The translations under genes were made by a program, and so were the position numbers. DNA of 47,771 nucleotides, taken from contig JAFGHF010000003.1 of assembly GCA_016939375.1 (NCBI GenBank), positions 1-47,771 of the forward strand, written 5' to 3'. Positions 1 through 47,771 of the stretch are shown here, in pieces. Positions within the stretch are counted from its first letter, which is position 1. The number at the start of each line of letters is the position of its first letter. This DNA comes from Candidatus Omnitrophota bacterium. GTDB taxonomy: Bacteria > Omnitrophota > Gorgyraeia > JAFGHF01. Below the pieces are notes generated by a model, which saw only the letters and a list, made by a program, of their open reading frames with translations, ran no database searches and was not told the origin of the DNA.

Positions 1-2
1 CT

Positions 3-407
3 GAACATACATTGGGTAAGACCTTACTGGAGTTGACCGCAGTTTTACTTATTGTCGGCATCCTGGCCGGACTGGGGATAACCCGGTATCTTCGGGTTGG
101 GGAGTTGACAAGGGCCAATGAGGCGGTATCCTCTCTTGAGCAGATATACCACGGGGAAATGATTTACCGGGAGGAAGAAAATACCTTTTGGCCGTTTGCG
201 GCTGTGGAAAACAACATTGCCACAATCAACAGCAAATTAAGACTCACCCTGCAACAGCAGGCCCAGCGTAACTGGGACTATTCTGTAACTGCGCCTACAG
301 CGGATACCTTTATCGCCACGGCAACGCGGACTAGCGGCAGGAATGTGGGTGAGACAATTAATATCAATCAAGGCGAAAATATTGATAAAAGCGGATGGAC
401 TCCTTAA
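3..407 (+). CDS. Type IV pilin-like prepilin, 5' partial
   Basis: The reading frame is open to the left edge, so the true start probably lies outside the window; an internal TTG at 12 is an unlikely start because it falls just before the processing site. The visible N-terminus has a class III prepilin signature: Gly, then KTLLE with Glu at +5, followed by a hydrophobic helix of about 20 residues. Such proteins are cleaved and N-methylated by prepilin peptidase and assemble into type IV pili or type II secretion pseudopili. The rest is a short, soluble domain of about 100 residues that I cannot assign to a subtype. It overlaps the next prepilin gene, which indicates one transcript. No Cys pair typical of a major pilin D-region is visible, so a minor pilin or pseudopilin is most likely. 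Confidence 0.8.
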   Translation, partial: EHTLGKTLLELTAVLLIVGILAGLGITRYLRVGELTRANEAVSSLEQIYHGEMIYREEENTFWPFAAVENNIATINSKLRLTLQQQAQRNWDYSVTAPTADTFIATATRTSGRNVGETININQGENIDKSGWTP

Positions 408-798
408 TCGGAAACAGGGCCTGACTTTAATCGAGGTGATTATTTCTTCGTTAATCCTGGCCTTGAGCGTGGGTTGCGTGCTGTTTGTGTTCTCCTCCGA
501 AAAGGGCGCGGTGGAAGGCACCTCGCGCAAAATGCAGGCGGCGAATTTTGCCCGGCAAAAGTTGGAGGTGTTAAGAAACCAGGTCCGGCCGCAATGGGAT
601 AATCCGGGAGAGTTATTGGAACAGACCGATCCCGGCTGGACAGGCTGGGAAAATTTAAGCGGCGGTGAATTGGGCTCGGGCGGAAAATTCCAGGGACTGG
701 GCCGAAGATATAAAGTGAGAAATATCGACGCCGACGGCGCCGGTGAGCCGATAGATTATAAAGAGGTGACGGTAGTTGTCGATTGGGATGAGCCTTAA
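382..798 (+). CDS. PilV/GspI-like minor prepilin
   Basis: The protein has the prepilin motif QG followed by LTLIE and a hydrophobic helix (IISSLILALSVGCVLFVF), typical of minor pilins and pseudopilins of the PilV/GspI type. The soluble part includes the segment FARQKLEVLRNQV, as in GspI/PilV proteins with their conserved 'A..KlE.l' helix. I prefer the TTG at 382: it leaves a 10-residue basic leader before the cleavage Gly and has a purine-rich AAGGCG about six bases upstream. An ATG at 343 in the same frame would give a 23-residue leader deep inside the previous gene. It overlaps the upstream gene by 26 bases and the downstream gene by 11. Subtype is uncertain; membership of the prepilin superfamily is clear. 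Confidence 0.75.
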   Translation: MIKADGLLNRKQGLTLIEVIISSLILALSVGCVLFVFSSEKGAVEGTSRKMQAANFARQKLEVLRNQVRPQWDNPGELLEQTDPGWTGWENLSGGELGSGGKFQGLGRRYKVRNIDADGAGEPIDYKEVTVVVDWDEP

Positions 799-1342
799 GA
801 ATAAACGCAGCTTTACCTTGATGGAGATACTGGTGGCCTTGACGCTGACCGGCGTAATTGTTCTGGCGGTAGCCAGTGTGGATGTAACCAGCCGGAGGTT
901 CCTGAAGGCCGCCCAGGACAAAAGCAGAATTTACGATGAGGTCAAGATTGTCACCGAGCATATTGCCAAAAGTTTGCAGTCGGGCATTGGCGATATTCTT
1001 AACCCCGGCTTCAGCATTAGCGCTGGCGGCGGCACCATTGAGATCAACCAAGATAGCAATTACGACGGCAGGTTTGAGCCCTTGCTCGATACAATTACTC
1101 GGTATACATACCGCCCCCCCACTTATGATATTGTTTACGATCCGGATATCAGTGTCGCCGGAGATGAAGAGGTTATCTCCAAGCAGATGATAGCTAATTG
1201 TAATTTCGCCGCCGGGGCTGCGCTTAATGAAGTTGCGCTAAGTATCACCAGCCGTAAGGACCCGACTCTGGCGGCAAGTTCGGATAATCCCGAGACTATC
1301 TTGACCTCAAGCATAGTCTTGCGGGAAATGTCACTTAATTAA
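788..1342 (+). CDS. PilW/GspJ-like minor prepilin
   Basis: The N-terminus is MSLKNKRSFTLMEILVAL: a short basic leader, then FTLMEILVALTLTGVIVLAVASV, a prepilin helix with Glu at +5. Ser replaces the usual Gly at the -1 cleavage position, which is unusual though tolerated in some pseudopilins. The ATG at 788 overlaps the previous stop, implying translational coupling; a TTG at 776 in frame is an alternative. The region around residues 25-50 (SRRFLKAAQDKSRIYDEVKIVTEHIAKSL) resembles PilW/GspJ proteins, which sit at the tip of the pilus or pseudopilus. It is the last of three overlapping prepilin genes and is followed directly by a tRNA gene. No pilus ATPase or platform protein is visible, so the machinery must lie elsewhere. 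Confidence 0.7.
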   Translation: MSLKNKRSFTLMEILVALTLTGVIVLAVASVDVTSRRFLKAAQDKSRIYDEVKIVTEHIAKSLQSGIGDILNPGFSISAGGGTIEINQDSNYDGRFEPLLDTITRYTYRPPTYDIVYDPDISVAGDEEVISKQMIANCNFAAGAALNEVALSITSRKDPTLAASSDNPETILTSSIVLREMSLN

Positions 1343-1355
1343 AAACGAGCCTTAC

Positions 1356-1431
1356 GGGGCAGTAGCTCAGCTGGGAGAGCGCCAGAATCGCACTCTGGAG
1401 GTCGGGAGTTCAATCCTCCTCTGCTCCACCA
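1356..1431 (+). tRNA. tRNA-Ala (anticodon CGC)
   Basis: A complete 76-nt cloverleaf can be drawn by hand. The acceptor stem GGGGCAG pairs with CTGCTCC and contains the G3-U70 wobble that identifies alanine tRNAs. The D arm is GCTC/GAGC. The anticodon stem is CCAGA/TCTGG with loop ATCGCAC, giving anticodon CGC. The T arm is GGGAG/CTCCT with loop TTCAATC. Discriminator A73 is followed by an encoded CCA (1429-1431). It lies 13 nt after a prepilin gene and 13 nt before the MEMO1-AMMECR1 gene, so it may be processed from a longer transcript. Confidence 0.95.
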
Positions 1432-1444
1432 AATTTTTAATTTT

Positions 1445-2959
1445 ATGGCGATGAAAAAGAACAAAGTGTTACTTGTTTTATTTTTACTTGTTTGTAGCAA
1501 TACCTGTTTTGCGCAGCAGGTAAAGGCACCTGTTGCCAGCGGTACCTATTATCCCGCCTCACCCAAGATTTTATCGGAAAGAATAAAACAATTTTTGGAA
1601 TGGGCCGAGGTAAAGAAGGCAGATAAGAGAATATTGGCTTTGATTGCGCCGCATGCAGGCTATGATTATTCTGGAGGCGTTGCCGCTCACGCATATAAGC
1701 TGATCAAGGCCCAGCCTATCAGCACAGTAATCGTAATCGGTCCCAGTCACTACGTACGTTTTGAAGGATTTTCGGTATATTCCACGGGCAATTGGCAGAC
1801 ACCTTTAGGAAATGTCCCTATCGATACAGAAATAGCCCAGGCACTGATCGAATACGACCCAAAAATATTGTTTTACGAACCTGCCTTTGAAAAAGAGCAT
1901 TCCTTGGAAGTGCAAATTCCTTTTTTGCAGATGGTTCTGGATGACTTTAAAATAGTCCCTATTGCCACAGGTAATCTCTCATATGAAAATTGTCAGCTAT
2001 TAAGTGAAGCTTTACTTACTGCAACCAAAGACAGAGACGATATTTTAATAGTGGCCAGCACAGATCTGTCGCATTACCATCCATATCTCAAAGCCAATGA
2101 GATAGACGGTTTTACCATCGATGGGTTAAAAAAGTTTGATCCCCAGTCTTTATATTATAAATTCATCACTGAAGAATGTCAGGCTTGTGGCGTGACCGGA
2201 GTGATTGCGACTTTACTCTATGCTAAAGCCAAGGGCATAGCTGATGTCGAGATATTAAAGTATGCCAATTCAGGAGATGTGACCGGAGACAAAAGCAGGG
2301 TGGTTGGCTATCTGAGTGCAGCGATTTACGCCAATCCCGCAGGAAATCCTGTTTCTGGTGCGGCCGGGGCAGAGGAGGAGAAGATGGTTAAAGAAAACAG
2401 GGAAATGCTGAGCCCAGAGGAGAAGAAACGGCTTTTGGAGATTGCCCGAGAGACTCTCGACAAATACGTGCTTTCCGAAGAACGCTTGGAAGTCAAGGAA
2501 GACAATCCCGATTTAATGAAAGAGATGGGTGCTTTTGTGACGATCCATAAGCAGGGGCGTTTACGCGGATGTATCGGGAATATTATAGGCCGCCAACCAT
2601 TATATCTAACTGTCCGGGATATGGCTATTGAGGCTGCTTCCAACGATCCTCGCTTTCCTGCCGTAGCATCAGATGAGTTAAAAGATATAGATATAGAGAT
2701 ATCCGTGCTTTCCCAACCCAAGAAGGTAGAAGACGTTAATCAGATCGAGATGGGGGTCCATGGGGTGATTGTCAAGAGGGGCTATGCCAGCGGAGTATTT
2801 TTACCGCAAGTAGCCACAGAGACAGGTTGGCAAAGAGAGGAATTCCTCTCTAATCTTTGTGCGCATAAGGCAGGGCTTGATCCTTTGGCCTGGAAACAAG
2901 AAGGCACAGAACTCTACAGCTTTACGGCCCAGGTTTTTGGAGAAAAGGAAAACAATTAA
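1445..2959 (+). CDS. Exported MEMO1-AMMECR1 fusion protein (AmmeMemoRadiSam proteins B and A)
   Basis: This 504-residue protein joins two families. Residues 1-23 look like a signal peptide (basic start, VLLVLFLLVC core, CFA cleavage site). Residues about 28-296 are a MEMO1-like domain, a relative of class III extradiol dioxygenases. Its candidate metal ligands are His70 (APHAGY), His102 (GPSHY), His152 (KEHSLEVQIPF) and Cys248. Residues about 320-500 are an AMMECR1 domain with the hallmark LRGCIG at 373-378. Many prokaryotes encode both domains with a radical SAM enzyme as the 'AmmeMemoRadiSam' set, whose reaction is not established to my knowledge. No radical SAM partner is present here. ATG codons at 1445 and 1451 are both possible starts. 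The gene appears monocistronic, with a terminator at about 3020. Confidence 0.9.
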   Translation: MAMKKNKVLLVLFLLVCSNTCFAQQVKAPVASGTYYPASPKILSERIKQFLEWAEVKKADKRILALIAPHAGYDYSGGVAAHAYKLIKAQPISTVIVIGPSHYVRFEGFSVYSTGNWQTPLGNVPIDTEIAQALIEYDPKILFYEPAFEKEHSLEVQIPFLQMVLDDFKIVPIATGNLSYENCQLLSEALLTATKDRDDILIVASTDLSHYHPYLKANEIDGFTIDGLKKFDPQSLYYKFITEECQACGVTGVIATLLYAKAKGIADVEILKYANSGDVTGDKSRVVGYLSAAIYANPAGNPVSGAAGAEEEKMVKENREMLSPEEKKRLLEIARETLDKYVLSEERLEVKEDNPDLMKEMGAFVTIHKQGRLRGCIGNIIGRQPLYLTVRDMAIEAASNDPRFPAVASDELKDIDIEISVLSQPKKVEDVNQIEMGVHGVIVKRGYASGVFLPQVATETGWQREEFLSNLCAHKAGLDPLAWKQEGTELYSFTAQVFGEKENN

Positions 2960-3019
2960 AGGCCTCTCAAAGCCTCTTATTTGTTTATGGGTTAGAAAAT
3001 TAGGCAAAAATTAGATTTT

Positions 3020-3047
3020 AGGCCGGGTTTAACCCGGCTATTTTTAT
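3020..3047 (+). terminator. Rho-independent terminator after the MEMO1-AMMECR1 gene
   Basis: The inverted repeat GCCGGG-TTTAA-CCCGGC is followed by TATTTTTA. It lies about 60 nt after the stop codon and before the rsmE promoter. Confidence 0.75.
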
Positions 3048-3059
3048 GCGCTTAATTTT

Positions 3060-3088
3060 TTGACAATTTTCTTAATTTAAGGTATTAT
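3060..3088 (+). promoter_or_regulatory. Sigma70-type promoter for rsmE and the glycan cluster
   Basis: TTGACA at 3060-3065 is followed by 17 nt and TATTAT at 3083-3088, with an overlapping TATAAT three bases downstream. It lies about 35 nt before the rsmE ATG and just after the preceding terminator, as expected for a new transcription unit. Confidence 0.7.
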
Positions 3089-3122
3089 AATAAGATAGGT
3101 TTAAAACACATAAATGTAAAAG

Positions 3123-3857
3123 ATGAGCAGATTCTTCGTCCCCCAAAAGTCAATCAGAGGTTCTGTTGCTCTTATAACCGGAGCAGAAGCGCATCATGTG
3201 TTGGATGTCATGCGCCTTAAAAAGGGAGATGAGATACAGTTTTTCGATGGCACAGGCAAGGTCTATTTTGGGCATATTGTCGATGTGCACCCAAAGCAGC
3301 TTAAGGTGGAGATCGAGAACGTTTGGAAACAGACTGTGTCTTCGCGGATAGAAGTTACATTAGTCCAGTCTTTGCCCCGGAAGAACAAGATAGAGTATAT
3401 TATTGAAAAATGCACCGAATTAGGCATTCAGACTATAATACCTACCCAGACAGCGCGCACAGTTGTACGATTGGATAAACAGAAGATATCTGCCCGTCTT
3501 ATGCGTTGGCGCAAGATAGCTCAAGAGGCTGCTAAGCAGTGCGGCAGAACAGAATTGCCAAAGGTGGATGGCCTTTTGCCTTGGGTTGAAATCTTGTCTT
3601 TAGTCCAACGGTATGATTTGAAGCTTTTGCCTTGCCTTAGCGGCGATACCCGCAGATTAAAAGATGTGCTGCGTAATAACCAAAAGGCCGAGAAGATAGT
3701 CATTTTAGTCGGCCCGGAAGGCGGTTTTACTGCCGAAGAAAGAAATCAGGCTTGTAGCGCAGGCTGTATCCCTGTATCACTGGCAAATCAGACTTTGAAA
3801 AGCGATACAGCCGCAATCTCTGCATTGACAATGGTCAATTATGAGTTAGGTGGATAA
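3123..3857 (+). CDS. rsmE: 16S rRNA m3U1498 methyltransferase RsmE
   Basis: The 244-residue protein matches the RsmE family in length and layout. The N-terminal PUA-like part starts MSRFFVP and contains EAHHVLDVMRLKKGD. The C-terminal SPOUT (knotted) methyltransferase domain has LVGPEGGFTAEE at about 195-206 and the closing motif LKSDTAAISAL, corresponding to the usual LGxRILRxETA. RsmE methylates U1498 of 16S rRNA at N3 using S-adenosylmethionine, acting on the assembled small subunit. It is first in its transcription unit, with a good promoter about 35 nt upstream, and is followed after 9 nt by a membrane glycosyltransferase. The linkage to glycan genes is probably transcriptional only. Confidence 0.93.
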   Translation: MSRFFVPQKSIRGSVALITGAEAHHVLDVMRLKKGDEIQFFDGTGKVYFGHIVDVHPKQLKVEIENVWKQTVSSRIEVTLVQSLPRKNKIEYIIEKCTELGIQTIIPTQTARTVVRLDKQKISARLMRWRKIAQEAAKQCGRTELPKVDGLLPWVEILSLVQRYDLKLLPCLSGDTRRLKDVLRNNQKAEKIVILVGPEGGFTAEERNQACSAGCIPVSLANQTLKSDTAAISALTMVNYELGG

Positions 3858-3866
3858 GGTGCCAAG

Positions 3867-5702
3867 GTGAACAAAATAATAAAATGGAAATCATTTTCTA
3901 AGATCGACATTCTATTTTTGGGGCTGGTGACGCTGGCCTTTAGTTTGCGCTCTGTCTATCTTAAACAGACAATCAGATTTCTTGAACCTGGCCTTGGTTC
4001 GGACGGTCATTTTTATCTTAGCTGGGCCCGGGATATCGTCTTGGGCAATACTATAAACAGAGAAATATTATTCGCCCTCCCTATGTATCCTTATTTCTTG
4101 AGCGCGGTCTATATTTTTTCTAAGGGCGAGCTATTCAGCATATTGTTGATACAGATACTCATCGGTTCCATAAACTGTGGCCTATTATATATTTTAGGAA
4201 AGAAGCTTTTTAATCAACAAGTGGGGGTCATCGCTTCTCTTATCGGTTGCACTTATGGACTTTTTGTTTTTTATGACCGCATGTTTTTACCTGCGACCTT
4301 AGCTATCTTTTTAGCTATGATATTAATTCTGGCAATGGTTCAGGCCAGAGACAATCCCAGCGTTGAGAACTGGAGCATTGCGGGTTTTTATCTGGGCCTA
4401 TGTATATTGACTAAAGCAGCTTTTTCTATGGTGTTCTTTATTATGATAGCGTGGATGATTTATGAGTACAGAAGAAATACTTTCAAAAAAGTCTGTGTTT
4501 ATTGTCTATGTTTTATTATTCCTTCTTTCCTGTTGTTGGCCGGGTTGGGAGCGAGGAACTATTTAGTTACGGGAAATCTGGCGTGGGCCCCTGCTCACAC
4601 AGGTATAAATTTCTATATCGGCAATAATCCTCAAGCAAACGGCCTGTTTAAAGTGCCTGAGCATATGCGCAGCACGCAAAAAGGCTTAATCGAGGATGCC
4701 CGGATTCTTGCCGAGAAAATGCAAGGCAAGCGCTTAGAGCCGCAAGAAGCATCGGGATTTTGGTTGAGCCGTTCCTGGGACTTTATTAAGACGCAACCCC
4801 TGCAATACCTGAGGCTGTTGGGTAAAAAGATTGTCTTGTTTTGGAATAGCAAAGAACATGTAGATGACGTAGAATATTATATTTTTAGAGAAAAAGCAGG
4901 CTTGCCGGTTCTTGGCCTCTCTTTTATGTTGCCGATAGCGCTATCGGGTATGTTTTCTTTATGGGGCCAGAGAAAAAGGATAGCGTTCTTATATCTTTTT
5001 ATCTTTTCCTTGATGTTGTCTACAACCCTATTTTTTATCAATTCACGCTACAGGCTGCTAGCTATTCCCTTTTTAACGGTTTTTGCCGCTGCCTTTATAT
5101 GGAATACCTTTGAAAGAATCAAAAGTAAAAAGTACAAAAGTTTATCTATATCGCTATTACTTCTTTTGGTATTGTACGTGTTAACGCATATAGATATAAC
5201 TGCTGAACATACCCAGCTAAATTTCACTTTCCACTATAACAAAGGTGTCATTTATGCCGACCAGGGCCAATATCTTCAGTCAGAACAGGAGTTCCAAAAG
5301 GCACTTATGATAAATCCTTATGACTTTATGAGTTACTTGGGACTAGGTAATGTATATTACAAAATGAAAGATTTTCCCGCAGCTATCAATTCATATAAAA
5401 GGGCCTTGAGTATAAATCCATACTTCTATGAAGCCAATTTTAATTTAGGGATTATATATAGTGAAATGGGGCTGAAAAAGCAGGCAGAGCAAGAGTTTAG
5501 AAAAGTAGTAGAGCTTAAATCCGATGATTGTGCCGGCCACTATAATTTAGGAATTATTTATCAGGAGCAAGGAGAGATAGAGCGGGCCTTAGAGGAATAT
5601 AACCTAGCCCTTGAGGCCGAGCCAAACCGCAGGGAGATCATATCGGCGATAGAGAAGCTCAAACAGGAAAGTAGCGAAGAGAAAGGCGACCCCAATGATT
5701 AA
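3867..5702 (+). CDS. GT39-like membrane glycosyltransferase with C-terminal TPR repeats
   Basis: The 611-residue protein has two parts. Residues about 1-445 form a multi-spanning GT-C fold of the GT39/ArnT-PMT type, with the acidic loop motif after the first helix (LGSDGHFYLSWARDI). Such enzymes transfer sugars from polyprenyl-phosphate donors on the outer face of the inner membrane. Residues about 450-600 contain roughly four tetratricopeptide repeats (for example NKGVIYADQGQYLQSEQEFQ and NLGIIYSEMGLKKQAEQEFR). They probably lie on the non-cytoplasmic side and bind a protein partner or acceptor. The start is a GTG with AAGG upstream, 9 nt after rsmE. Its end overlaps ispD by 8 nt. Substrate cannot be read from the sequence; a second GT39-like gene closes the cluster at 12604. 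Confidence 0.8.
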   Translation: MNKIIKWKSFSKIDILFLGLVTLAFSLRSVYLKQTIRFLEPGLGSDGHFYLSWARDIVLGNTINREILFALPMYPYFLSAVYIFSKGELFSILLIQILIGSINCGLLYILGKKLFNQQVGVIASLIGCTYGLFVFYDRMFLPATLAIFLAMILILAMVQARDNPSVENWSIAGFYLGLCILTKAAFSMVFFIMIAWMIYEYRRNTFKKVCVYCLCFIIPSFLLLAGLGARNYLVTGNLAWAPAHTGINFYIGNNPQANGLFKVPEHMRSTQKGLIEDARILAEKMQGKRLEPQEASGFWLSRSWDFIKTQPLQYLRLLGKKIVLFWNSKEHVDDVEYYIFREKAGLPVLGLSFMLPIALSGMFSLWGQRKRIAFLYLFIFSLMLSTTLFFINSRYRLLAIPFLTVFAAAFIWNTFERIKSKKYKSLSISLLLLLVLYVLTHIDITAEHTQLNFTFHYNKGVIYADQGQYLQSEQEFQKALMINPYDFMSYLGLGNVYYKMKDFPAAINSYKRALSINPYFYEANFNLGIIYSEMGLKKQAEQEFRKVVELKSDDCAGHYNLGIIYQEQGEIERALEEYNLALEAEPNRREIISAIEKLKQESSEEKGDPND

Positions 5703-6372
5703 AGCAATAGTCTTGGCTGGAGGATATTCAACGAGGATCAAGTTAAAAACACCTAAGCAACTGGTCTCGATATCGGGCCGGCCGCTTCTGGCCCATACCC
5801 TGGACGTATTTGAGAGATGCAAACAAATCCAAAAGATAATTTTGGTGGCCAATAAAAAATATATCAACCAGTCTAAAGCTTTGATTAAGCAACGCGGATA
5901 TAAAAAGGTGGAGCAGGTATGCAAGGGGGGTAGGACTAGGCAACAATCGGTTTTTAATGCTCTTAAAAAGACCAGGGATTGTGACTATGTGCTTATCCAT
6001 GATGGGGTGCGCCCGTTTATATCCCGGGAGGACATACAGGAAGTGTTAAAAGCGGCAAAGAAATTTGGCGCGGCGACCTGCGCAGTCAAGGCGGTTGACA
6101 CTATAGTGGAGAAAAAGGGCGCGTATATGGGAAAGATACTTCCCCGCAGGGTACTTTGGCGTATCCAGACTCCCCAGGCTTTTAAATTCGATTTAATATA
6201 TAAGGCCCATCAGAGCGTGAGGGCCAAGGGTTTTTATGGCCTTAGCGATGATGCCCAGCTTATAATCAAAATAGGAAAAAAGGTAAAGATGGTCCAAGGC
6301 GATTATATGAATTTTAAAATCACAACTTACGCTGACTTAGAATTAGCGAAACTTATGTTAAAAAATAAGTGA
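5695..6372 (+). CDS. ispD: 2-C-methyl-D-erythritol 4-phosphate cytidylyltransferase IspD
   Basis: The 225-residue protein carries the IspD signature segments in order: the nucleotide-binding start IVLAGG, KTPKQLVSISGRPLLAHTLDVF, the LIHDGVRPF motif, AVDTIVE, LWRIQTPQAF, and the closing SDDAQLI and NFKITTYADL. IspD makes CDP-methylerythritol, the third step of the MEP isoprenoid pathway. Its presence inside a glycosyltransferase cluster fits a need for polyprenyl-phosphate lipid carriers. The glycine-rich loop reads AGGYSTRIK rather than the more usual G-x-G-x-R-M-G, so a related sugar or alditol cytidylyltransferase is a weaker possibility. It overlaps the previous gene by 8 nt. A composite hairpin element begins right at its stop codon. 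Confidence 0.85.
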   Translation: MIKAIVLAGGYSTRIKLKTPKQLVSISGRPLLAHTLDVFERCKQIQKIILVANKKYINQSKALIKQRGYKKVEQVCKGGRTRQQSVFNALKKTRDCDYVLIHDGVRPFISREDIQEVLKAAKKFGAATCAVKAVDTIVEKKGAYMGKILPRRVLWRIQTPQAFKFDLIYKAHQSVRAKGFYGLSDDAQLIIKIGKKVKMVQGDYMNFKITTYADLELAKLMLKNK

Positions 6373-6508
6373 GAACATAAGTTATGGAACATTATTTGAC
6401 ATTGGTCGATATAACTTATTGTTCGAACTTACCCTTGACATCTTTGCTCAAGGGTTCAATTCGCACAACAACTTACTTTTACTCTGCTCTGTAAGTTGTG
6501 TGCTCATT
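6373..6508 (+). repeat. Composite three-hairpin intergenic element, copy A
   Basis: Three hairpins follow one another between ispD and the GT2 gene. The first pairs GAACATAAGTTAT (6373-6385) with ATAACTTATTGTTC (6411-6424). The second pairs CCCTTGA (6432-6438) with TCAAGGG (6448-6454). The third pairs GCACAACAACTTAC (from 6463) with GTAAGTTGTGTGC (ending 6503), followed by TCATT. The GT2 Shine-Dalgarno sequence starts three bases later. The third hairpin and its TCATT tail recur, with different stem sequences, in the other copies. Confidence 0.75.
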
Positions 6509-6520
6509 GAGGAGGAGAAT

Positions 6521-7459
6521 ATGCCTGAGATTTCCGTTATTATACCTGTTTTTAATGAAGAAAAAAACATCGGGCCGCTTTGCTCAAAGATAAAGGCTGC
6601 CTTAACGCCATTAAAGAGATCTTACGAAATTATTTTTGTAGATGACGGAAGCGGGGACAACAGCCTAAAAATACTTAAAGATATAGCCTCGGGCGAGAGG
6701 GCGGTGAGAATAATCAGCTTTACCAGGAACTATGGGCAGACGGCTGCTTTAGCGGCGGGTTTTGAACATGCTCAAGGTGATATTTTAGTGACAATGGACG
6801 CTGATTTGCAGCAGGACCCTGCGGATATACCCCGTCTTCTGCAGAAAATGGAACAAGGCTACGATATTGTAAGTGGCTGGCGGAAAGACAGAAAAGACGC
6901 GTTTTTGACCAGAAGGATGCCTTCGCAAATAGCGAATTGGCTTATTTCAAAGATTACTGCTGTGAATCTGCATGATTATGGTTGTACGTTAAAGGTGTAT
7001 AAGAAGAAGGCCATAGAACATATATATCTCCATGGAGAAATGCACAGATTTCTTCCCGCCCTGGCCAGTTGGAACGGGATCGATATTGCGGAGGTTCCCG
7101 TTAAGCATCATAGGAGAAAATATGGAAAATCGAGTTATGGGTTATCCCGGACCTTCCGGGTGATCTTGGATTTGATAACGGTCAAGTTTCTGCTAAGTTT
7201 CTCCACCAGGCCAATTCAACTCTTTGGCGGCTGGGGTCTTTTATCATTGTTTTTTAGCGTAGTTTCGGGTACGGCTGTAATATTGATGAAACTTTTGCGC
7301 AATAAGGACATGACCGGTAATCCTTTGTTGTACCTAACGGTTTTACTAGTAGTCGTAGGCATTCAATTTATAATGATCGGTCTTCTGGGGGAGGTCATGG
7401 CTCGCATTTACCATGAAAGCCGTAAGCACCCTACCTATATCGTCAAAGAGATAATTTAG
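6521..7459 (+). CDS. GT2 polyprenyl-phosphate glycosyltransferase (DPM1/GtrB-like)
   Basis: From the chosen ATG the protein has 312 residues. It starts MPEISVIIPVFNEEKNI and has the GT-A motifs VDDGSGDNS and MDADLQQDP, as in dolichyl-phosphate mannose synthase and GtrB/ArnC enzymes. Two hydrophobic segments near the C-terminus match the membrane anchor of the GtrB subgroup. These enzymes move a sugar from a nucleotide donor to undecaprenyl phosphate, giving the donor used by GT39-type transferases; two such genes lie nearby. The start at 6521 is chosen because GGAGGAG lies 5 nt upstream. An in-frame upstream codon at 6419 would run translation through the hairpins of element copy A. Confidence 0.87.
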   Translation: MPEISVIIPVFNEEKNIGPLCSKIKAALTPLKRSYEIIFVDDGSGDNSLKILKDIASGERAVRIISFTRNYGQTAALAAGFEHAQGDILVTMDADLQQDPADIPRLLQKMEQGYDIVSGWRKDRKDAFLTRRMPSQIANWLISKITAVNLHDYGCTLKVYKKKAIEHIYLHGEMHRFLPALASWNGIDIAEVPVKHHRRKYGKSSYGLSRTFRVILDLITVKFLLSFSTRPIQLFGGWGLLSLFFSVVSGTAVILMKLLRNKDMTGNPLLYLTVLLVVVGIQFIMIGLLGEVMARIYHESRKHPTYIVKEII

Positions 7460-7464
7460 AATAA

Positions 7465-8604
7465 ATGATCAAGATACTGATGCTTAATTATGAGTTTCCG
7501 CCTCTTGGAGGCGGAGCCGGTAATGCAAACCTTTATTTACTCAAGGAATTCTCTAAATATGAAGATGTACATATCGACCTGGTTACCTCTGCTGTGGGTA
7601 AATACGGAGAACAGAAGTTTTCGGATAATATAAAAATATTTTTCTTGGACATCGGCAAAGATAAAAATTTACACTACCAGAGCAATAAGGATTTATTGAC
7701 CTATGCGTTTAAAAGCTATTTTTTCTGCAAAAAACTGGTAGAGAAACAACCTTATCAATTATGCCATGCCTTTTTTGGCCTGCCTTGTGGTTTTATCGCT
7801 ATGTTGCTGGGCATTCCTTATATTGTGTCTTTAAGAGGTTCCGATGTCCCTTTTTATAATCTTAGGTTTTATTGGTGGGATAAGCTTTTATTTAGGGTAT
7901 TAAGCAGGAGGGTATGGAGAAAGGCATCCCATGTCATAGCCCTGAGCAATGCTTTAAAGAATTTAGCTAAAATGACTGCGGATGTGGATATGAAAGTAAT
8001 TTACAACGGCATCGATTGCCAGGAATTTTATCCTCAAGAGGAAACCTTGAGACGCGAACAGACCTTCAATATACTTTACGTAGGCAGGTTGATCGAAAGA
8101 AAGGGCATTATTTACTTATTAGAGGCTTTTAAAGAGTTTACTGGACAATTCAATAAAAGCAGATTGATTATTGTCGGAGAGGGCCCTTTGAAAAGCCGTC
8201 TTATTAAATATTGCCTAGACAACGGCATCCAGGACCGCGTTCAATTTTTGGGACTTATAGAACACCATAAAATATGTACCATCTATCAGAGGTCACATGC
8301 CATAGTGATACCTTCTTTACAAGAGGCGTTGGGCAATGTTACCCAAGAGGCGATGGCTTGTGGTCTACCGGTTATTACCACTGATACAGGTGCGGCAGAA
8401 TTGCTTAAAGATAACGGTTTCGTATTGGAAAAGAAAGATCCGCAAAAGATCTTCCAGGTCTTAAAAAATATTTTTATGGATGCGGATGCACGTGTTCGAA
8501 TGGGTGCTAGATCCAGGGAAATCGCTCATGATATGTCTTGGGGGCATATCGCTCACGAGTATTACCAGCTATACAATCGGTTTGTTAAAAGAGAAAGAAG
8601 GTAG
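7465..8604 (+). CDS. GT4-family glycosyltransferase
   Basis: The 379-residue protein has a GT-B fold layout. The N-terminal Rossmann domain begins MIKILMLNYEFPPLGGGAGNAN, with a glycine-rich acceptor loop. The C-terminal donor domain has YVGRLIERKGI, IVGEGPLKSRL and the E-x7-E region EALGNVTQEAMACGLPVI. GT4 enzymes transfer sugars from nucleotide donors with retention of configuration, in the cytoplasm at the membrane. It follows the GT2 gene by 5 nt and precedes the alkaline-phosphatase superfamily gene by 33 nt, so it is likely part of the same envelope-glycan operon. The sugar and acceptor cannot be read from the sequence. Confidence 0.9.
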   Translation: MIKILMLNYEFPPLGGGAGNANLYLLKEFSKYEDVHIDLVTSAVGKYGEQKFSDNIKIFFLDIGKDKNLHYQSNKDLLTYAFKSYFFCKKLVEKQPYQLCHAFFGLPCGFIAMLLGIPYIVSLRGSDVPFYNLRFYWWDKLLFRVLSRRVWRKASHVIALSNALKNLAKMTADVDMKVIYNGIDCQEFYPQEETLRREQTFNILYVGRLIERKGIIYLLEAFKEFTGQFNKSRLIIVGEGPLKSRLIKYCLDNGIQDRVQFLGLIEHHKICTIYQRSHAIVIPSLQEALGNVTQEAMACGLPVITTDTGAAELLKDNGFVLEKKDPQKIFQVLKNIFMDADARVRMGARSREIAHDMSWGHIAHEYYQLYNRFVKRERR

Positions 8605-8637
8605 TGTCTTTGCGGCTATGAATATACGGACACGCAG

Positions 8638-10290
8638 ATGATTAGCAAAAAGTGGAAACTGATTATTATAGGTATAGATGGGGTTGATTGGGGGCTCGTG
8701 CAGAGCTTTTTGCGCCAAGGGCACCTTGACAATTTCAATGACTTTTGTCAAAAAGGTATAAGCCTGATGCTCGAATCAACTATACCGCCTATAAGCCCTG
8801 TGGCCTGGACGACGCTTTTGTCGGGTTTGAATCCCGGTAAACACGGCATATACGATTGGTCCGTAAGAAAAGAAGGGAGTTACCAGTTTCGTCTGGCTGA
8901 CTCTTCTTGCCTGAACGTACCCATGTTTTGGGATATTTTGTCGGCCCAAGGCCTGAGCATGACGGCCTTTAACTTTCCATTGAGCTATCCCCCGAAAAAA
9001 ATCAATGGTCATATGATATCGGGGATTCTTACTCCCTCTACCAATGCGGATTTTACCTATCCCCGGCAGTTGGCGATGGAATTGCGTTCGCTGGGCTATC
9101 GAATCGGCATGCAGCAGACTTATACCGCAGAAAGCGAAGGCATTTTTTATAAAGATTTAATGGAGACTCTGGAGCTGCGCTTGAAGACGGTTAGATATTT
9201 GTTAGAAAATCACCCGCAGGACGCAGGCGCGTTCTTGATCTCAGAGAGCGACTTTGCTCAACATAAATTTTGGAAATATCTCAAAGACGCCCGCAAGTCT
9301 GACCCCCAGGCCCCCGATAATCCCATCTTGGAGGTTTATAAAAGGATTGACGCCTTTTTGGGAGAGATCAGCTCTTCTGTCGATGAAGATACCAATATCG
9401 TGGTCCTTTCTGACCACGGTTTTTGTGCTTTAAAAAAGGTATTTTGCGTCAATGCCTGGTTGGCCAAACATGACTTTTTGGTTACAAAAGAGGGTGCTTT
9501 TCTTAAGTTGCGCAATAGGCTGGATAATTTTATTTCAGTGCCTTCTTTGCATAGTTGGATCAATAAACTCAGGCTAGGCAGGATTTTAACTCTTATTCCC
9601 AAACAGTCAAGAAATAATCTTATAAAAGGCCTTCTTTCGTTCGATGATGTAGATTGGTCCAAGACTTCTGCTTATGCCAGTGGAGCGCTGAATCAGATTT
9701 ATATTAACTTAAAGGGGAGGGAGCCCCGTGGTTATGTTGATGTAAAACAAAGGGAAGAAGTATTGAAAAAAATAGAAAAGGCCTTTTCTCAGCTCAAAGA
9801 CCCCGTGAGCGGAAGTAATATCAAGGTCAAATGCATGCGTGCCGAAGATATATATTGCGGAGATAAGCTCAAGCTGGCTCCGGATATACATTTTAACATG
9901 GATGACTATAGTTATATTAGCACCAAAAGGTTGTCTTTTAAATCTGCACAGACCTTCAGAGATTCCGAATACGAAGATTCAGGTACTCATAGCCCTCAGG
10001 GAGTCTTTTTTGCCAAGGGGCCGAATATCGCTGCCGGCGTATCGCCAAATCAGGGCTCTAAGATTGAAGCAATTGAGGTATTGCCGACCTTATTATATTT
10101 ATTGGGAGCCAAGATCCCCCGACACCTGGATGGCAAAATCAATACCTCGGTTATAGATGGAAAAAAGATGGTTCAGCGCCCGCCTGTCTATTGCAGCTTG
10201 GGCTTTTCCGAGAAAAAAGGGCAAAAACAACCAAACAAGGACCCTCAAGCCGCAGAAGAAAGGCTCAGGGGCCTTGGCTATATCGATTAA
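8638..10290 (+). CDS. Alkaline-phosphatase superfamily phosphohydrolase/phosphotransferase (COG3379-like)
   Basis: The 550-residue protein has metal-site motifs of the alkaline phosphatase superfamily. The first Asp is in IIGIDGVDW (Asp14). A probable Thr nucleophile lies in SPVAWTTLLSGLNPGKHGIYDW (Thr58). VVLSDHGF supplies Asp-His and DSGTHSPQGVFFAKGP supplies the distal His. It belongs with the type I phosphodiesterase / 'AlkP superfamily phosphohydrolase or phosphomutase' group. No signal peptide or membrane helix is evident, which suggests a cytoplasmic protein. Its place between glycosyltransferases and a flippase-like gene suggests a role on lipid-linked or nucleotide-activated glycan intermediates, such as phosphoglycan transfer or trimming. 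That role is inferred from context only. The next gene starts 10 nt after its stop. Confidence 0.8.
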   Translation: MISKKWKLIIIGIDGVDWGLVQSFLRQGHLDNFNDFCQKGISLMLESTIPPISPVAWTTLLSGLNPGKHGIYDWSVRKEGSYQFRLADSSCLNVPMFWDILSAQGLSMTAFNFPLSYPPKKINGHMISGILTPSTNADFTYPRQLAMELRSLGYRIGMQQTYTAESEGIFYKDLMETLELRLKTVRYLLENHPQDAGAFLISESDFAQHKFWKYLKDARKSDPQAPDNPILEVYKRIDAFLGEISSSVDEDTNIVVLSDHGFCALKKVFCVNAWLAKHDFLVTKEGAFLKLRNRLDNFISVPSLHSWINKLRLGRILTLIPKQSRNNLIKGLLSFDDVDWSKTSAYASGALNQIYINLKGREPRGYVDVKQREEVLKKIEKAFSQLKDPVSGSNIKVKCMRAEDIYCGDKLKLAPDIHFNMDDYSYISTKRLSFKSAQTFRDSEYEDSGTHSPQGVFFAKGPNIAAGVSPNQGSKIEAIEVLPTLLYLLGAKIPRHLDGKINTSVIDGKKMVQRPPVYCSLGFSEKKGQKQPNKDPQAAEERLRGLGYID

Positions 10291-10300
10291 ACTGATACCA

Positions 10301-11236
10301 ATGAAAAAGCTTTTTCTTTGTCTTAAATTAATTTTCGCATTTTTTATTTTGGCTATTCTCTTTTACCGGATTCCGTTCGGTCAGACATTAGGAGTCCTAG
10401 AAAATATACCTATTGCTTTTCTTGTTGCAGTTTTTGCGCTGAGTAGCCTAGCAAATTTATTATGCGCATGTAAATTAAGGTTTTTAATCGCTATAAAGGA
10501 TAAAGGCATAAAGCTGCTTTCGGTCGTGCGCGCTTATTATGTGGGAATATTTTTTAATAATTTTATGCCTACCGAAGTAGGCGGAGATGTGTTTAAGATA
10601 GGGGAGCTCAAAAAAGAGAATTTACAATTGCAAGATGTGACCGCGGCAGTGATTTTGGAGCGTATTACGGGCGCGATGGCCTTGGTGATCCTGGCTTTAG
10701 CTTTGTCTTTTTTTGACAGAGGTATATTCGAGCATCTGGGCATAGTATCTTTGCGCACTAAAATTTTAGGCGCAGCTTTGCTTTTGGCGACAGTTTTTAT
10801 TATGGGATATATATTTTGGAGGTCTTTTTTAAAATCTTTTTTGGAAGAAAGAAAAGAGATGTTTATCTGGGGAAAAATTTATAATATAATTCAAGCATTC
10901 TATATTTACAAAGATAATCTTTGGGTCATAATCTTAGCATTGGCGTTTTCCCTGGTTTTTCACCTATTAGGGGTTGCCAATATCACAATCCTTGCGTTTT
11001 CAATCGAGGGAGCCTTTTCTTTCTTTGCTATGCTGATGGTCGTGGTCGTAGTAAGGCTGGTAAGTATGTTGCCTGTTTCAATCGGTGCCTTGGGTGTGCG
11101 CGAGGGAATGCTGATTTTTTGCCTTACTCGGGTCGGACTCGATGCTCCTTCGGCCTTGGCCTTGGGGATAATCTTAAGGGCCAACACTTATATTCATTCT
11201 GCTATAGGCGCAGTATTGTACATATTCAGGAAATAG
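10301..11236 (+). CDS. Flippase-like integral membrane protein (UPF0104 / lysylphosphatidylglycerol synthase TM region)
   Basis: The 311-residue protein is almost entirely hydrophobic, with about seven or eight predicted helices. It contains the family-type segment NNFMPTEVGGDVFKIGEL near residue 85 and VRLVSMLPVSIGALGVREGM near residue 260. This matches the UPF0104 / LPG_synthase_TM family (AglD-like), found in lipid and glycan-lipid pathways and thought to help lipids cross or reach the membrane. The start at 10301 gives a normal signal-anchor start (MKKLFLCLK); an in-frame ATG at 10157 lies far inside the previous gene. The neighbouring glycosyltransferases support a role in polyprenyl-linked glycan handling. 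Exact function is unknown. Confidence 0.8.
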   Translation: MKKLFLCLKLIFAFFILAILFYRIPFGQTLGVLENIPIAFLVAVFALSSLANLLCACKLRFLIAIKDKGIKLLSVVRAYYVGIFFNNFMPTEVGGDVFKIGELKKENLQLQDVTAAVILERITGAMALVILALALSFFDRGIFEHLGIVSLRTKILGAALLLATVFIMGYIFWRSFLKSFLEERKEMFIWGKIYNIIQAFYIYKDNLWVIILALAFSLVFHLLGVANITILAFSIEGAFSFFAMLMVVVVVRLVSMLPVSIGALGVREGMLIFCLTRVGLDAPSALALGIILRANTYIHSAIGAVLYIFRK

Positions 11237-11251
11237 ACAGGTGCGGTTACG

Positions 11252-12604
11252 ATGAAAAAGAGAAATATAGCTTTATTGTTGGTCATATTGATTTTTGCCT
11301 TTATTTTAAGGATGCCTACCTTTACGCTTGCACATGACAATGGCGATCAGCTTATCTACTTGGGGCTGGCAATGAAACTAGATCGATTTGGTCTGTGTGA
11401 ATACAACTTACAGGGGGTGGATTTAAGAAGGGATGATTCAAATCTGCGCTTTGTGCTTTCCGAAGACTTACAGGGCAGCCTATTGAACGACTTAATCAAA
11501 GCAGGGGCGGTATATTACGATGAACCATTGTTCCATAGGCCTTATGTATTTAGTTACACTCTTATGCTTTCCCATAGGATTTTCTCAGGAGACGAACCTT
11601 ATTCTGTATTACAGGCAAGCGCAAGAGACCAACAGGGCAGGCTCTATGTTAAAGAGGCACCTAAGTTATGGTTTTCCCAGCTTTATGCCGCTTTGATCCC
11701 TTTTTTATTCAGTCTTTTATTTATTTTTGGCACTTATCTTTTGGCCAGAAGATTTTTTTCGGAAAAGACCGCCCTGATTTCGGCATTTTTAATCACTATC
11801 TCTCCAATCGAGATATTATGTGCACAGAGGATATGGGCCGATACAATGCTTTCGTCATTTGTGCTCTTGAGTGTCTTTCTTTTCTTCTTGGCCAAGGACA
11901 AAAATAGCCTTTTGCTTTCATTTCTATCCGGTGTCAGTTGTGGTATATCGGTTCTGATTAAACAGTCAGGCGGATTCATATTTATAGCCTTAATTTTATC
12001 TCACCTCTGGCAGAATAGGCATGGACTAACTAAAGCCGATAGGCTCTTGCGTGTTATTTTTGACAGACAGATGCTTCTTTTTGCAATGGGTGTATTTGCT
12101 GTTTGCTTTCATTGGTTTTACATTATTACAAAGACCTATGGCAATCCTTTGTATAATCCTGCCCGCTTGTGTCCAGAGCTCAAACAACAGGCATTATGGT
12201 TTAAGATGTTGAGCCAAAGGCCCCGTTATCTGTTGTTGGTAAGCACTGTCTATCTTGTCCCTGTTTTTGTTCTGGGATATTTTGCTGTTATCGTTGGAGC
12301 ATTTATGCCCAAGCCTCTTGGGTATAAAAGGTCTTTTTTGATTATTTGGGTGTTGACTTTTTTGGGCATATTTTTGTTTTTGGGCTCTAGGGAAAACCGC
12401 TATATGTTGCCGGTTTATCCAGCGTTGGCCATTTTGAGCGCAATTTATCTTGAGAGAATAGGTGCTTTTATCGATGCCCGATTCAAAAAGGGGTATGGCG
12501 CATTTTTTATTCTCGTAATACTTTTAGCTTGCGCTATCTGGTCGGCGCCTATCGGAATCAAGCATGCCTTACGAAATTTACCTTTAATATTGGAACCTTT
12601 TTAA
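11252..12604 (+). CDS. GT39-like membrane glycosyltransferase
   Basis: The 450-residue protein has a GT-C topology: an N-terminal helix, then an outside loop with the acidic motif HDNGDQLIYLGLA, and about ten further hydrophobic segments. It resembles the PMT/ArnT-like family, which uses polyprenyl-phosphate sugars. There is no TPR tail, unlike the related gene starting at 3867. An unusually long first loop of roughly 100 residues (about 25-130) precedes the second helix. Its probable donor would be made by the GT2 enzyme starting at 6521. It closes the glycan cluster and is followed after 6 nt by mtaB, which may be read on the same message. Confidence 0.77.
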   Translation: MKKRNIALLLVILIFAFILRMPTFTLAHDNGDQLIYLGLAMKLDRFGLCEYNLQGVDLRRDDSNLRFVLSEDLQGSLLNDLIKAGAVYYDEPLFHRPYVFSYTLMLSHRIFSGDEPYSVLQASARDQQGRLYVKEAPKLWFSQLYAALIPFLFSLLFIFGTYLLARRFFSEKTALISAFLITISPIEILCAQRIWADTMLSSFVLLSVFLFFLAKDKNSLLLSFLSGVSCGISVLIKQSGGFIFIALILSHLWQNRHGLTKADRLLRVIFDRQMLLFAMGVFAVCFHWFYIITKTYGNPLYNPARLCPELKQQALWFKMLSQRPRYLLLVSTVYLVPVFVLGYFAVIVGAFMPKPLGYKRSFLIIWVLTFLGIFLFLGSRENRYMLPVYPALAILSAIYLERIGAFIDARFKKGYGAFFILVILLACAIWSAPIGIKHALRNLPLILEPF

Positions 12605-12610
12605 GATAGA

Positions 12611-13906
12611 GTGGTGAAAAAAGTGGGAGCAAAAAATATATTTGTGCTTTCTACCTTAGGCTGCAAGGTCAACCAATATGAAACCCAGGCCTTGCGGGAG
12701 CAACTTTTGCGTGGGGGATTGTGCGAAGACCGCAAGGCAGCCGCCGATGTCTACGTAATCAACACTTGTACTGTAACGCATCATGCGGATAGGGAATCGC
12801 GCAGATTGATCCGCCACGCCTTGTGTTCTAATCCCCAGGCTGCAATCATTGTCACAGGCTGTCTGGTCGAAAAAGACGCCAGTGAGATCAGGACGATTTC
12901 GGACAGGATCAGGATCGTCCCCAATCAGCACAAGCACCACATTATGGACTTCCTGAAAAATACGCAAAACGCAAAACGCAAAACGCAAAACGCAAAATAT
13001 ACTCCCTTAAAGATCTCCGATTTCAAGGACCATGAGCGCGCTTTTATAAAGATACAAGACGGATGTGATAATTTTTGCTCATATTGCAAAGTCCCTATTG
13101 TGCGAGGCAGATCCAGAAGCCGAAGTCCAGCCAGCATTAAGAAGGAGGTCCGGTTACTGCTTGAAGGAGGCTTCAAAGAGATTGTGCTTACCGGTATTTG
13201 TCTGGGCGATTACCGTTATCGCGAGGCAGGCTTAGCGGATGTGCTTAAGGCATTAGAGGGGATCAAAGCCGGATTTCGTATCCGCCTCAGCTCTATAGAA
13301 CCGCAGTTAGTGAGCAATAAATTACTTAACGTGCTTCAATCGCCGAAGATCTGCCCTCATCTGCATATTCCTTTACAAAGTGGCGATGACGCTGTGTTAA
13401 AGAAGATGAACCGACGTTATTCGCGGTCAGATTTTTTGGCTTTGGTCAGAAAAGTTAAGCGGAAGATCAAAGATATAGCAATAACAACAGATGTGTTATT
13501 GGGTTTTCCCGGAGAAAAAGAAATAAACTTTAAACATACCGTAAGTTGTCTCCAGGAGATTTTGCCTTTACGTACACACATTTTTTCATTTAGCCCCAGG
13601 GAATATACAAAAGCATTTAATTTTTATCCTAGGGTTGAAGCAAGCGTAGTCAAAGAACGCATGGCCTTCGTCAAGGAAGTAACGGCCCAATGTTCTCTTA
13701 AGTTTAGAAGACAATTTTTGAATAAGAGGCTTACTGTTTTGCTGGAATCCAGTACCCAAAGGGAAAATGGTGTTTTGTGTGGCTATACGGAGAATTACAT
13801 CCGCACTATAGTTGAGGGAGCAGAAGCGGGCGATATCAGCGCTTTGTTGCCTGTTGAATTAAGGTCAGTAGATATAGATCGTTCATATGCGAGAGTGGCA
13901 AGGTGA
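12611..13906 (+). CDS. mtaB: tRNA t6A37 methylthiotransferase MtaB
   Basis: The 431-residue protein has the methylthiotransferase layout. The N-terminal cluster ligands are Cys18 (TLGCKVNQYE), Cys53 (INTCTVT) and Cys84 (VTGCLVEKD). The radical SAM triad is Cys152, Cys156 and Cys159 (GCDNFCSYC). A C-terminal TRAM-like region follows residue 370. The TLGCKVNQYE and RxLIRHA features are closer to MtaB than to MiaB or RimO. MtaB adds a methylthio group to t6A37 in ANN-decoding tRNAs. An odd feature lies at residues about 118-129, just before the radical SAM domain: five exact copies of the 7-base unit CGCAAAA (12963-12997). Because seven is not a multiple of three, gain or loss of a unit would shift the frame. 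The GTG start overlaps no neighbour, while the stop overlaps recG. Confidence 0.9.
   Translation: MVKKVGAKNIFVLSTLGCKVNQYETQALREQLLRGGLCEDRKAAADVYVINTCTVTHHADRESRRLIRHALCSNPQAAIIVTGCLVEKDASEIRTISDRIRIVPNQHKHHIMDFLKNTQNAKRKTQNAKYTPLKISDFKDHERAFIKIQDGCDNFCSYCKVPIVRGRSRSRSPASIKKEVRLLLEGGFKEIVLTGICLGDYRYREAGLADVLKALEGIKAGFRIRLSSIEPQLVSNKLLNVLQSPKICPHLHIPLQSGDDAVLKKMNRRYSRSDFLALVRKVKRKIKDIAITTDVLLGFPGEKEINFKHTVSCLQEILPLRTHIFSFSPREYTKAFNFYPRVEASVVKERMAFVKEVTAQCSLKFRRQFLNKRLTVLLESSTQRENGVLCGYTENYIRTIVEGAEAGDISALLPVELRSVDIDRSYARVAR
12963..12997 (+). repeat. Heptanucleotide tandem repeat (CGCAAAA x5) inside mtaB
   Basis: Five perfect head-to-tail copies of CGCAAAA encode a low-complexity linker rich in Asn, Lys, Gln and Ala. 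They sit between the N-terminal MTTase domain and the radical SAM domain. Unit length is seven, so copy-number change would alter the reading frame. Confidence 0.95.
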
Positions 13907-15978
13907 GTCAAAAGGATATGCTTAAGGATTCCGCCCAGTATGTCAAAGGGGTCGGCCCGCAAAGGTTTAAAATATTAAACCGTTTGGGAATAAATACAGT
14001 AGGCGATCTACTATACCATTTTCCGCGTCGCTATGAAGACAGGCGGAAATTTGTCCCTATCACAAAGATAGAGGTAGGTACTTATGCCACTGTAAAAGGA
14101 GAAATACTTAAGACCGGTTTACGCAGAAGCAAGAGAGGGCTTTCTGTTTTTCAAATCGCGATAGGCGATGATAGCGGCATAATCGAAGCGGTTTGGTTCA
14201 ACCAGCCGTTTATGAAAAGATATTTCAAGATAGGCCAGGAAATAATACTATACGGCAAAGTAGAGAGATACCGTCAGCTACAGATGAACGCCCCGGAATT
14301 CGAATTTATCTCCAGGAGTGAGAGCTTTTTGCATATGGGTAGAATCGTACCGGTCTATCCATTGACCCAAAATGTAAATCAAAGATATCTGCGCACAATC
14401 ATCGACAGGGCATTGCAAAAATACGACTCTTATTTATCGGATGTCTTACCCGGCGGATTAAGAGAGAAGTTAAATCTTCTGCCTATGAATCTGGCTCTGC
14501 GCTATATACATTACCCCCAAGATTTTGCTCAAAGAGATTCGGCATACCAAAGGTTGGTGTTTGAAGAATTCTTTTTGTTGCAAATGGTATTGGCCTTACA
14601 CAGGCGCCGGCGTAAAGAAATCGAACTGGGCATTGCGCACAGGGCAGAAGGGGAACTTGTCACGAGGTTTTTACAGAGCCTGCCTTTCGAACTTACTGCC
14701 GGACAAAAGAAAGTGATAGGGGAAATAGAAGATGATATGCGTTCCAAGCGGGCGATGAATAGACTGCTGCAGGGAGATGTGGGTTCGGGCAAGACGATTG
14801 TCGCTGCTTATGCCTTGGTAATAAACGCGCAATCAGGCTTTCAGGGAGCTTTTATGGCCCCAACCGAGATCCTGGCCGAACAGCATTATTTTTTGCTCAG
14901 TAAGTTGCTCATGCCTTTAGGCGTGAGCGTAGGCATGTTGATCAGCAGTATGAATCAAAGATCCAAAGCTCAAGTGCTTGAAGACATCAAGAGTGGTGCT
15001 TTGGACATAGTTGTAGGCACACATGCCTTGATCGAGCAGGCTATAGAATTTACAAAATTAGGCTTAGTGGTCATTGATGAACAGCACAAATTTGGCATCC
15101 AACAGAGGTCTTTATTGCGAAAAAAAGGCTTTAACCCGGATTGCTTGGTGATGACCGCTACTCCGATTCCACGTACATTGGCCATGACCGTGTATGGCGA
15201 TTTAGATATCTCTACGATCAGAGAGATGCCTAAGGGGAGAGAACCTATTTCTACATTTGCTATTAGGGAAAATGACATTAAAAGCGCCTACGCTTTTGTG
15301 CGTGAAGAGGTAAAGAAGGGCAGGCAGGCTTATATCGTATATCCCGTGATCAGAAAAGCCAAGCTTGCTGAACTCAAAGCGGCAACAGAGATGCATGAGC
15401 GGCTGAAAAAGGATGAATTCAGCTTGTTTAACGTCGGTTTGATTCACGGACAGATGAGGTCTGATGAAAAAGAAAAAGTTATGCGCGAGTTCAAAGATAA
15501 AAAGATAGATGTTTTGGTCTCTACCACAGTGATCGAAGTGGGAATCGACATTGCCAATGCCTCGGTAATGGTGATCGAACACGCGGAGAGATTCGGTCTA
15601 AGCCAGTTGCATCAGCTAAGAGGCAGGATCGGGCGCGGACCCCATCCTTCTTATTGCATCTTAGTGACCGAGCCCCAGACCGATAAGGCAAAATTGCGCC
15701 TGGAAGCAATGCTCAGTTCGCAAAACGGATTTGAACTTGCTCAGCAGGATTTAGATATCCGTGGCCCTGGTAAATTTTTTGGTCCAGCACAACATGGGGA
15801 GTCGGAGCTGAAGATCGGCAATATCGCCAGGGATATGGAACTTATGGAATTGGCGCGCAGGGAGGCTTTTGGTTTGGTGCAGTGTGATCCCCATCTGAAA
15901 GCATCTCAGAATTATGCTTTAAAAAGAATATTGAGCGAAAAATATGGTTCAGCAAAAATAAACCTGCTCTCAGCATAG
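13903..15978 (+). CDS. recG: ATP-dependent DNA helicase RecG
   Basis: The 691-residue protein matches RecG in length and order. An N-terminal wedge/OB-fold domain spans about 1-180 (VKGVGPQRFKILNRLGI, DLLYHFPRRYEDRR). The superfamily 2 helicase core follows, with Walker A GDVGSGKT at 291-298, the DEQH box at 392-395 and the motif TATPIPRTLAMT. A second RecA-like domain has STTVIEVGIDIANASVMVIEHAERFGLSQLHQLRGRIGRG. RecG reverses stalled forks and branch-migrates junctions during repair. The GTG start overlaps the mtaB stop by 4 nt (GTGA), implying coupled translation. It is followed by rsmD after 2 nt, as in many genomes. Confidence 0.96.
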   Translation: MSQKDMLKDSAQYVKGVGPQRFKILNRLGINTVGDLLYHFPRRYEDRRKFVPITKIEVGTYATVKGEILKTGLRRSKRGLSVFQIAIGDDSGIIEAVWFNQPFMKRYFKIGQEIILYGKVERYRQLQMNAPEFEFISRSESFLHMGRIVPVYPLTQNVNQRYLRTIIDRALQKYDSYLSDVLPGGLREKLNLLPMNLALRYIHYPQDFAQRDSAYQRLVFEEFFLLQMVLALHRRRRKEIELGIAHRAEGELVTRFLQSLPFELTAGQKKVIGEIEDDMRSKRAMNRLLQGDVGSGKTIVAAYALVINAQSGFQGAFMAPTEILAEQHYFLLSKLLMPLGVSVGMLISSMNQRSKAQVLEDIKSGALDIVVGTHALIEQAIEFTKLGLVVIDEQHKFGIQQRSLLRKKGFNPDCLVMTATPIPRTLAMTVYGDLDISTIREMPKGREPISTFAIRENDIKSAYAFVREEVKKGRQAYIVYPVIRKAKLAELKAATEMHERLKKDEFSLFNVGLIHGQMRSDEKEKVMREFKDKKIDVLVSTTVIEVGIDIANASVMVIEHAERFGLSQLHQLRGRIGRGPHPSYCILVTEPQTDKAKLRLEAMLSSQNGFELAQQDLDIRGPGKFFGPAQHGESELKIGNIARDMELMELARREAFGLVQCDPHLKASQNYALKRILSEKYGSAKINLLSA

Positions 15979-15980
15979 AG

Positions 15981-16580
15981 ATGAGAATAATAACCGGCAA
16001 ATTTAAGAATCGTGCATTGAGGATGCCTAAGGGCGCCAAGATACGCCCTACGTCAGAGATGGTCAAGAAAGCCATTTTCGATATCTTGGGCCCTGTTGTT
16101 GTAGATAGTTCCTTTCTGGAGCTTTTTGCCGGTAGTGGCAATGTGGGCATCGAGGCCCTGAGTAGGGGGGCCAGAGAAGTCGTTTTTGTAGATAATGACC
16201 GCAGGTGCATGCGTTCGGTCGAAGAAAACCTGAAAAGCTTAAATATGGCATATATCTATGGATTGGATGAAAAAGCCGCTAGCAATAAGACGGCTATCAA
16301 GCTTTTGCCCTTTGATGCGCAGAGGGCGCTAGAAGTGCTTTCAGACAGAGGATGCAAGTTTGACATCGCCTTTTTGGACCCTCCTTATGGAGAGGATAAT
16401 CTGAAAAATTGCTTGATAAAAATCAGTCGCTGTGATATATTGAATGCTCGCTGCTTGGTCGTAGCTGAGCATAGCACACGCGATGTTATACCCCAGAGGT
16501 TCTCTAATCTTACACTATTGTCTAGCAAGGAATATGGGGACTCTACTCTATCTTTTTATCAAAAGGAAATCCAAAGATGA
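15981..16580 (+). CDS. rsmD: 16S rRNA m2G966 methyltransferase RsmD
   Basis: The 199-residue protein begins MRIITGKFKNRALRMPKGAKIRPTSEMVKKAIFDIL, the characteristic RsmD start. It has the SAM-binding motif LELFAGSGNVGIEALSRGA and the catalytic N6/N2-type tetrapeptide DPPY within FLDPPYGEDNL. RsmD methylates G966 of 16S rRNA at N2. It overlaps coaD by 4 nt (ATGA). The rsmD-coaD pair is one of the commonest conserved gene pairs in bacteria, which strengthens both calls. Confidence 0.95.
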   Translation: MRIITGKFKNRALRMPKGAKIRPTSEMVKKAIFDILGPVVVDSSFLELFAGSGNVGIEALSRGAREVVFVDNDRRCMRSVEENLKSLNMAYIYGLDEKAASNKTAIKLLPFDAQRALEVLSDRGCKFDIAFLDPPYGEDNLKNCLIKISRCDILNARCLVVAEHSTRDVIPQRFSNLTLLSSKEYGDSTLSFYQKEIQR

Positions 16581-17068
16581 ACAAAATAGCTATTTATCCC
16601 GGTACTTTTGATCCTGTGACTTACGGTCATATAGACTTGATTAAAAGGGCAACTAAGATTTTTGAGCATGTAGTCGTTGCCGTTGCCGCAAGGCCACAGA
16701 AAGATACCCTTTTTTCAGCAAAAGAAAGGGTATCTTTGCTTAAAGCCGCTACAAAAAGCATCTCTCGTGTGAGCGTGGAGACTTTCGAGGGTCTTTTGGT
16801 GGACTACGTAAAGAGAAAAAAATCATGCGTGATGATCAGAGGCCTGAGGATGATCTCTGATTTTGAGTATGAATTTCAAATGGCCCTGACGAACAGGCGG
16901 CTAAGCCCCGATATAGAGACTATCTATATGATGACTAATGAATCTTATTGTTACCTTTCTTCTAAGCTCATAAAAGAAGCGGCATTGCTGGGCGCGGATT
17001 TAAAAAACTTTGTGCCCGATTTTGTGGAAAATAGGTTAAAGAGACGCTTGGGCAGGCAAAAGAAATGA
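16577..17068 (+). CDS. coaD: Phosphopantetheine adenylyltransferase CoaD
   Basis: The 163-residue protein starts with the nucleotidyltransferase motif YPGTFDPVTYGH, containing the T/HxGH signature, and has the RGLRMISDFEYEFQMALTNR segment typical of CoaD. A later motif, YLSSKLIKEAALLGADL, corresponds to the ISSTxVRE region. CoaD joins 4'-phosphopantetheine and ATP to give dephospho-CoA, the fourth step of coenzyme A synthesis. It overlaps rsmD by 4 nt and pta by 4 nt, so rsmD-coaD-pta is tightly coupled. Linking CoA synthesis to phosphotransacetylase fits an acyl-CoA-centred fermentative metabolism. Confidence 0.95.
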   Translation: MNKIAIYPGTFDPVTYGHIDLIKRATKIFEHVVVAVAARPQKDTLFSAKERVSLLKAATKSISRVSVETFEGLLVDYVKRKKSCVMIRGLRMISDFEYEFQMALTNRRLSPDIETIYMMTNESYCYLSSKLIKEAALLGADLKNFVPDFVENRLKRRLGRQKK

Positions 17069-18060
17069 ACGTTTTCGGTAGAATTTACAAACGGGCCAAA
17101 AGAAGCACAAAAACAATCGCTTTACCCGAAGGCGATGATATACGCGTTGTGCAGGCCGCACTTAGGGCCCACCAGGCTAATCTAGCCAAAATTGTTCTGT
17201 TGGGCAAGAAAGAGGCAATTTTTAAAAAAGTAAAAAAGAAGTATTCGCCTTTAAGCAAACTGGAAGTCATAGACCCGCAGACCGATCACAAAAGAGATGA
17301 GTACATTAATGCCTATTGGCAATTGAGGCAGCATAAGGGAGTGATTGAAGAAGCTGCCAGGGAGCTGCTTTTAAAGGATTATGTCTTTTATGCGGCGATG
17401 ATGCTCAGAGAGGGAAGGATAGATGGTTTTGCTGCCGGGGCCAACCATACTACTTCCGATGTAGTGAGAGCCGCCTTACATTGCCTCAAGAGAGATGAAC
17501 GTTACAAAGTGGCCTCGGGCGCTTTTTTAGTAGAAATAAAAGATAAGGCTTTTGGTAAAGATGGCTTATTTTTGTTTGCTGACTGCGGCATTATACCTAC
17601 ACCTACAGCGGATCAGCTGGCTGATATAGCTTGTACTTCTGCCGATCTTTGGGTCAGGGTCACAGGTTATAAGCCCAGGGTGGCGATGTTGAGTTTTTCC
17701 ACCAAAGGTTCAGGCTCAGCGATTTCAGTGAAAAGGATTAGAGAGGCAGTGGGGATTGCCAAAAAAGCAAGACCGGATTTGATCATTGATGGTGAATTAC
17801 AGGTAGACAGCGCTGTCGTGCCTGCTGTAGCCAAAATAAAATCTCCGGGCAGCATTCTTAAGGGCAGGGCTAATATTTTGATTTTTCCCAGTCTTGATGC
17901 GGGAAACATATCTTATAAGTTAATGCAGAGGTTGGCAGGCGCCAGGGTGGTGGGGCCGATTATCCAGGGACTTTCTAAGCCTTGCAGCGATTTGTCGCGA
18001 GGTTGTGGCTTAAGAGAAATCATCGACGCCATAGTCGTAACAGCAGTGAGAGCACAATAA
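17065..18060 (+). CDS. pta: Phosphate acetyltransferase
   Basis: The 331-residue protein is a single-domain phosphotransacetylase. Conserved family segments include ALPEGDDIRVVQAAL, GFAAGANHTTSDVVRAAL, the ADCGIIPTPTADQLADIA region, MLSFSTKGSG and NILIFPSLDAGNISYKL. It interconverts acetyl-CoA and phosphate with acetyl phosphate and CoA. Together with the acetate kinase gene just downstream it forms the ATP-yielding acetate pathway. It overlaps coaD by 4 nt. The 139-nt gap to ackA is much longer than its other junctions and holds a structured RNA candidate. A phosphate butyryltransferase is a less likely alternative, given the acetate kinase neighbour and the family signature. Confidence 0.93.
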   Translation: MNVFGRIYKRAKRSTKTIALPEGDDIRVVQAALRAHQANLAKIVLLGKKEAIFKKVKKKYSPLSKLEVIDPQTDHKRDEYINAYWQLRQHKGVIEEAARELLLKDYVFYAAMMLREGRIDGFAAGANHTTSDVVRAALHCLKRDERYKVASGAFLVEIKDKAFGKDGLFLFADCGIIPTPTADQLADIACTSADLWVRVTGYKPRVAMLSFSTKGSGSAISVKRIREAVGIAKKARPDLIIDGELQVDSAVVPAVAKIKSPGSILKGRANILIFPSLDAGNISYKLMQRLAGARVVGPIIQGLSKPCSDLSRGCGLREIIDAIVVTAVRAQ

Positions 18061-18195
18061 CAGTTGCGTGGTTGCTAAACCATAGCCTCAGTGAGACTGC
18101 TTCCACCGGATTATAGGCCCAACAGGAAGCTGTCTCGAGTCCCGTTAAATAGGGGCATCTAGCGGGACGAGCAGCACAGTTAAGCGGAGCCAGTG
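18061..18195 (+). ncRNA. Candidate structured RNA between pta and ackA
   Basis: This 139-nt gap folds by eye into successive hairpins. TGGTT-GCTA-AACCA is at 18069-18082. A 12-position stem pairs GAGACTGCTTCC (18093-18104) with GGAAGCTGTCTC (18125-18136), with one T-T mismatch. GTCCCGTTA (18139-18147) pairs with TAGCGGGAC (18160-18168). There is no U-tract after the last hairpin, so it is not a simple terminator. I do not recognise a known riboswitch core. It could be a cis-regulator that sets the pta/ackA ratio, a processed small RNA, or part of a dispersed repeat. Confidence 0.45.
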
Positions 18196-18199
18196 TTAG

Positions 18200-19369
18200 A
18201 TGAGTCAAAAAGGAAATATATTAGTTCTGGTTTTAAACTGCGGCAGTTCTTCGGTTAAATTTCAATTATATGATATGCCTAGGGAAAGATGTTTAGCCAA
18301 AGGCATAGTAGAGAAGATAGGGCAAAGCGGTTCGCTTTTGCATTACCGCGCAAAGGATAAAAAGCCCTATAAAAGTAAGGTAAAGGCCCCGGACCATACC
18401 AGCGCCGTAGAATTGGTTATTAAGAGCCTTCTCGATGCTCCCAGGGGAGTTATTTCTTTTGCAGATGAGATTGGAGTGGTAGGCCATAGGGTTGTCCACG
18501 GCGGAGAAGAGTTTAAAGAGTCGACCTTAGTGAACAAGAAAGTGCTTAATGCTATTAGGAGGTTCAGTAAGTTGGCCCCGTTGCATAATCCGCCAAATCT
18601 GGCTGGAATTCATGCCTGCCGGCATTTGCTGCCTTCGCTTGCTCAAGTAGCAGTTTTTGATACGGCTTTTCATCAAAGCATGCGTTCGTACGCATACCTT
18701 TATGGCCTGCCTTATCACATATATAAAAAATATAAAATCCGTAGATATGGGTTCCATGGCAGCAGCCATCGCTATGTGTCCCGTAAGGCGAGCGTGATGC
18801 TGAAGAGGCCTTTTGGCTCTCTGAAGATTATCACCTGCCATTTAGGTAATGGTTGCAGTATAACAGCGGTAAACAAGGGCGAGTCTTTGGACACTTCCAT
18901 GGGGTTCACGCCGCTAGAGGGATTGGTGATGGGTACTCGCTGTGGAGATATCGATGCGGCAGCAGTGCTTTATCTTATGAAAAAGAAAGAGATGAATATT
19001 TCCCAGACCGATAGGCTTTTAAATGAACGTAGTGGACTTTTGGGCCTTTCTGAGAGCAGTAATGACATGAGGGATATTTTACGATTGGCTAGAAGAGGCG
19101 ATCAAAAAGCGCGCAGAGCAATAGATGTATTTGTTTACAGAATCAAAAAATATATAGGAGCCTATATCGCGGCTATGAATGGATGCGATGTCATAGTTTT
19201 TACCGCTGGGATCGGAGAAAATGCGGGTTATGTAAGGCAACAGATTAAAAGAGGGATCTCGGCATTGATAAGCAAATTCAAGATAAGCGTTTTAGTGATC
19301 CCTACAAACGAAGAGCTGATGATCGCCCGCGATGCATACACCATTGTGAAAAAAAAGAGAAAAAGATGA
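18200..19369 (+). CDS. ackA: Acetate kinase
   Basis: The 389-residue protein has the acetate kinase (ASKHA-fold) motifs: LVLNCGSSSVKFQLYD at the N-terminus, VGHRVVHGG, the catalytic-region VAVFDTAFHQSM, RRYGFHGSSHRYVS, and CHLGNGCSITAV with GMGTRCGD-like DTSMGFTPLEGLVMGTRCGDIDAA. The C-terminal FTAGIGENAGYVRQQI also fits. It converts acetyl phosphate and ADP into acetate and ATP. It is paired with pta upstream and overlaps yceD by 4 nt. The usual SD is not obvious before its ATG, while a structured RNA candidate ends just upstream, so its expression may be controlled in cis. Confidence 0.96.
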   Translation: MSQKGNILVLVLNCGSSSVKFQLYDMPRERCLAKGIVEKIGQSGSLLHYRAKDKKPYKSKVKAPDHTSAVELVIKSLLDAPRGVISFADEIGVVGHRVVHGGEEFKESTLVNKKVLNAIRRFSKLAPLHNPPNLAGIHACRHLLPSLAQVAVFDTAFHQSMRSYAYLYGLPYHIYKKYKIRRYGFHGSSHRYVSRKASVMLKRPFGSLKIITCHLGNGCSITAVNKGESLDTSMGFTPLEGLVMGTRCGDIDAAAVLYLMKKKEMNISQTDRLLNERSGLLGLSESSNDMRDILRLARRGDQKARRAIDVFVYRIKKYIGAYIAAMNGCDVIVFTAGIGENAGYVRQQIKRGISALISKFKISVLVIPTNEELMIARDAYTIVKKKRKR

Positions 19370-19821
19370 AGATATATTTGGACCAGATCCCCGAGGCAGG
19401 ATTAGAGCTTAATGAAAGTTGCCAGCCTGCAACGCTGGATTTAGCCAGAGAAGATATCAGCTTTAGCGGACCAATGGAATTGTCTGCTCAAATAACCAAA
19501 GAAGTAAGCACCATTGCCGTAAAGCTAAGGATCAAGGGTAATATGTATCTTACCTGCAACAGATGCCTGGAAGAGTTTAGCATGACTTTTTACAGAGAGC
19601 TTACTTTAAATTTCCCGATAGAAAAAGCAAAAGAGATCGATCTTATCGATAACGTACGCGAAGAAATAATCTTAAACTATCCGCTTAAACCTTTGTGCCG
19701 CCAGGATTGTTCTGGGTTATGTCCGGTGTGCGGCCAGAATTTGAATAAAGGCAGATGTGGGTGTCAAGTAAGGCCCAAGCTTGCGGAGGGAAACGAGCGC
19801 AAGCTTGATGGCCGAATTTGA
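19366..19821 (+). CDS. yceD: YceD/DUF177 family protein
   Basis: The 151-residue protein belongs to the YceD (DUF177) family, whose gene normally precedes rpmF as it does here. It contains a central strand-rich part with LTCNRCLEEF and a C-terminal Cys-rich region CRQDCSGLCPVCGQNLNKGRCGC that may bind zinc. YceD proteins are linked to 23S rRNA accumulation, but the mechanism is not settled. It overlaps ackA by 4 nt. Oddly, the last 15-17 codons are encoded by DNA that forms a perfect inverted repeat (AAGCTTGCG at 19777-19785 with CGCAAGCTT at 19798-19806). The stop codon lies in the TTTGACCCC boundary of a repeat element, so the native C-terminus was probably replaced by an inserted element. 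Confidence 0.85.
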   Translation: MKIYLDQIPEAGLELNESCQPATLDLAREDISFSGPMELSAQITKEVSTIAVKLRIKGNMYLTCNRCLEEFSMTFYRELTLNFPIEKAKEIDLIDNVREEIILNYPLKPLCRQDCSGLCPVCGQNLNKGRCGCQVRPKLAEGNERKLDGRI

Positions 19822-20010
19822 CCCCGCACCAAATTACTAATAACGGTGTAATTAATATTAGTGCGGGAGGAGCTAGATTCCTAAGTTTATTTTAACCCCA
19901 ACCGCAATCCGTAATTTGGTGCGGGGTTTAGTTCGCACTCTCTATAAGGAGAATAACTAAAGTAGATTGATTTACGCCGCACAAAGTGCTCCGTAAATCA
20001 AGTGCTCATT
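19770..20010 (+). repeat. Composite three-hairpin element, copy B (yceD-rpmF)
   Basis: Hairpin 0 pairs AAGCTTGCG (19777-19785) with CGCAAGCTT (19798-19806) inside the yceD end. GGCCGAATTTGACCCC follows. Hairpin I is a 105-bp unit whose ends are perfect 16-base inverted repeats, CCCCGCACCAAATTAC (19822-19837) and GTAATTTGGTGCGGGG (19911-19926). Hairpin II has an outer GCAC (19934)/GTGC (20002) pair and an inner TTGATTTACG (19967-19976)/CGTAAATCAA (19992-20001) stem, followed by TCATT. The rpmF Shine-Dalgarno AAAGGAG follows. Hairpin I is homologous to the copy at 24501-24606. Confidence 0.85.
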
Positions 20011-20028
20011 AAAAAAAGGAGCTTAAAA

Positions 20029-20229
20029 ATGGCTTTACCAAAGAGACGTCATTCAACTACAAGGCGGGACAAGAGAAGAACGCATGACAAGTTATGCAAG
20101 CCCGGCTTAGGCATTTGTCCGCAATGTGGTCAACCTAAGCCTGCGCATAGGATATGCGCACATTGCGGCTATTATAAAGGCAGGCAGATCATAGAAATAA
20201 AACAGAAGAAGAAAAAACAAAAGCGTTAA
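20029..20229 (+). CDS. rpmF: 50S ribosomal protein L32
   Basis: The 66-residue basic protein starts MALPKRRHSTTRRDKRRTHD, the standard L32 start. It carries a zinc-ribbon with two CxxC pairs (CPQCGQPKPAHRICAHCGYY), followed by a lysine-rich tail. L32 is a component of the large ribosomal subunit. The ATG at 20029 is chosen because AAAGGAG lies about nine bases upstream and the family starts MA(V/L)PKRR; an in-frame GTG at 20002 lies in the tail of repeat copy B. The yceD-rpmF-plsX order is widely conserved. Here a 207-nt repeat-filled gap separates yceD from rpmF, which is unusual for this pair. Confidence 0.97.
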   Translation: MALPKRRHSTTRRDKRRTHDKLCKPGLGICPQCGQPKPAHRICAHCGYYKGRQIIEIKQKKKKQKR

Positions 20230-20253
20230 AATTTTTTTGAAAAGGGAACAAAG

Positions 20254-21249
20254 ATGAAAATTGTGCTTGATGGTATGGGTGGGGATAATGCCCCTGGCGC
20301 TACAGTAGAAGGGGCGGTGATGGCTGCCAAGGAGTTGGGTGCCCATATAATTATTGTGGGCGTAAAAGACGTATTAGAAAGAGAGCTATCTAAACACGGC
20401 AGTCATTTTTCTAATATTGAATTGCATCATGCCTCAGAGACTATTGATATGCACGATCCTCCGGCCGCCAGTGTCAGAAAAAAGAAGGATTCGTCAATAA
20501 ATATCGCTGCAAAATTGGTCAAGGAAGGTAAGGCCGATGCGATGGTAAGTGCCGGCAATACGGGAGCGGTAGTCTGCGCGACAACTCTTTATCTTAGGTT
20601 GTTAAAGGGGATAGAGCGCCCGGGAATAGGGATCGTATTTCCTAGCCTTAAAGGCGCTTCTTTGATTATAGACGTAGGGGCCAACATCGACCCCAAACCG
20701 ATTCACCTTTATCAATATGCGGTGATGGGTGATGTCTACTCAAGAGCGATCTTGAAAAAATTTAACCCTACCGTAGGTCTTTTGAATATCGGGCAGGAGG
20801 AATCCAAGGGGACCGATTTTACAAAGAAGGCCTATAATTTATGCAGCCGGAGCCGTTTAAATTTTATCGGAAACGTAGAAGGGCCGGACCTTTTTAACGG
20901 CAGGTGCGATGTAATAGTCTGTGATGGTTTTGTGGGCAATGTCGTATTAAAGGTAAGCGAGAGTCTGGCCGAAAATCTAAGCGCGTTGCTTAAACGCGAA
21001 CTAGGAGTAAACTTTTTTACCAGGATAGGCGCATTGTTTAGCAAGTCAGCGCTTATGGCCATGAAAAGAGAGATGGATTACACCGAATACGGCGGGGCCC
21101 CGCTTTTGGGTATCGATGGCACCTGTATAATCTGTCATGGTCGTTCCACGGCTAAAGCAATCAAGAACGCTGTCAAAGTGGCTATGGAATTTGTTGATTA
21201 CCAGGTAAACCAGACTATTGTGGATTCGGTAAATAGATCCAATTTATAA
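20254..21249 (+). CDS. plsX: Phosphate acyltransferase PlsX
   Basis: The 331-residue protein starts MKIVLDGMGGDNAPGATVEGA, the PlsX signature. It contains DAMVSAGNTGAVV, ALIDVGANIDPKP-like LIIDVGANIDPKPIHLYQYA, GLLNIGQEESKG and the C-terminal DYTEYGGAPLLGIDGTCIICHGRS. PlsX makes acyl-phosphate from acyl-ACP for phosphatidic acid synthesis at the membrane. It follows rpmF by 24 nt. In many bacteria fabH comes next, but here fabD begins 1 nt after the stop, so fabH is missing from this cluster. Confidence 0.96.
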   Translation: MKIVLDGMGGDNAPGATVEGAVMAAKELGAHIIIVGVKDVLERELSKHGSHFSNIELHHASETIDMHDPPAASVRKKKDSSINIAAKLVKEGKADAMVSAGNTGAVVCATTLYLRLLKGIERPGIGIVFPSLKGASLIIDVGANIDPKPIHLYQYAVMGDVYSRAILKKFNPTVGLLNIGQEESKGTDFTKKAYNLCSRSRLNFIGNVEGPDLFNGRCDVIVCDGFVGNVVLKVSESLAENLSALLKRELGVNFFTRIGALFSKSALMAMKREMDYTEYGGAPLLGIDGTCIICHGRSTAKAIKNAVKVAMEFVDYQVNQTIVDSVNRSNL

Positions 21250-21250
21250 A

Positions 21251-22180
21251 ATGATTAAGATAGCTTATATTTTTCCCGGTCAAGGCGCCCAATATATAGG
21301 TATGGGTGAGGATTTTTATCAAGAGTATACTCAGTCGCGCGAGGTGTTTAAGCAAGCAGACGAGCTCTTGCATTTCGACCTTACTCAACTTATATTTAAA
21401 GGACCTTTTGAAGAACTGACTAAAACAGCCTATTGTCAGATGGCTATATTTACGGTAAGCATAGCTTGTCTGCGGGCGTTCGAGACGGAGTTTCCTGATA
21501 TAACACCCAGTTTTACCGCTGGCCTGAGCTTGGGCGAATATACGGCTTTGGTCGCTGCCGGGGCCCTTACGTTTGAACAGGGATTGAAGTTGGTGAATAT
21601 AAGGGGGCAGTATATGGAAAAGGCCAGCCAGCTTAATCCCGGAGGCATGGTTTCTGTAATAGGAATGCCTTTTGAAGAGGTGGAGAAGATAGCCCAAGAA
21701 GCAGGGGCGCAGATTGCTAATCTGAATTGTCCGGGACAGGTGGTTGTTTCTGGCGACAGCGCGACCTTGGAAAAAGTCAAGGAAAAGGCACATAACCAAG
21801 GGGCAAAAAAGACGATTTCTTTGCATGTAGGCGGGGCATTTCATTCTTCTTTCATGGAACCTGCTCGCCAGGAATTGGTCAAGGCTTTAGAACAGATAGA
21901 AGTCAGGGCACCTAACGTACCCGTGGTCAGTAATGTTAGCGCGACTTTTGGACATTCGCCACAGGAGATCAGGGAAAATCTGGCTCGCCAGGTTGTATCT
22001 AAGACATTATGGGAAAGTTCTGTCAGGCTGATGAGCTCACAGGGCGTCAAGGAGTTCGTTGAGATCGGCCCGGGGAAGGTGCTCAAGGGGCTTTTGCGCA
22101 AAATAGACCCAGGGTTGAAAGTTTATAACGTGGAAAACACAAAAGGGTTGCGGATGTTAAAAGAGGAGCTTTCGTCATGA
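21251..22180 (+). CDS. fabD: Malonyl-CoA:ACP transacylase FabD
   Basis: The 309-residue protein has the acyltransferase motifs IAYIFPGQGAQYIGMG near the N-terminus and GLSLGEYTALVAAGAL with nucleophile Ser93, plus GGAFHSSFM with the catalytic His near residue 198. FabD transfers malonyl from CoA to acyl carrier protein for chain elongation. The ATG lies 1 nt after plsX and the stop overlaps fabG by 4 nt. The GQGAQ and GLSLGE features distinguish it from unrelated acyltransferases. Confidence 0.96.
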   Translation: MIKIAYIFPGQGAQYIGMGEDFYQEYTQSREVFKQADELLHFDLTQLIFKGPFEELTKTAYCQMAIFTVSIACLRAFETEFPDITPSFTAGLSLGEYTALVAAGALTFEQGLKLVNIRGQYMEKASQLNPGGMVSVIGMPFEEVEKIAQEAGAQIANLNCPGQVVVSGDSATLEKVKEKAHNQGAKKTISLHVGGAFHSSFMEPARQELVKALEQIEVRAPNVPVVSNVSATFGHSPQEIRENLARQVVSKTLWESSVRLMSSQGVKEFVEIGPGKVLKGLLRKIDPGLKVYNVENTKGLRMLKEELSS

Positions 22181-22914
22181 TACTTAAAGATAAGGTCGCT
22201 ATTGTTACGGGAGGGGCAAGGGGAATCGGCCGGGAAATTGCCCTTACCTTGGCCAGGGAAGGATCAGATTTGGTGATCGTGGACGTAGACAATCAAGCTT
22301 TGACTAAAATAGAAGAGGAAATCAAGGAATTGGGCCGGCAAATCTTAGTTTTTTCTGTGGATGTGACCGCTCTAAGCCAAGTGGAAGAAATGGTTAATAA
22401 AACGCTTGACAAATTAAAAAAGATTGATATACTAATCAACAACGCAGGCATAACTCGCGATGCTCTTTTGATCAGAATGAAGGAAGAGGACTGGGATAAA
22501 GTCCTGGCTGTAAACCTAAAAGGGGTTTTTAATTGCACCAAGGCCGTATCCAAGGTGATGATGAAGCAGAGAAGCGGTAAGATCGTGAGCATCTCCTCGA
22601 TTATCGGGTTGATCGGCAATGTTGGGCAAGCGAATTATGCGGCATCCAAAGCAGGTATAATCGGCTTGACTAAAAGCGTTGCTAAAGAATTGGCTCCCCG
22701 CGGCATCAATGTGAATGCGATTGCTCCTGGATTTATTCAAACGGAGATGACCGCTAGTATCCCTGAGAATATAAAGGCGAAGATGCTGGAGCGTATACCG
22801 TTGGGGAAATTCGGTCAACCGCAGGATGTGGCCAACTTAGTTATGTTTTTAGCAAGCGAAAAAGCAAGCTATATTACCGGACAAGTAATAACAATTGATG
22901 GAGGAATGGTTTAA
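22177..22914 (+). CDS. fabG: 3-oxoacyl-ACP reductase FabG
   Basis: The 245-residue short-chain dehydrogenase has the NADP-binding TGGARGIGR (11-19), NNAG at 88-91 and the catalytic Ser141, Tyr154 and Lys158 (NYAASKAG). It ends ASYITGQVITIDGGMV, typical for FabG. It reduces 3-oxoacyl-ACP to 3-hydroxyacyl-ACP. It overlaps fabD by 4 nt and is followed after 45 nt by acpP. Operon position makes FabG far more likely than another short-chain dehydrogenase. Confidence 0.95.
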   Translation: MILKDKVAIVTGGARGIGREIALTLAREGSDLVIVDVDNQALTKIEEEIKELGRQILVFSVDVTALSQVEEMVNKTLDKLKKIDILINNAGITRDALLIRMKEEDWDKVLAVNLKGVFNCTKAVSKVMMKQRSGKIVSISSIIGLIGNVGQANYAASKAGIIGLTKSVAKELAPRGINVNAIAPGFIQTEMTASIPENIKAKMLERIPLGKFGQPQDVANLVMFLASEKASYITGQVITIDGGMV

Positions 22915-22959
22915 TCTTGCTCTATAGCATTGAGCGAGAATATTAAAGGAGGGAAAAAG

Positions 22960-23196
22960 ATGGCTTTACCTGATGAAGTAAAATCAATCATTGCCGAGCA
23001 GTTGGGAGTCAAAATAGAGGAGGTCACGGATAATGCTTCCTTTATTGATGACCTGGGTGCCGATTCTTTGGATACGGTAGAGTTGGTGATGGCACTTGAG
23101 GAGAAGTTCGGAGTAGAGATTCCTGACGAAGACGCCGAGAAAATGGCCACTGTGGGCGAAGCCATTAAGTATCTTGAGGAAAAAGCAAAGAAATAG
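22960..23196 (+). CDS. acpP: Acyl carrier protein
   Basis: The 78-residue acidic protein contains the phosphopantetheine site [18 protein letters not shown] with Ser36. The start at ATG 22960 is chosen because AAAGGAGG is about eight bases upstream; an in-frame TTG at 22930 would put the ribosome site inside the gene. ACP carries growing acyl chains and is the partner of FabD, FabG, FabF and PlsX encoded around it. It is followed by fabF after 3 nt. Confidence 0.97.
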
Positions 23197-23199
23197 CGC

Positions 23200-24444
23200 A
23201 TGAACGACAAAAAGAGAGTCGTAATTACCGGCTTAGGTGTCATATCCCCGGTCGGTAATAACATAGATGTTTTTTGGAGTTCTTTAAGCGCTGGAGCAGG
23301 CGGCATTCAAAGGATCGCCCAATTTGACCCCACCAGATTTGATTCGCAGATAGCCGGCGAAGTAAAAAATTTCGATCCTTCCCCTTACATTACCCCTAAA
23401 GAACAAAGGCGCATGGATAAATTTGTCCAGTATGCCGTGGTCTGTACTCATCAGGCTATGGCTGATGCAAAGCTTGATATGCAAAAAGAGGATCCTTTTA
23501 AAATAGGAGTGCTCATAGGTTCAGGGATAGGGTCTTTGTTTACTATCCAGGAGCAGACAAGGGTCTTAGATAAGAAAGGCCCCAAGCGGATGTCACCATT
23601 TACGATACCTATGCTTATTGTGAATATGGCTTCTGGACAAGTAGCTATTTCTTTTGGCCTTAAAGGGCCAAATTCGGCTGTGGCTACAGCTTGTGCCTCA
23701 GGAGGACATGCTATCGGTGATGCCTTTAAGATAATCCAGAGAGGGGCTGCGGACGTAATGGTTGCCGGTGGTACGGAAAGCTGTGTTTGTGAGTCAGGCG
23801 TGGGTGCTTTTTGTGCTATGAAAGCCCTTTCCACAAGGAATGATGAGCCGGAGAAAGCATCGCGGCCCTTTGATAAAGAGCGAGACGGATTTATTATAGC
23901 TGAAGGCGTAGGTATTGTGATATTGGAGAGTCTGGAGCATGCTCAGAAACGTAATGCCCATATTTATGCTGAGATAGCCGGTTATGGCATGAGCTGTGAT
24001 GCTTACCATATAACGGCACCTGATCCGGAAGGTCAAGGAGCCGCCTATGCCATCAGAATGGCATTAGATGATGCCCAGATCGAACCCAAGCAAGTATCTT
24101 ATATAAACGCCCATGGCACCTCCACTCAGCTTAATGATAAAGTGGAGACCAGGGCGCTCAAGAACGTGTTCGGCGAATTTGCCCACAAGGTCCCGGTCAG
24201 TTCCACTAAATCGATGACCGGCCATCTATTGGGGGCAGCGGGTGCCGTAGAGCTTGTGGTTTGTACTTTGGTGATAAAGAATGACCTTATTCCACCAACT
24301 ATAAATTACGAAATTCCGGATCCCGATTGTGATCTGGATTATGTGCCTAATCAAGCAAGAAAGGCAAAGGTGGATGTGGCTATGTCTAATTCTTTAGGTT
24401 TCGGCGGCCACAATGCTTCGCTAATTGTAAAGAGATTCAAATGA
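23200..24444 (+). CDS. fabF: 3-oxoacyl-ACP synthase II FabF
   Basis: The 414-residue protein has the condensing-enzyme triad: Cys165 in TACASGGHAIG, His in INAHGTSTQLND and His in STKSMTGHLLGAAGA. It starts KKRVVITGLGVISPVGNN, as FabF does. FabF elongates acyl-ACP with malonyl-ACP. It is the last fab gene of the cluster. Since fabH is missing here, initiation must rely on a distant KAS III or on another route. Repeat copy C begins immediately after the stop. Confidence 0.95.
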   Translation: MNDKKRVVITGLGVISPVGNNIDVFWSSLSAGAGGIQRIAQFDPTRFDSQIAGEVKNFDPSPYITPKEQRRMDKFVQYAVVCTHQAMADAKLDMQKEDPFKIGVLIGSGIGSLFTIQEQTRVLDKKGPKRMSPFTIPMLIVNMASGQVAISFGLKGPNSAVATACASGGHAIGDAFKIIQRGAADVMVAGGTESCVCESGVGAFCAMKALSTRNDEPEKASRPFDKERDGFIIAEGVGIVILESLEHAQKRNAHIYAEIAGYGMSCDAYHITAPDPEGQGAAYAIRMALDDAQIEPKQVSYINAHGTSTQLNDKVETRALKNVFGEFAHKVPVSSTKSMTGHLLGAAGAVELVVCTLVIKNDLIPPTINYEIPDPDCDLDYVPNQARKAKVDVAMSNSLGFGGHNASLIVKRFK

Positions 24445-24445
24445 A

Positions 24446-24685
24446 GCCCAGGCTTATGCCCTTAGACTACGCTCATGGCATAAGTCTGTGGCTGAATTTG
24501 ACCCCTAGCAAATTACTAACTACGGTGGAATATTAATTAGTGCGGGGCGAGCAATAGTCCCAGGTTTATTTTAATCTCAACTGCAATCAGTAATTTACTA
24601 CGGGGTTAACTCAGACAAATTAAAAAAAGAATAGGAAAGGAGATTGATACTTGACATTTTTAATGTCGAGTATCAAGTGTTCGTT
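24446..24685 (+). repeat. Composite three-hairpin element, copy C (fabF to acyl-CoA dehydrogenase)
   Basis: The same architecture as copy B appears with different stems. Hairpin 0 pairs CTTATGCC with GGCATAAG between about 24451 and 24488. TGGCTGAATTTGACCCC follows. Hairpin I (24501-24606) is about 105 bp and clearly homologous to copy B, sharing the AAATTACTAA and TTTATTTTAA blocks. Hairpin II pairs TTGATAC (24644-24650) with GTATCAA (24670-24676), extended by GACAT/ATGTC, and ends GTGTTCGTT. Here no Shine-Dalgarno follows the tail; AAAGGAG precedes hairpin II instead. Confidence 0.82.
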
Positions 24686-24689
24686 AATA

Positions 24690-25853
24690 ATGGACTACCA
24701 ATTGAATGAACAGCAGATAATGATCCGTGATTTGGCGAGACAGATTGCCCAGGAAAAAATAAGGCCTAAAGCAGCAGAATATGACGAACAGGAGAAGTTT
24801 CCTTGGGACATAATGGAAGTCTTGGCTCAAAGTGACCTCTTTGGGGTCTATATAGATGAGAAATACGGAGGTTCCGGCGGCGGGGTCATGGAATTGGCTA
24901 TTGCTACAGAAGAACTGTCCAAGGCATGTGGAGGTATTGCCGTCTGCTTTGCGGCTTCTGCCCTGGGGACTTATCCGATAATATTATTTGGCAGCGAGGA
25001 GCAAAAGCAAAAGTATCTGCCTGATTTAGCCAGCGGTAAGAAAATTGCCGCTTTCGCTCTGACAGAGGCCTCGGCCGGAAGTGATGCCAGCAATGTACAG
25101 ACTACCGCTCGCAAAGAAGGTGACCATTATGTTTTAAACGGCACCAAACAGTGGATCACTAATGGCGGGGAGGCCCAGGTCTATACGGTAGTAGCGATGA
25201 CCGATAAGAGCAAAGGCGCCCGTGGCGCCAGTACGTTTATAGTGGAAAAAGATACTCCCGGCTTTACCTTTGGCAAGAAAGAAAAGAAGCTTGGTATCCG
25301 TGCTTCCGCTACGCGAGAGCTGGTCTTTACCGATTGTAAGGTCCCTAAGGAAAACTTAATAGGCAGAGAGGGTATGGGATTTATCGTAGCCATGAAGACT
25401 TTTGACTCTTCCCGGCCTGGGGTGGCTGCCCAGGCAGTAGGTATTGCTCAAGGGGCCTTGGATTTAGCGGTGGATTATGCCCGTCAACGGGTACAATTTG
25501 GTAAGTCGATTTCTTCTTTTCAGGGTGTGCAATTTATGCTGGCTGATATGGCTACTCAGATAGAGGCTTCGCGCACACTGGTATACGCGGCCTGCAGACA
25601 TGTCGATAGCGGAGCGAAAAACGTAGCCAAGGAATCTAGCATGGCCAAGCTTTTTGCTTCTGATGTGGCGATGAAGGTGACTACGGATTGTGTACAGATA
25701 TTTGGTGGTTATGGATATATGCGCGATTATCCTATCGAGAAGTATATGCGCGATGCCAAGATCACACAGATTTATGAAGGCACCAACCAGATCCAGCGTG
25801 ACGTCATCGCTCATCACATAATCAGAGAATCAATAGCTAAAAATAGGAAGTAA
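24690..25853 (+). CDS. Acyl-CoA dehydrogenase
   Basis: From the chosen ATG the protein has 387 residues and starts MDYQLNEQQIMIRDLARQIA, the normal family start. Later landmarks are the FAD/substrate region AFALTEASAGSDASNVQT, QWITNGGEAQVYTVVAM, QFGKSISSFQGVQFMLADMAT, and QIFGGYGYMRDYPIEKYMRDAKITQIYEGTNQIQRDVI with the catalytic Glu of YEGTNQ. It oxidises acyl-CoA, or reduces enoyl-CoA when run in reverse with an Etf. In-frame starts at 24651 and 24663 would place the start inside hairpin II; AAAGGAG eight bases before 24651 keeps that option open. EtfB and ferredoxin-EtfA follow, suggesting a butyryl- or caffeyl-CoA-like complex. Confidence 0.92.
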   Translation: MDYQLNEQQIMIRDLARQIAQEKIRPKAAEYDEQEKFPWDIMEVLAQSDLFGVYIDEKYGGSGGGVMELAIATEELSKACGGIAVCFAASALGTYPIILFGSEEQKQKYLPDLASGKKIAAFALTEASAGSDASNVQTTARKEGDHYVLNGTKQWITNGGEAQVYTVVAMTDKSKGARGASTFIVEKDTPGFTFGKKEKKLGIRASATRELVFTDCKVPKENLIGREGMGFIVAMKTFDSSRPGVAAQAVGIAQGALDLAVDYARQRVQFGKSISSFQGVQFMLADMATQIEASRTLVYAACRHVDSGAKNVAKESSMAKLFASDVAMKVTTDCVQIFGGYGYMRDYPIEKYMRDAKITQIYEGTNQIQRDVIAHHIIRESIAKNRK

Positions 25854-25856
25854 TTC

Positions 25857-25921
25857 GATAACTGATAGCTGTAAACCGATAACTGTAAACTGTAAGCCAT
25901 AAGCTATTTTCTTATGGCTTA
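25857..25921 (+). repeat. Degenerate heptanucleotide repeats and hairpin before etfB
   Basis: Seven successive 7-base units run from 25857 to 25905: GATAACT, GATAGCT, GTAAACC, GATAACT, GTAAACT, GTAAGCC, ATAAGCT. They lead into a perfect 10-bp inverted repeat, AAGCCATAAG with CTTATGGCTT, just upstream of the etfB ribosome site. The hairpin has no strong T-tract and may act as an attenuator or processing site. Confidence 0.75.
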
Positions 25922-25941
25922 TTCATTTTGGAAGTGAAAAA

Positions 25942-26730
25942 ATGCATATCGTTGTCTGTATTAAACAAGTCCCTGAAAGTACTGATATAACGATAAACCC
26001 TGAGACGAACACTTTGGTCCGCGAGGGTGTCGCTAGCATTATTAATCCTTATGATATGTATGCAATAGAAGAGGCCCTGAGGATCAAAGAGAAGGCGGGC
26101 GGTAAAGTGACTGTAATCACCATGGGTCCACCGCAGGCCGAAAGCGCCTTGCGGGAAGCATTATCTATGGGCTGCGATGAGGCCGTTTTAATCAGCGATC
26201 GGGCCTTTGCCGGAAGCGATACCTGGGCTACTAGTTATACATTAGCTATGGCGATAAAAAAATTAGATAATTATGATATAATCATCTGCGGCAAACAGGC
26301 TATGGATGGTGACACTGCCCAGGTAGGGCCGGGCATCGCGGTTCAACTGGATATAGCCCAAGTCACTTTTATCAGAAAAATCGATAAGATTGACGAGAAA
26401 GCCGCGCTCGTGGAGAGGATGACAGAAGAAGGATACGAGAGAATAGAAGTCCCCTTACCCTGTCTTTTTACCGTAGTCAAGGAAATAAATGAACCGAGAC
26501 TCCCTTCGCTTAAAGGAAAGATGAAAGCAAGGAAGGCCGAGGTTATTAGCTGGAATAGTCAGGATATAGGAGCTGACCCGGAAAGGATCGGACTTAAAGG
26601 TTCTCCTACTCAAGTCATCAAGATATTTACGCCCCCGCCACGCAAAGGGGGAGAGATGATCCAAGGCGATACAGAAGAAGTAGTAGATAAGCTGACTAAT
26701 ATATTAAAGGATATAGTTGCGGGATGTTGA
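25942..26730 (+). CDS. etfB: Electron transfer flavoprotein subunit beta
   Basis: The 262-residue protein begins MHIVVCIKQVPESTDITINPETNTLVREG and has INPYDMYAIEEALRIKEK, GCDEAVLISDRAFAGSDTWATSYTLAMAI and ICGKQAMDGDTAQVGPGIA, all standard EtfB segments. EtfB binds the nucleotide or second FAD and pairs with EtfA. The SDRAFAGSDTWATSYTLA stretch resembles EtfB of electron-bifurcating complexes in fermenters, which carry an extra FAD and use NADH; this is a resemblance I recognise, not an alignment. GGAAGTG serves as its likely Shine-Dalgarno. It sits between the acyl-CoA dehydrogenase and EtfA. Confidence 0.94.
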   Translation: MHIVVCIKQVPESTDITINPETNTLVREGVASIINPYDMYAIEEALRIKEKAGGKVTVITMGPPQAESALREALSMGCDEAVLISDRAFAGSDTWATSYTLAMAIKKLDNYDIIICGKQAMDGDTAQVGPGIAVQLDIAQVTFIRKIDKIDEKAALVERMTEEGYERIEVPLPCLFTVVKEINEPRLPSLKGKMKARKAEVISWNSQDIGADPERIGLKGSPTQVIKIFTPPPRKGGEMIQGDTEEVVDKLTNILKDIVAGC

Positions 26731-26732
26731 GT

Positions 26733-26802
26733 AGCTATCAGCTATCAGCTCTCAGCTATCAGCTTAAGATTATAGCTAAAAAGCTGAAGGCTGAAAGCTC
26801 AT
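26733..26802 (+). repeat. Heptanucleotide repeats between etfB and etfA
   Basis: Units AGCTATC, AGCTATC, AGCTCTC, AGCTATC and AGCTTAA run from 26733 to 26767. After a short break, AGCTGAA, GGCTGAA and AGCTCAT follow (26782-26802). The AGCT-rich blocks can pair with each other. The end, AGCTCATTAAAAG, resembles the GTGCTCATTAA tail of the composite elements. Confidence 0.75.
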
Positions 26803-26818
26803 TAAAAGTTAGGCTAAT

Positions 26819-28036
26819 ATGAGCATAACGGTCTTGAAAGATAAGTGTACGGGTTGTAAGCTTTGCATAAAGGCATGCCCTTTTGATGCTATTACCATAA
26901 AGGATAAATGCGTAGTCATCGATTTGTCTAAATGCACCCTTTGCGGCTCCTGTGTCCAGGCTTGTAAATTTAACGCTATCGAACTCAAAAGAGATGTTTC
27001 CGCAAGCCACAGGCTTTCGGATGAACAGATCGGTCAATACAAAGATGTCTGGGTCTTTGCCGAGCAAAAAGACGGTGTTGTGCAGAGTGTAGCCTTTGAG
27101 CTTTTGGGCAAAGGAAGGGAGTTGGCGAACAAACTAGGATCAAGGCTTTGTGCCGTATATTTGGGTGAAAAGATAGACTCTCAACTAAACGAACTTTTCT
27201 GGCGCGGTGCGGATATAGTCTACGCAGTAGAATCTCCTAAATTAAAGGACTATCTTTCCGAGTCGTATAGCAAGGCTCTCACTCAGTTGATCTTGGAGCA
27301 TAAACCGGAGATAGTGCTTTGTGGGGCGACCAGCCTGGGCCGTTCTTTGATCCCCAGGGTGGCTGTAGAGATAGGCTCCGGGCTTACTGCCGATTGCACC
27401 GGATTAGATATAGATAGCGAAAAAAAGTTATTACTTCAGACACGCCCCGCTTTTGGCGGAAATATCATGGCTACTATAATCTGTCCGCATCATCGGCCCC
27501 AAATGTCTACCGTGCGACATAAAGTAATGCAGGAAGCAACGGTAGATAAATCGCTAAAAGGCCAAGTAGTAAAAAAAATCATAGATGAAGATAAGCTTAT
27601 CTCCAGGACTAGTTTGCTGGAGGTTTTAAAAGAGGTCGAGGATACGGTCAATATCACCGAGGCCAATGTGATCGTATCGGGCGGAAGAGGATTGCAAGGT
27701 CCAGAGAACTTTAAATTACTTCACGACTTGGCTGTTGTGTTAGGAGGAGCGGTAGGCGCCTCGCGTGCTGCTGTCGATAGCGATTGGATCGCTTATTCAC
27801 ATCAAGTAGGGCAGACGGGCAAGACAGTTTGCCCCAAGATATATATTGCCTGCGGTATTTCCGGACAGATACAACACTTGGCCGGAATGCAATCGTCCGA
27901 AGTCATCATCGCGATCAATAAGGACCCTTCGGCACCCATCTTTAATATCGCCACATATGGGATTGTAGGCGATCTTTTCGAGGTCATCCCCGCCTTAACC
28001 GCTAAGCTCAAACAGATCTTAGGTAAATCCCGCTAA
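26819..28036 (+). CDS. etfA: Electron transfer flavoprotein subunit alpha with N-terminal ferredoxin domain
   Basis: The 405-residue protein has a fused N-terminal bacterial ferredoxin domain of about 60 residues. Two 4Fe-4S clusters are bound by Cys10, 13, 16, 20 and Cys39, 42, 45, 49. The EtfA FAD domain follows, with VSGGRGLQGPENF, GAVGASRAAVDSDW, QVGQTGKTVCPKIYIACGISGQIQH and NKDPSAPIFNIATYGIVGD. Plain EtfA lacks the ferredoxin part. Fusions of this kind are known from CarE of the caffeyl-CoA reductase complex and related lactate dehydrogenase complexes. With the preceding acyl-CoA dehydrogenase and EtfB this reproduces the carCDE-type order, so flavin-based electron bifurcation to ferredoxin is a fair inference. 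Confidence 0.93.
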   Translation: MSITVLKDKCTGCKLCIKACPFDAITIKDKCVVIDLSKCTLCGSCVQACKFNAIELKRDVSASHRLSDEQIGQYKDVWVFAEQKDGVVQSVAFELLGKGRELANKLGSRLCAVYLGEKIDSQLNELFWRGADIVYAVESPKLKDYLSESYSKALTQLILEHKPEIVLCGATSLGRSLIPRVAVEIGSGLTADCTGLDIDSEKKLLLQTRPAFGGNIMATIICPHHRPQMSTVRHKVMQEATVDKSLKGQVVKKIIDEDKLISRTSLLEVLKEVEDTVNITEANVIVSGGRGLQGPENFKLLHDLAVVLGGAVGASRAAVDSDWIAYSHQVGQTGKTVCPKIYIACGISGQIQHLAGMQSSEVIIAINKDPSAPIFNIATYGIVGDLFEVIPALTAKLKQILGKSR

Positions 28037-28115
28037 AACCAACCCTCCCCACCGTACGAGCATTAGAAGAAACTCGAGTAAGTCCTTTATACTGTATTAT
28101 ATTTAACAATAATGC

Positions 28116-28144
28116 TTGACAAATAAATATAATTGTGGTATATT
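28116..28144 (+). promoter_or_regulatory. Sigma70-type promoter for smc
   Basis: TTGACA at 28116-28121, a 17-nt spacer and TATATT at 28139-28144 lie about 33 nt before the smc ATG. TAGGAG forms the ribosome site. Confidence 0.7.
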
Positions 28145-28176
28145 TATGATAAATTGAGCCTAAATTAGGAGTTTTA

Positions 28177-31100
28177 ATGTTTTTTAAGAGCTTAGAGTTA
28201 TACGGATTTAAGTCTTTTGCCGAGAAGACAAAGCTGGATTTTCAGGCAGGAGTGACTGCGGTAGTCGGACCCAACGGATGCGGCAAATCCAATATTTCCG
28301 ATGCCATCAGATGGGTTTTAGGAGAACAATCGGTACGCAATCTGCGTGGTTCCAGGATGGAAGATGTGATCTTTCACGGCGCTGACAACATCTCGGCGGT
28401 AGGTTTTGCCGAGGTCTCTCTTACAATAGCAAATCAAAACAACTTCCTGCCTTTAGAATACGATGAAGTTACGCTTACCCGCCGGATATACCGTTCAGGA
28501 GAAAGTGAATATCTGATCAATAAAGTACCTGTCCGGCTCAAAGATATTTCCGAGCTACTGATGGGCACCGGTTTGGGCGTACCATCATATTCTTTGATAG
28601 AACAGGGAAAGGTGGACCGCATTCTTCATTCTCACCCTGAGGAGAGAAGGGAAATATTTGAAGAGGCGGCGGGTATCACCAAGTATAGGTCTAAGCGGGA
28701 AGAAGCTTTGAGAAAACTAGAGCGCACAAATGAAAATCTACAGCGCATTGGCGATATAATCGTGGAAGTCAAGCGGCAGATAAAATCAATGGAACGCCAG
28801 GTCAATAAAGCCCGCCGTTATAAAGAAGAATTTGAAAAACTAAAAGAATATGAGCTAAAAGTCTCGCAACATCAATTTATTGATCTAAAAAAGGAAAGAC
28901 AAGAGCTAGAAAAAAGGGTCAGGCAGCTGGAGAACGAAGAAGCTACATCGGGCCTGCAGATGAATTCTACCGCCCATTCTTTAGAAAAGAGCAAAGAGGA
29001 ATTAGCTCAGATAGAAGAGAATATATCCGGCATTAGAGCCAAGAACTATGAGCTGGAAGCAAAGCTTAAGACCGGTCAAAACAAGAGCTCTTTGGACAAA
29101 GAGCGCATTGAAGAATTGACTAGGCGCAGCCAAGATGCGGCTATGCAGATAGATGAGCTGAAAAAGAAGATAGATACGGTTACGGAATCGGTGGAAAATG
29201 CGCAAAAGACAATAGAGGAAATAGCCAGAAATAGACAGGAAAAACTTACGCTTTTGGCGGAAAAAGAACAAAGTATCAACGATGTTGACAAAGCGATCGA
29301 AGAGGCCCACAATAAGATTTCCGGCAATAAGGCCCAAGAAGTGGAATTGATAGCGCAACATACCAGGTGCCGGAATGAACAGACCAAGCTGGCGGCCAAT
29401 CTGGGAAATCTAAATGCGCGTTTACGCCGACTGCGCCTTGAATCCGAAAAGACGCAGGAAGATATCACTAGCGTAGAAGAAAAATATCAAGCTTGCAATA
29501 AAGATCTTGAGGCCCTGGATGACCAAACAAAGAAGCTGACCAAGGAGATCTGGGATTTCAAGAGTAACTTGAACCTGCAGGTGGAAAAAAAGGAGAAGTT
29601 GCAAGAGAGGACAGAGGAGCTTTCGCACAAGATCACCTCATTGGATTCTAAGCGCCATTTTCTCCAAGAAATCACCAAGAACTACGAAGGCTTTTCCAGC
29701 GGCGTAAAGGCACTTCTTGCGGCGAAAGAAAAAGGAGAGTTTAATCTAGCAGGCTTCTGCGGGGTAGTAGCGAATCTAATCGAGGTACAACCGGAATATC
29801 AAATAGCCGTTGAGATGGCTTTGGGGGAAAAGGCCCAGGCCTTAGTAATGGAGAGTATTCAGGCAGCGGATCAGGCCATTGACTATCTACAGGCAAAAGA
29901 TGCTGGCAGGGCGCAGATCATTTGCCTGGAAAACATAGCTAGTAATGTTGTAAAGCAATTAAAACCTTCTATGTCATTAGGCCAGGTTCAAGACGTTATA
30001 AAAACAGAACCCAGGTATCAAAAACTGCTAGACTACCTTTTGGCTGATACTTATATTGTGGAAGATAAGCAGGCCGCCTACCAGGCGCTGAAGGAACAGG
30101 GGTTTGGACATTGTACGTTTGTTACGCCTAAAGGGGCGTTGATACGCGAGGCCTCTTTGATCGACGGAAGCCTTCCTAAAGATATGGACTCCAGTTTATT
30201 GGGTAGAGAAGCGAGGATTGCTGAAGTCCAAGTAGAATTAGAGAAAGCAATGCAAGAGAAAGGCGATCTGGAGAATTTGATTACTTTTCAAGATGACGAG
30301 ATCCAGGATATCAATAACAAGGTCCAGGAAAGAGAACCACAGTTGCATGCACTAAAGATAAAATTAGCCAATAGGCAGGTTGAAAAGGATAATATCGAGT
30401 CGGAAAAGACTAGGTATCAAGAGGAAACAGAGGTCCTGAAGTTAGAAACAGAAGAGACGAATGAACAGGTAGAGCAGCTACATGTTGAAGAGGACAATTT
30501 AAATCAAGAGCTACAGCGCCTAGACCAAGAGCAGGAAAAGATACAAACGGAGATCAAAGACCTACAGGGCCATGTCTCCGGACAGGAGCATTTAAGGCAG
30601 AATACACTTGTAGAGATTGCCCAGACCAAGGCGCAGCTAGAGGCTCAGGATAAAGAGGAAAAGGATGCCCGTTTAAGGCTAAAGATGATCCTTGATTCCT
30701 GTGATGAACAGAAAGCATCTAAGCAGATCCGAGAGCAGGAATTGGAAGAAAATCAAAAGAAGATAGAACAGCTTACAGAGGAGATAACTCAGCTTGAATC
30801 AGAACAAAGAGAGCTGGGCCAAACAAAGCTAAATATAGAAAAAGAACTTGATCAGGCTCTGCATAAGCGCCTTGACCTTTCTGGAGGTATTGACGCGCTA
30901 GAGAAAAAGGTGAAAGAACAACAAAAGGCCTTAGATGTGCTGAGGGAGAATAAATCAAGCATACAGATCAAGCTCACGGAGACGTCCTACAAACAGAGCT
31001 CTCTTGGCGATAAAATGCAGCAGAGTTATCAGGTAGACCTTTCAGCGACATTGGAGGATGCCGTTGAGCTCTCGCCCTTAGAGGATAATATTTTTGAGGA

Positions 31101-31770
31101 GATAGTCCACCTTAAATCTAGGTTGGAGGGTATTGGGCCGGTCAATCTGGTAGCTATAGAGGAAAACGATCAATTACAACAGCGCTATGATTTTCTGATC
31201 TCACAACAGGAAGACCTTATTCAAGCACAAGAGTCTTTGCGCAAGGCTATTACCCAAATAAACCGTACGGCACGGGAGATGTTTGCCCAGACTTTTCAGC
31301 AGATCCAGCAGAGCTTTAAAGATTATTTCCGTATTTTATTTGGCGGGGGAGATGCCAGGCTTATACTTCTCGATGACAATAATATTCTAGAAAGCGGCAT
31401 AGAAATAGTCGTTCGTCCCCCGGGGAAAAAGCTGCAAAATATTTCGTTGCTTTCCGGAGGAGAAAAGGCGCTTACAGCAATTTCCCTTTTGTTCGCGGTC
31501 TTCAAAGTCAAGCCCAGCCCGTTTTGTATCCTTGATGAAGTGGATGCGCCCTTAGACGAAGCCAACATAGACCGCTTTACTAATCTTTTATCCGAATTTA
31601 TAAAGACTTCCCAGTTTATAATCGTGACTCACAACAAAAAGACGATGAATATGGCTGATATAATGTATGGTATTACCATGCAGACTTCGGGAATTTCCAA
31701 GATTGTCTCTGTAAGATTTACAGACCAGAAGAAGGAAACAATTGAAGAGGTTGCCGGAATAGAGGGTTAA
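28177..31770 (+). CDS. smc: Chromosome segregation protein SMC
   Basis: The 1197-residue protein has the complete SMC plan. The N-terminal ATPase half starts MFFKSLELYGFKSFAEKT with Walker A GPNGCGKS at 31-38. Long coiled coils flank a hinge at about 505-670 (FSSGVKALL, AVEMALGEKAQALV). The C-terminal half has the ABC signature LSGGE at 1092-1096 and Walker B FCILDEVDAPLDEAN at about 1116-1130. SMC compacts and segregates the chromosome with ScpA and ScpB, which are not encoded nearby. TAGGAG precedes the ATG. Its stop overlaps by 4 nt the stop of the convergent diguanylate cyclase, so no terminator separates them. Confidence 0.97.
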   Translation: MFFKSLELYGFKSFAEKTKLDFQAGVTAVVGPNGCGKSNISDAIRWVLGEQSVRNLRGSRMEDVIFHGADNISAVGFAEVSLTIANQNNFLPLEYDEVTLTRRIYRSGESEYLINKVPVRLKDISELLMGTGLGVPSYSLIEQGKVDRILHSHPEERREIFEEAAGITKYRSKREEALRKLERTNENLQRIGDIIVEVKRQIKSMERQVNKARRYKEEFEKLKEYELKVSQHQFIDLKKERQELEKRVRQLENEEATSGLQMNSTAHSLEKSKEELAQIEENISGIRAKNYELEAKLKTGQNKSSLDKERIEELTRRSQDAAMQIDELKKKIDTVTESVENAQKTIEEIARNRQEKLTLLAEKEQSINDVDKAIEEAHNKISGNKAQEVELIAQHTRCRNEQTKLAANLGNLNARLRRLRLESEKTQEDITSVEEKYQACNKDLEALDDQTKKLTKEIWDFKSNLNLQVEKKEKLQERTEELSHKITSLDSKRHFLQEITKNYEGFSSGVKALLAAKEKGEFNLAGFCGVVANLIEVQPEYQIAVEMALGEKAQALVMESIQAADQAIDYLQAKDAGRAQIICLENIASNVVKQLKPSMSLGQVQDVIKTEPRYQKLLDYLLADTYIVEDKQAAYQALKEQGFGHCTFVTPKGALIREASLIDGSLPKDMDSSLLGREARIAEVQVELEKAMQEKGDLENLITFQDDEIQDINNKVQEREPQLHALKIKLANRQVEKDNIESEKTRYQEETEVLKLETEETNEQVEQLHVEEDNLNQELQRLDQEQEKIQTEIKDLQGHVSGQEHLRQNTLVEIAQTKAQLEAQDKEEKDARLRLKMILDSCDEQKASKQIREQELEENQKKIEQLTEEITQLESEQRELGQTKLNIEKELDQALHKRLDLSGGIDALEKKVKEQQKALDVLRENKSSIQIKLTETSYKQSSLGDKMQQSYQVDLSATLEDAVELSPLEDNIFEEIVHLKSRLEGIGPVNLVAIEENDQLQQRYDFLISQQEDLIQAQESLRKAITQINRTAREMFAQTFQQIQQSFKDYFRILFGGGDARLILLDDNNILESGIEIVVRPPGKKLQNISLLSGGEKALTAISLLFAVFKVKPSPFCILDEVDAPLDEANIDRFTNLLSEFIKTSQFIIVTHNKKTMNMADIMYGITMQTSGISKIVSVRFTDQKKETIEEVAGIEG

Positions 31771-32966
31771 CCCGCTGTTTTTTGTTCCATGCCTTGCGAG
31801 TATAAGTGAGTCCTGTTTTTTCCTGCCGCTTTAGCCTGATATAATGCCGCGTCAGCCTTGAGAATCAGCTTATCTTTGTTTTTAGCGTCATATGGATATG
31901 AGGCCAATCCCAGACTGATTGTCAATTTTTTATGGGGTAGGATTTTTTCTCCTGAAAAGAAGGTGTCTTCCACTGCCTGTCTGAGTCTTTCTGCTAAGCC
32001 CCAGGCAGATTCCTTGTGCGTATCAGGCAACACGATCGCGAACTCTTCTCCTCCGTATCTGGCTACTATATCCGCAGAACGGCAGGTCTTTTTGAACAAC
32101 TTTGATAGCGTGACGAGCACTTCGTCTCCGGCAGGATGGCCAAAGGTATCATTGAGCTTCTTGAAGTTGTCTATGTCGATCATGATCAGAGAGACAGGTT
32201 TCTTTATTCTTGAGGCCCGTTTTATTTCTTTGCTCAACAGGTATTGGAATCGACCATGATTGATTAAATTGGTCAAGGAGTCAGAATGAGAAAGACTGAC
32301 CGTTTTTTCGTAAAGATGAGAGTTCTCTATGGCTAGACCGGCTTGGTTGGCAAACATGGTCAAGATCCTGATGTCGTCCTTGGTAATAGGCTCTTTGGTG
32401 AACAAATTGTCTACCAAAATAAGCCCGATGGTCTTTTCTTTGGCTCTTAATGGCACAGTAACGAAATGTTCAGTCTTTAATAGAGAGCAGATAGGATCCT
32501 TGACTTTCTTGCTTACTTCGTCAGTAGTTATTTCAAAAGTCATGCTTTCCAGTACAGTGAGAGCGAGGATTCCGGCGCTTTCTTTTAAGGGGATCTTTAT
32601 TGATTTAACTAGCTTGTCTAGGCGCCCGCTTTTTCTTTTAGCCAGGTGTTTGGAAGCCCTTACAAGGTCGCCGAGAGTGGTTTTTTCTGCCTCGATCTTT
32701 TTCCAGATCTTGTCAGCCTCTTCAGCAGTGTCAGGGCCGATGCCCATCTTACCCTCAAGGGTCCTTTTACGTTCATTGACCAAAAAGAGCATGGCCCGAT
32801 TAAAACCCAACCCTTCATGAGAGGTGACGCAGGTAAGGATAATATAGAGCACTTCATTGAGCTTAAGGGTGATGCGCATCAAATTGCTTATTTCATAAAA
32901 CATCCAAAGCTCTGCCCGGGCACGTTCCAGGTGTTTTTGTAGTTGCTGCAGCTTTTTGTTTTCCAT
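31767..32966 (-). CDS. GAF-domain diguanylate cyclase
   Basis: The 399-residue protein begins with a short coiled-coil stretch, followed by a GAF-like sensor domain at about 28-225 (KTIGLILVDNLFTKEPITKDDIRILTMFANQAGLAIENSHLY). The GGDEF domain lies at about 235-390. The active-site motif is GGEEF at 305-309, and the inhibitory I-site RSAD at 296-299 lies exactly five residues upstream, so product feedback is expected. It makes cyclic di-GMP from two GTP. No membrane helix or signal peptide is visible, so a cytoplasmic ligand or partner is likely. It is the only clear minus-strand gene here. A GEMM-like leader lies 5.3 kb away on the other strand. Confidence 0.92.
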   Translation of the reverse strand: MENKKLQQLQKHLERARAELWMFYEISNLMRITLKLNEVLYIILTCVTSHEGLGFNRAMLFLVNERKRTLEGKMGIGPDTAEEADKIWKKIEAEKTTLGDLVRASKHLAKRKSGRLDKLVKSIKIPLKESAGILALTVLESMTFEITTDEVSKKVKDPICSLLKTEHFVTVPLRAKEKTIGLILVDNLFTKEPITKDDIRILTMFANQAGLAIENSHLYEKTVSLSHSDSLTNLINHGRFQYLLSKEIKRASRIKKPVSLIMIDIDNFKKLNDTFGHPAGDEVLVTLSKLFKKTCRSADIVARYGGEEFAIVLPDTHKESAWGLAERLRQAVEDTFFSGEKILPHKKLTISLGLASYPYDAKNKDKLILKADAALYQAKAAGKNRTHLYSQGMEQKTAG

Positions 32967-32977
32967 AGCAAAAGCAA

Positions 32978-33004
32978 TTTATAACAAAATATAGCCCTTG
33001 TCAA
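32978..33004 (-). promoter_or_regulatory. Possible promoter for the diguanylate cyclase
   Basis: On the minus strand TTGACA (complement of 32999-33004) is followed after 15 nt by TATAAA (complement of 32978-32983). The spacer is short for a sigma70 promoter and the transcript leader would be only a few bases long. Confidence 0.4.
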
Positions 33005-33036
33005 GCAATGTTTTTCTTAAACGGAATTGAAATAGC

Positions 33037-33064
33037 TTGACAAAAACAAAGGATATGCTATAAT
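33037..33064 (+). promoter_or_regulatory. Sigma70-type promoter of the riboflavin operon
   Basis: TTGACA at 33037-33042, a 16-nt spacer and TATAAT at 33059-33064 lie just before the FMN riboswitch, so the aptamer would begin near the transcript 5' end. Confidence 0.8.
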
Positions 33065-33070
33065 ATGCAC

Positions 33071-33291
33071 CGTCTTCGGGGCAGGGTGCCCTGCCGGCCA
33101 TATCTAATATGGGCAGGCAGGAATTCCCGACCGGCGGTTAACCCCGTTAGAAATAAGATGCCAGAGGCATTTGTTATGTTTTGGGCATTGATTTCTAACT
33201 GGGTGAAAGCCCGCGAATCCTTAGAGATTATTAGGATAGAACCGATGAAATCCCGGTGCCGATAGTAAAAGTCTAGATGGAAGAGGACGCG
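33071..33291 (+). promoter_or_regulatory. FMN riboswitch (RFN element)
   Basis: The conserved RFN blocks appear in order: TCTTCGGGGCAGGGTG, AATTCCCGACCGGCGG, AAAGCCCGCGAA, GATGAAATCCCGGTGCCGA, and AGTCTAGATGGAAGAGGA. The aptamer binds flavin mononucleotide and lowers riboflavin gene expression. Two arms are expanded. About 30 extra bases follow GGGTG, and one stem is extended by GTTAGAAAT pairing with ATTTCTAAC around a long loop. It lies between a strong promoter and a terminator placed just before ribBA, so control is probably by premature termination. Confidence 0.95.
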
Positions 33292-33328
33292 ATAATCGAG
33301 ATAATCAATTTAATGGTGAAGATTTATG

Positions 33329-33360
33329 CCCCCGAAGATATATATTCGGGGGTTATTTTT
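33329..33360 (+). terminator. Regulated terminator of the FMN riboswitch
   Basis: CCCCCGAA (33329-33336) pairs with TTCGGGGG (33345-33352) and is followed by TTATTTTTT. It ends only a few bases before the ribBA ATG, leaving no clear Shine-Dalgarno outside the hairpin. Confidence 0.88.
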
Positions 33361-33364
33361 TGCG

Positions 33365-34570
33365 ATGAAAAGACTTGATGCGATTCCAGACATAATTAAT
33401 GAGCTCAGACAGGGAAAAATGGTCATTGTGATCGATGACGCTGAGCGGGAAAATGAAGGCGACCTAATCATAAGCGCATCTTATGTTACTCCCCAAGCCA
33501 TCAACTTCATGGCCAAGCACGGACGAGGTTTAATCTGTGTGCCCATGGAGGGGGATAGATTGGATGCATTAGGTCTGCACCCAATGTCTAGCGAAAAGAA
33601 GGATCCTTTCCAGACTGCCTGGGCAATATCAGTGGATGCTAAAAAGGGGATCAGTACCGGTATTTCTGCTGCTGACAGAGCCAAGACTATCCAGGTTTTG
33701 GTCGATCCTGCTACAGTACCAGAGGACCTGGTCAAGCCAGGACATGTTTTTCCCTTGCGGGCCCAAAAAGGAGGTGTGTTGGCTCGAGCCGGACATACCG
33801 AAGCCTGTTTAGACTTGATGAAACTGGCGGGGCTTTATCCAGCGGGGGTGATTTGCGAGATTATGAATGAGGATGGTTCTATGGCTAGAACCGATGACTT
33901 ATTGAGCTTTGCTCGGGTTCATAATCTAAGTGTTTGCACAGTCCGTGACTTGATAGAATATAGAAGAAAATTGACCAACCTAGTCAGAAAGATAGAGACG
34001 GCTAAAGTCCCTACGGAATATGGCGATTTTAATCTTACGGTGTATGAATCGCAAATTGACCAATTGCACCACTTGGCTTTGACGCTGGGAGACGTTGCGG
34101 GCGCAGAGCCAGTTTTGGTGCGTGTTCATTCACAGTGCCTTACTGGCGATGTATTTGGATCGCTGCGTTGTGATTGCGGTAAGCAGTTGCATGAGGCCAT
34201 GTCGATGATCCAGAGGACAAAAAGAGGCATTTTGTTGTATATGCGTCAGGAAGGAAGAGGTATTGGACTGGCAAATAAAATAAAAGCATATGCTTTGCAG
34301 GAGAAAGGACTGGATACAGTCCAGGCCAACCATGCCCTGGGCTTTGCCGCTGATTTACGCGATTATGGTATTGGCGCACAAATACTTGTAGATTTAGGAG
34401 TAAAAAACATCAGGCTTTTGACCAATAATCCTAAAAAGATAGTGGGCTTAGAAGGATATGGCCTTAAGATCATAGAAAGCATTCCCTTGGAAACGGAGCC
34501 CCACGACTTTAATATTAAATATCTGCGCACTAAGAAAAACAAACTAGGACATATTTTAAAAAAGGTATGA
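33365..34570 (+). CDS. ribBA: Bifunctional DHBP synthase / GTP cyclohydrolase II
   Basis: From ATG 33365 the protein has 401 residues. The N-terminal half (about 1-200) is 3,4-dihydroxy-2-butanone 4-phosphate synthase with DDAERENEGDLI and the AGHTEACLDLMKLAGL segment. The C-terminal half is GTP cyclohydrolase II with zinc ligands in CLTGDVFGSLRCDCGKQ and the catalytic RQEGRGIGL. Both committed steps of riboflavin synthesis are thus in one protein. An in-frame ATG at 33326 is rejected because it lies inside the riboswitch terminator. The gene is directly controlled by the FMN riboswitch. The next gene, ribH, is separated by two tandem copies of the composite hairpin element. Confidence 0.95.
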   Translation: MKRLDAIPDIINELRQGKMVIVIDDAERENEGDLIISASYVTPQAINFMAKHGRGLICVPMEGDRLDALGLHPMSSEKKDPFQTAWAISVDAKKGISTGISAADRAKTIQVLVDPATVPEDLVKPGHVFPLRAQKGGVLARAGHTEACLDLMKLAGLYPAGVICEIMNEDGSMARTDDLLSFARVHNLSVCTVRDLIEYRRKLTNLVRKIETAKVPTEYGDFNLTVYESQIDQLHHLALTLGDVAGAEPVLVRVHSQCLTGDVFGSLRCDCGKQLHEAMSMIQRTKRGILLYMRQEGRGIGLANKIKAYALQEKGLDTVQANHALGFAADLRDYGIGAQILVDLGVKNIRLLTNNPKKIVGLEGYGLKIIESIPLETEPHDFNIKYLRTKKNKLGHILKKV

Positions 34571-34575
34571 AAAGC

Positions 34576-34671
34576 GTAGATCCCTCGCCATTAAGGCTCG
34601 GGATTAATTCGCACAAATAACTTACGTCGTTTCGCTCCGCGTCGTTTCGCTCCGTAAGTTATGTGCTCATT
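34576..34671 (+). repeat. Composite hairpin element, copy D
   Basis: A small hairpin in GATCCCTCGCC-ATTAA-GGCTCGGGAT is followed by TAATTC and a longer hairpin, GCACAAATAACTTACG pairing with CGTAAGTTATGTGC, then TCATT. The loop contains the 15-base unit CGTCGTTTCGCTCCG twice in tandem. Confidence 0.85.
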
Positions 34672-34752
34672 GTAGATCCCTCGCCATTAAGGCTCGGGAT
34701 TAATTCGCACAAATAACTTACGTCGTTTCGCTCCGTAAGTTATGTGCTCATT
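34672..34752 (+). repeat. Composite hairpin element, copy E
   Basis: This is a head-to-tail near-identical repeat of copy D with the 15-base loop unit present once instead of twice. Its GTGCTCATT tail is followed at once by the ribH Shine-Dalgarno AAGGAGG. Confidence 0.88.
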
Positions 34753-34764
34753 AAGGAGGTAAAG

Positions 34765-35229
34765 ATGGTGAAGACGATAGAAAGCCAACTGATAGCTAAG
34801 GGCAAGAAATTCGGGTTGATCGTATCTCGCTTTAATGATTTTATCAGCAAACGACTTTTAGAGGCAGCGGTCGATACGCTTACCCGCCACGGAGCCAAGG
34901 AGGCCGATATAGAGGTGGTTTGGGTCCCCGGGTCGTTCGAGATCCCCTTAGTGGCCAATAAGATGGCTAAGAGTAAGAGGTATGACGCCTTGATTTGCCT
35001 GGGGGCCATAATCAGAGGCGGGACTCCCCATTTTGACTACATTGCCAGCGAAGCCGCCAAAGGCATAGCTTTGGTAAATTTTAACACCGGTATCCCTGCG
35101 TCATTTGGGGTGATTACCGCAGATACTATTGAGCAAGCTATTGAACGGGCCGGCACAAAGCAAGGCAATAAAGGAAAAGACGCTGCCCTAAGCGCGATCG
35201 AAATGGCCAACTTGGCAGAGCAGATATAA
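34765..35229 (+). CDS. ribH: 6,7-dimethyl-8-ribityllumazine synthase
   Basis: The 154-residue protein from ATG 34765 has lumazine synthase landmarks: [63 protein letters not shown] (with the catalytic His) and [25 protein letters not shown]. It condenses DHBP with the ribityl-aminouracil. AAGGAGG lies about seven bases before the ATG; an in-frame upstream codon at 34744 lies in the tail of copy E. It is followed by nusB after 28 nt, a common pairing. Confidence 0.96.
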
Positions 35230-35257
35230 CCTTTTTAACCGAGAAAGGGAAAAACTC

Positions 35258-35668
35258 ATGCGCCTTCGCAGTCAAGCCCGGGAATTGGCCTTGAAATTTC
35301 TTTATCAAATCGATATAACCAAGGAGGAACTTGCCTGTGCCTTGGTGGATTTCTGGCAAGAGCATCGGGCAAGAGCTTCAGTAAAAGATTTTGCTAACCA
35401 GATAATCAAGGGAACGTTAGACAATTTGCCGAAAATCGATAGCACGATCAGCAACTACGCCCAAAATTGGCAGTTAAAGAGGATGGCCGTAATCGACAGG
35501 AATATTTTGCGCATGGCCACTTTTGAGCTGGATTTTTTGCCGGATATTCCACCCAAAGTCTCCATAAACGAGGCGGTAGAATTGGCCAAGAAGTATGGCG
35601 ACATGGAATCGAGTAAATTTGTAAACGGGATACTTGATAAGATACATAAGGCGCGAAAAGACAAATAA
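35258..35668 (+). CDS. nusB: Transcription antitermination factor NusB
   Basis: The 136-residue, mostly helical protein starts RLRSQARELALKFLYQIDI and has the C-terminal IDRNILRMATFELDFLPDIPPKVSINEAVELAKKYGD and SSKFVNGILDKI, all typical of NusB. NusB binds boxA RNA with NusE/S10 and supports rRNA antitermination. It sits between ribH and ribD, as in many bacteria. It is followed after 8 nt by a PHP-domain gene. Confidence 0.95.
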   Translation: MRLRSQARELALKFLYQIDITKEELACALVDFWQEHRARASVKDFANQIIKGTLDNLPKIDSTISNYAQNWQLKRMAVIDRNILRMATFELDFLPDIPPKVSINEAVELAKKYGDMESSKFVNGILDKIHKARKDK

Positions 35669-35676
35669 TAAATCAG

Positions 35677-36519
35677 ATGAAATGCGCAGACTTACATATC
35701 CATACCACTTTTTCTGACGGTACCTTTACGCCAGCGCGAGTAATCAAAGAAGCCCAGCAAAGAGGCATATCTTGCATTGCCATTACCGACCACGACTCGG
35801 TTTCAGCGATAGAGCCGGCCTTGGAAGAGGCCAGTCGCTATGACATAGAAGTCATTGCCGGCATTGAGCTTTCCGCCGAATTAGACGATTATGAAATCCA
35901 TATTTTGGGCTATTTAATTGATTGGCGGGTGCGCTGGTTCCGGGATAAGCTTAAACAGTTATGCGCAGTGCGCCAAGAACGGGCTTTGGCCATATTGAAG
36001 AAGCTGAAAGCGCAAGGTATCAGATTAAACAGCCAGGAGCTCCTAGAGAGCGCTCTTCCTGGTTCTGTAGGCAGGGTGCATATTGCTCGGATGATGAAAA
36101 AAGAAGGCTTTGTCTTTTCTATACAGGAGGCCTTTAATAAGTATATTGGAAACGGACGCCCTTGTTATGTCAAGAAATTTAGACTGACGCCGAAAGAAGC
36201 AATAGACATGATTAATCAATTAAAAGGAGTCGCGGTTTTGGCCCACCCTTATTCTATGGGCAACGATGGCCTTATTGCAGATATGGCGCAAATGGGCCTA
36301 CAGGGAATAGAGGCATATTATCCTGATCAGGGCACGCAGAGCACGGAGCATTATTTGGATATAGCCCAGAAGTACGGCCTATTGGTCACAGGCGGGTCCG
36401 ATTGCCATGGATTAGGTAAAAGTAGAATATTGATGGGTGAAGTAAAGATTCCTTATGATCTAGTAGAGGCGCTTAAGAGAAAAGCGCAAATCATAGATGT
36501 CAAAAAAAGCCAAGACTAA
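35677..36519 (+). CDS. PHP-domain phosphoesterase (RNase AM/TrpH-like)
   Basis: The 280-residue protein starts CADLHIHTTFSDGTFTPARVIKEA, with the HxH metal motif, followed by ITDHDSVSAIEPALE, AGIELSAELDDYEIHILGYLID, VAVLAHPYSMGND and a late TGGSDCHG. These are the four PHP metal-site motifs. Members with this layout include the E. coli YciV/RNase AM group, which act on 5' RNA ends or 3',5'-bisphosphonucleotides. It overlaps ribD by 23 nt. Its place within a riboflavin operon also makes it a candidate for the often-missing phosphatase acting on a ribityl-uracil 5'-phosphate; that is speculative. Confidence 0.85.
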   Translation: MKCADLHIHTTFSDGTFTPARVIKEAQQRGISCIAITDHDSVSAIEPALEEASRYDIEVIAGIELSAELDDYEIHILGYLIDWRVRWFRDKLKQLCAVRQERALAILKKLKAQGIRLNSQELLESALPGSVGRVHIARMMKKEGFVFSIQEAFNKYIGNGRPCYVKKFRLTPKEAIDMINQLKGVAVLAHPYSMGNDGLIADMAQMGLQGIEAYYPDQGTQSTEHYLDIAQKYGLLVTGGSDCHGLGKSRILMGEVKIPYDLVEALKRKAQIIDVKKSQD

Positions 36520-37612
36520 ACACGAAAATTTCATGCGCTTAGCCTTGAAATTGGCCAGAAGGGCCAAAGGTAAGACCAGTCCCAATCCGCTTGTGGGGGC
36601 GGTAGTGGTAAAGGCAGGCCAGATTGTAGGTAAGGGGTACCACAAAAAGGCGGGTTTGGCCCATGCCGAGGTCGAGGCCTTGCGTCAGGCAGGTAAGAAG
36701 GCCTCTGGAGCTAGGTTGTATGTCACCTTGGAGCCATGTACGCATTTCGGCCGCACTCCGCCATGTATACACGAAATCAAAAAATACGGTATTAAAGAAG
36801 TTATATTTGCCATGTACGATCCAAACCCCGTAAATGAAGGTAAGGCTGAGAAATTTCTAACGGCTCATGGGACAAAGGTTGTTTCGGGGGTTTTAGAGCA
36901 GCAGGCCAGGGATGTGAACCGGGTTTTTGTTAAATATATAACAAAAAAACTTCCCTTTGTAACAGTTAAGATTGCCCAGAGTCTAGATGGGAAGATAGCC
37001 ACCAGCTGTGGTGATTCAAGATGGATTACCTCAGAACATAGCCGTAAGTTAGTACATTCATTGCGCAGACAAGTAGATGCTGTCTTGATAGGGGTGGGTA
37101 CTGCTCTTGCGGATGACCCCCTACTTACTTCTCGTAATTCCGGAAGGCTTTATGCAAAACAGCCCAAAAAGATTATAGTAGATAGCAATTTGAGGATAAG
37201 CCCAGACCTAAAAATGTTTTCTGCGCACTCGCCTGCAGAAGTCATTATTGCGACCACAAGGCGTGCCTCAAAGAAGAAAGTGGCAAGCTTTAGAAAAAGG
37301 AACATAACGGTGTTGGTTTTAAAAGAAAAAGAAAAAAGGGTGGACTTGCGGGACTTGTTAAAACAGCTGGCCAGATTGGAGATTACCCATGTTCTTATCG
37401 AAGGTGGAGGCGAGGTTATTGCTTCGGCCTTAAGGGAAAAGTTAGTGGACAAGATGATTGTATTTGTAGCGCCCAAGATCATCGGTGGCCGAGAGGCTCC
37501 TACGGCAGTAGAAGGAGAAGGTGTAAAAAAGGTCGGCCGGGCTATTAAGTTAAGAGACATTAAATTAAGGCGGCTTGGTCCTGAGGTGATCATAGAAGGG
37601 GAGCCGATATAG
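36497..37612 (+). CDS. ribD: Bifunctional riboflavin deaminase/reductase RibD
   Basis: The 371-residue protein has an N-terminal cytidine-deaminase-like zinc domain, with ligands in HAE (56-58) and PCTHFGRTPPC (80-90). The C-terminal reductase domain is at about 148-370 (FVTVKIAQSLDGKIAT, SRWITSEHSRKLVHSLRRQVDAVLIGVGTALADDPLLT, VLIEGGGEVIASAL). It deaminates and reduces the pyrimidine intermediate of riboflavin synthesis. The ATG at 36497 overlaps the PHP gene by 23 nt in another frame; no better start is obvious. It is followed by ribE after 1 nt. Confidence 0.95.
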   Translation: MSKKAKTKHENFMRLALKLARRAKGKTSPNPLVGAVVVKAGQIVGKGYHKKAGLAHAEVEALRQAGKKASGARLYVTLEPCTHFGRTPPCIHEIKKYGIKEVIFAMYDPNPVNEGKAEKFLTAHGTKVVSGVLEQQARDVNRVFVKYITKKLPFVTVKIAQSLDGKIATSCGDSRWITSEHSRKLVHSLRRQVDAVLIGVGTALADDPLLTSRNSGRLYAKQPKKIIVDSNLRISPDLKMFSAHSPAEVIIATTRRASKKKVASFRKRNITVLVLKEKEKRVDLRDLLKQLARLEITHVLIEGGGEVIASALREKLVDKMIVFVAPKIIGGREAPTAVEGEGVKKVGRAIKLRDIKLRRLGPEVIIEGEPI

Positions 37613-37613
37613 A

Positions 37614-38255
37614 ATGTTTACCGGTATCATTGAGGAGATCGGACGGGTCAAGTCTTTAAATGAGACAGAGGCAATCTATAGGCTGCGCATCAAAGCCCCT
37701 AAAGTCAGTTCCAGCCTCCAGCCTGGAGCGAGTGTTTGCGTTAATGGGGCCTGTTTGACCGTAGTGCAGGTAAAAGAAGACGATCTGAATCTGGAAGTAA
37801 TGGCTGAAACTATTAGATGTACAAACCTAGGGCAGTTGAGCGGCGGGGACTGCGTGAACTTGGAACGGGCCTTAAAGGCTGATGGGCGCATTGACGGTCA
37901 CTTCGTCAGCGGCCATGTAGATGGTACAGGCATACTCAGCAAAAAGATAATCCAGGGCACAGATGTCTTTATGCAATTTAAAGCCCCGGAAGAAATCCTG
38001 CGTTATATTACCCTTAAAGGTTCTGTGGCCATAGATGGAGTAAGCCTGAGCGTTTCTCATCTTGACCATAGTTCATTCGGCGTAAGCCTGATCCCTTTTA
38101 CGCTTAAAAACAGCATTTTGGACCAGAAGAAGATAGGGGCTTCAGTGAATATTGAATGTGACATTTTAGCCAAATATATAGAGCGTTTTTCCCAAAAAAG
38201 GCCCAAGCAGTCAAGCATAACCCCCTCCTTTCTTAAAGAACACGGATATATCTAA
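37614..38255 (+). CDS. ribE: Riboflavin synthase alpha subunit
   Basis: The 213-residue protein has two tandem lumazine-binding repeats. The first starts MFTGIIEEIGRV and contains GASVCVNGACLTV; the second contains HFVSGHVDGTG and GSVAIDGVSLSVS. It dismutates two lumazine molecules to riboflavin and is the last step encoded in the operon. A terminator is not visible after its stop; the next promoter begins within 6 nt. All riboflavin steps except the dephosphorylation and the final FMN/FAD synthesis are therefore encoded together here. Confidence 0.96.
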   Translation: MFTGIIEEIGRVKSLNETEAIYRLRIKAPKVSSSLQPGASVCVNGACLTVVQVKEDDLNLEVMAETIRCTNLGQLSGGDCVNLERALKADGRIDGHFVSGHVDGTGILSKKIIQGTDVFMQFKAPEEILRYITLKGSVAIDGVSLSVSHLDHSSFGVSLIPFTLKNSILDQKKIGASVNIECDILAKYIERFSQKRPKQSSITPSFLKEHGYI

Positions 38256-38260
38256 CCCCC

Positions 38261-38289
38261 TTGAATTTTCGGCACTTGTGTGGTATACT
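38261..38289 (+). promoter_or_regulatory. Sigma70-type promoter of the GEMM-like leader
   Basis: TTGAAT at 38261-38266, a 17-nt spacer and TATACT at 38284-38289 predict a transcript start near 38296, giving a leader of about 280 nt. Confidence 0.65.
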
Positions 38290-38310
38290 TCAAGTGGACA
38301 ATTGAATAGA

Positions 38311-38497
38311 AGACGAAAAAGGCAAACCCCGTTAGAGATAATGGGGCTTGCCACGTTAGAGGTTATCTCTAACGGGGCAAACCATCTGAAAAGATGGGGC
38401 AGGCTCGAGACCTCCGTCGTAGATTTGACGGGCAAAACCACAGGCCTAAACTTAAAAGGCGACTTTTAAGTAGGGCAGCTGGGTTACCGAACCTAGA
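38311..38497 (+). promoter_or_regulatory. GEMM (c-di-GMP-I)-like riboswitch with expanded 5' half
   Basis: The 3' half matches the GEMM core well: CAAAACCACAGGCCTAAAC, a perfect 9-bp stem ACTTAAAAG-GCGA-CTTTTAAGT, then GGGCAGCTGGGTTACCGA. The 5' half carries the GGCAAACC motif twice, at 38321 (after GACGAAAAA) and at 38377, the second with a CCATCT-GAAA-AGATGG tetraloop stem. Between them CCCCGTTAGAGATAA (38327-38341) pairs perfectly with TTATCTCTAACGGGG (38363-38377), and this excludes shorter hairpins such as GTTAGAG/CTCTAAC. GEMM-I RNAs bind cyclic di-GMP, and a subclass binds cGAMP. A terminator follows. The exact P2 pairing is unclear, so an altered or duplicated aptamer is possible. Confidence 0.65.
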
Positions 38498-38504
38498 AGG
38501 CATC

Positions 38505-38535
38505 AACCCTATTCCAGATGGAATAGGGTTTTTTG
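38505..38535 (+). terminator. Terminator of the GEMM-like leader
   Basis: AACCCTATTCC (38505-38515) pairs with GGAATAGGGTT (38520-38530) and is followed by a T-tract ending in TTTTTTG. It stands between the aptamer and the ribosome site of the next gene, the expected place for a riboswitch expression platform. Confidence 0.88.
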
Positions 38536-38575
38536 TTAGACTCAAAAAAATCGAAAGGAGAGGGGGTGAAAAGCA

Positions 38576-38887
38576 ATGAGGAGACTACTGATTTGTACAA
38601 TAATGCTGGGAATGGTTCTTTTGGCTGTAGCTCCCTGCTTTGCCGAGAACGCGCTGAGTAAGCTTGGTAGAGGTTTGGTTAATGGTGCCACGGGCTTTTG
38701 TGAATATCCTAAACAGATAGTGGAGACTTCAAAGGAACATAATGCCGCTGTTGGGCTTACCTGGGGACAGCTTAAGGGTGTTGGCATGGGTGTGGCAAGA
38801 CATGCGTTGGGCGCCTATGATACGGCGACCTTCTATCTGCCACCTTATGACAAACCGGTTCTTGAACCCGAGACTGTGTTCCAGTAG
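38576..38887 (+). CDS. TIGR04073-type exported protein (exosortase-associated family)
   Basis: The 103-residue protein has a signal peptide of about 23 residues (MRRLLICTIMLGMVLLAVAPCFA). A mature domain follows with the family-type sequence LGRGLVNGATGFCEYPKQIVE, then LTWGQLKGVGMGVARHALGAYDTATFYLPPYDKPVLEP. This matches the short TIGR04073 family, described as exosortase-system-associated in some genomes; its function is unknown. No exosortase is visible here. GAAAGGAG lies upstream of the ATG. It is alone between a riboswitch-like leader with terminator upstream and a terminator downstream, so cyclic-dinucleotide control of this one exported protein is the best inference. Confidence 0.8.
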   Translation: MRRLLICTIMLGMVLLAVAPCFAENALSKLGRGLVNGATGFCEYPKQIVETSKEHNAAVGLTWGQLKGVGMGVARHALGAYDTATFYLPPYDKPVLEPETVFQ

Positions 38888-38921
38888 ACATAGCGGTATT
38901 ACCTTCGATGTTTCCCGGTCG

Positions 38922-38962
38922 AAAAACTCGCCTTTCTCACGAGAGATTGGCGAGTTTTTCTT
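38922..38962 (+). terminator. Terminator after the TIGR04073-type gene
   Basis: AAAAACTCGCC pairs with GGCGAGTTTTT (11 bp) and is followed by CTTTT. The A-rich 5' arm means it may act in both directions. Confidence 0.85.
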
Positions 38963-39001
38963 TTATGACTGACTTTATACTTTTGTATTTACATTATAAC
39001 T

Positions 39002-39088
39002 AGCGGGTGACTCGGGGGCACTTCTGCTCCTGGGCCCCTCCGCCCGGTGTGGATCCTCCCAGTCGCAGAACGCCCCCGAGTTCCCGCT
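39002..39088 (+). ncRNA. GC-rich long hairpin, candidate small RNA
   Basis: An 87-nt segment is far richer in G+C than its surroundings and folds into one long hairpin: AGCGGG/CCCGCT, then CTCGGGGGC/GCCCCCGAG, TTCTGC/GCAGAA and CTGGG/CCCAG. A possible -10 box TATAAC lies just upstream, with no convincing -35. The signal-recognition RNA loop (GGAA with AGCAG) is absent on both strands. No T-tract follows. It may be a small RNA, a repeat unit or a structured barrier between genes. Confidence 0.4.
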
Positions 39089-39135
39089 CGTAAAAATTCA
39101 TAAATTACAGCCAGTTCTTAATCAGCCATTTTCTC

Positions 39136-39164
39136 TTGCTTATGTCGGGGGTTTATGCTACAAT
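39136..39164 (+). promoter_or_regulatory. Promoter of the PadR regulator gene
   Basis: TTGCTT (39136-39141), a 17-nt spacer and TACAAT (39159-39164) place the expected start of transcription only a few bases before the ATG at 39174, so the message would be nearly leaderless. Confidence 0.65.
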
Positions 39165-39173
39165 TCACTTACT

Positions 39174-39701
39174 ATGATGCAAGACCTTATATTACTAGGC
39201 CTTTTGAAAGAAGGCCCCAAGCATGGTTATGAGATAAGAAAGACGATAGAGCAAGAGTTGAACAACTTTGCCAATATCGACACCACCTCTATTTATTACC
39301 CTTTAAGAAGGCTGGAGAAAAAGGGGCTGGTGACCAAAAAGCCTGGGCGTAAAGGAAAAAGGCCGGCAAAATTCGTCTACAAGATCACCCAAGAAGGAGA
39401 AGAGGTCTTTGAGAAGCTGTTGAACAACAACTTTCTTATCTTTCAGAGACCGGTATTTAATGTCGACCTTTCTCTTTATTTCTTGCCCTTAGTCAAATCA
39501 GGCATTGCCCAAAATCGCCTGCGCAATAGATTAAGGGGGATGAAGAAGATAATACAATGGCTTAAAGAGAAAAGAACCCAGCTGGCGCAGAAAAAAAGGT
39601 CATACCATTTATTAGCGATCATCGATCATCAAATCGAGCTGACCAAGGCCGATATAAAATTCACTAAAAGACTGATAAAAAACTATAAGCCCTTCCGTTA
39701 A
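39174..39701 (+). CDS. PadR-family transcriptional regulator
   Basis: The 175-residue protein begins MMQDLILLGLLKEGPKHGYEIRKTIEQEL and continues with YYPLRRLEKKGLVTKK, the winged-helix domain of PadR regulators. A C-terminal helical part of about 80 residues (LKEKRTQLAQKKRSYHLLAIIDHQIELTKADI) probably forms the dimer. PadR proteins usually repress nearby genes and respond to small aromatic, lipophilic or drug-like molecules. It precedes a thioesterase gene by 1 nt and, beyond a terminator, an acyl-CoA ligase/MMPL export operon, which is a natural candidate target. Translation may start at 39174 or 39177. Confidence 0.87.
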   Translation: MMQDLILLGLLKEGPKHGYEIRKTIEQELNNFANIDTTSIYYPLRRLEKKGLVTKKPGRKGKRPAKFVYKITQEGEEVFEKLLNNNFLIFQRPVFNVDLSLYFLPLVKSGIAQNRLRNRLRGMKKIIQWLKEKRTQLAQKKRSYHLLAIIDHQIELTKADIKFTKRLIKNYKPFR

Positions 39702-39702
39702 A

Positions 39703-40098
39703 ATGACGATCAAGCATGTAGAAAAATGTTTTGTATGCAGCAAGGACAATCCCCTGGGGCTACGGGCCCATTTTTTCTTTCAAGACGGCCAGGTTCAGGG
39801 AGAGTTCACGCCAAATGAAAACCATCAGGGGCCTCGCAATCTGATGCACGGCGGCTTGATTAGCGCTCTTTTGGACGAAGCAATGTCCGCATTAATAATA
39901 ACTGGCTTGAACATAGATGCCGCTACAGCCTCTTTGGAGGTCCGCTTTAAAAATCCGGCCCGGATAAACGAAAAGCTTATAATCAAGGCAAAATTGCTTA
40001 ATCAACACAGGCGGATGAACACCGCCAGCGCTACCGTGGAGAGAGAGGATGGTACTATAGTAGCTGAAGGCAAGGGGAAGTTTTTCACCAAGTTTTGA
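39703..40098 (+). CDS. PaaI-type hotdog-fold thioesterase
   Basis: The 131-residue protein has the hotdog thioesterase layout. CFVCSKDNPLGLRAHF at the N-terminus is followed by the signature NLMHGGLISALLDEAMSALI, which includes the His-Gly-Gly and the acidic catalytic residue. Such enzymes hydrolyse acyl-CoA thioesters. It lies 1 nt after the PadR gene and just upstream of an acyl-CoA ligase operon, suggesting a role opposite to the ligase in controlling acyl-CoA levels. Its acyl chain cannot be predicted. A strong terminator follows. Confidence 0.85.
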   Translation: MTIKHVEKCFVCSKDNPLGLRAHFFFQDGQVQGEFTPNENHQGPRNLMHGGLISALLDEAMSALIITGLNIDAATASLEVRFKNPARINEKLIIKAKLLNQHRRMNTASATVEREDGTIVAEGKGKFFTKF

Positions 40099-40124
40099 TT
40101 AAGAGATAAAAATAGAATATTCGC

Positions 40125-40161
40125 AAAAGCCCTAAGGAAAACCTTAGGGCTTTTTATTTTT
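40125..40161 (+). terminator. Rho-independent terminator after the thioesterase gene
   Basis: AAAGCCCTAAGG pairs with CCTTAGGGCTTT and is followed by a long T-tract broken by one A. It separates the PadR-thioesterase pair from the ligase operon. Confidence 0.93.
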
Positions 40162-40164
40162 TTG

Positions 40165-40192
40165 TTGACATATAAAATAAAAGATGTATAAT
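40165..40192 (+). promoter_or_regulatory. Sigma70 promoter of the ligase/export operon
   Basis: TTGACA (40165-40170), a 16-nt spacer and TATAAT (40187-40192) are consensus boxes. A spaced GAAAGGAG precedes the ATG at 40250. No obvious operator palindrome was seen around it. Confidence 0.85.
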
Positions 40193-40249
40193 ATAAAGAA
40201 ATTTGAATAGTAAAATTTTCCTATATTAGTATGCCGAAAGGAGCAATAT

Positions 40250-41773
40250 ATGGATATCGCCCAACTTTTCCGGGATGTGGCCGAGAAGATGCCACAAAAA
40301 CCATTTCTTATTTTTAGGGATCAACCTATCAGCTATTCCGAAGGCGTGAAAATGGTGAATAAGTTGGCTAATGCTCTTAATAAAATGGGGGTGAAAAAGG
40401 GAGAAAAAGTCGCTGTTTACTTACCTAATTCGCCTCAATATGTATTCAGTTATCTGGCTGTGTTTAGCTTGGGAGCAGCTTGTGTGCCTTTAGATGTCAG
40501 GCTTACTGATGAAGAATTGATCGGGGTTCTTAATCACTCAGAGGCCTCGGTTTTTATTACCAAGGCATTGGAGAAAAATTCCTTTGCCGAATTAATGAAA
40601 AAAGTTTCCCGCTTAAAACATATTATCAAATGTTTTAGCGATGAAGAAGACGGCTTTGCCAGTTTTAATAAGATTATGCAACAGCAGCCGGATAAACAAA
40701 TTGAGATTAATATTGATGAAGGAAGTTTGGCCATCCTTTACTATACTTCCGGTACTACCGGTAATCCTAAGGCAGTGATGTCCAACTATCGCAGTCTGGA
40801 CAACGCAGCCCAGACTATCAGATATATAGGGCTTAATGAGGAAAATACCGGAGACGTTTCAATTTGCGCGCTCCCGCTTTCACATTTAGGCGGATTTGTG
40901 TATATACAATTTGGCTTAGACATGAAGATGAGCATTGTGCTTATGGAACGTTTTATACCTTTGGAATTCTTGAGGCAGATAGAGAGACATAAAGTAACGT
41001 GGTTTCACCTAGTTCCGCCTATGTTTATTGCGCTTTTACAGTTGAAGGAGTTTGAGAAATACGATTTTACCAGCCTCAAGGGCGTAGATCTTTTTGGTGC
41101 ACCCAGCCACCCGGATCTAATGAAGAGGTTTGGTAAATATTGTCCCAACGCGATACTCTGGCATGGATGGGGGATGACTGAGACAGCAGCACCTAATACG
41201 GTCACTGGTCCGGAAAACATTGCTAGCATCGGTAAGAACCCACCCTGGTTTGAGATGAAGATTTTTGATAATGACGATAAAGAAGTGCCCGTAGGGGAAA
41301 TAGGTGAGATAGTCTGCCGTGGCTGGCCGGTGATGATGGGATATTACAAAGAGCCGGAGATGACAGCAGAGATCATGCGCAATGGCTGGCTGCATACCGG
41401 TGACTTAGGATGTGTGGACAAGGACGGATATTTCTATATAAAGGGCAGAAAGAAGGATATGATCATTGTAGGGGGGTTAAATGTCTATTCCCCCGAATTG
41501 GAACACGTGATCAGCGAACATCCCCAAGTGGCCGAAGTAGCGGTGATCGGGGTTGCGGACAAATTACGTGGCGAGGCGGTCAAGGCCGTGATAGTCTTAA
41601 AGGAAGGCCAAAAAATATCAGGAAAAGACATCAAGGCCTTTTGCCGAGAAAGGCTAGTCCATTTTAAGGTGCCGCAAATAGTAGAATTCAGAGACTCTTT
41701 GCCCAAAACGCGCAGCGGCAAGATAGCCAAGGAAGCTTTAAAACAGGATTCATTAGTCAAAGATAGCGCTTAA
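40250..41773 (+). CDS. Acyl-CoA ligase (AMP-forming, long-chain type)
   Basis: The 507-residue protein belongs to the adenylate-forming family. The AMP-binding loop is YYTSGTTGNPKA at about 163-174, followed by WHGWGMTETAAPNTVTGPENIASIGKN, WLHTGDLGCVDKDGYFYIKGRKKDMIIVGGLNVYSPELE and the C-terminal KTRSGKIAKEAL with the catalytic Lys. It activates a carboxylic acid as an acyl-AMP and then an acyl-CoA. It heads an operon with an MMPL pump, a LolA-like protein and a beta-barrel, which suggests activation of a lipid or fatty acid destined for, or recovered from, the envelope. Chain length is not predictable. Confidence 0.9.
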   Translation: MDIAQLFRDVAEKMPQKPFLIFRDQPISYSEGVKMVNKLANALNKMGVKKGEKVAVYLPNSPQYVFSYLAVFSLGAACVPLDVRLTDEELIGVLNHSEASVFITKALEKNSFAELMKKVSRLKHIIKCFSDEEDGFASFNKIMQQQPDKQIEINIDEGSLAILYYTSGTTGNPKAVMSNYRSLDNAAQTIRYIGLNEENTGDVSICALPLSHLGGFVYIQFGLDMKMSIVLMERFIPLEFLRQIERHKVTWFHLVPPMFIALLQLKEFEKYDFTSLKGVDLFGAPSHPDLMKRFGKYCPNAILWHGWGMTETAAPNTVTGPENIASIGKNPPWFEMKIFDNDDKEVPVGEIGEIVCRGWPVMMGYYKEPEMTAEIMRNGWLHTGDLGCVDKDGYFYIKGRKKDMIIVGGLNVYSPELEHVISEHPQVAEVAVIGVADKLRGEAVKAVIVLKEGQKISGKDIKAFCRERLVHFKVPQIVEFRDSLPKTRSGKIAKEALKQDSLVKDSA

Positions 41774-41776
41774 TAA

Positions 41777-44122
41777 GTGAAAAGATTACCGGCCAAATTC
41801 AGCAATTTTCTCATCCGCAACAGATTGGGATTTCTTCTGGGAAACCTTATCTTTGCCATTCTTTTACTCTTTAGTTTAAGAAATCTGAGCTTTCGCACCA
41901 ATTTGGGAGATTTCGTCCCCCAAAAACACCCCTTTATACAAGTCCAAAACAAACTTACCAAGATCTTTGGCGGTCTAAACCAGGTTTCCATTGCCATTGA
42001 AGTCAAAGAAGGCAATATCCTCAATACCACTACACTGACCAAGGTCTACAATATAACCAGAGAACTCTATCTTACTCCCGGCATCAATGCGGGAAGGGTG
42101 GTATCGCTTTCGGCACGAAAGATCAAGCATATCGATGCCAATGATGAAGGCTTTAATTCAGAGAGGTTGATGCATGAACCGCCAAAGACAGAGCGCCAGA
42201 TCGAGATCTTAAAACAACGCATAGTCAGGAATCCTTTGGTCTATGGACCGATTGTCTCTAAGGATCTTAAGAGCACTTTGATCCAGGCCGACTTTGAGTC
42301 TGATGTATCCTCGAAAGAAATATTTACATTACTGCGCAATTTAACCAAAGCACAAGAAGACGCAAACCACAAAGTCTATCTTGCCGGAATGCCGATATTA
42401 GAAGGTTGGCTGGACTACTATCTTCCGCGGATGGGTTTTATTTTTATATTAATGTTTTTGATCATGGCCGCTATCCTTTATATCGCTTTTCGTTCCAAAA
42501 GGGGAGTAGTCCTGCCCCTTGTCTCCGCGGGCATGGCCACGGTATGGGGCCTAGCCTTGATGTCCTTTTTTGGTTACCAGTTGGGTCCGACTACGATTTT
42601 GGTGCCTTTTTTGGTCCTGGCTTTGGGTATTAGCCACTCAGTCCAGTTTATTAAACGGTATTATGAATATATGGCCTATCATCGATTTAATTCTTTAGCT
42701 GCTGCCCAGCAGACTACAGAGACATTGTTTGTCCCGGCAGTGACTTCTTTGATTACGGACGGCATAGGTTTTCTTTCCTTGTTTTTGATCCCCTTGGGGA
42801 TGGTCAAGAGCATGGCTATTGTCGCGGCCGCGGGAATCTTAGGCATATTTTTTTCCACCGTGACCTTTATCCCGGTAGCCCTTTCCTATTTACCTATTCC
42901 CCGGCGCCTGGAAGTACGCCGGGAAGAGAAGATGACTTCTATAAATAAAATCCTTTCCAAGATCGCTCACGAGGTGGCGGATCCGCTAAAGCGTCTCTTA
43001 ATCTTCATCTGTATTTTACTTGCGGCGATCTTAGGGGTCATCGGGATGAGCCGTTTAGTAATCGGTGACAACCAGCCAGGTTCAGCTTCTTTATATCCAC
43101 AGAGTGAATACAACCAGGCAGAGAAATTCATCGCTGATAAATTTGCCGGTTCCGACCCATATTATATTTTAGTGGCTGCCAAAAGCGAAGAAGACTTAGT
43201 AAACGTAAAGACGTTGCAGGCAATGGAATCCTTACAGCGCCATCTTGAGAGTGAAGTAAAAGAAGTAGGACGCACTTTATCTTTAGTCGATTATATCAAA
43301 GGGATGAACATGGTGATGTTTGCCGGTGATTTCCGCCAATTTCGCATTCCCGCATTAGACAGGACTATTGCCGAGTATCTGTTTTTATATTCGCTTACGG
43401 GATTTCCCGGAGATTTTAATCCGGTGATTAGCCCCGACTACCTATACGCTAACATTAAAGCCGATGTAAAGGACCATCAGGCCAGGACAATCAGCAGGCT
43501 TATTCGTGCTACCGGCACCTGGGTAAGAAAAGAAAACATCCCCAACGTAGAATTCTTATATGCCGGCGGCGTAGTCGGTATGTTAGGGGCGGTAAATGAG
43601 ATTATCGCCCAGATGCTTCCTTTGAATATCGCCCAGGTTGGTTTCTTGGTGTTTTTATGCGTTTCTTTAGCCTTTGGTTCTTTTACCGCCGGCGCGATTT
43701 TATTGATACCTTTAGCCTTTAGCGTCCTTTTTACTTTTGGCTTAATGGGGCTGTTAAATATCAGCTTGACCGTGGAGACGCTTCCTGTAGCCGCGTTAGG
43801 GATAGGCTTAGGTGTAGATTACGGTATCTATGTAGTAAGCAGGTTGCGTCAGGAACTTTTGGCGCATAGCGATGAATCGATTAAAATCGGATTGATAAAA
43901 TCTTTAACTACCTCAGGTAAAGCAGTGTTTTTCACAGGGGCCACCATAGTCATAGGAGTATTTTCTTGGCTTATTTCCAATATTTGTCTGCAGGCGCGAC
44001 TAGGCGCTGCCCTGGGAACATTGCTTTTATTAAATATGATTGGCGCTTTGGTTATTTTGCCTGCTTTGTTGGTGATGTTTAAACCTAAATTTTTGAGAAA
44101 AAAAGAAGGAGGGGAAAAGTGA
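41777..44122 (+). CDS. MMPL/RND-family lipid transporter
   Basis: The 781-residue protein has an RND layout in two halves. A first helix (about 16-34) is followed by a large periplasmic loop. A block of about five helices spans roughly 213-370 (RMGFIFILMFLIMAAILYIAF, LGPTTILVPFLVLALGISHSVQFIKR). A second loop follows, and then a matching C-terminal helix block (VETLPVAALGIGLGVDYGIYVVSRLRQEL). This is the MMPL/HpnN-like subgroup that moves lipids rather than drugs. The GTG start lies 3 nt after the ligase stop and the end overlaps the LolA-like gene by 4 nt (GTGA). Substrate is unknown; a polyisoprenoid or acylated lipid is a fair guess from context. Confidence 0.87.
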   Translation: MKRLPAKFSNFLIRNRLGFLLGNLIFAILLLFSLRNLSFRTNLGDFVPQKHPFIQVQNKLTKIFGGLNQVSIAIEVKEGNILNTTTLTKVYNITRELYLTPGINAGRVVSLSARKIKHIDANDEGFNSERLMHEPPKTERQIEILKQRIVRNPLVYGPIVSKDLKSTLIQADFESDVSSKEIFTLLRNLTKAQEDANHKVYLAGMPILEGWLDYYLPRMGFIFILMFLIMAAILYIAFRSKRGVVLPLVSAGMATVWGLALMSFFGYQLGPTTILVPFLVLALGISHSVQFIKRYYEYMAYHRFNSLAAAQQTTETLFVPAVTSLITDGIGFLSLFLIPLGMVKSMAIVAAAGILGIFFSTVTFIPVALSYLPIPRRLEVRREEKMTSINKILSKIAHEVADPLKRLLIFICILLAAILGVIGMSRLVIGDNQPGSASLYPQSEYNQAEKFIADKFAGSDPYYILVAAKSEEDLVNVKTLQAMESLQRHLESEVKEVGRTLSLVDYIKGMNMVMFAGDFRQFRIPALDRTIAEYLFLYSLTGFPGDFNPVISPDYLYANIKADVKDHQARTISRLIRATGTWVRKENIPNVEFLYAGGVVGMLGAVNEIIAQMLPLNIAQVGFLVFLCVSLAFGSFTAGAILLIPLAFSVLFTFGLMGLLNISLTVETLPVAALGIGLGVDYGIYVVSRLRQELLAHSDESIKIGLIKSLTTSGKAVFFTGATIVIGVFSWLISNICLQARLGAALGTLLLLNMIGALVILPALLVMFKPKFLRKKEGGEK

Positions 44123-45015
44123 AAAAAGTATTACTCTTTTTAGCTTTGGTGTGTCTGGTTGGTTTCTGCCTGAATGCGGATGCATTGGATTTGGTATTTC
44201 ACCAGGTGTATAAGATCCAACCAGGGATGTCTGTAGATGAGATAATGCAGGTGAGTGAACATGTGCAATATACACTTTTTGCCGATGATTATCAGTCTAC
44301 AGGCAACGTGCTTTATGTAGAAAAAACAGGGGCTACCCGAACACGCAAATTCTTACGCCAAAGGATAGTTTTAGGCCCTGATTCTCAAAGTCCTGAGTAC
44401 AGATATAAAGATTTGATCATGTTTACCCAGCCGACTTCAGTTAAGGGCTTGGGGATATTGAGCTGGAGCTATGTCGATGCCGACAGAGACCAAGACCAAT
44501 GGTTATGGTTGCCTTCCTTAAAGAAGGTGCGTAAAGTCTCCGCGGCCCAAGGCGATGACTCTTTTATGGGTAGCGACTTTACGACTGAAGAAATCACTAC
44601 CCGCCGCTATGAAGATGAAACGTATACTCTTTTGGGAGAAGAAAAATTCAAAGGGTTTACTTCCGAGCATGATAACCAGACATATTATGCCGGCAGGGAT
44701 TGTTACAAGATAGAATGCAAGCCTAAACGCGATCCTTGGTATTATTCTAAGAGGATTACCTGGGTCGATAAGGAATTTGGCAGCACTATTTATGATGAGG
44801 TCTATGACAGCAAGGGAAATCTATATAAAAATATATTTAAAAGGTATGTTGTTCAAAAAGTCGATGGCAAAGATTATTATACCCAGGACTATCTTGAGGT
44901 AAAGGACTTACGTAGCGGGCATAAGACTTTGATCGAAATGGAAGATATCAAGTTTGACCAGGGCCTAGAAGAAGACTATTTCAGTGAAAGAACATTACGT
45001 CGCTCAAAATGGTAA
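44119..45015 (+). CDS. Outer membrane lipoprotein-sorting (LolA-like) protein
   Basis: The 298-residue protein has a signal peptide (MKKVLLFLALVCLVGFCLNADA). The rest is beta-rich, with the family segment SWSYVDADRDQDQWLWLPSLKKVRKVSAAQGDDSFMGSDFTTEEI. This is typical of the 'outer membrane lipoprotein-sorting protein' group that accompanies MMPL/RND pumps. It likely forms a LolA/LolB-like half-barrel that carries a lipid across the periplasm. AAGGAGGGG precedes the GTG start and the gene overlaps the pump by 4 nt. No lipobox Cys is seen, so it is probably a soluble periplasmic protein. Confidence 0.87.
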   Translation: MKKVLLFLALVCLVGFCLNADALDLVFHQVYKIQPGMSVDEIMQVSEHVQYTLFADDYQSTGNVLYVEKTGATRTRKFLRQRIVLGPDSQSPEYRYKDLIMFTQPTSVKGLGILSWSYVDADRDQDQWLWLPSLKKVRKVSAAQGDDSFMGSDFTTEEITTRRYEDETYTLLGEEKFKGFTSEHDNQTYYAGRDCYKIECKPKRDPWYYSKRITWVDKEFGSTIYDEVYDSKGNLYKNIFKRYVVQKVDGKDYYTQDYLEVKDLRSGHKTLIEMEDIKFDQGLEEDYFSERTLRRSKW

Positions 45016-45052
45016 GATTGCCCAGGTGGCATAAGGAAAGGAGAGGGAAAAG

Positions 45053-46561
45053 ATGAGAAAGAGAAAGTTCTTATTAGTTTTTGCCTTAGGCCTTGTGTTG
45101 ACGGTCGTCAGCGCGAGCACTGTTTTTGCTTCTGAGGAGAACAGGGGTATAGTATATAAATTCTGGAAGAAAATCTTGCCTTTTGATGACCGCCTGGAAT
45201 TGGGCGGTTTTCTTAAGAATGAGACATCGGTACGTATGGCCCACGGTTTTGACGAATTTATGAAGGTCAAGAATATCGCCGGGCTTAAAGTAAATTACAG
45301 GATTACCGATTGGTGGGAGATGTTCACCTATTTTAATTGGTTTTGGGATGGTGCCTATAGCATAGAAGATGACAGGTACGGCAATGTAAGCTTTGAGGAT
45401 GTAAATAGAAAGCTGAGGATGCCGGAGAAATTACAGTGGCTCAGAGAAGCATACTTCGATTTTTATTTTGACAAACTCGATGCCCGCATAGGCAAACAGC
45501 AGGTAGTCTGGGGCACCACTGACGGCGTGCGAATTTTAGATTTAGTCAATCCTCTGGACTACCGTGAGTGGACCATAAAAGACTATGCCGATATCCGCAT
45601 ACCTTTGTTTATGGGCAATTTTGAAGGGGAGTTGTTGATGGACGGGCATCTGCAGGTTTTAGTGATCCCCGATTATGAGCCCAATTATTACGCACCGGCT
45701 GGCGCTCCTTTTACCTTGCGTACAGTAGATATTGGTGCTCAGGGTACTGCCAACGCGGTAAATCAAGGTGTATCCGTGCAGACGATTGATGAGAAACCAG
45801 GTAGGCAATTCAAAAATACTAAGGTGGGTGCGCGCTGGCAGCATGTCTTAGGCGGCTGGGATTATACCTTGAACTATCTGCATACATATGATTTCGCCTC
45901 TTCGGCCTATACCGCATTTATCTTTCGACCTTTTGCCCAGCCGGTATTGCAACTTGTGCGCAGGGCAGAGCAGATCGATGTATTCGGTGGCTCTTTTTCC
46001 AAGACCTTGACCGAAGGATTTTGGTTGCCTTTCCTCAAAGGCTGGACCTTGAGAGGCGAATATGCCTATATAAAAGGCGGGGCGATGAACTACGGTTATG
46101 ATAAGGAAATTCAGGGGACAGTCGATGTCGACCAGTATAATTATGCCTTGGGTTTTGACCGTTATTTCTGGACCAACTGGTTGTTCAGCTACCAATTTAT
46201 TCAGTTGATAGCCGACCCACAAGAAGAATACCCCGGATTTTATACCAATGTTTTCGGAATTCCTACGGCCACAGAGAATACCCTGCTTTTTGGGCCGACA
46301 AGAGGAGGGTTGGATGAGACTACCACGATCATGTCTCTGAAGATCTCTACCGACTTTATACACGAACGTCTAAAGCCAGAGATACTTGTCCTTTACACCT
46401 TTAACGGCGATTGGCGGGTGAGCCCTAAGGTAAGTTTTGAAATAAACGACCGCTGGACGATTGCCGGTGGGGCCCATGTATTTACTGGAGATGAACAGGG
46501 GTTAAACGGGCAATTTGACAAAAACGACCAGGTATTTTTTGAGACTACTTACAATTGGTAA
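45053..46561 (+). CDS. DUF1302-like outer membrane beta-barrel protein
   Basis: The 502-residue protein has a signal peptide (MRKRKFLLVFALGLVLTVVSASTVFA). A long stretch of amphipathic beta strands follows, rich in Trp, Tyr and Phe (WEMFTYFNWFWDGAYS, DARIGKQQVVWGTTDGVRILDLVNPLDYREW, NYALGFDRYFWTNWLFSYQFIQL). It ends VFFETTYNW, with the aromatic C-terminus expected of outer membrane barrels. The KQQVVWG..DG.R..D..NP.D.REW block fits the DUF1302 family, often encoded next to MMPL pumps and LolA-like proteins. It is probably the outer membrane end of the export route. GAAAGGAGAGG precedes the ATG. Confidence 0.83.
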   Translation: MRKRKFLLVFALGLVLTVVSASTVFASEENRGIVYKFWKKILPFDDRLELGGFLKNETSVRMAHGFDEFMKVKNIAGLKVNYRITDWWEMFTYFNWFWDGAYSIEDDRYGNVSFEDVNRKLRMPEKLQWLREAYFDFYFDKLDARIGKQQVVWGTTDGVRILDLVNPLDYREWTIKDYADIRIPLFMGNFEGELLMDGHLQVLVIPDYEPNYYAPAGAPFTLRTVDIGAQGTANAVNQGVSVQTIDEKPGRQFKNTKVGARWQHVLGGWDYTLNYLHTYDFASSAYTAFIFRPFAQPVLQLVRRAEQIDVFGGSFSKTLTEGFWLPFLKGWTLRGEYAYIKGGAMNYGYDKEIQGTVDVDQYNYALGFDRYFWTNWLFSYQFIQLIADPQEEYPGFYTNVFGIPTATENTLLFGPTRGGLDETTTIMSLKISTDFIHERLKPEILVLYTFNGDWRVSPKVSFEINDRWTIAGGAHVFTGDEQGLNGQFDKNDQVFFETTYNW

Positions 46562-46589
46562 ACGATATTTCCTTTTTGGGGCATATAAT

Positions 46590-46672
46590 ACTGGCGCTGC
46601 TTAACTGTGCTATTTGGGAGAGGTTCCCAACTTCTGTTTAGTATCCGGTAAGGCTAAGGCTTAGCAGCCAGT
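46590..46672 (+). ncRNA. Candidate structured RNA after the export operon
   Basis: An 83-nt segment is closed by ACTGG (46590) with CTGCT pairing to AGCAGCCAGT (46663-46672). It contains an inner hairpin TTGGGA-GAGGT-TCCCAA (46614-46630) and GCTAAG/CTTAGC. TATAAT stands at 46584-46589 with no evident -35 box. A strong terminator follows 10 nt later. It could be a small RNA released from the operon 3' end or an independent transcript. It does not match a known family that I recognise. Confidence 0.45.
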
Positions 46673-46682
46673 CTATGATATG

Positions 46683-46712
46683 GGGGGTAGCTTAAAGCTA
46701 CCCCCTTTCTTA
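46683..46712 (+). terminator. Rho-independent terminator
   Basis: GGGGGTAGCT pairs with AGCTACCCCC (10 bp) around a short loop and is followed by TTTCTT. It ends the export operon and the RNA candidate. Confidence 0.93.
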
Positions 46713-46741
46713 TTGACTAAAATAATGCAAAGTGATAAACT
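46713..46741 (+). promoter_or_regulatory. Possible promoter of the DUF72 gene
   Basis: TTGACT (46713-46718), a 17-nt spacer and TAAACT (46736-46741) lie about 50 nt before the ATG at 46793. The boxes are reasonable but not consensus. Confidence 0.5.
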
Positions 46742-46792
46742 AATACAATCCCTATCTCATAGAAATTATTTTAGTTATGGGAAAAAGCGCAA

Positions 46793-47527
46793 ATGAAAAA
46801 AGGCAAATGCCTTATTGGCACCTCGGGGTGGTATTATCAGCATTGGCTGGGCAGATTCTATCCTGAAGATATTTCCAAAGACAAGCTACTTCCGTATTTT
46901 GCCCAGAGCTTTAATACGGTCGAATTAAATAATACTTTCTATCATCTACCAAAAGGGCCTACCGTAGAGGGTTGGTGTAAAAAAACGCCTGAGGATTTTG
47001 TTTTTGCGCTCAAGGCTAGTAGATTTATTACACATATTAAAAGGTTGGCAAATTTAGGGGACAGTTTAGAGGTTTTTCTCGAAAGAACGAGCTTGCTCAA
47101 TGCCAAAAGAGGCCCACTGTTATATCAACTGCCCCCTTCTATGAAAAAGGATCGTAAACGGCTAGTAAGTTTCTTAAAAAAACTGCCCCGAAAGCTAAGA
47201 AGTGTAGTTGAATTTCGCCATCAAAGCTGGTTAGATGACGAAATATTTAAGTTGCTAAGAAGATACAATGTAGCCCATTGTATTGTAAGTATGCCTGATT
47301 TTCCCACAGTATTTGAGCAGACAGCTGATTTTGTATATATCCGCATGCATGGGGGGAGTGCTTTATACAGGTCAAGCTATACGGATAAGGAATTAAAAGG
47401 AGTTGCCTCGTCCCTAAATAGGTTTTTAAAAAAAGGGCTGGATGTGTACGTGTATTTTAACAATGATGCCTATGGCTATGCGGTAAAAAATGCACTCGCA
47501 CTAAAGGATATATTGAGAGTTGCTTAG
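46793..47527 (+). CDS. DUF72 (YecE-like) family protein
   Basis: The 244-residue protein matches the DUF72 family. It starts CLIGTSGWYYQHWLGRFYPED, and has FNTVELNNTFYHLPKGPTVEGW, PEDFVFALKASRFITHIKRL, GPLLYQLPPSMKKD, VVEFRHQSWLDDE and DFVYIRMHGGSALYRSSYTDKEL, ending in VYVYFNNDAYGYAVKNAL. The family forms a TIM-barrel; its biochemical function is unknown. It is preceded by a terminator and followed by repeat elements, so it is probably transcribed alone. Confidence 0.92.
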   Translation: MKKGKCLIGTSGWYYQHWLGRFYPEDISKDKLLPYFAQSFNTVELNNTFYHLPKGPTVEGWCKKTPEDFVFALKASRFITHIKRLANLGDSLEVFLERTSLLNAKRGPLLYQLPPSMKKDRKRLVSFLKKLPRKLRSVVEFRHQSWLDDEIFKLLRRYNVAHCIVSMPDFPTVFEQTADFVYIRMHGGSALYRSSYTDKELKGVASSLNRFLKKGLDVYVYFNNDAYGYAVKNALALKDILRVA

Positions 47528-47530
47528 AGA

Positions 47531-47615
47531 GGTCCTTCGGTTCCTTTGGAACCTCAGGACCGAATTCAGACATATAATTTACGTCGTCCTGCGGACTCCA
47601 AATTATGTCTTCATT
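47531..47615 (+). repeat. Composite hairpin element, copy F
   Basis: The first hairpin pairs GGTCCTTCGGTTCC with GGAACCTCAGGACC (47531-47561). After GAATTC, the second hairpin pairs AGACATATAATTT (from 47568) with AAATTATGTCT (ending 47610), followed by TCATT. Relative to the other copies the outer GCAC/GTGC pair is replaced by AGAC/GTCT, which keeps the pairing. Confidence 0.85.
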
Positions 47616-47628
47616 CGGGGCGTAGCGC

Positions 47629-47743
47629 AGTCCTTCGGCTCGCTTCGCTCGTCCTTCGGCAAGCTCAGGACTTCCGTTGGTCGTTCAGGATTAATTCGCA
47701 CTTATCACTTACGTCACTGCGTTCCGTAAGTGATGTGCTCATT
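47629..47743 (+). repeat. Composite hairpin element, copy G
   Basis: Two tandem TCCTTCGGC blocks, the second in a hairpin closed by GTCCT and AGGAC, are followed by AGGATTAATTC. A second hairpin pairs GCACTTATCACTTACG (from 47698) with CGTAAGTGATGTGC (ending 47738), then TCATT. No gene start is visible after it before the window ends; short open frames across it are not credible genes. Confidence 0.85.
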
Positions 47744-47771
47744 GAATTTGGCTTTTAGTTTCCATCGGGGC

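Follow-up and report, generated by a model that had tools for sequence, protein, structure and literature searches.

The leader of a TIGR04073-family gene in the window, by which we mean the whole 47,771-nucleotide stretch of Candidatus Omnitrophota DNA that was analysed, is an ordinary c-di-GMP-I riboswitch bearing an unusual, well-documented scar. A short palindromic mobile element of non-autonomous type has very probably inserted into the riboswitch, with the conserved motif GGCAAACC rebuilt at both junctions and a complete aptamer left in place (Table 1). An Rfam search returned a single RF01051 (c-di-GMP-I) aptamer at 46.5 bits (E 4.6e-6), which places it in the family by score (curated cut-off 35 bits). 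Of the two copies of GGCAAACC in the leader, the second is the one used in the alignment. The conserved GGCAAA, GCAAA, CUAA and ACCGA segments were all found, together with P2 and P3, and the base of P3 is paired (AACC/GGTT). The leader thus shares with other RF01051 riboswitches the GGCAAACC motif, a GNRA-capped P2, GCAAA, a P3 with the CUAA receptor side, and a 3' GGUUACCGA followed by a terminator; it differs in that its 5' motif holds a 51-bp element plus a 4-bp duplication and its P2 internal loop holds a 31-nt insert of two hairpins. The position that we take, from the Vc2 structure, to select between c-di-GMP and cGAMP is a G. The folding energy of the leader was -98.1 kcal/mol (z = -8.7 against shuffled sequence). 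A preliminary description of this DNA had doubted that it was a standard c-di-GMP-I riboswitch and had named the lack of any Rfam hit above threshold among the outcomes that would refute its reading. RF01051 scored above its cut-off, and the doubt is justified for the layout and mistaken for the aptamer.

Together with the two GGCAAACC motifs, the leader contains a perfect 15-bp inverted repeat (38327-38341/38363-38377), a GEMM 3' half in which both GGCCTAAAC and GGGTTACCGA were confirmed, the competing hairpins GGCAAACCCC/GGGGCTTGCC (with one A.C mismatch) and CGTTAGAG/CTCTAACG, and a terminator preceding the TIGR04073 gene. All of these had been reported beforehand and all were recovered. 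The segment between the target copies has the attributes of a MITE: it is short and non-coding, has terminal inverted repeats, is bounded by a target-site duplication (CAAA), has copies at unrelated sites and has a corresponding empty site. It would have entered the CAAA within the conserved GGCAAACC at the base of P2, those 4 bp becoming duplicated, and the target GG-CAAA-CC would have given GG-CAAA-[CC... at the left junction and ...GG]-CAAA-CC at the right. Both junctions read GGCAAACC because the element begins with CC and ends with GG. The motif survives the insertion because element ends and target duplication jointly regenerate it, which also explains the double GGCAAACC with no need of aptamer duplication. 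The downstream copy adjoins untouched P2 and P3, and a complete aptamer therefore remains. In the RNA the element would form two local hairpins 5' of the aptamer, c-di-GMP would still be bound by the aptamer, and binding would work through the conserved terminator. Judged from sequence, the switch is probably still functional despite the insertion, and the element is most likely a tolerated passenger. It may have been moved by a transposase acting in trans; an autonomous partner sharing its ends was sought as exact-end pairs about 0.7-3 kb apart, and there was none among the matches listed (G019, G048, G073), so we infer movement from the structure of the element.

Table 1. Features of the leader and its surroundings, in coordinates of the window.
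Feature	Position	Strand	Basis
Sigma-70-type promoter of the leader, TTGAAT-17-TATACT	38261..38289	+	consensus match only
Left GGCAAACC: pre-insertion GG + CAAA (target copy 1) + initial CC of the element	38321..38328	+	outside the aptamer of the Rfam alignment
Hairpin 1, GGCAA.CCCCGTTA-GAGA-TAATGGGG.TTGCC (left target + left half of the element)	38321..38352	+	folding
CAAA direct repeat, left copy (4-bp target-site duplication)	38323..38326
MITE-like palindromic element, 51 bp, with terminal inverted repeats CCCCGTTAGAGAT (38327-38339) and ATCTCTAACGGGG (38365-38377)	38327..38377		copies elsewhere and empty orthologous site
Hairpin 2, CGTTAGAG/CTCTAACG (from the element's right half)	38354..38374	+	folding
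c-di-GMP-I (GEMM-I) aptamer, RF01051, 46.5 bits	38366..38491	+	Rfam
Right GGCAAACC: final GG of the element + CAAA + pre-insertion CC; serves as functional 5' motif of the aptamer	38376..38383	+	Rfam alignment
CAAA direct repeat, right copy (4-bp target-site duplication)	38378..38381
P2 stem with GNRA-type loop, CCATCT-GAAA-AGATGG	38382..38397	+	identical in the G004 orthologue
Two-hairpin insert, 31 nt, in the P2 internal loop	38401..38431	+	absent from the G004 orthologue; sequence unrelated to the element
P2 closing strand GCAAAACC, P3 with CCUAAA, 3' end GGGTTACCGAA	38432..38491	+	Rfam alignment
Intrinsic terminator stem AACCCTATTCC/GGAATAGGGTT, then T run	38505..38530	+	kept in the orthologue
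TIGR04073-family gene downstream of the switch	38576..38887	+	80.3 bits, cut-off 50

The empty site was found in G004, which belongs to another genus of the family and has the same gene order as the window (ribD-ribE-leader-TIGR04073-PadR; locus L021). Its leader reads GGATAAAGGCAAACCATCTGAAAAGATGGGGCCGCAAAGCCACAGGCCTAAACT, with the empty site GGCAAACCATCTGAAAAGATGG and an uninterrupted GGCAAACCATCTGAAAAGATGGGGC, has the same terminator arms and scores 75.8 bits against RF01051. By comparison, the window has gained 55 bp (the 51-bp element plus CAAA) and, after GATGGGGC, the 31-nt insert, which bears out an earlier suggestion of an insertion inside P2. Either the element arrived after the genera of the window and of G004 had split, or G004 lost it precisely. 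The 31-nt insert seems to extend P2, either as a structural addition or as a tolerated one, and it could impair the aptamer. Between P2 and GCAAA, two hairpins side by side were also seen in L005, L006, L007, L093 and L111, with no sequence in common; the other aptamers of the class that we examined have long inserts in P3.

TIGR04073 was found in 34 of 59 relatives. The comparison of TIGR04073 leaders, proposed earlier as a check, gave no general link with c-di-GMP-I: among 29 loci of relatives and the window's own, RF01051 lay nearby only in G000 and G007, to which the G004 orthologue is added, and the idea of such a link was rejected. At L240 (G001:C59), which has the gene order of the window, promoter and terminator are retained and the c-di-GMP-I aptamer is gone from the TIGR04073 leader.

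Inverted pairs of CCCCGTTAGARAT/ATYTCTAACGGGG occur at about 20 places in the 1.74-Mb genome, as elements of about 28-110 bp with varied spacing, in prepilin leader codons, at start codons, in leaders and in the FMN riboswitch of the window. Other genomes of the class have many as well: exact half-sites numbered 84 in G073 and 50 in G048, against 0 for a reversed-pattern control, and in these two genomes they were mostly paired and about 122 bp long. Half-sites with two mismatches showed no excess over the control in the genome (69 versus 70), and only exact half-sites and one-mismatch half-sites in inverted pairs are informative. Matches were also obtained in records named Deltaproteobacteria, Patescibacteria, Phycisphaerae, WOR-3 and others. 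An exact 4-bp flanking direct repeat was present at 61 of 77 copies from this genome and its relatives (shuffled mean 11, maximum 22), the copies being chosen by their ends and not by the repeat, and not being statistically independent. The commonest duplications were TAAA/TTTA and TGAA/TTCA. An integron attC-like attachment site was considered for GTTAGAG/CTCTAAC and rejected on reading the sequence: the ends are in the wrong order and the copies carry 4-bp duplications.

Seven c-di-GMP-I aptamers in this genome scored above the cut-off, and three of them contain the element (the window's, L002 and L007). These three share near-identical first 60 bases (AAAAAGGCAAACCCCGTTAGAGATAAYGGGG...GCCACGTTAGAG....TCTCTAACGGGGCAAACC), the two other copies being 93% and 89% identical to the window's, and have different aptamers and downstream genes; L002 and L007 also have similar promoters just 5'. 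In other genera the element sits at the same motif at L042, L043, L044/L052, L093, L106, L111 and L125, and c-di-GMP-I aptamers of at least six genera besides that of the window contain it. Listed by genome, elements at GGYAAACC of c-di-GMP-I are those of G000 (three), G018, G019, G037 (two), G209/G176, G134 and G315, together with L125; the element-bearing sequence of G209/G176 is the same as in records titled Candidatus Omnitrophota. In G006 the element lies a few bases upstream of the motif. The L093 and L111 aptamers fall below the Rfam cut-off, presumably owing to their inserts, and were identified by sequence alone. With about 228 c-di-GMP-I hits in the 59 genomes searched, element-bearing aptamers amount to a few per cent.

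Among the 77 copies, CAAA/TTTG duplications were uncommon and nearly all in c-di-GMP-I motifs. Plain random insertion is therefore an insufficient explanation; the concentration may reflect target preference, survival of harmless insertions, or copying between riboswitches. The question raised is whether the element homes to c-di-GMP riboswitches or whether only harmless insertions survive. Copying would mean that one ancient insertion was transferred by recombination into other c-di-GMP-I leaders, without further transposition. The near-confinement of CAAA duplications to these aptamers and the shared internal sequence and orientation are in its favour, but homology around the site extends over only about 8-20 bp, the downstream aptamers are very different and the elements are 89-93% identical between loci. 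We regard recombination as rather unlikely.

The riboswitch-resident elements are compound: a short GAGA-looped hairpin is followed by a second hairpin. In an alternative fold, the outer ends could pair as a helix of 13-15 bp, in which the functional GGCAAACC would have its GG (38374-38377) taken up. The two folds are truly mutually exclusive, and a co-opted insertion could use them for regulation, the 15-bp helix hiding the GG and blocking the aptamer and the local hairpins releasing it, with a choice that could follow transcription speed, temperature or another factor. The composite form recurs at the motif in the same orientation in several genera, its terminal repeats remain almost perfectly complementary, and L111 and L125, from different genomes, carry it before apparently homologous genes, which argues that it can persist. 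Such complementarity is, however, what transposon ends should show, and copies within coding genes have it too; in the orthologue, leader and terminator are the same and the element is absent. In each of the three copies in this genome, the local hairpins, which are compatible with the aptamer and would form first in transcription, were more stable than the long helix by 4-7 kcal/mol (-33.0 versus -28.7, -32.3 versus -25.3 and -30.9 versus -27.2 kcal/mol). Across ten compound elements (three from this genome and seven others), the terminal repeats were nearly invariant between genera, whereas the hairpin stems varied with little compensation (one covarying pair in hairpins 1 and 2). That the best-conserved columns are the terminal repeats and not the stems fits transposon ends, and selection on the hairpins as RNA was rejected on the pair counts. 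We therefore take the competing folds to be a side effect of transposon ends. The chance that they have a regulatory role is low but real, and co-option as a whole appears quite unlikely. The proposal of a two-input switch finds no support: the helices that compete are formed by the terminal inverted repeats of the element, which occurs equally in coding sequence, and the local hairpins prevail over the long helix.

It is distinctly doubtful that a subfamily of the element is specialised for c-di-GMP-I riboswitches, entering GGCAAACC, rebuilding both sides and adding exclusive folds, one of which hides key guanines, so as to place a second layer of control on many switches at once. A degenerate tandem aptamer, in which the upstream module would be what is left of an older aptamer's 5' half, is highly improbable: the module does mimic P2 (GGC-AAA-stem-GAGA loop-stem-nnn-GCC-A-CG), and tandem c-di-GMP-I riboswitches, which likewise have two GGCAAACC-type motifs per leader, are common (347 doublets, PMC9481103), but this leader has one complete aptamer only, the upstream module on its own reached 10.1 bits with the best-scoring c-di-GMP family, whose cut-off is 59, had no RF01051 match, is missing both a 3' half and the tetraloop receptor, and is built from mobile-element repeats that occur outside riboswitches, and the orthologue has a single aptamer.

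Insertion of the mobile element with regeneration of GGCAAACC offers a clear natural case in which a mobile element entered a riboswitch at its most conserved motif and did not destroy that motif. Riboswitches with a double motif can arise without aptamer duplication, which calls for caution towards two-input readings, and inserts of this kind lower covariance-model scores or cause members to be missed (L093, L111). In the open-licence literature searched, no paper was found on the inverted repeat CCCCGTTAGAGAT, on GFTPLE or on an insertion sequence within an aptamer, and as far as those papers show, neither the element family nor its presence in riboswitches appears to have been described. 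A review of bacterial MITEs calls MITE-made riboswitches only conceivable (PMC10969869). The element resembles the MITEs of that review in being short, in lacking coding capacity, and in having terminal inverted repeats, a target-site duplication, many copies and transcribed hairpins; it differs in sitting in a riboswitch motif that its ends and the duplication rebuild. With the Rickettsia palindromic elements (PMC10969869) it shares a palindromic structure and in-frame residence in genes, here the prepilin leaders L055, L061 and L076; it is shorter, differs in sequence, has a 4-bp duplication and is also found at riboswitches and start codons.

By the same junction arithmetic, prepilin Gly-Phe-Thr codons (e.g. 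GGATTTACC, L055) become two GFT copies. The in-frame copies of L076 (which reads KGFTPLEIKRYKQLLCSKHRFLTGFTLVEL), L055 and L061 give KGFTPLE...LTGFTLVEL, in which the Pfam N_methyl match falls on the downstream GFT copy, and L072 and L082 resemble prepilin leaders from sequence. At L071, L073, L078, L081 and L085, element end and duplication (GTGAA, ATGAA, ATGAG) appear to give the start codon. Near 760-860 of L138 (JAHFJD010000008.1, Doudnabacteria), a tRNA-Pro(CGG) gene is bracketed by the inverted repeats of the element.

The FMN riboswitch of the window (33068-33292) has a copy of the element family in its P3 loop, at 33138-33207 (TTAA-CCCCGTTAGAAAT...ATTTCTAACTGGG-TGAA). The corresponding P3 loops of G001 and G004 are short and empty (GGTAAAAGCC, GGTAAAGCC), and P3 of L284, the FMN riboswitch of G003, has two tandem copies of another palindrome (CACCGGCGCTTCCTTTAGCGCCGGGTG). 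Positions 19818-19932 of the window are taken up by another inverted-repeat element, with ends CCCCGCACCAAATTAC/GTAATTTGGTGCGGGG and flanks TTGA/TTTA, of which the genome has no second copy when 0 mismatches are allowed.
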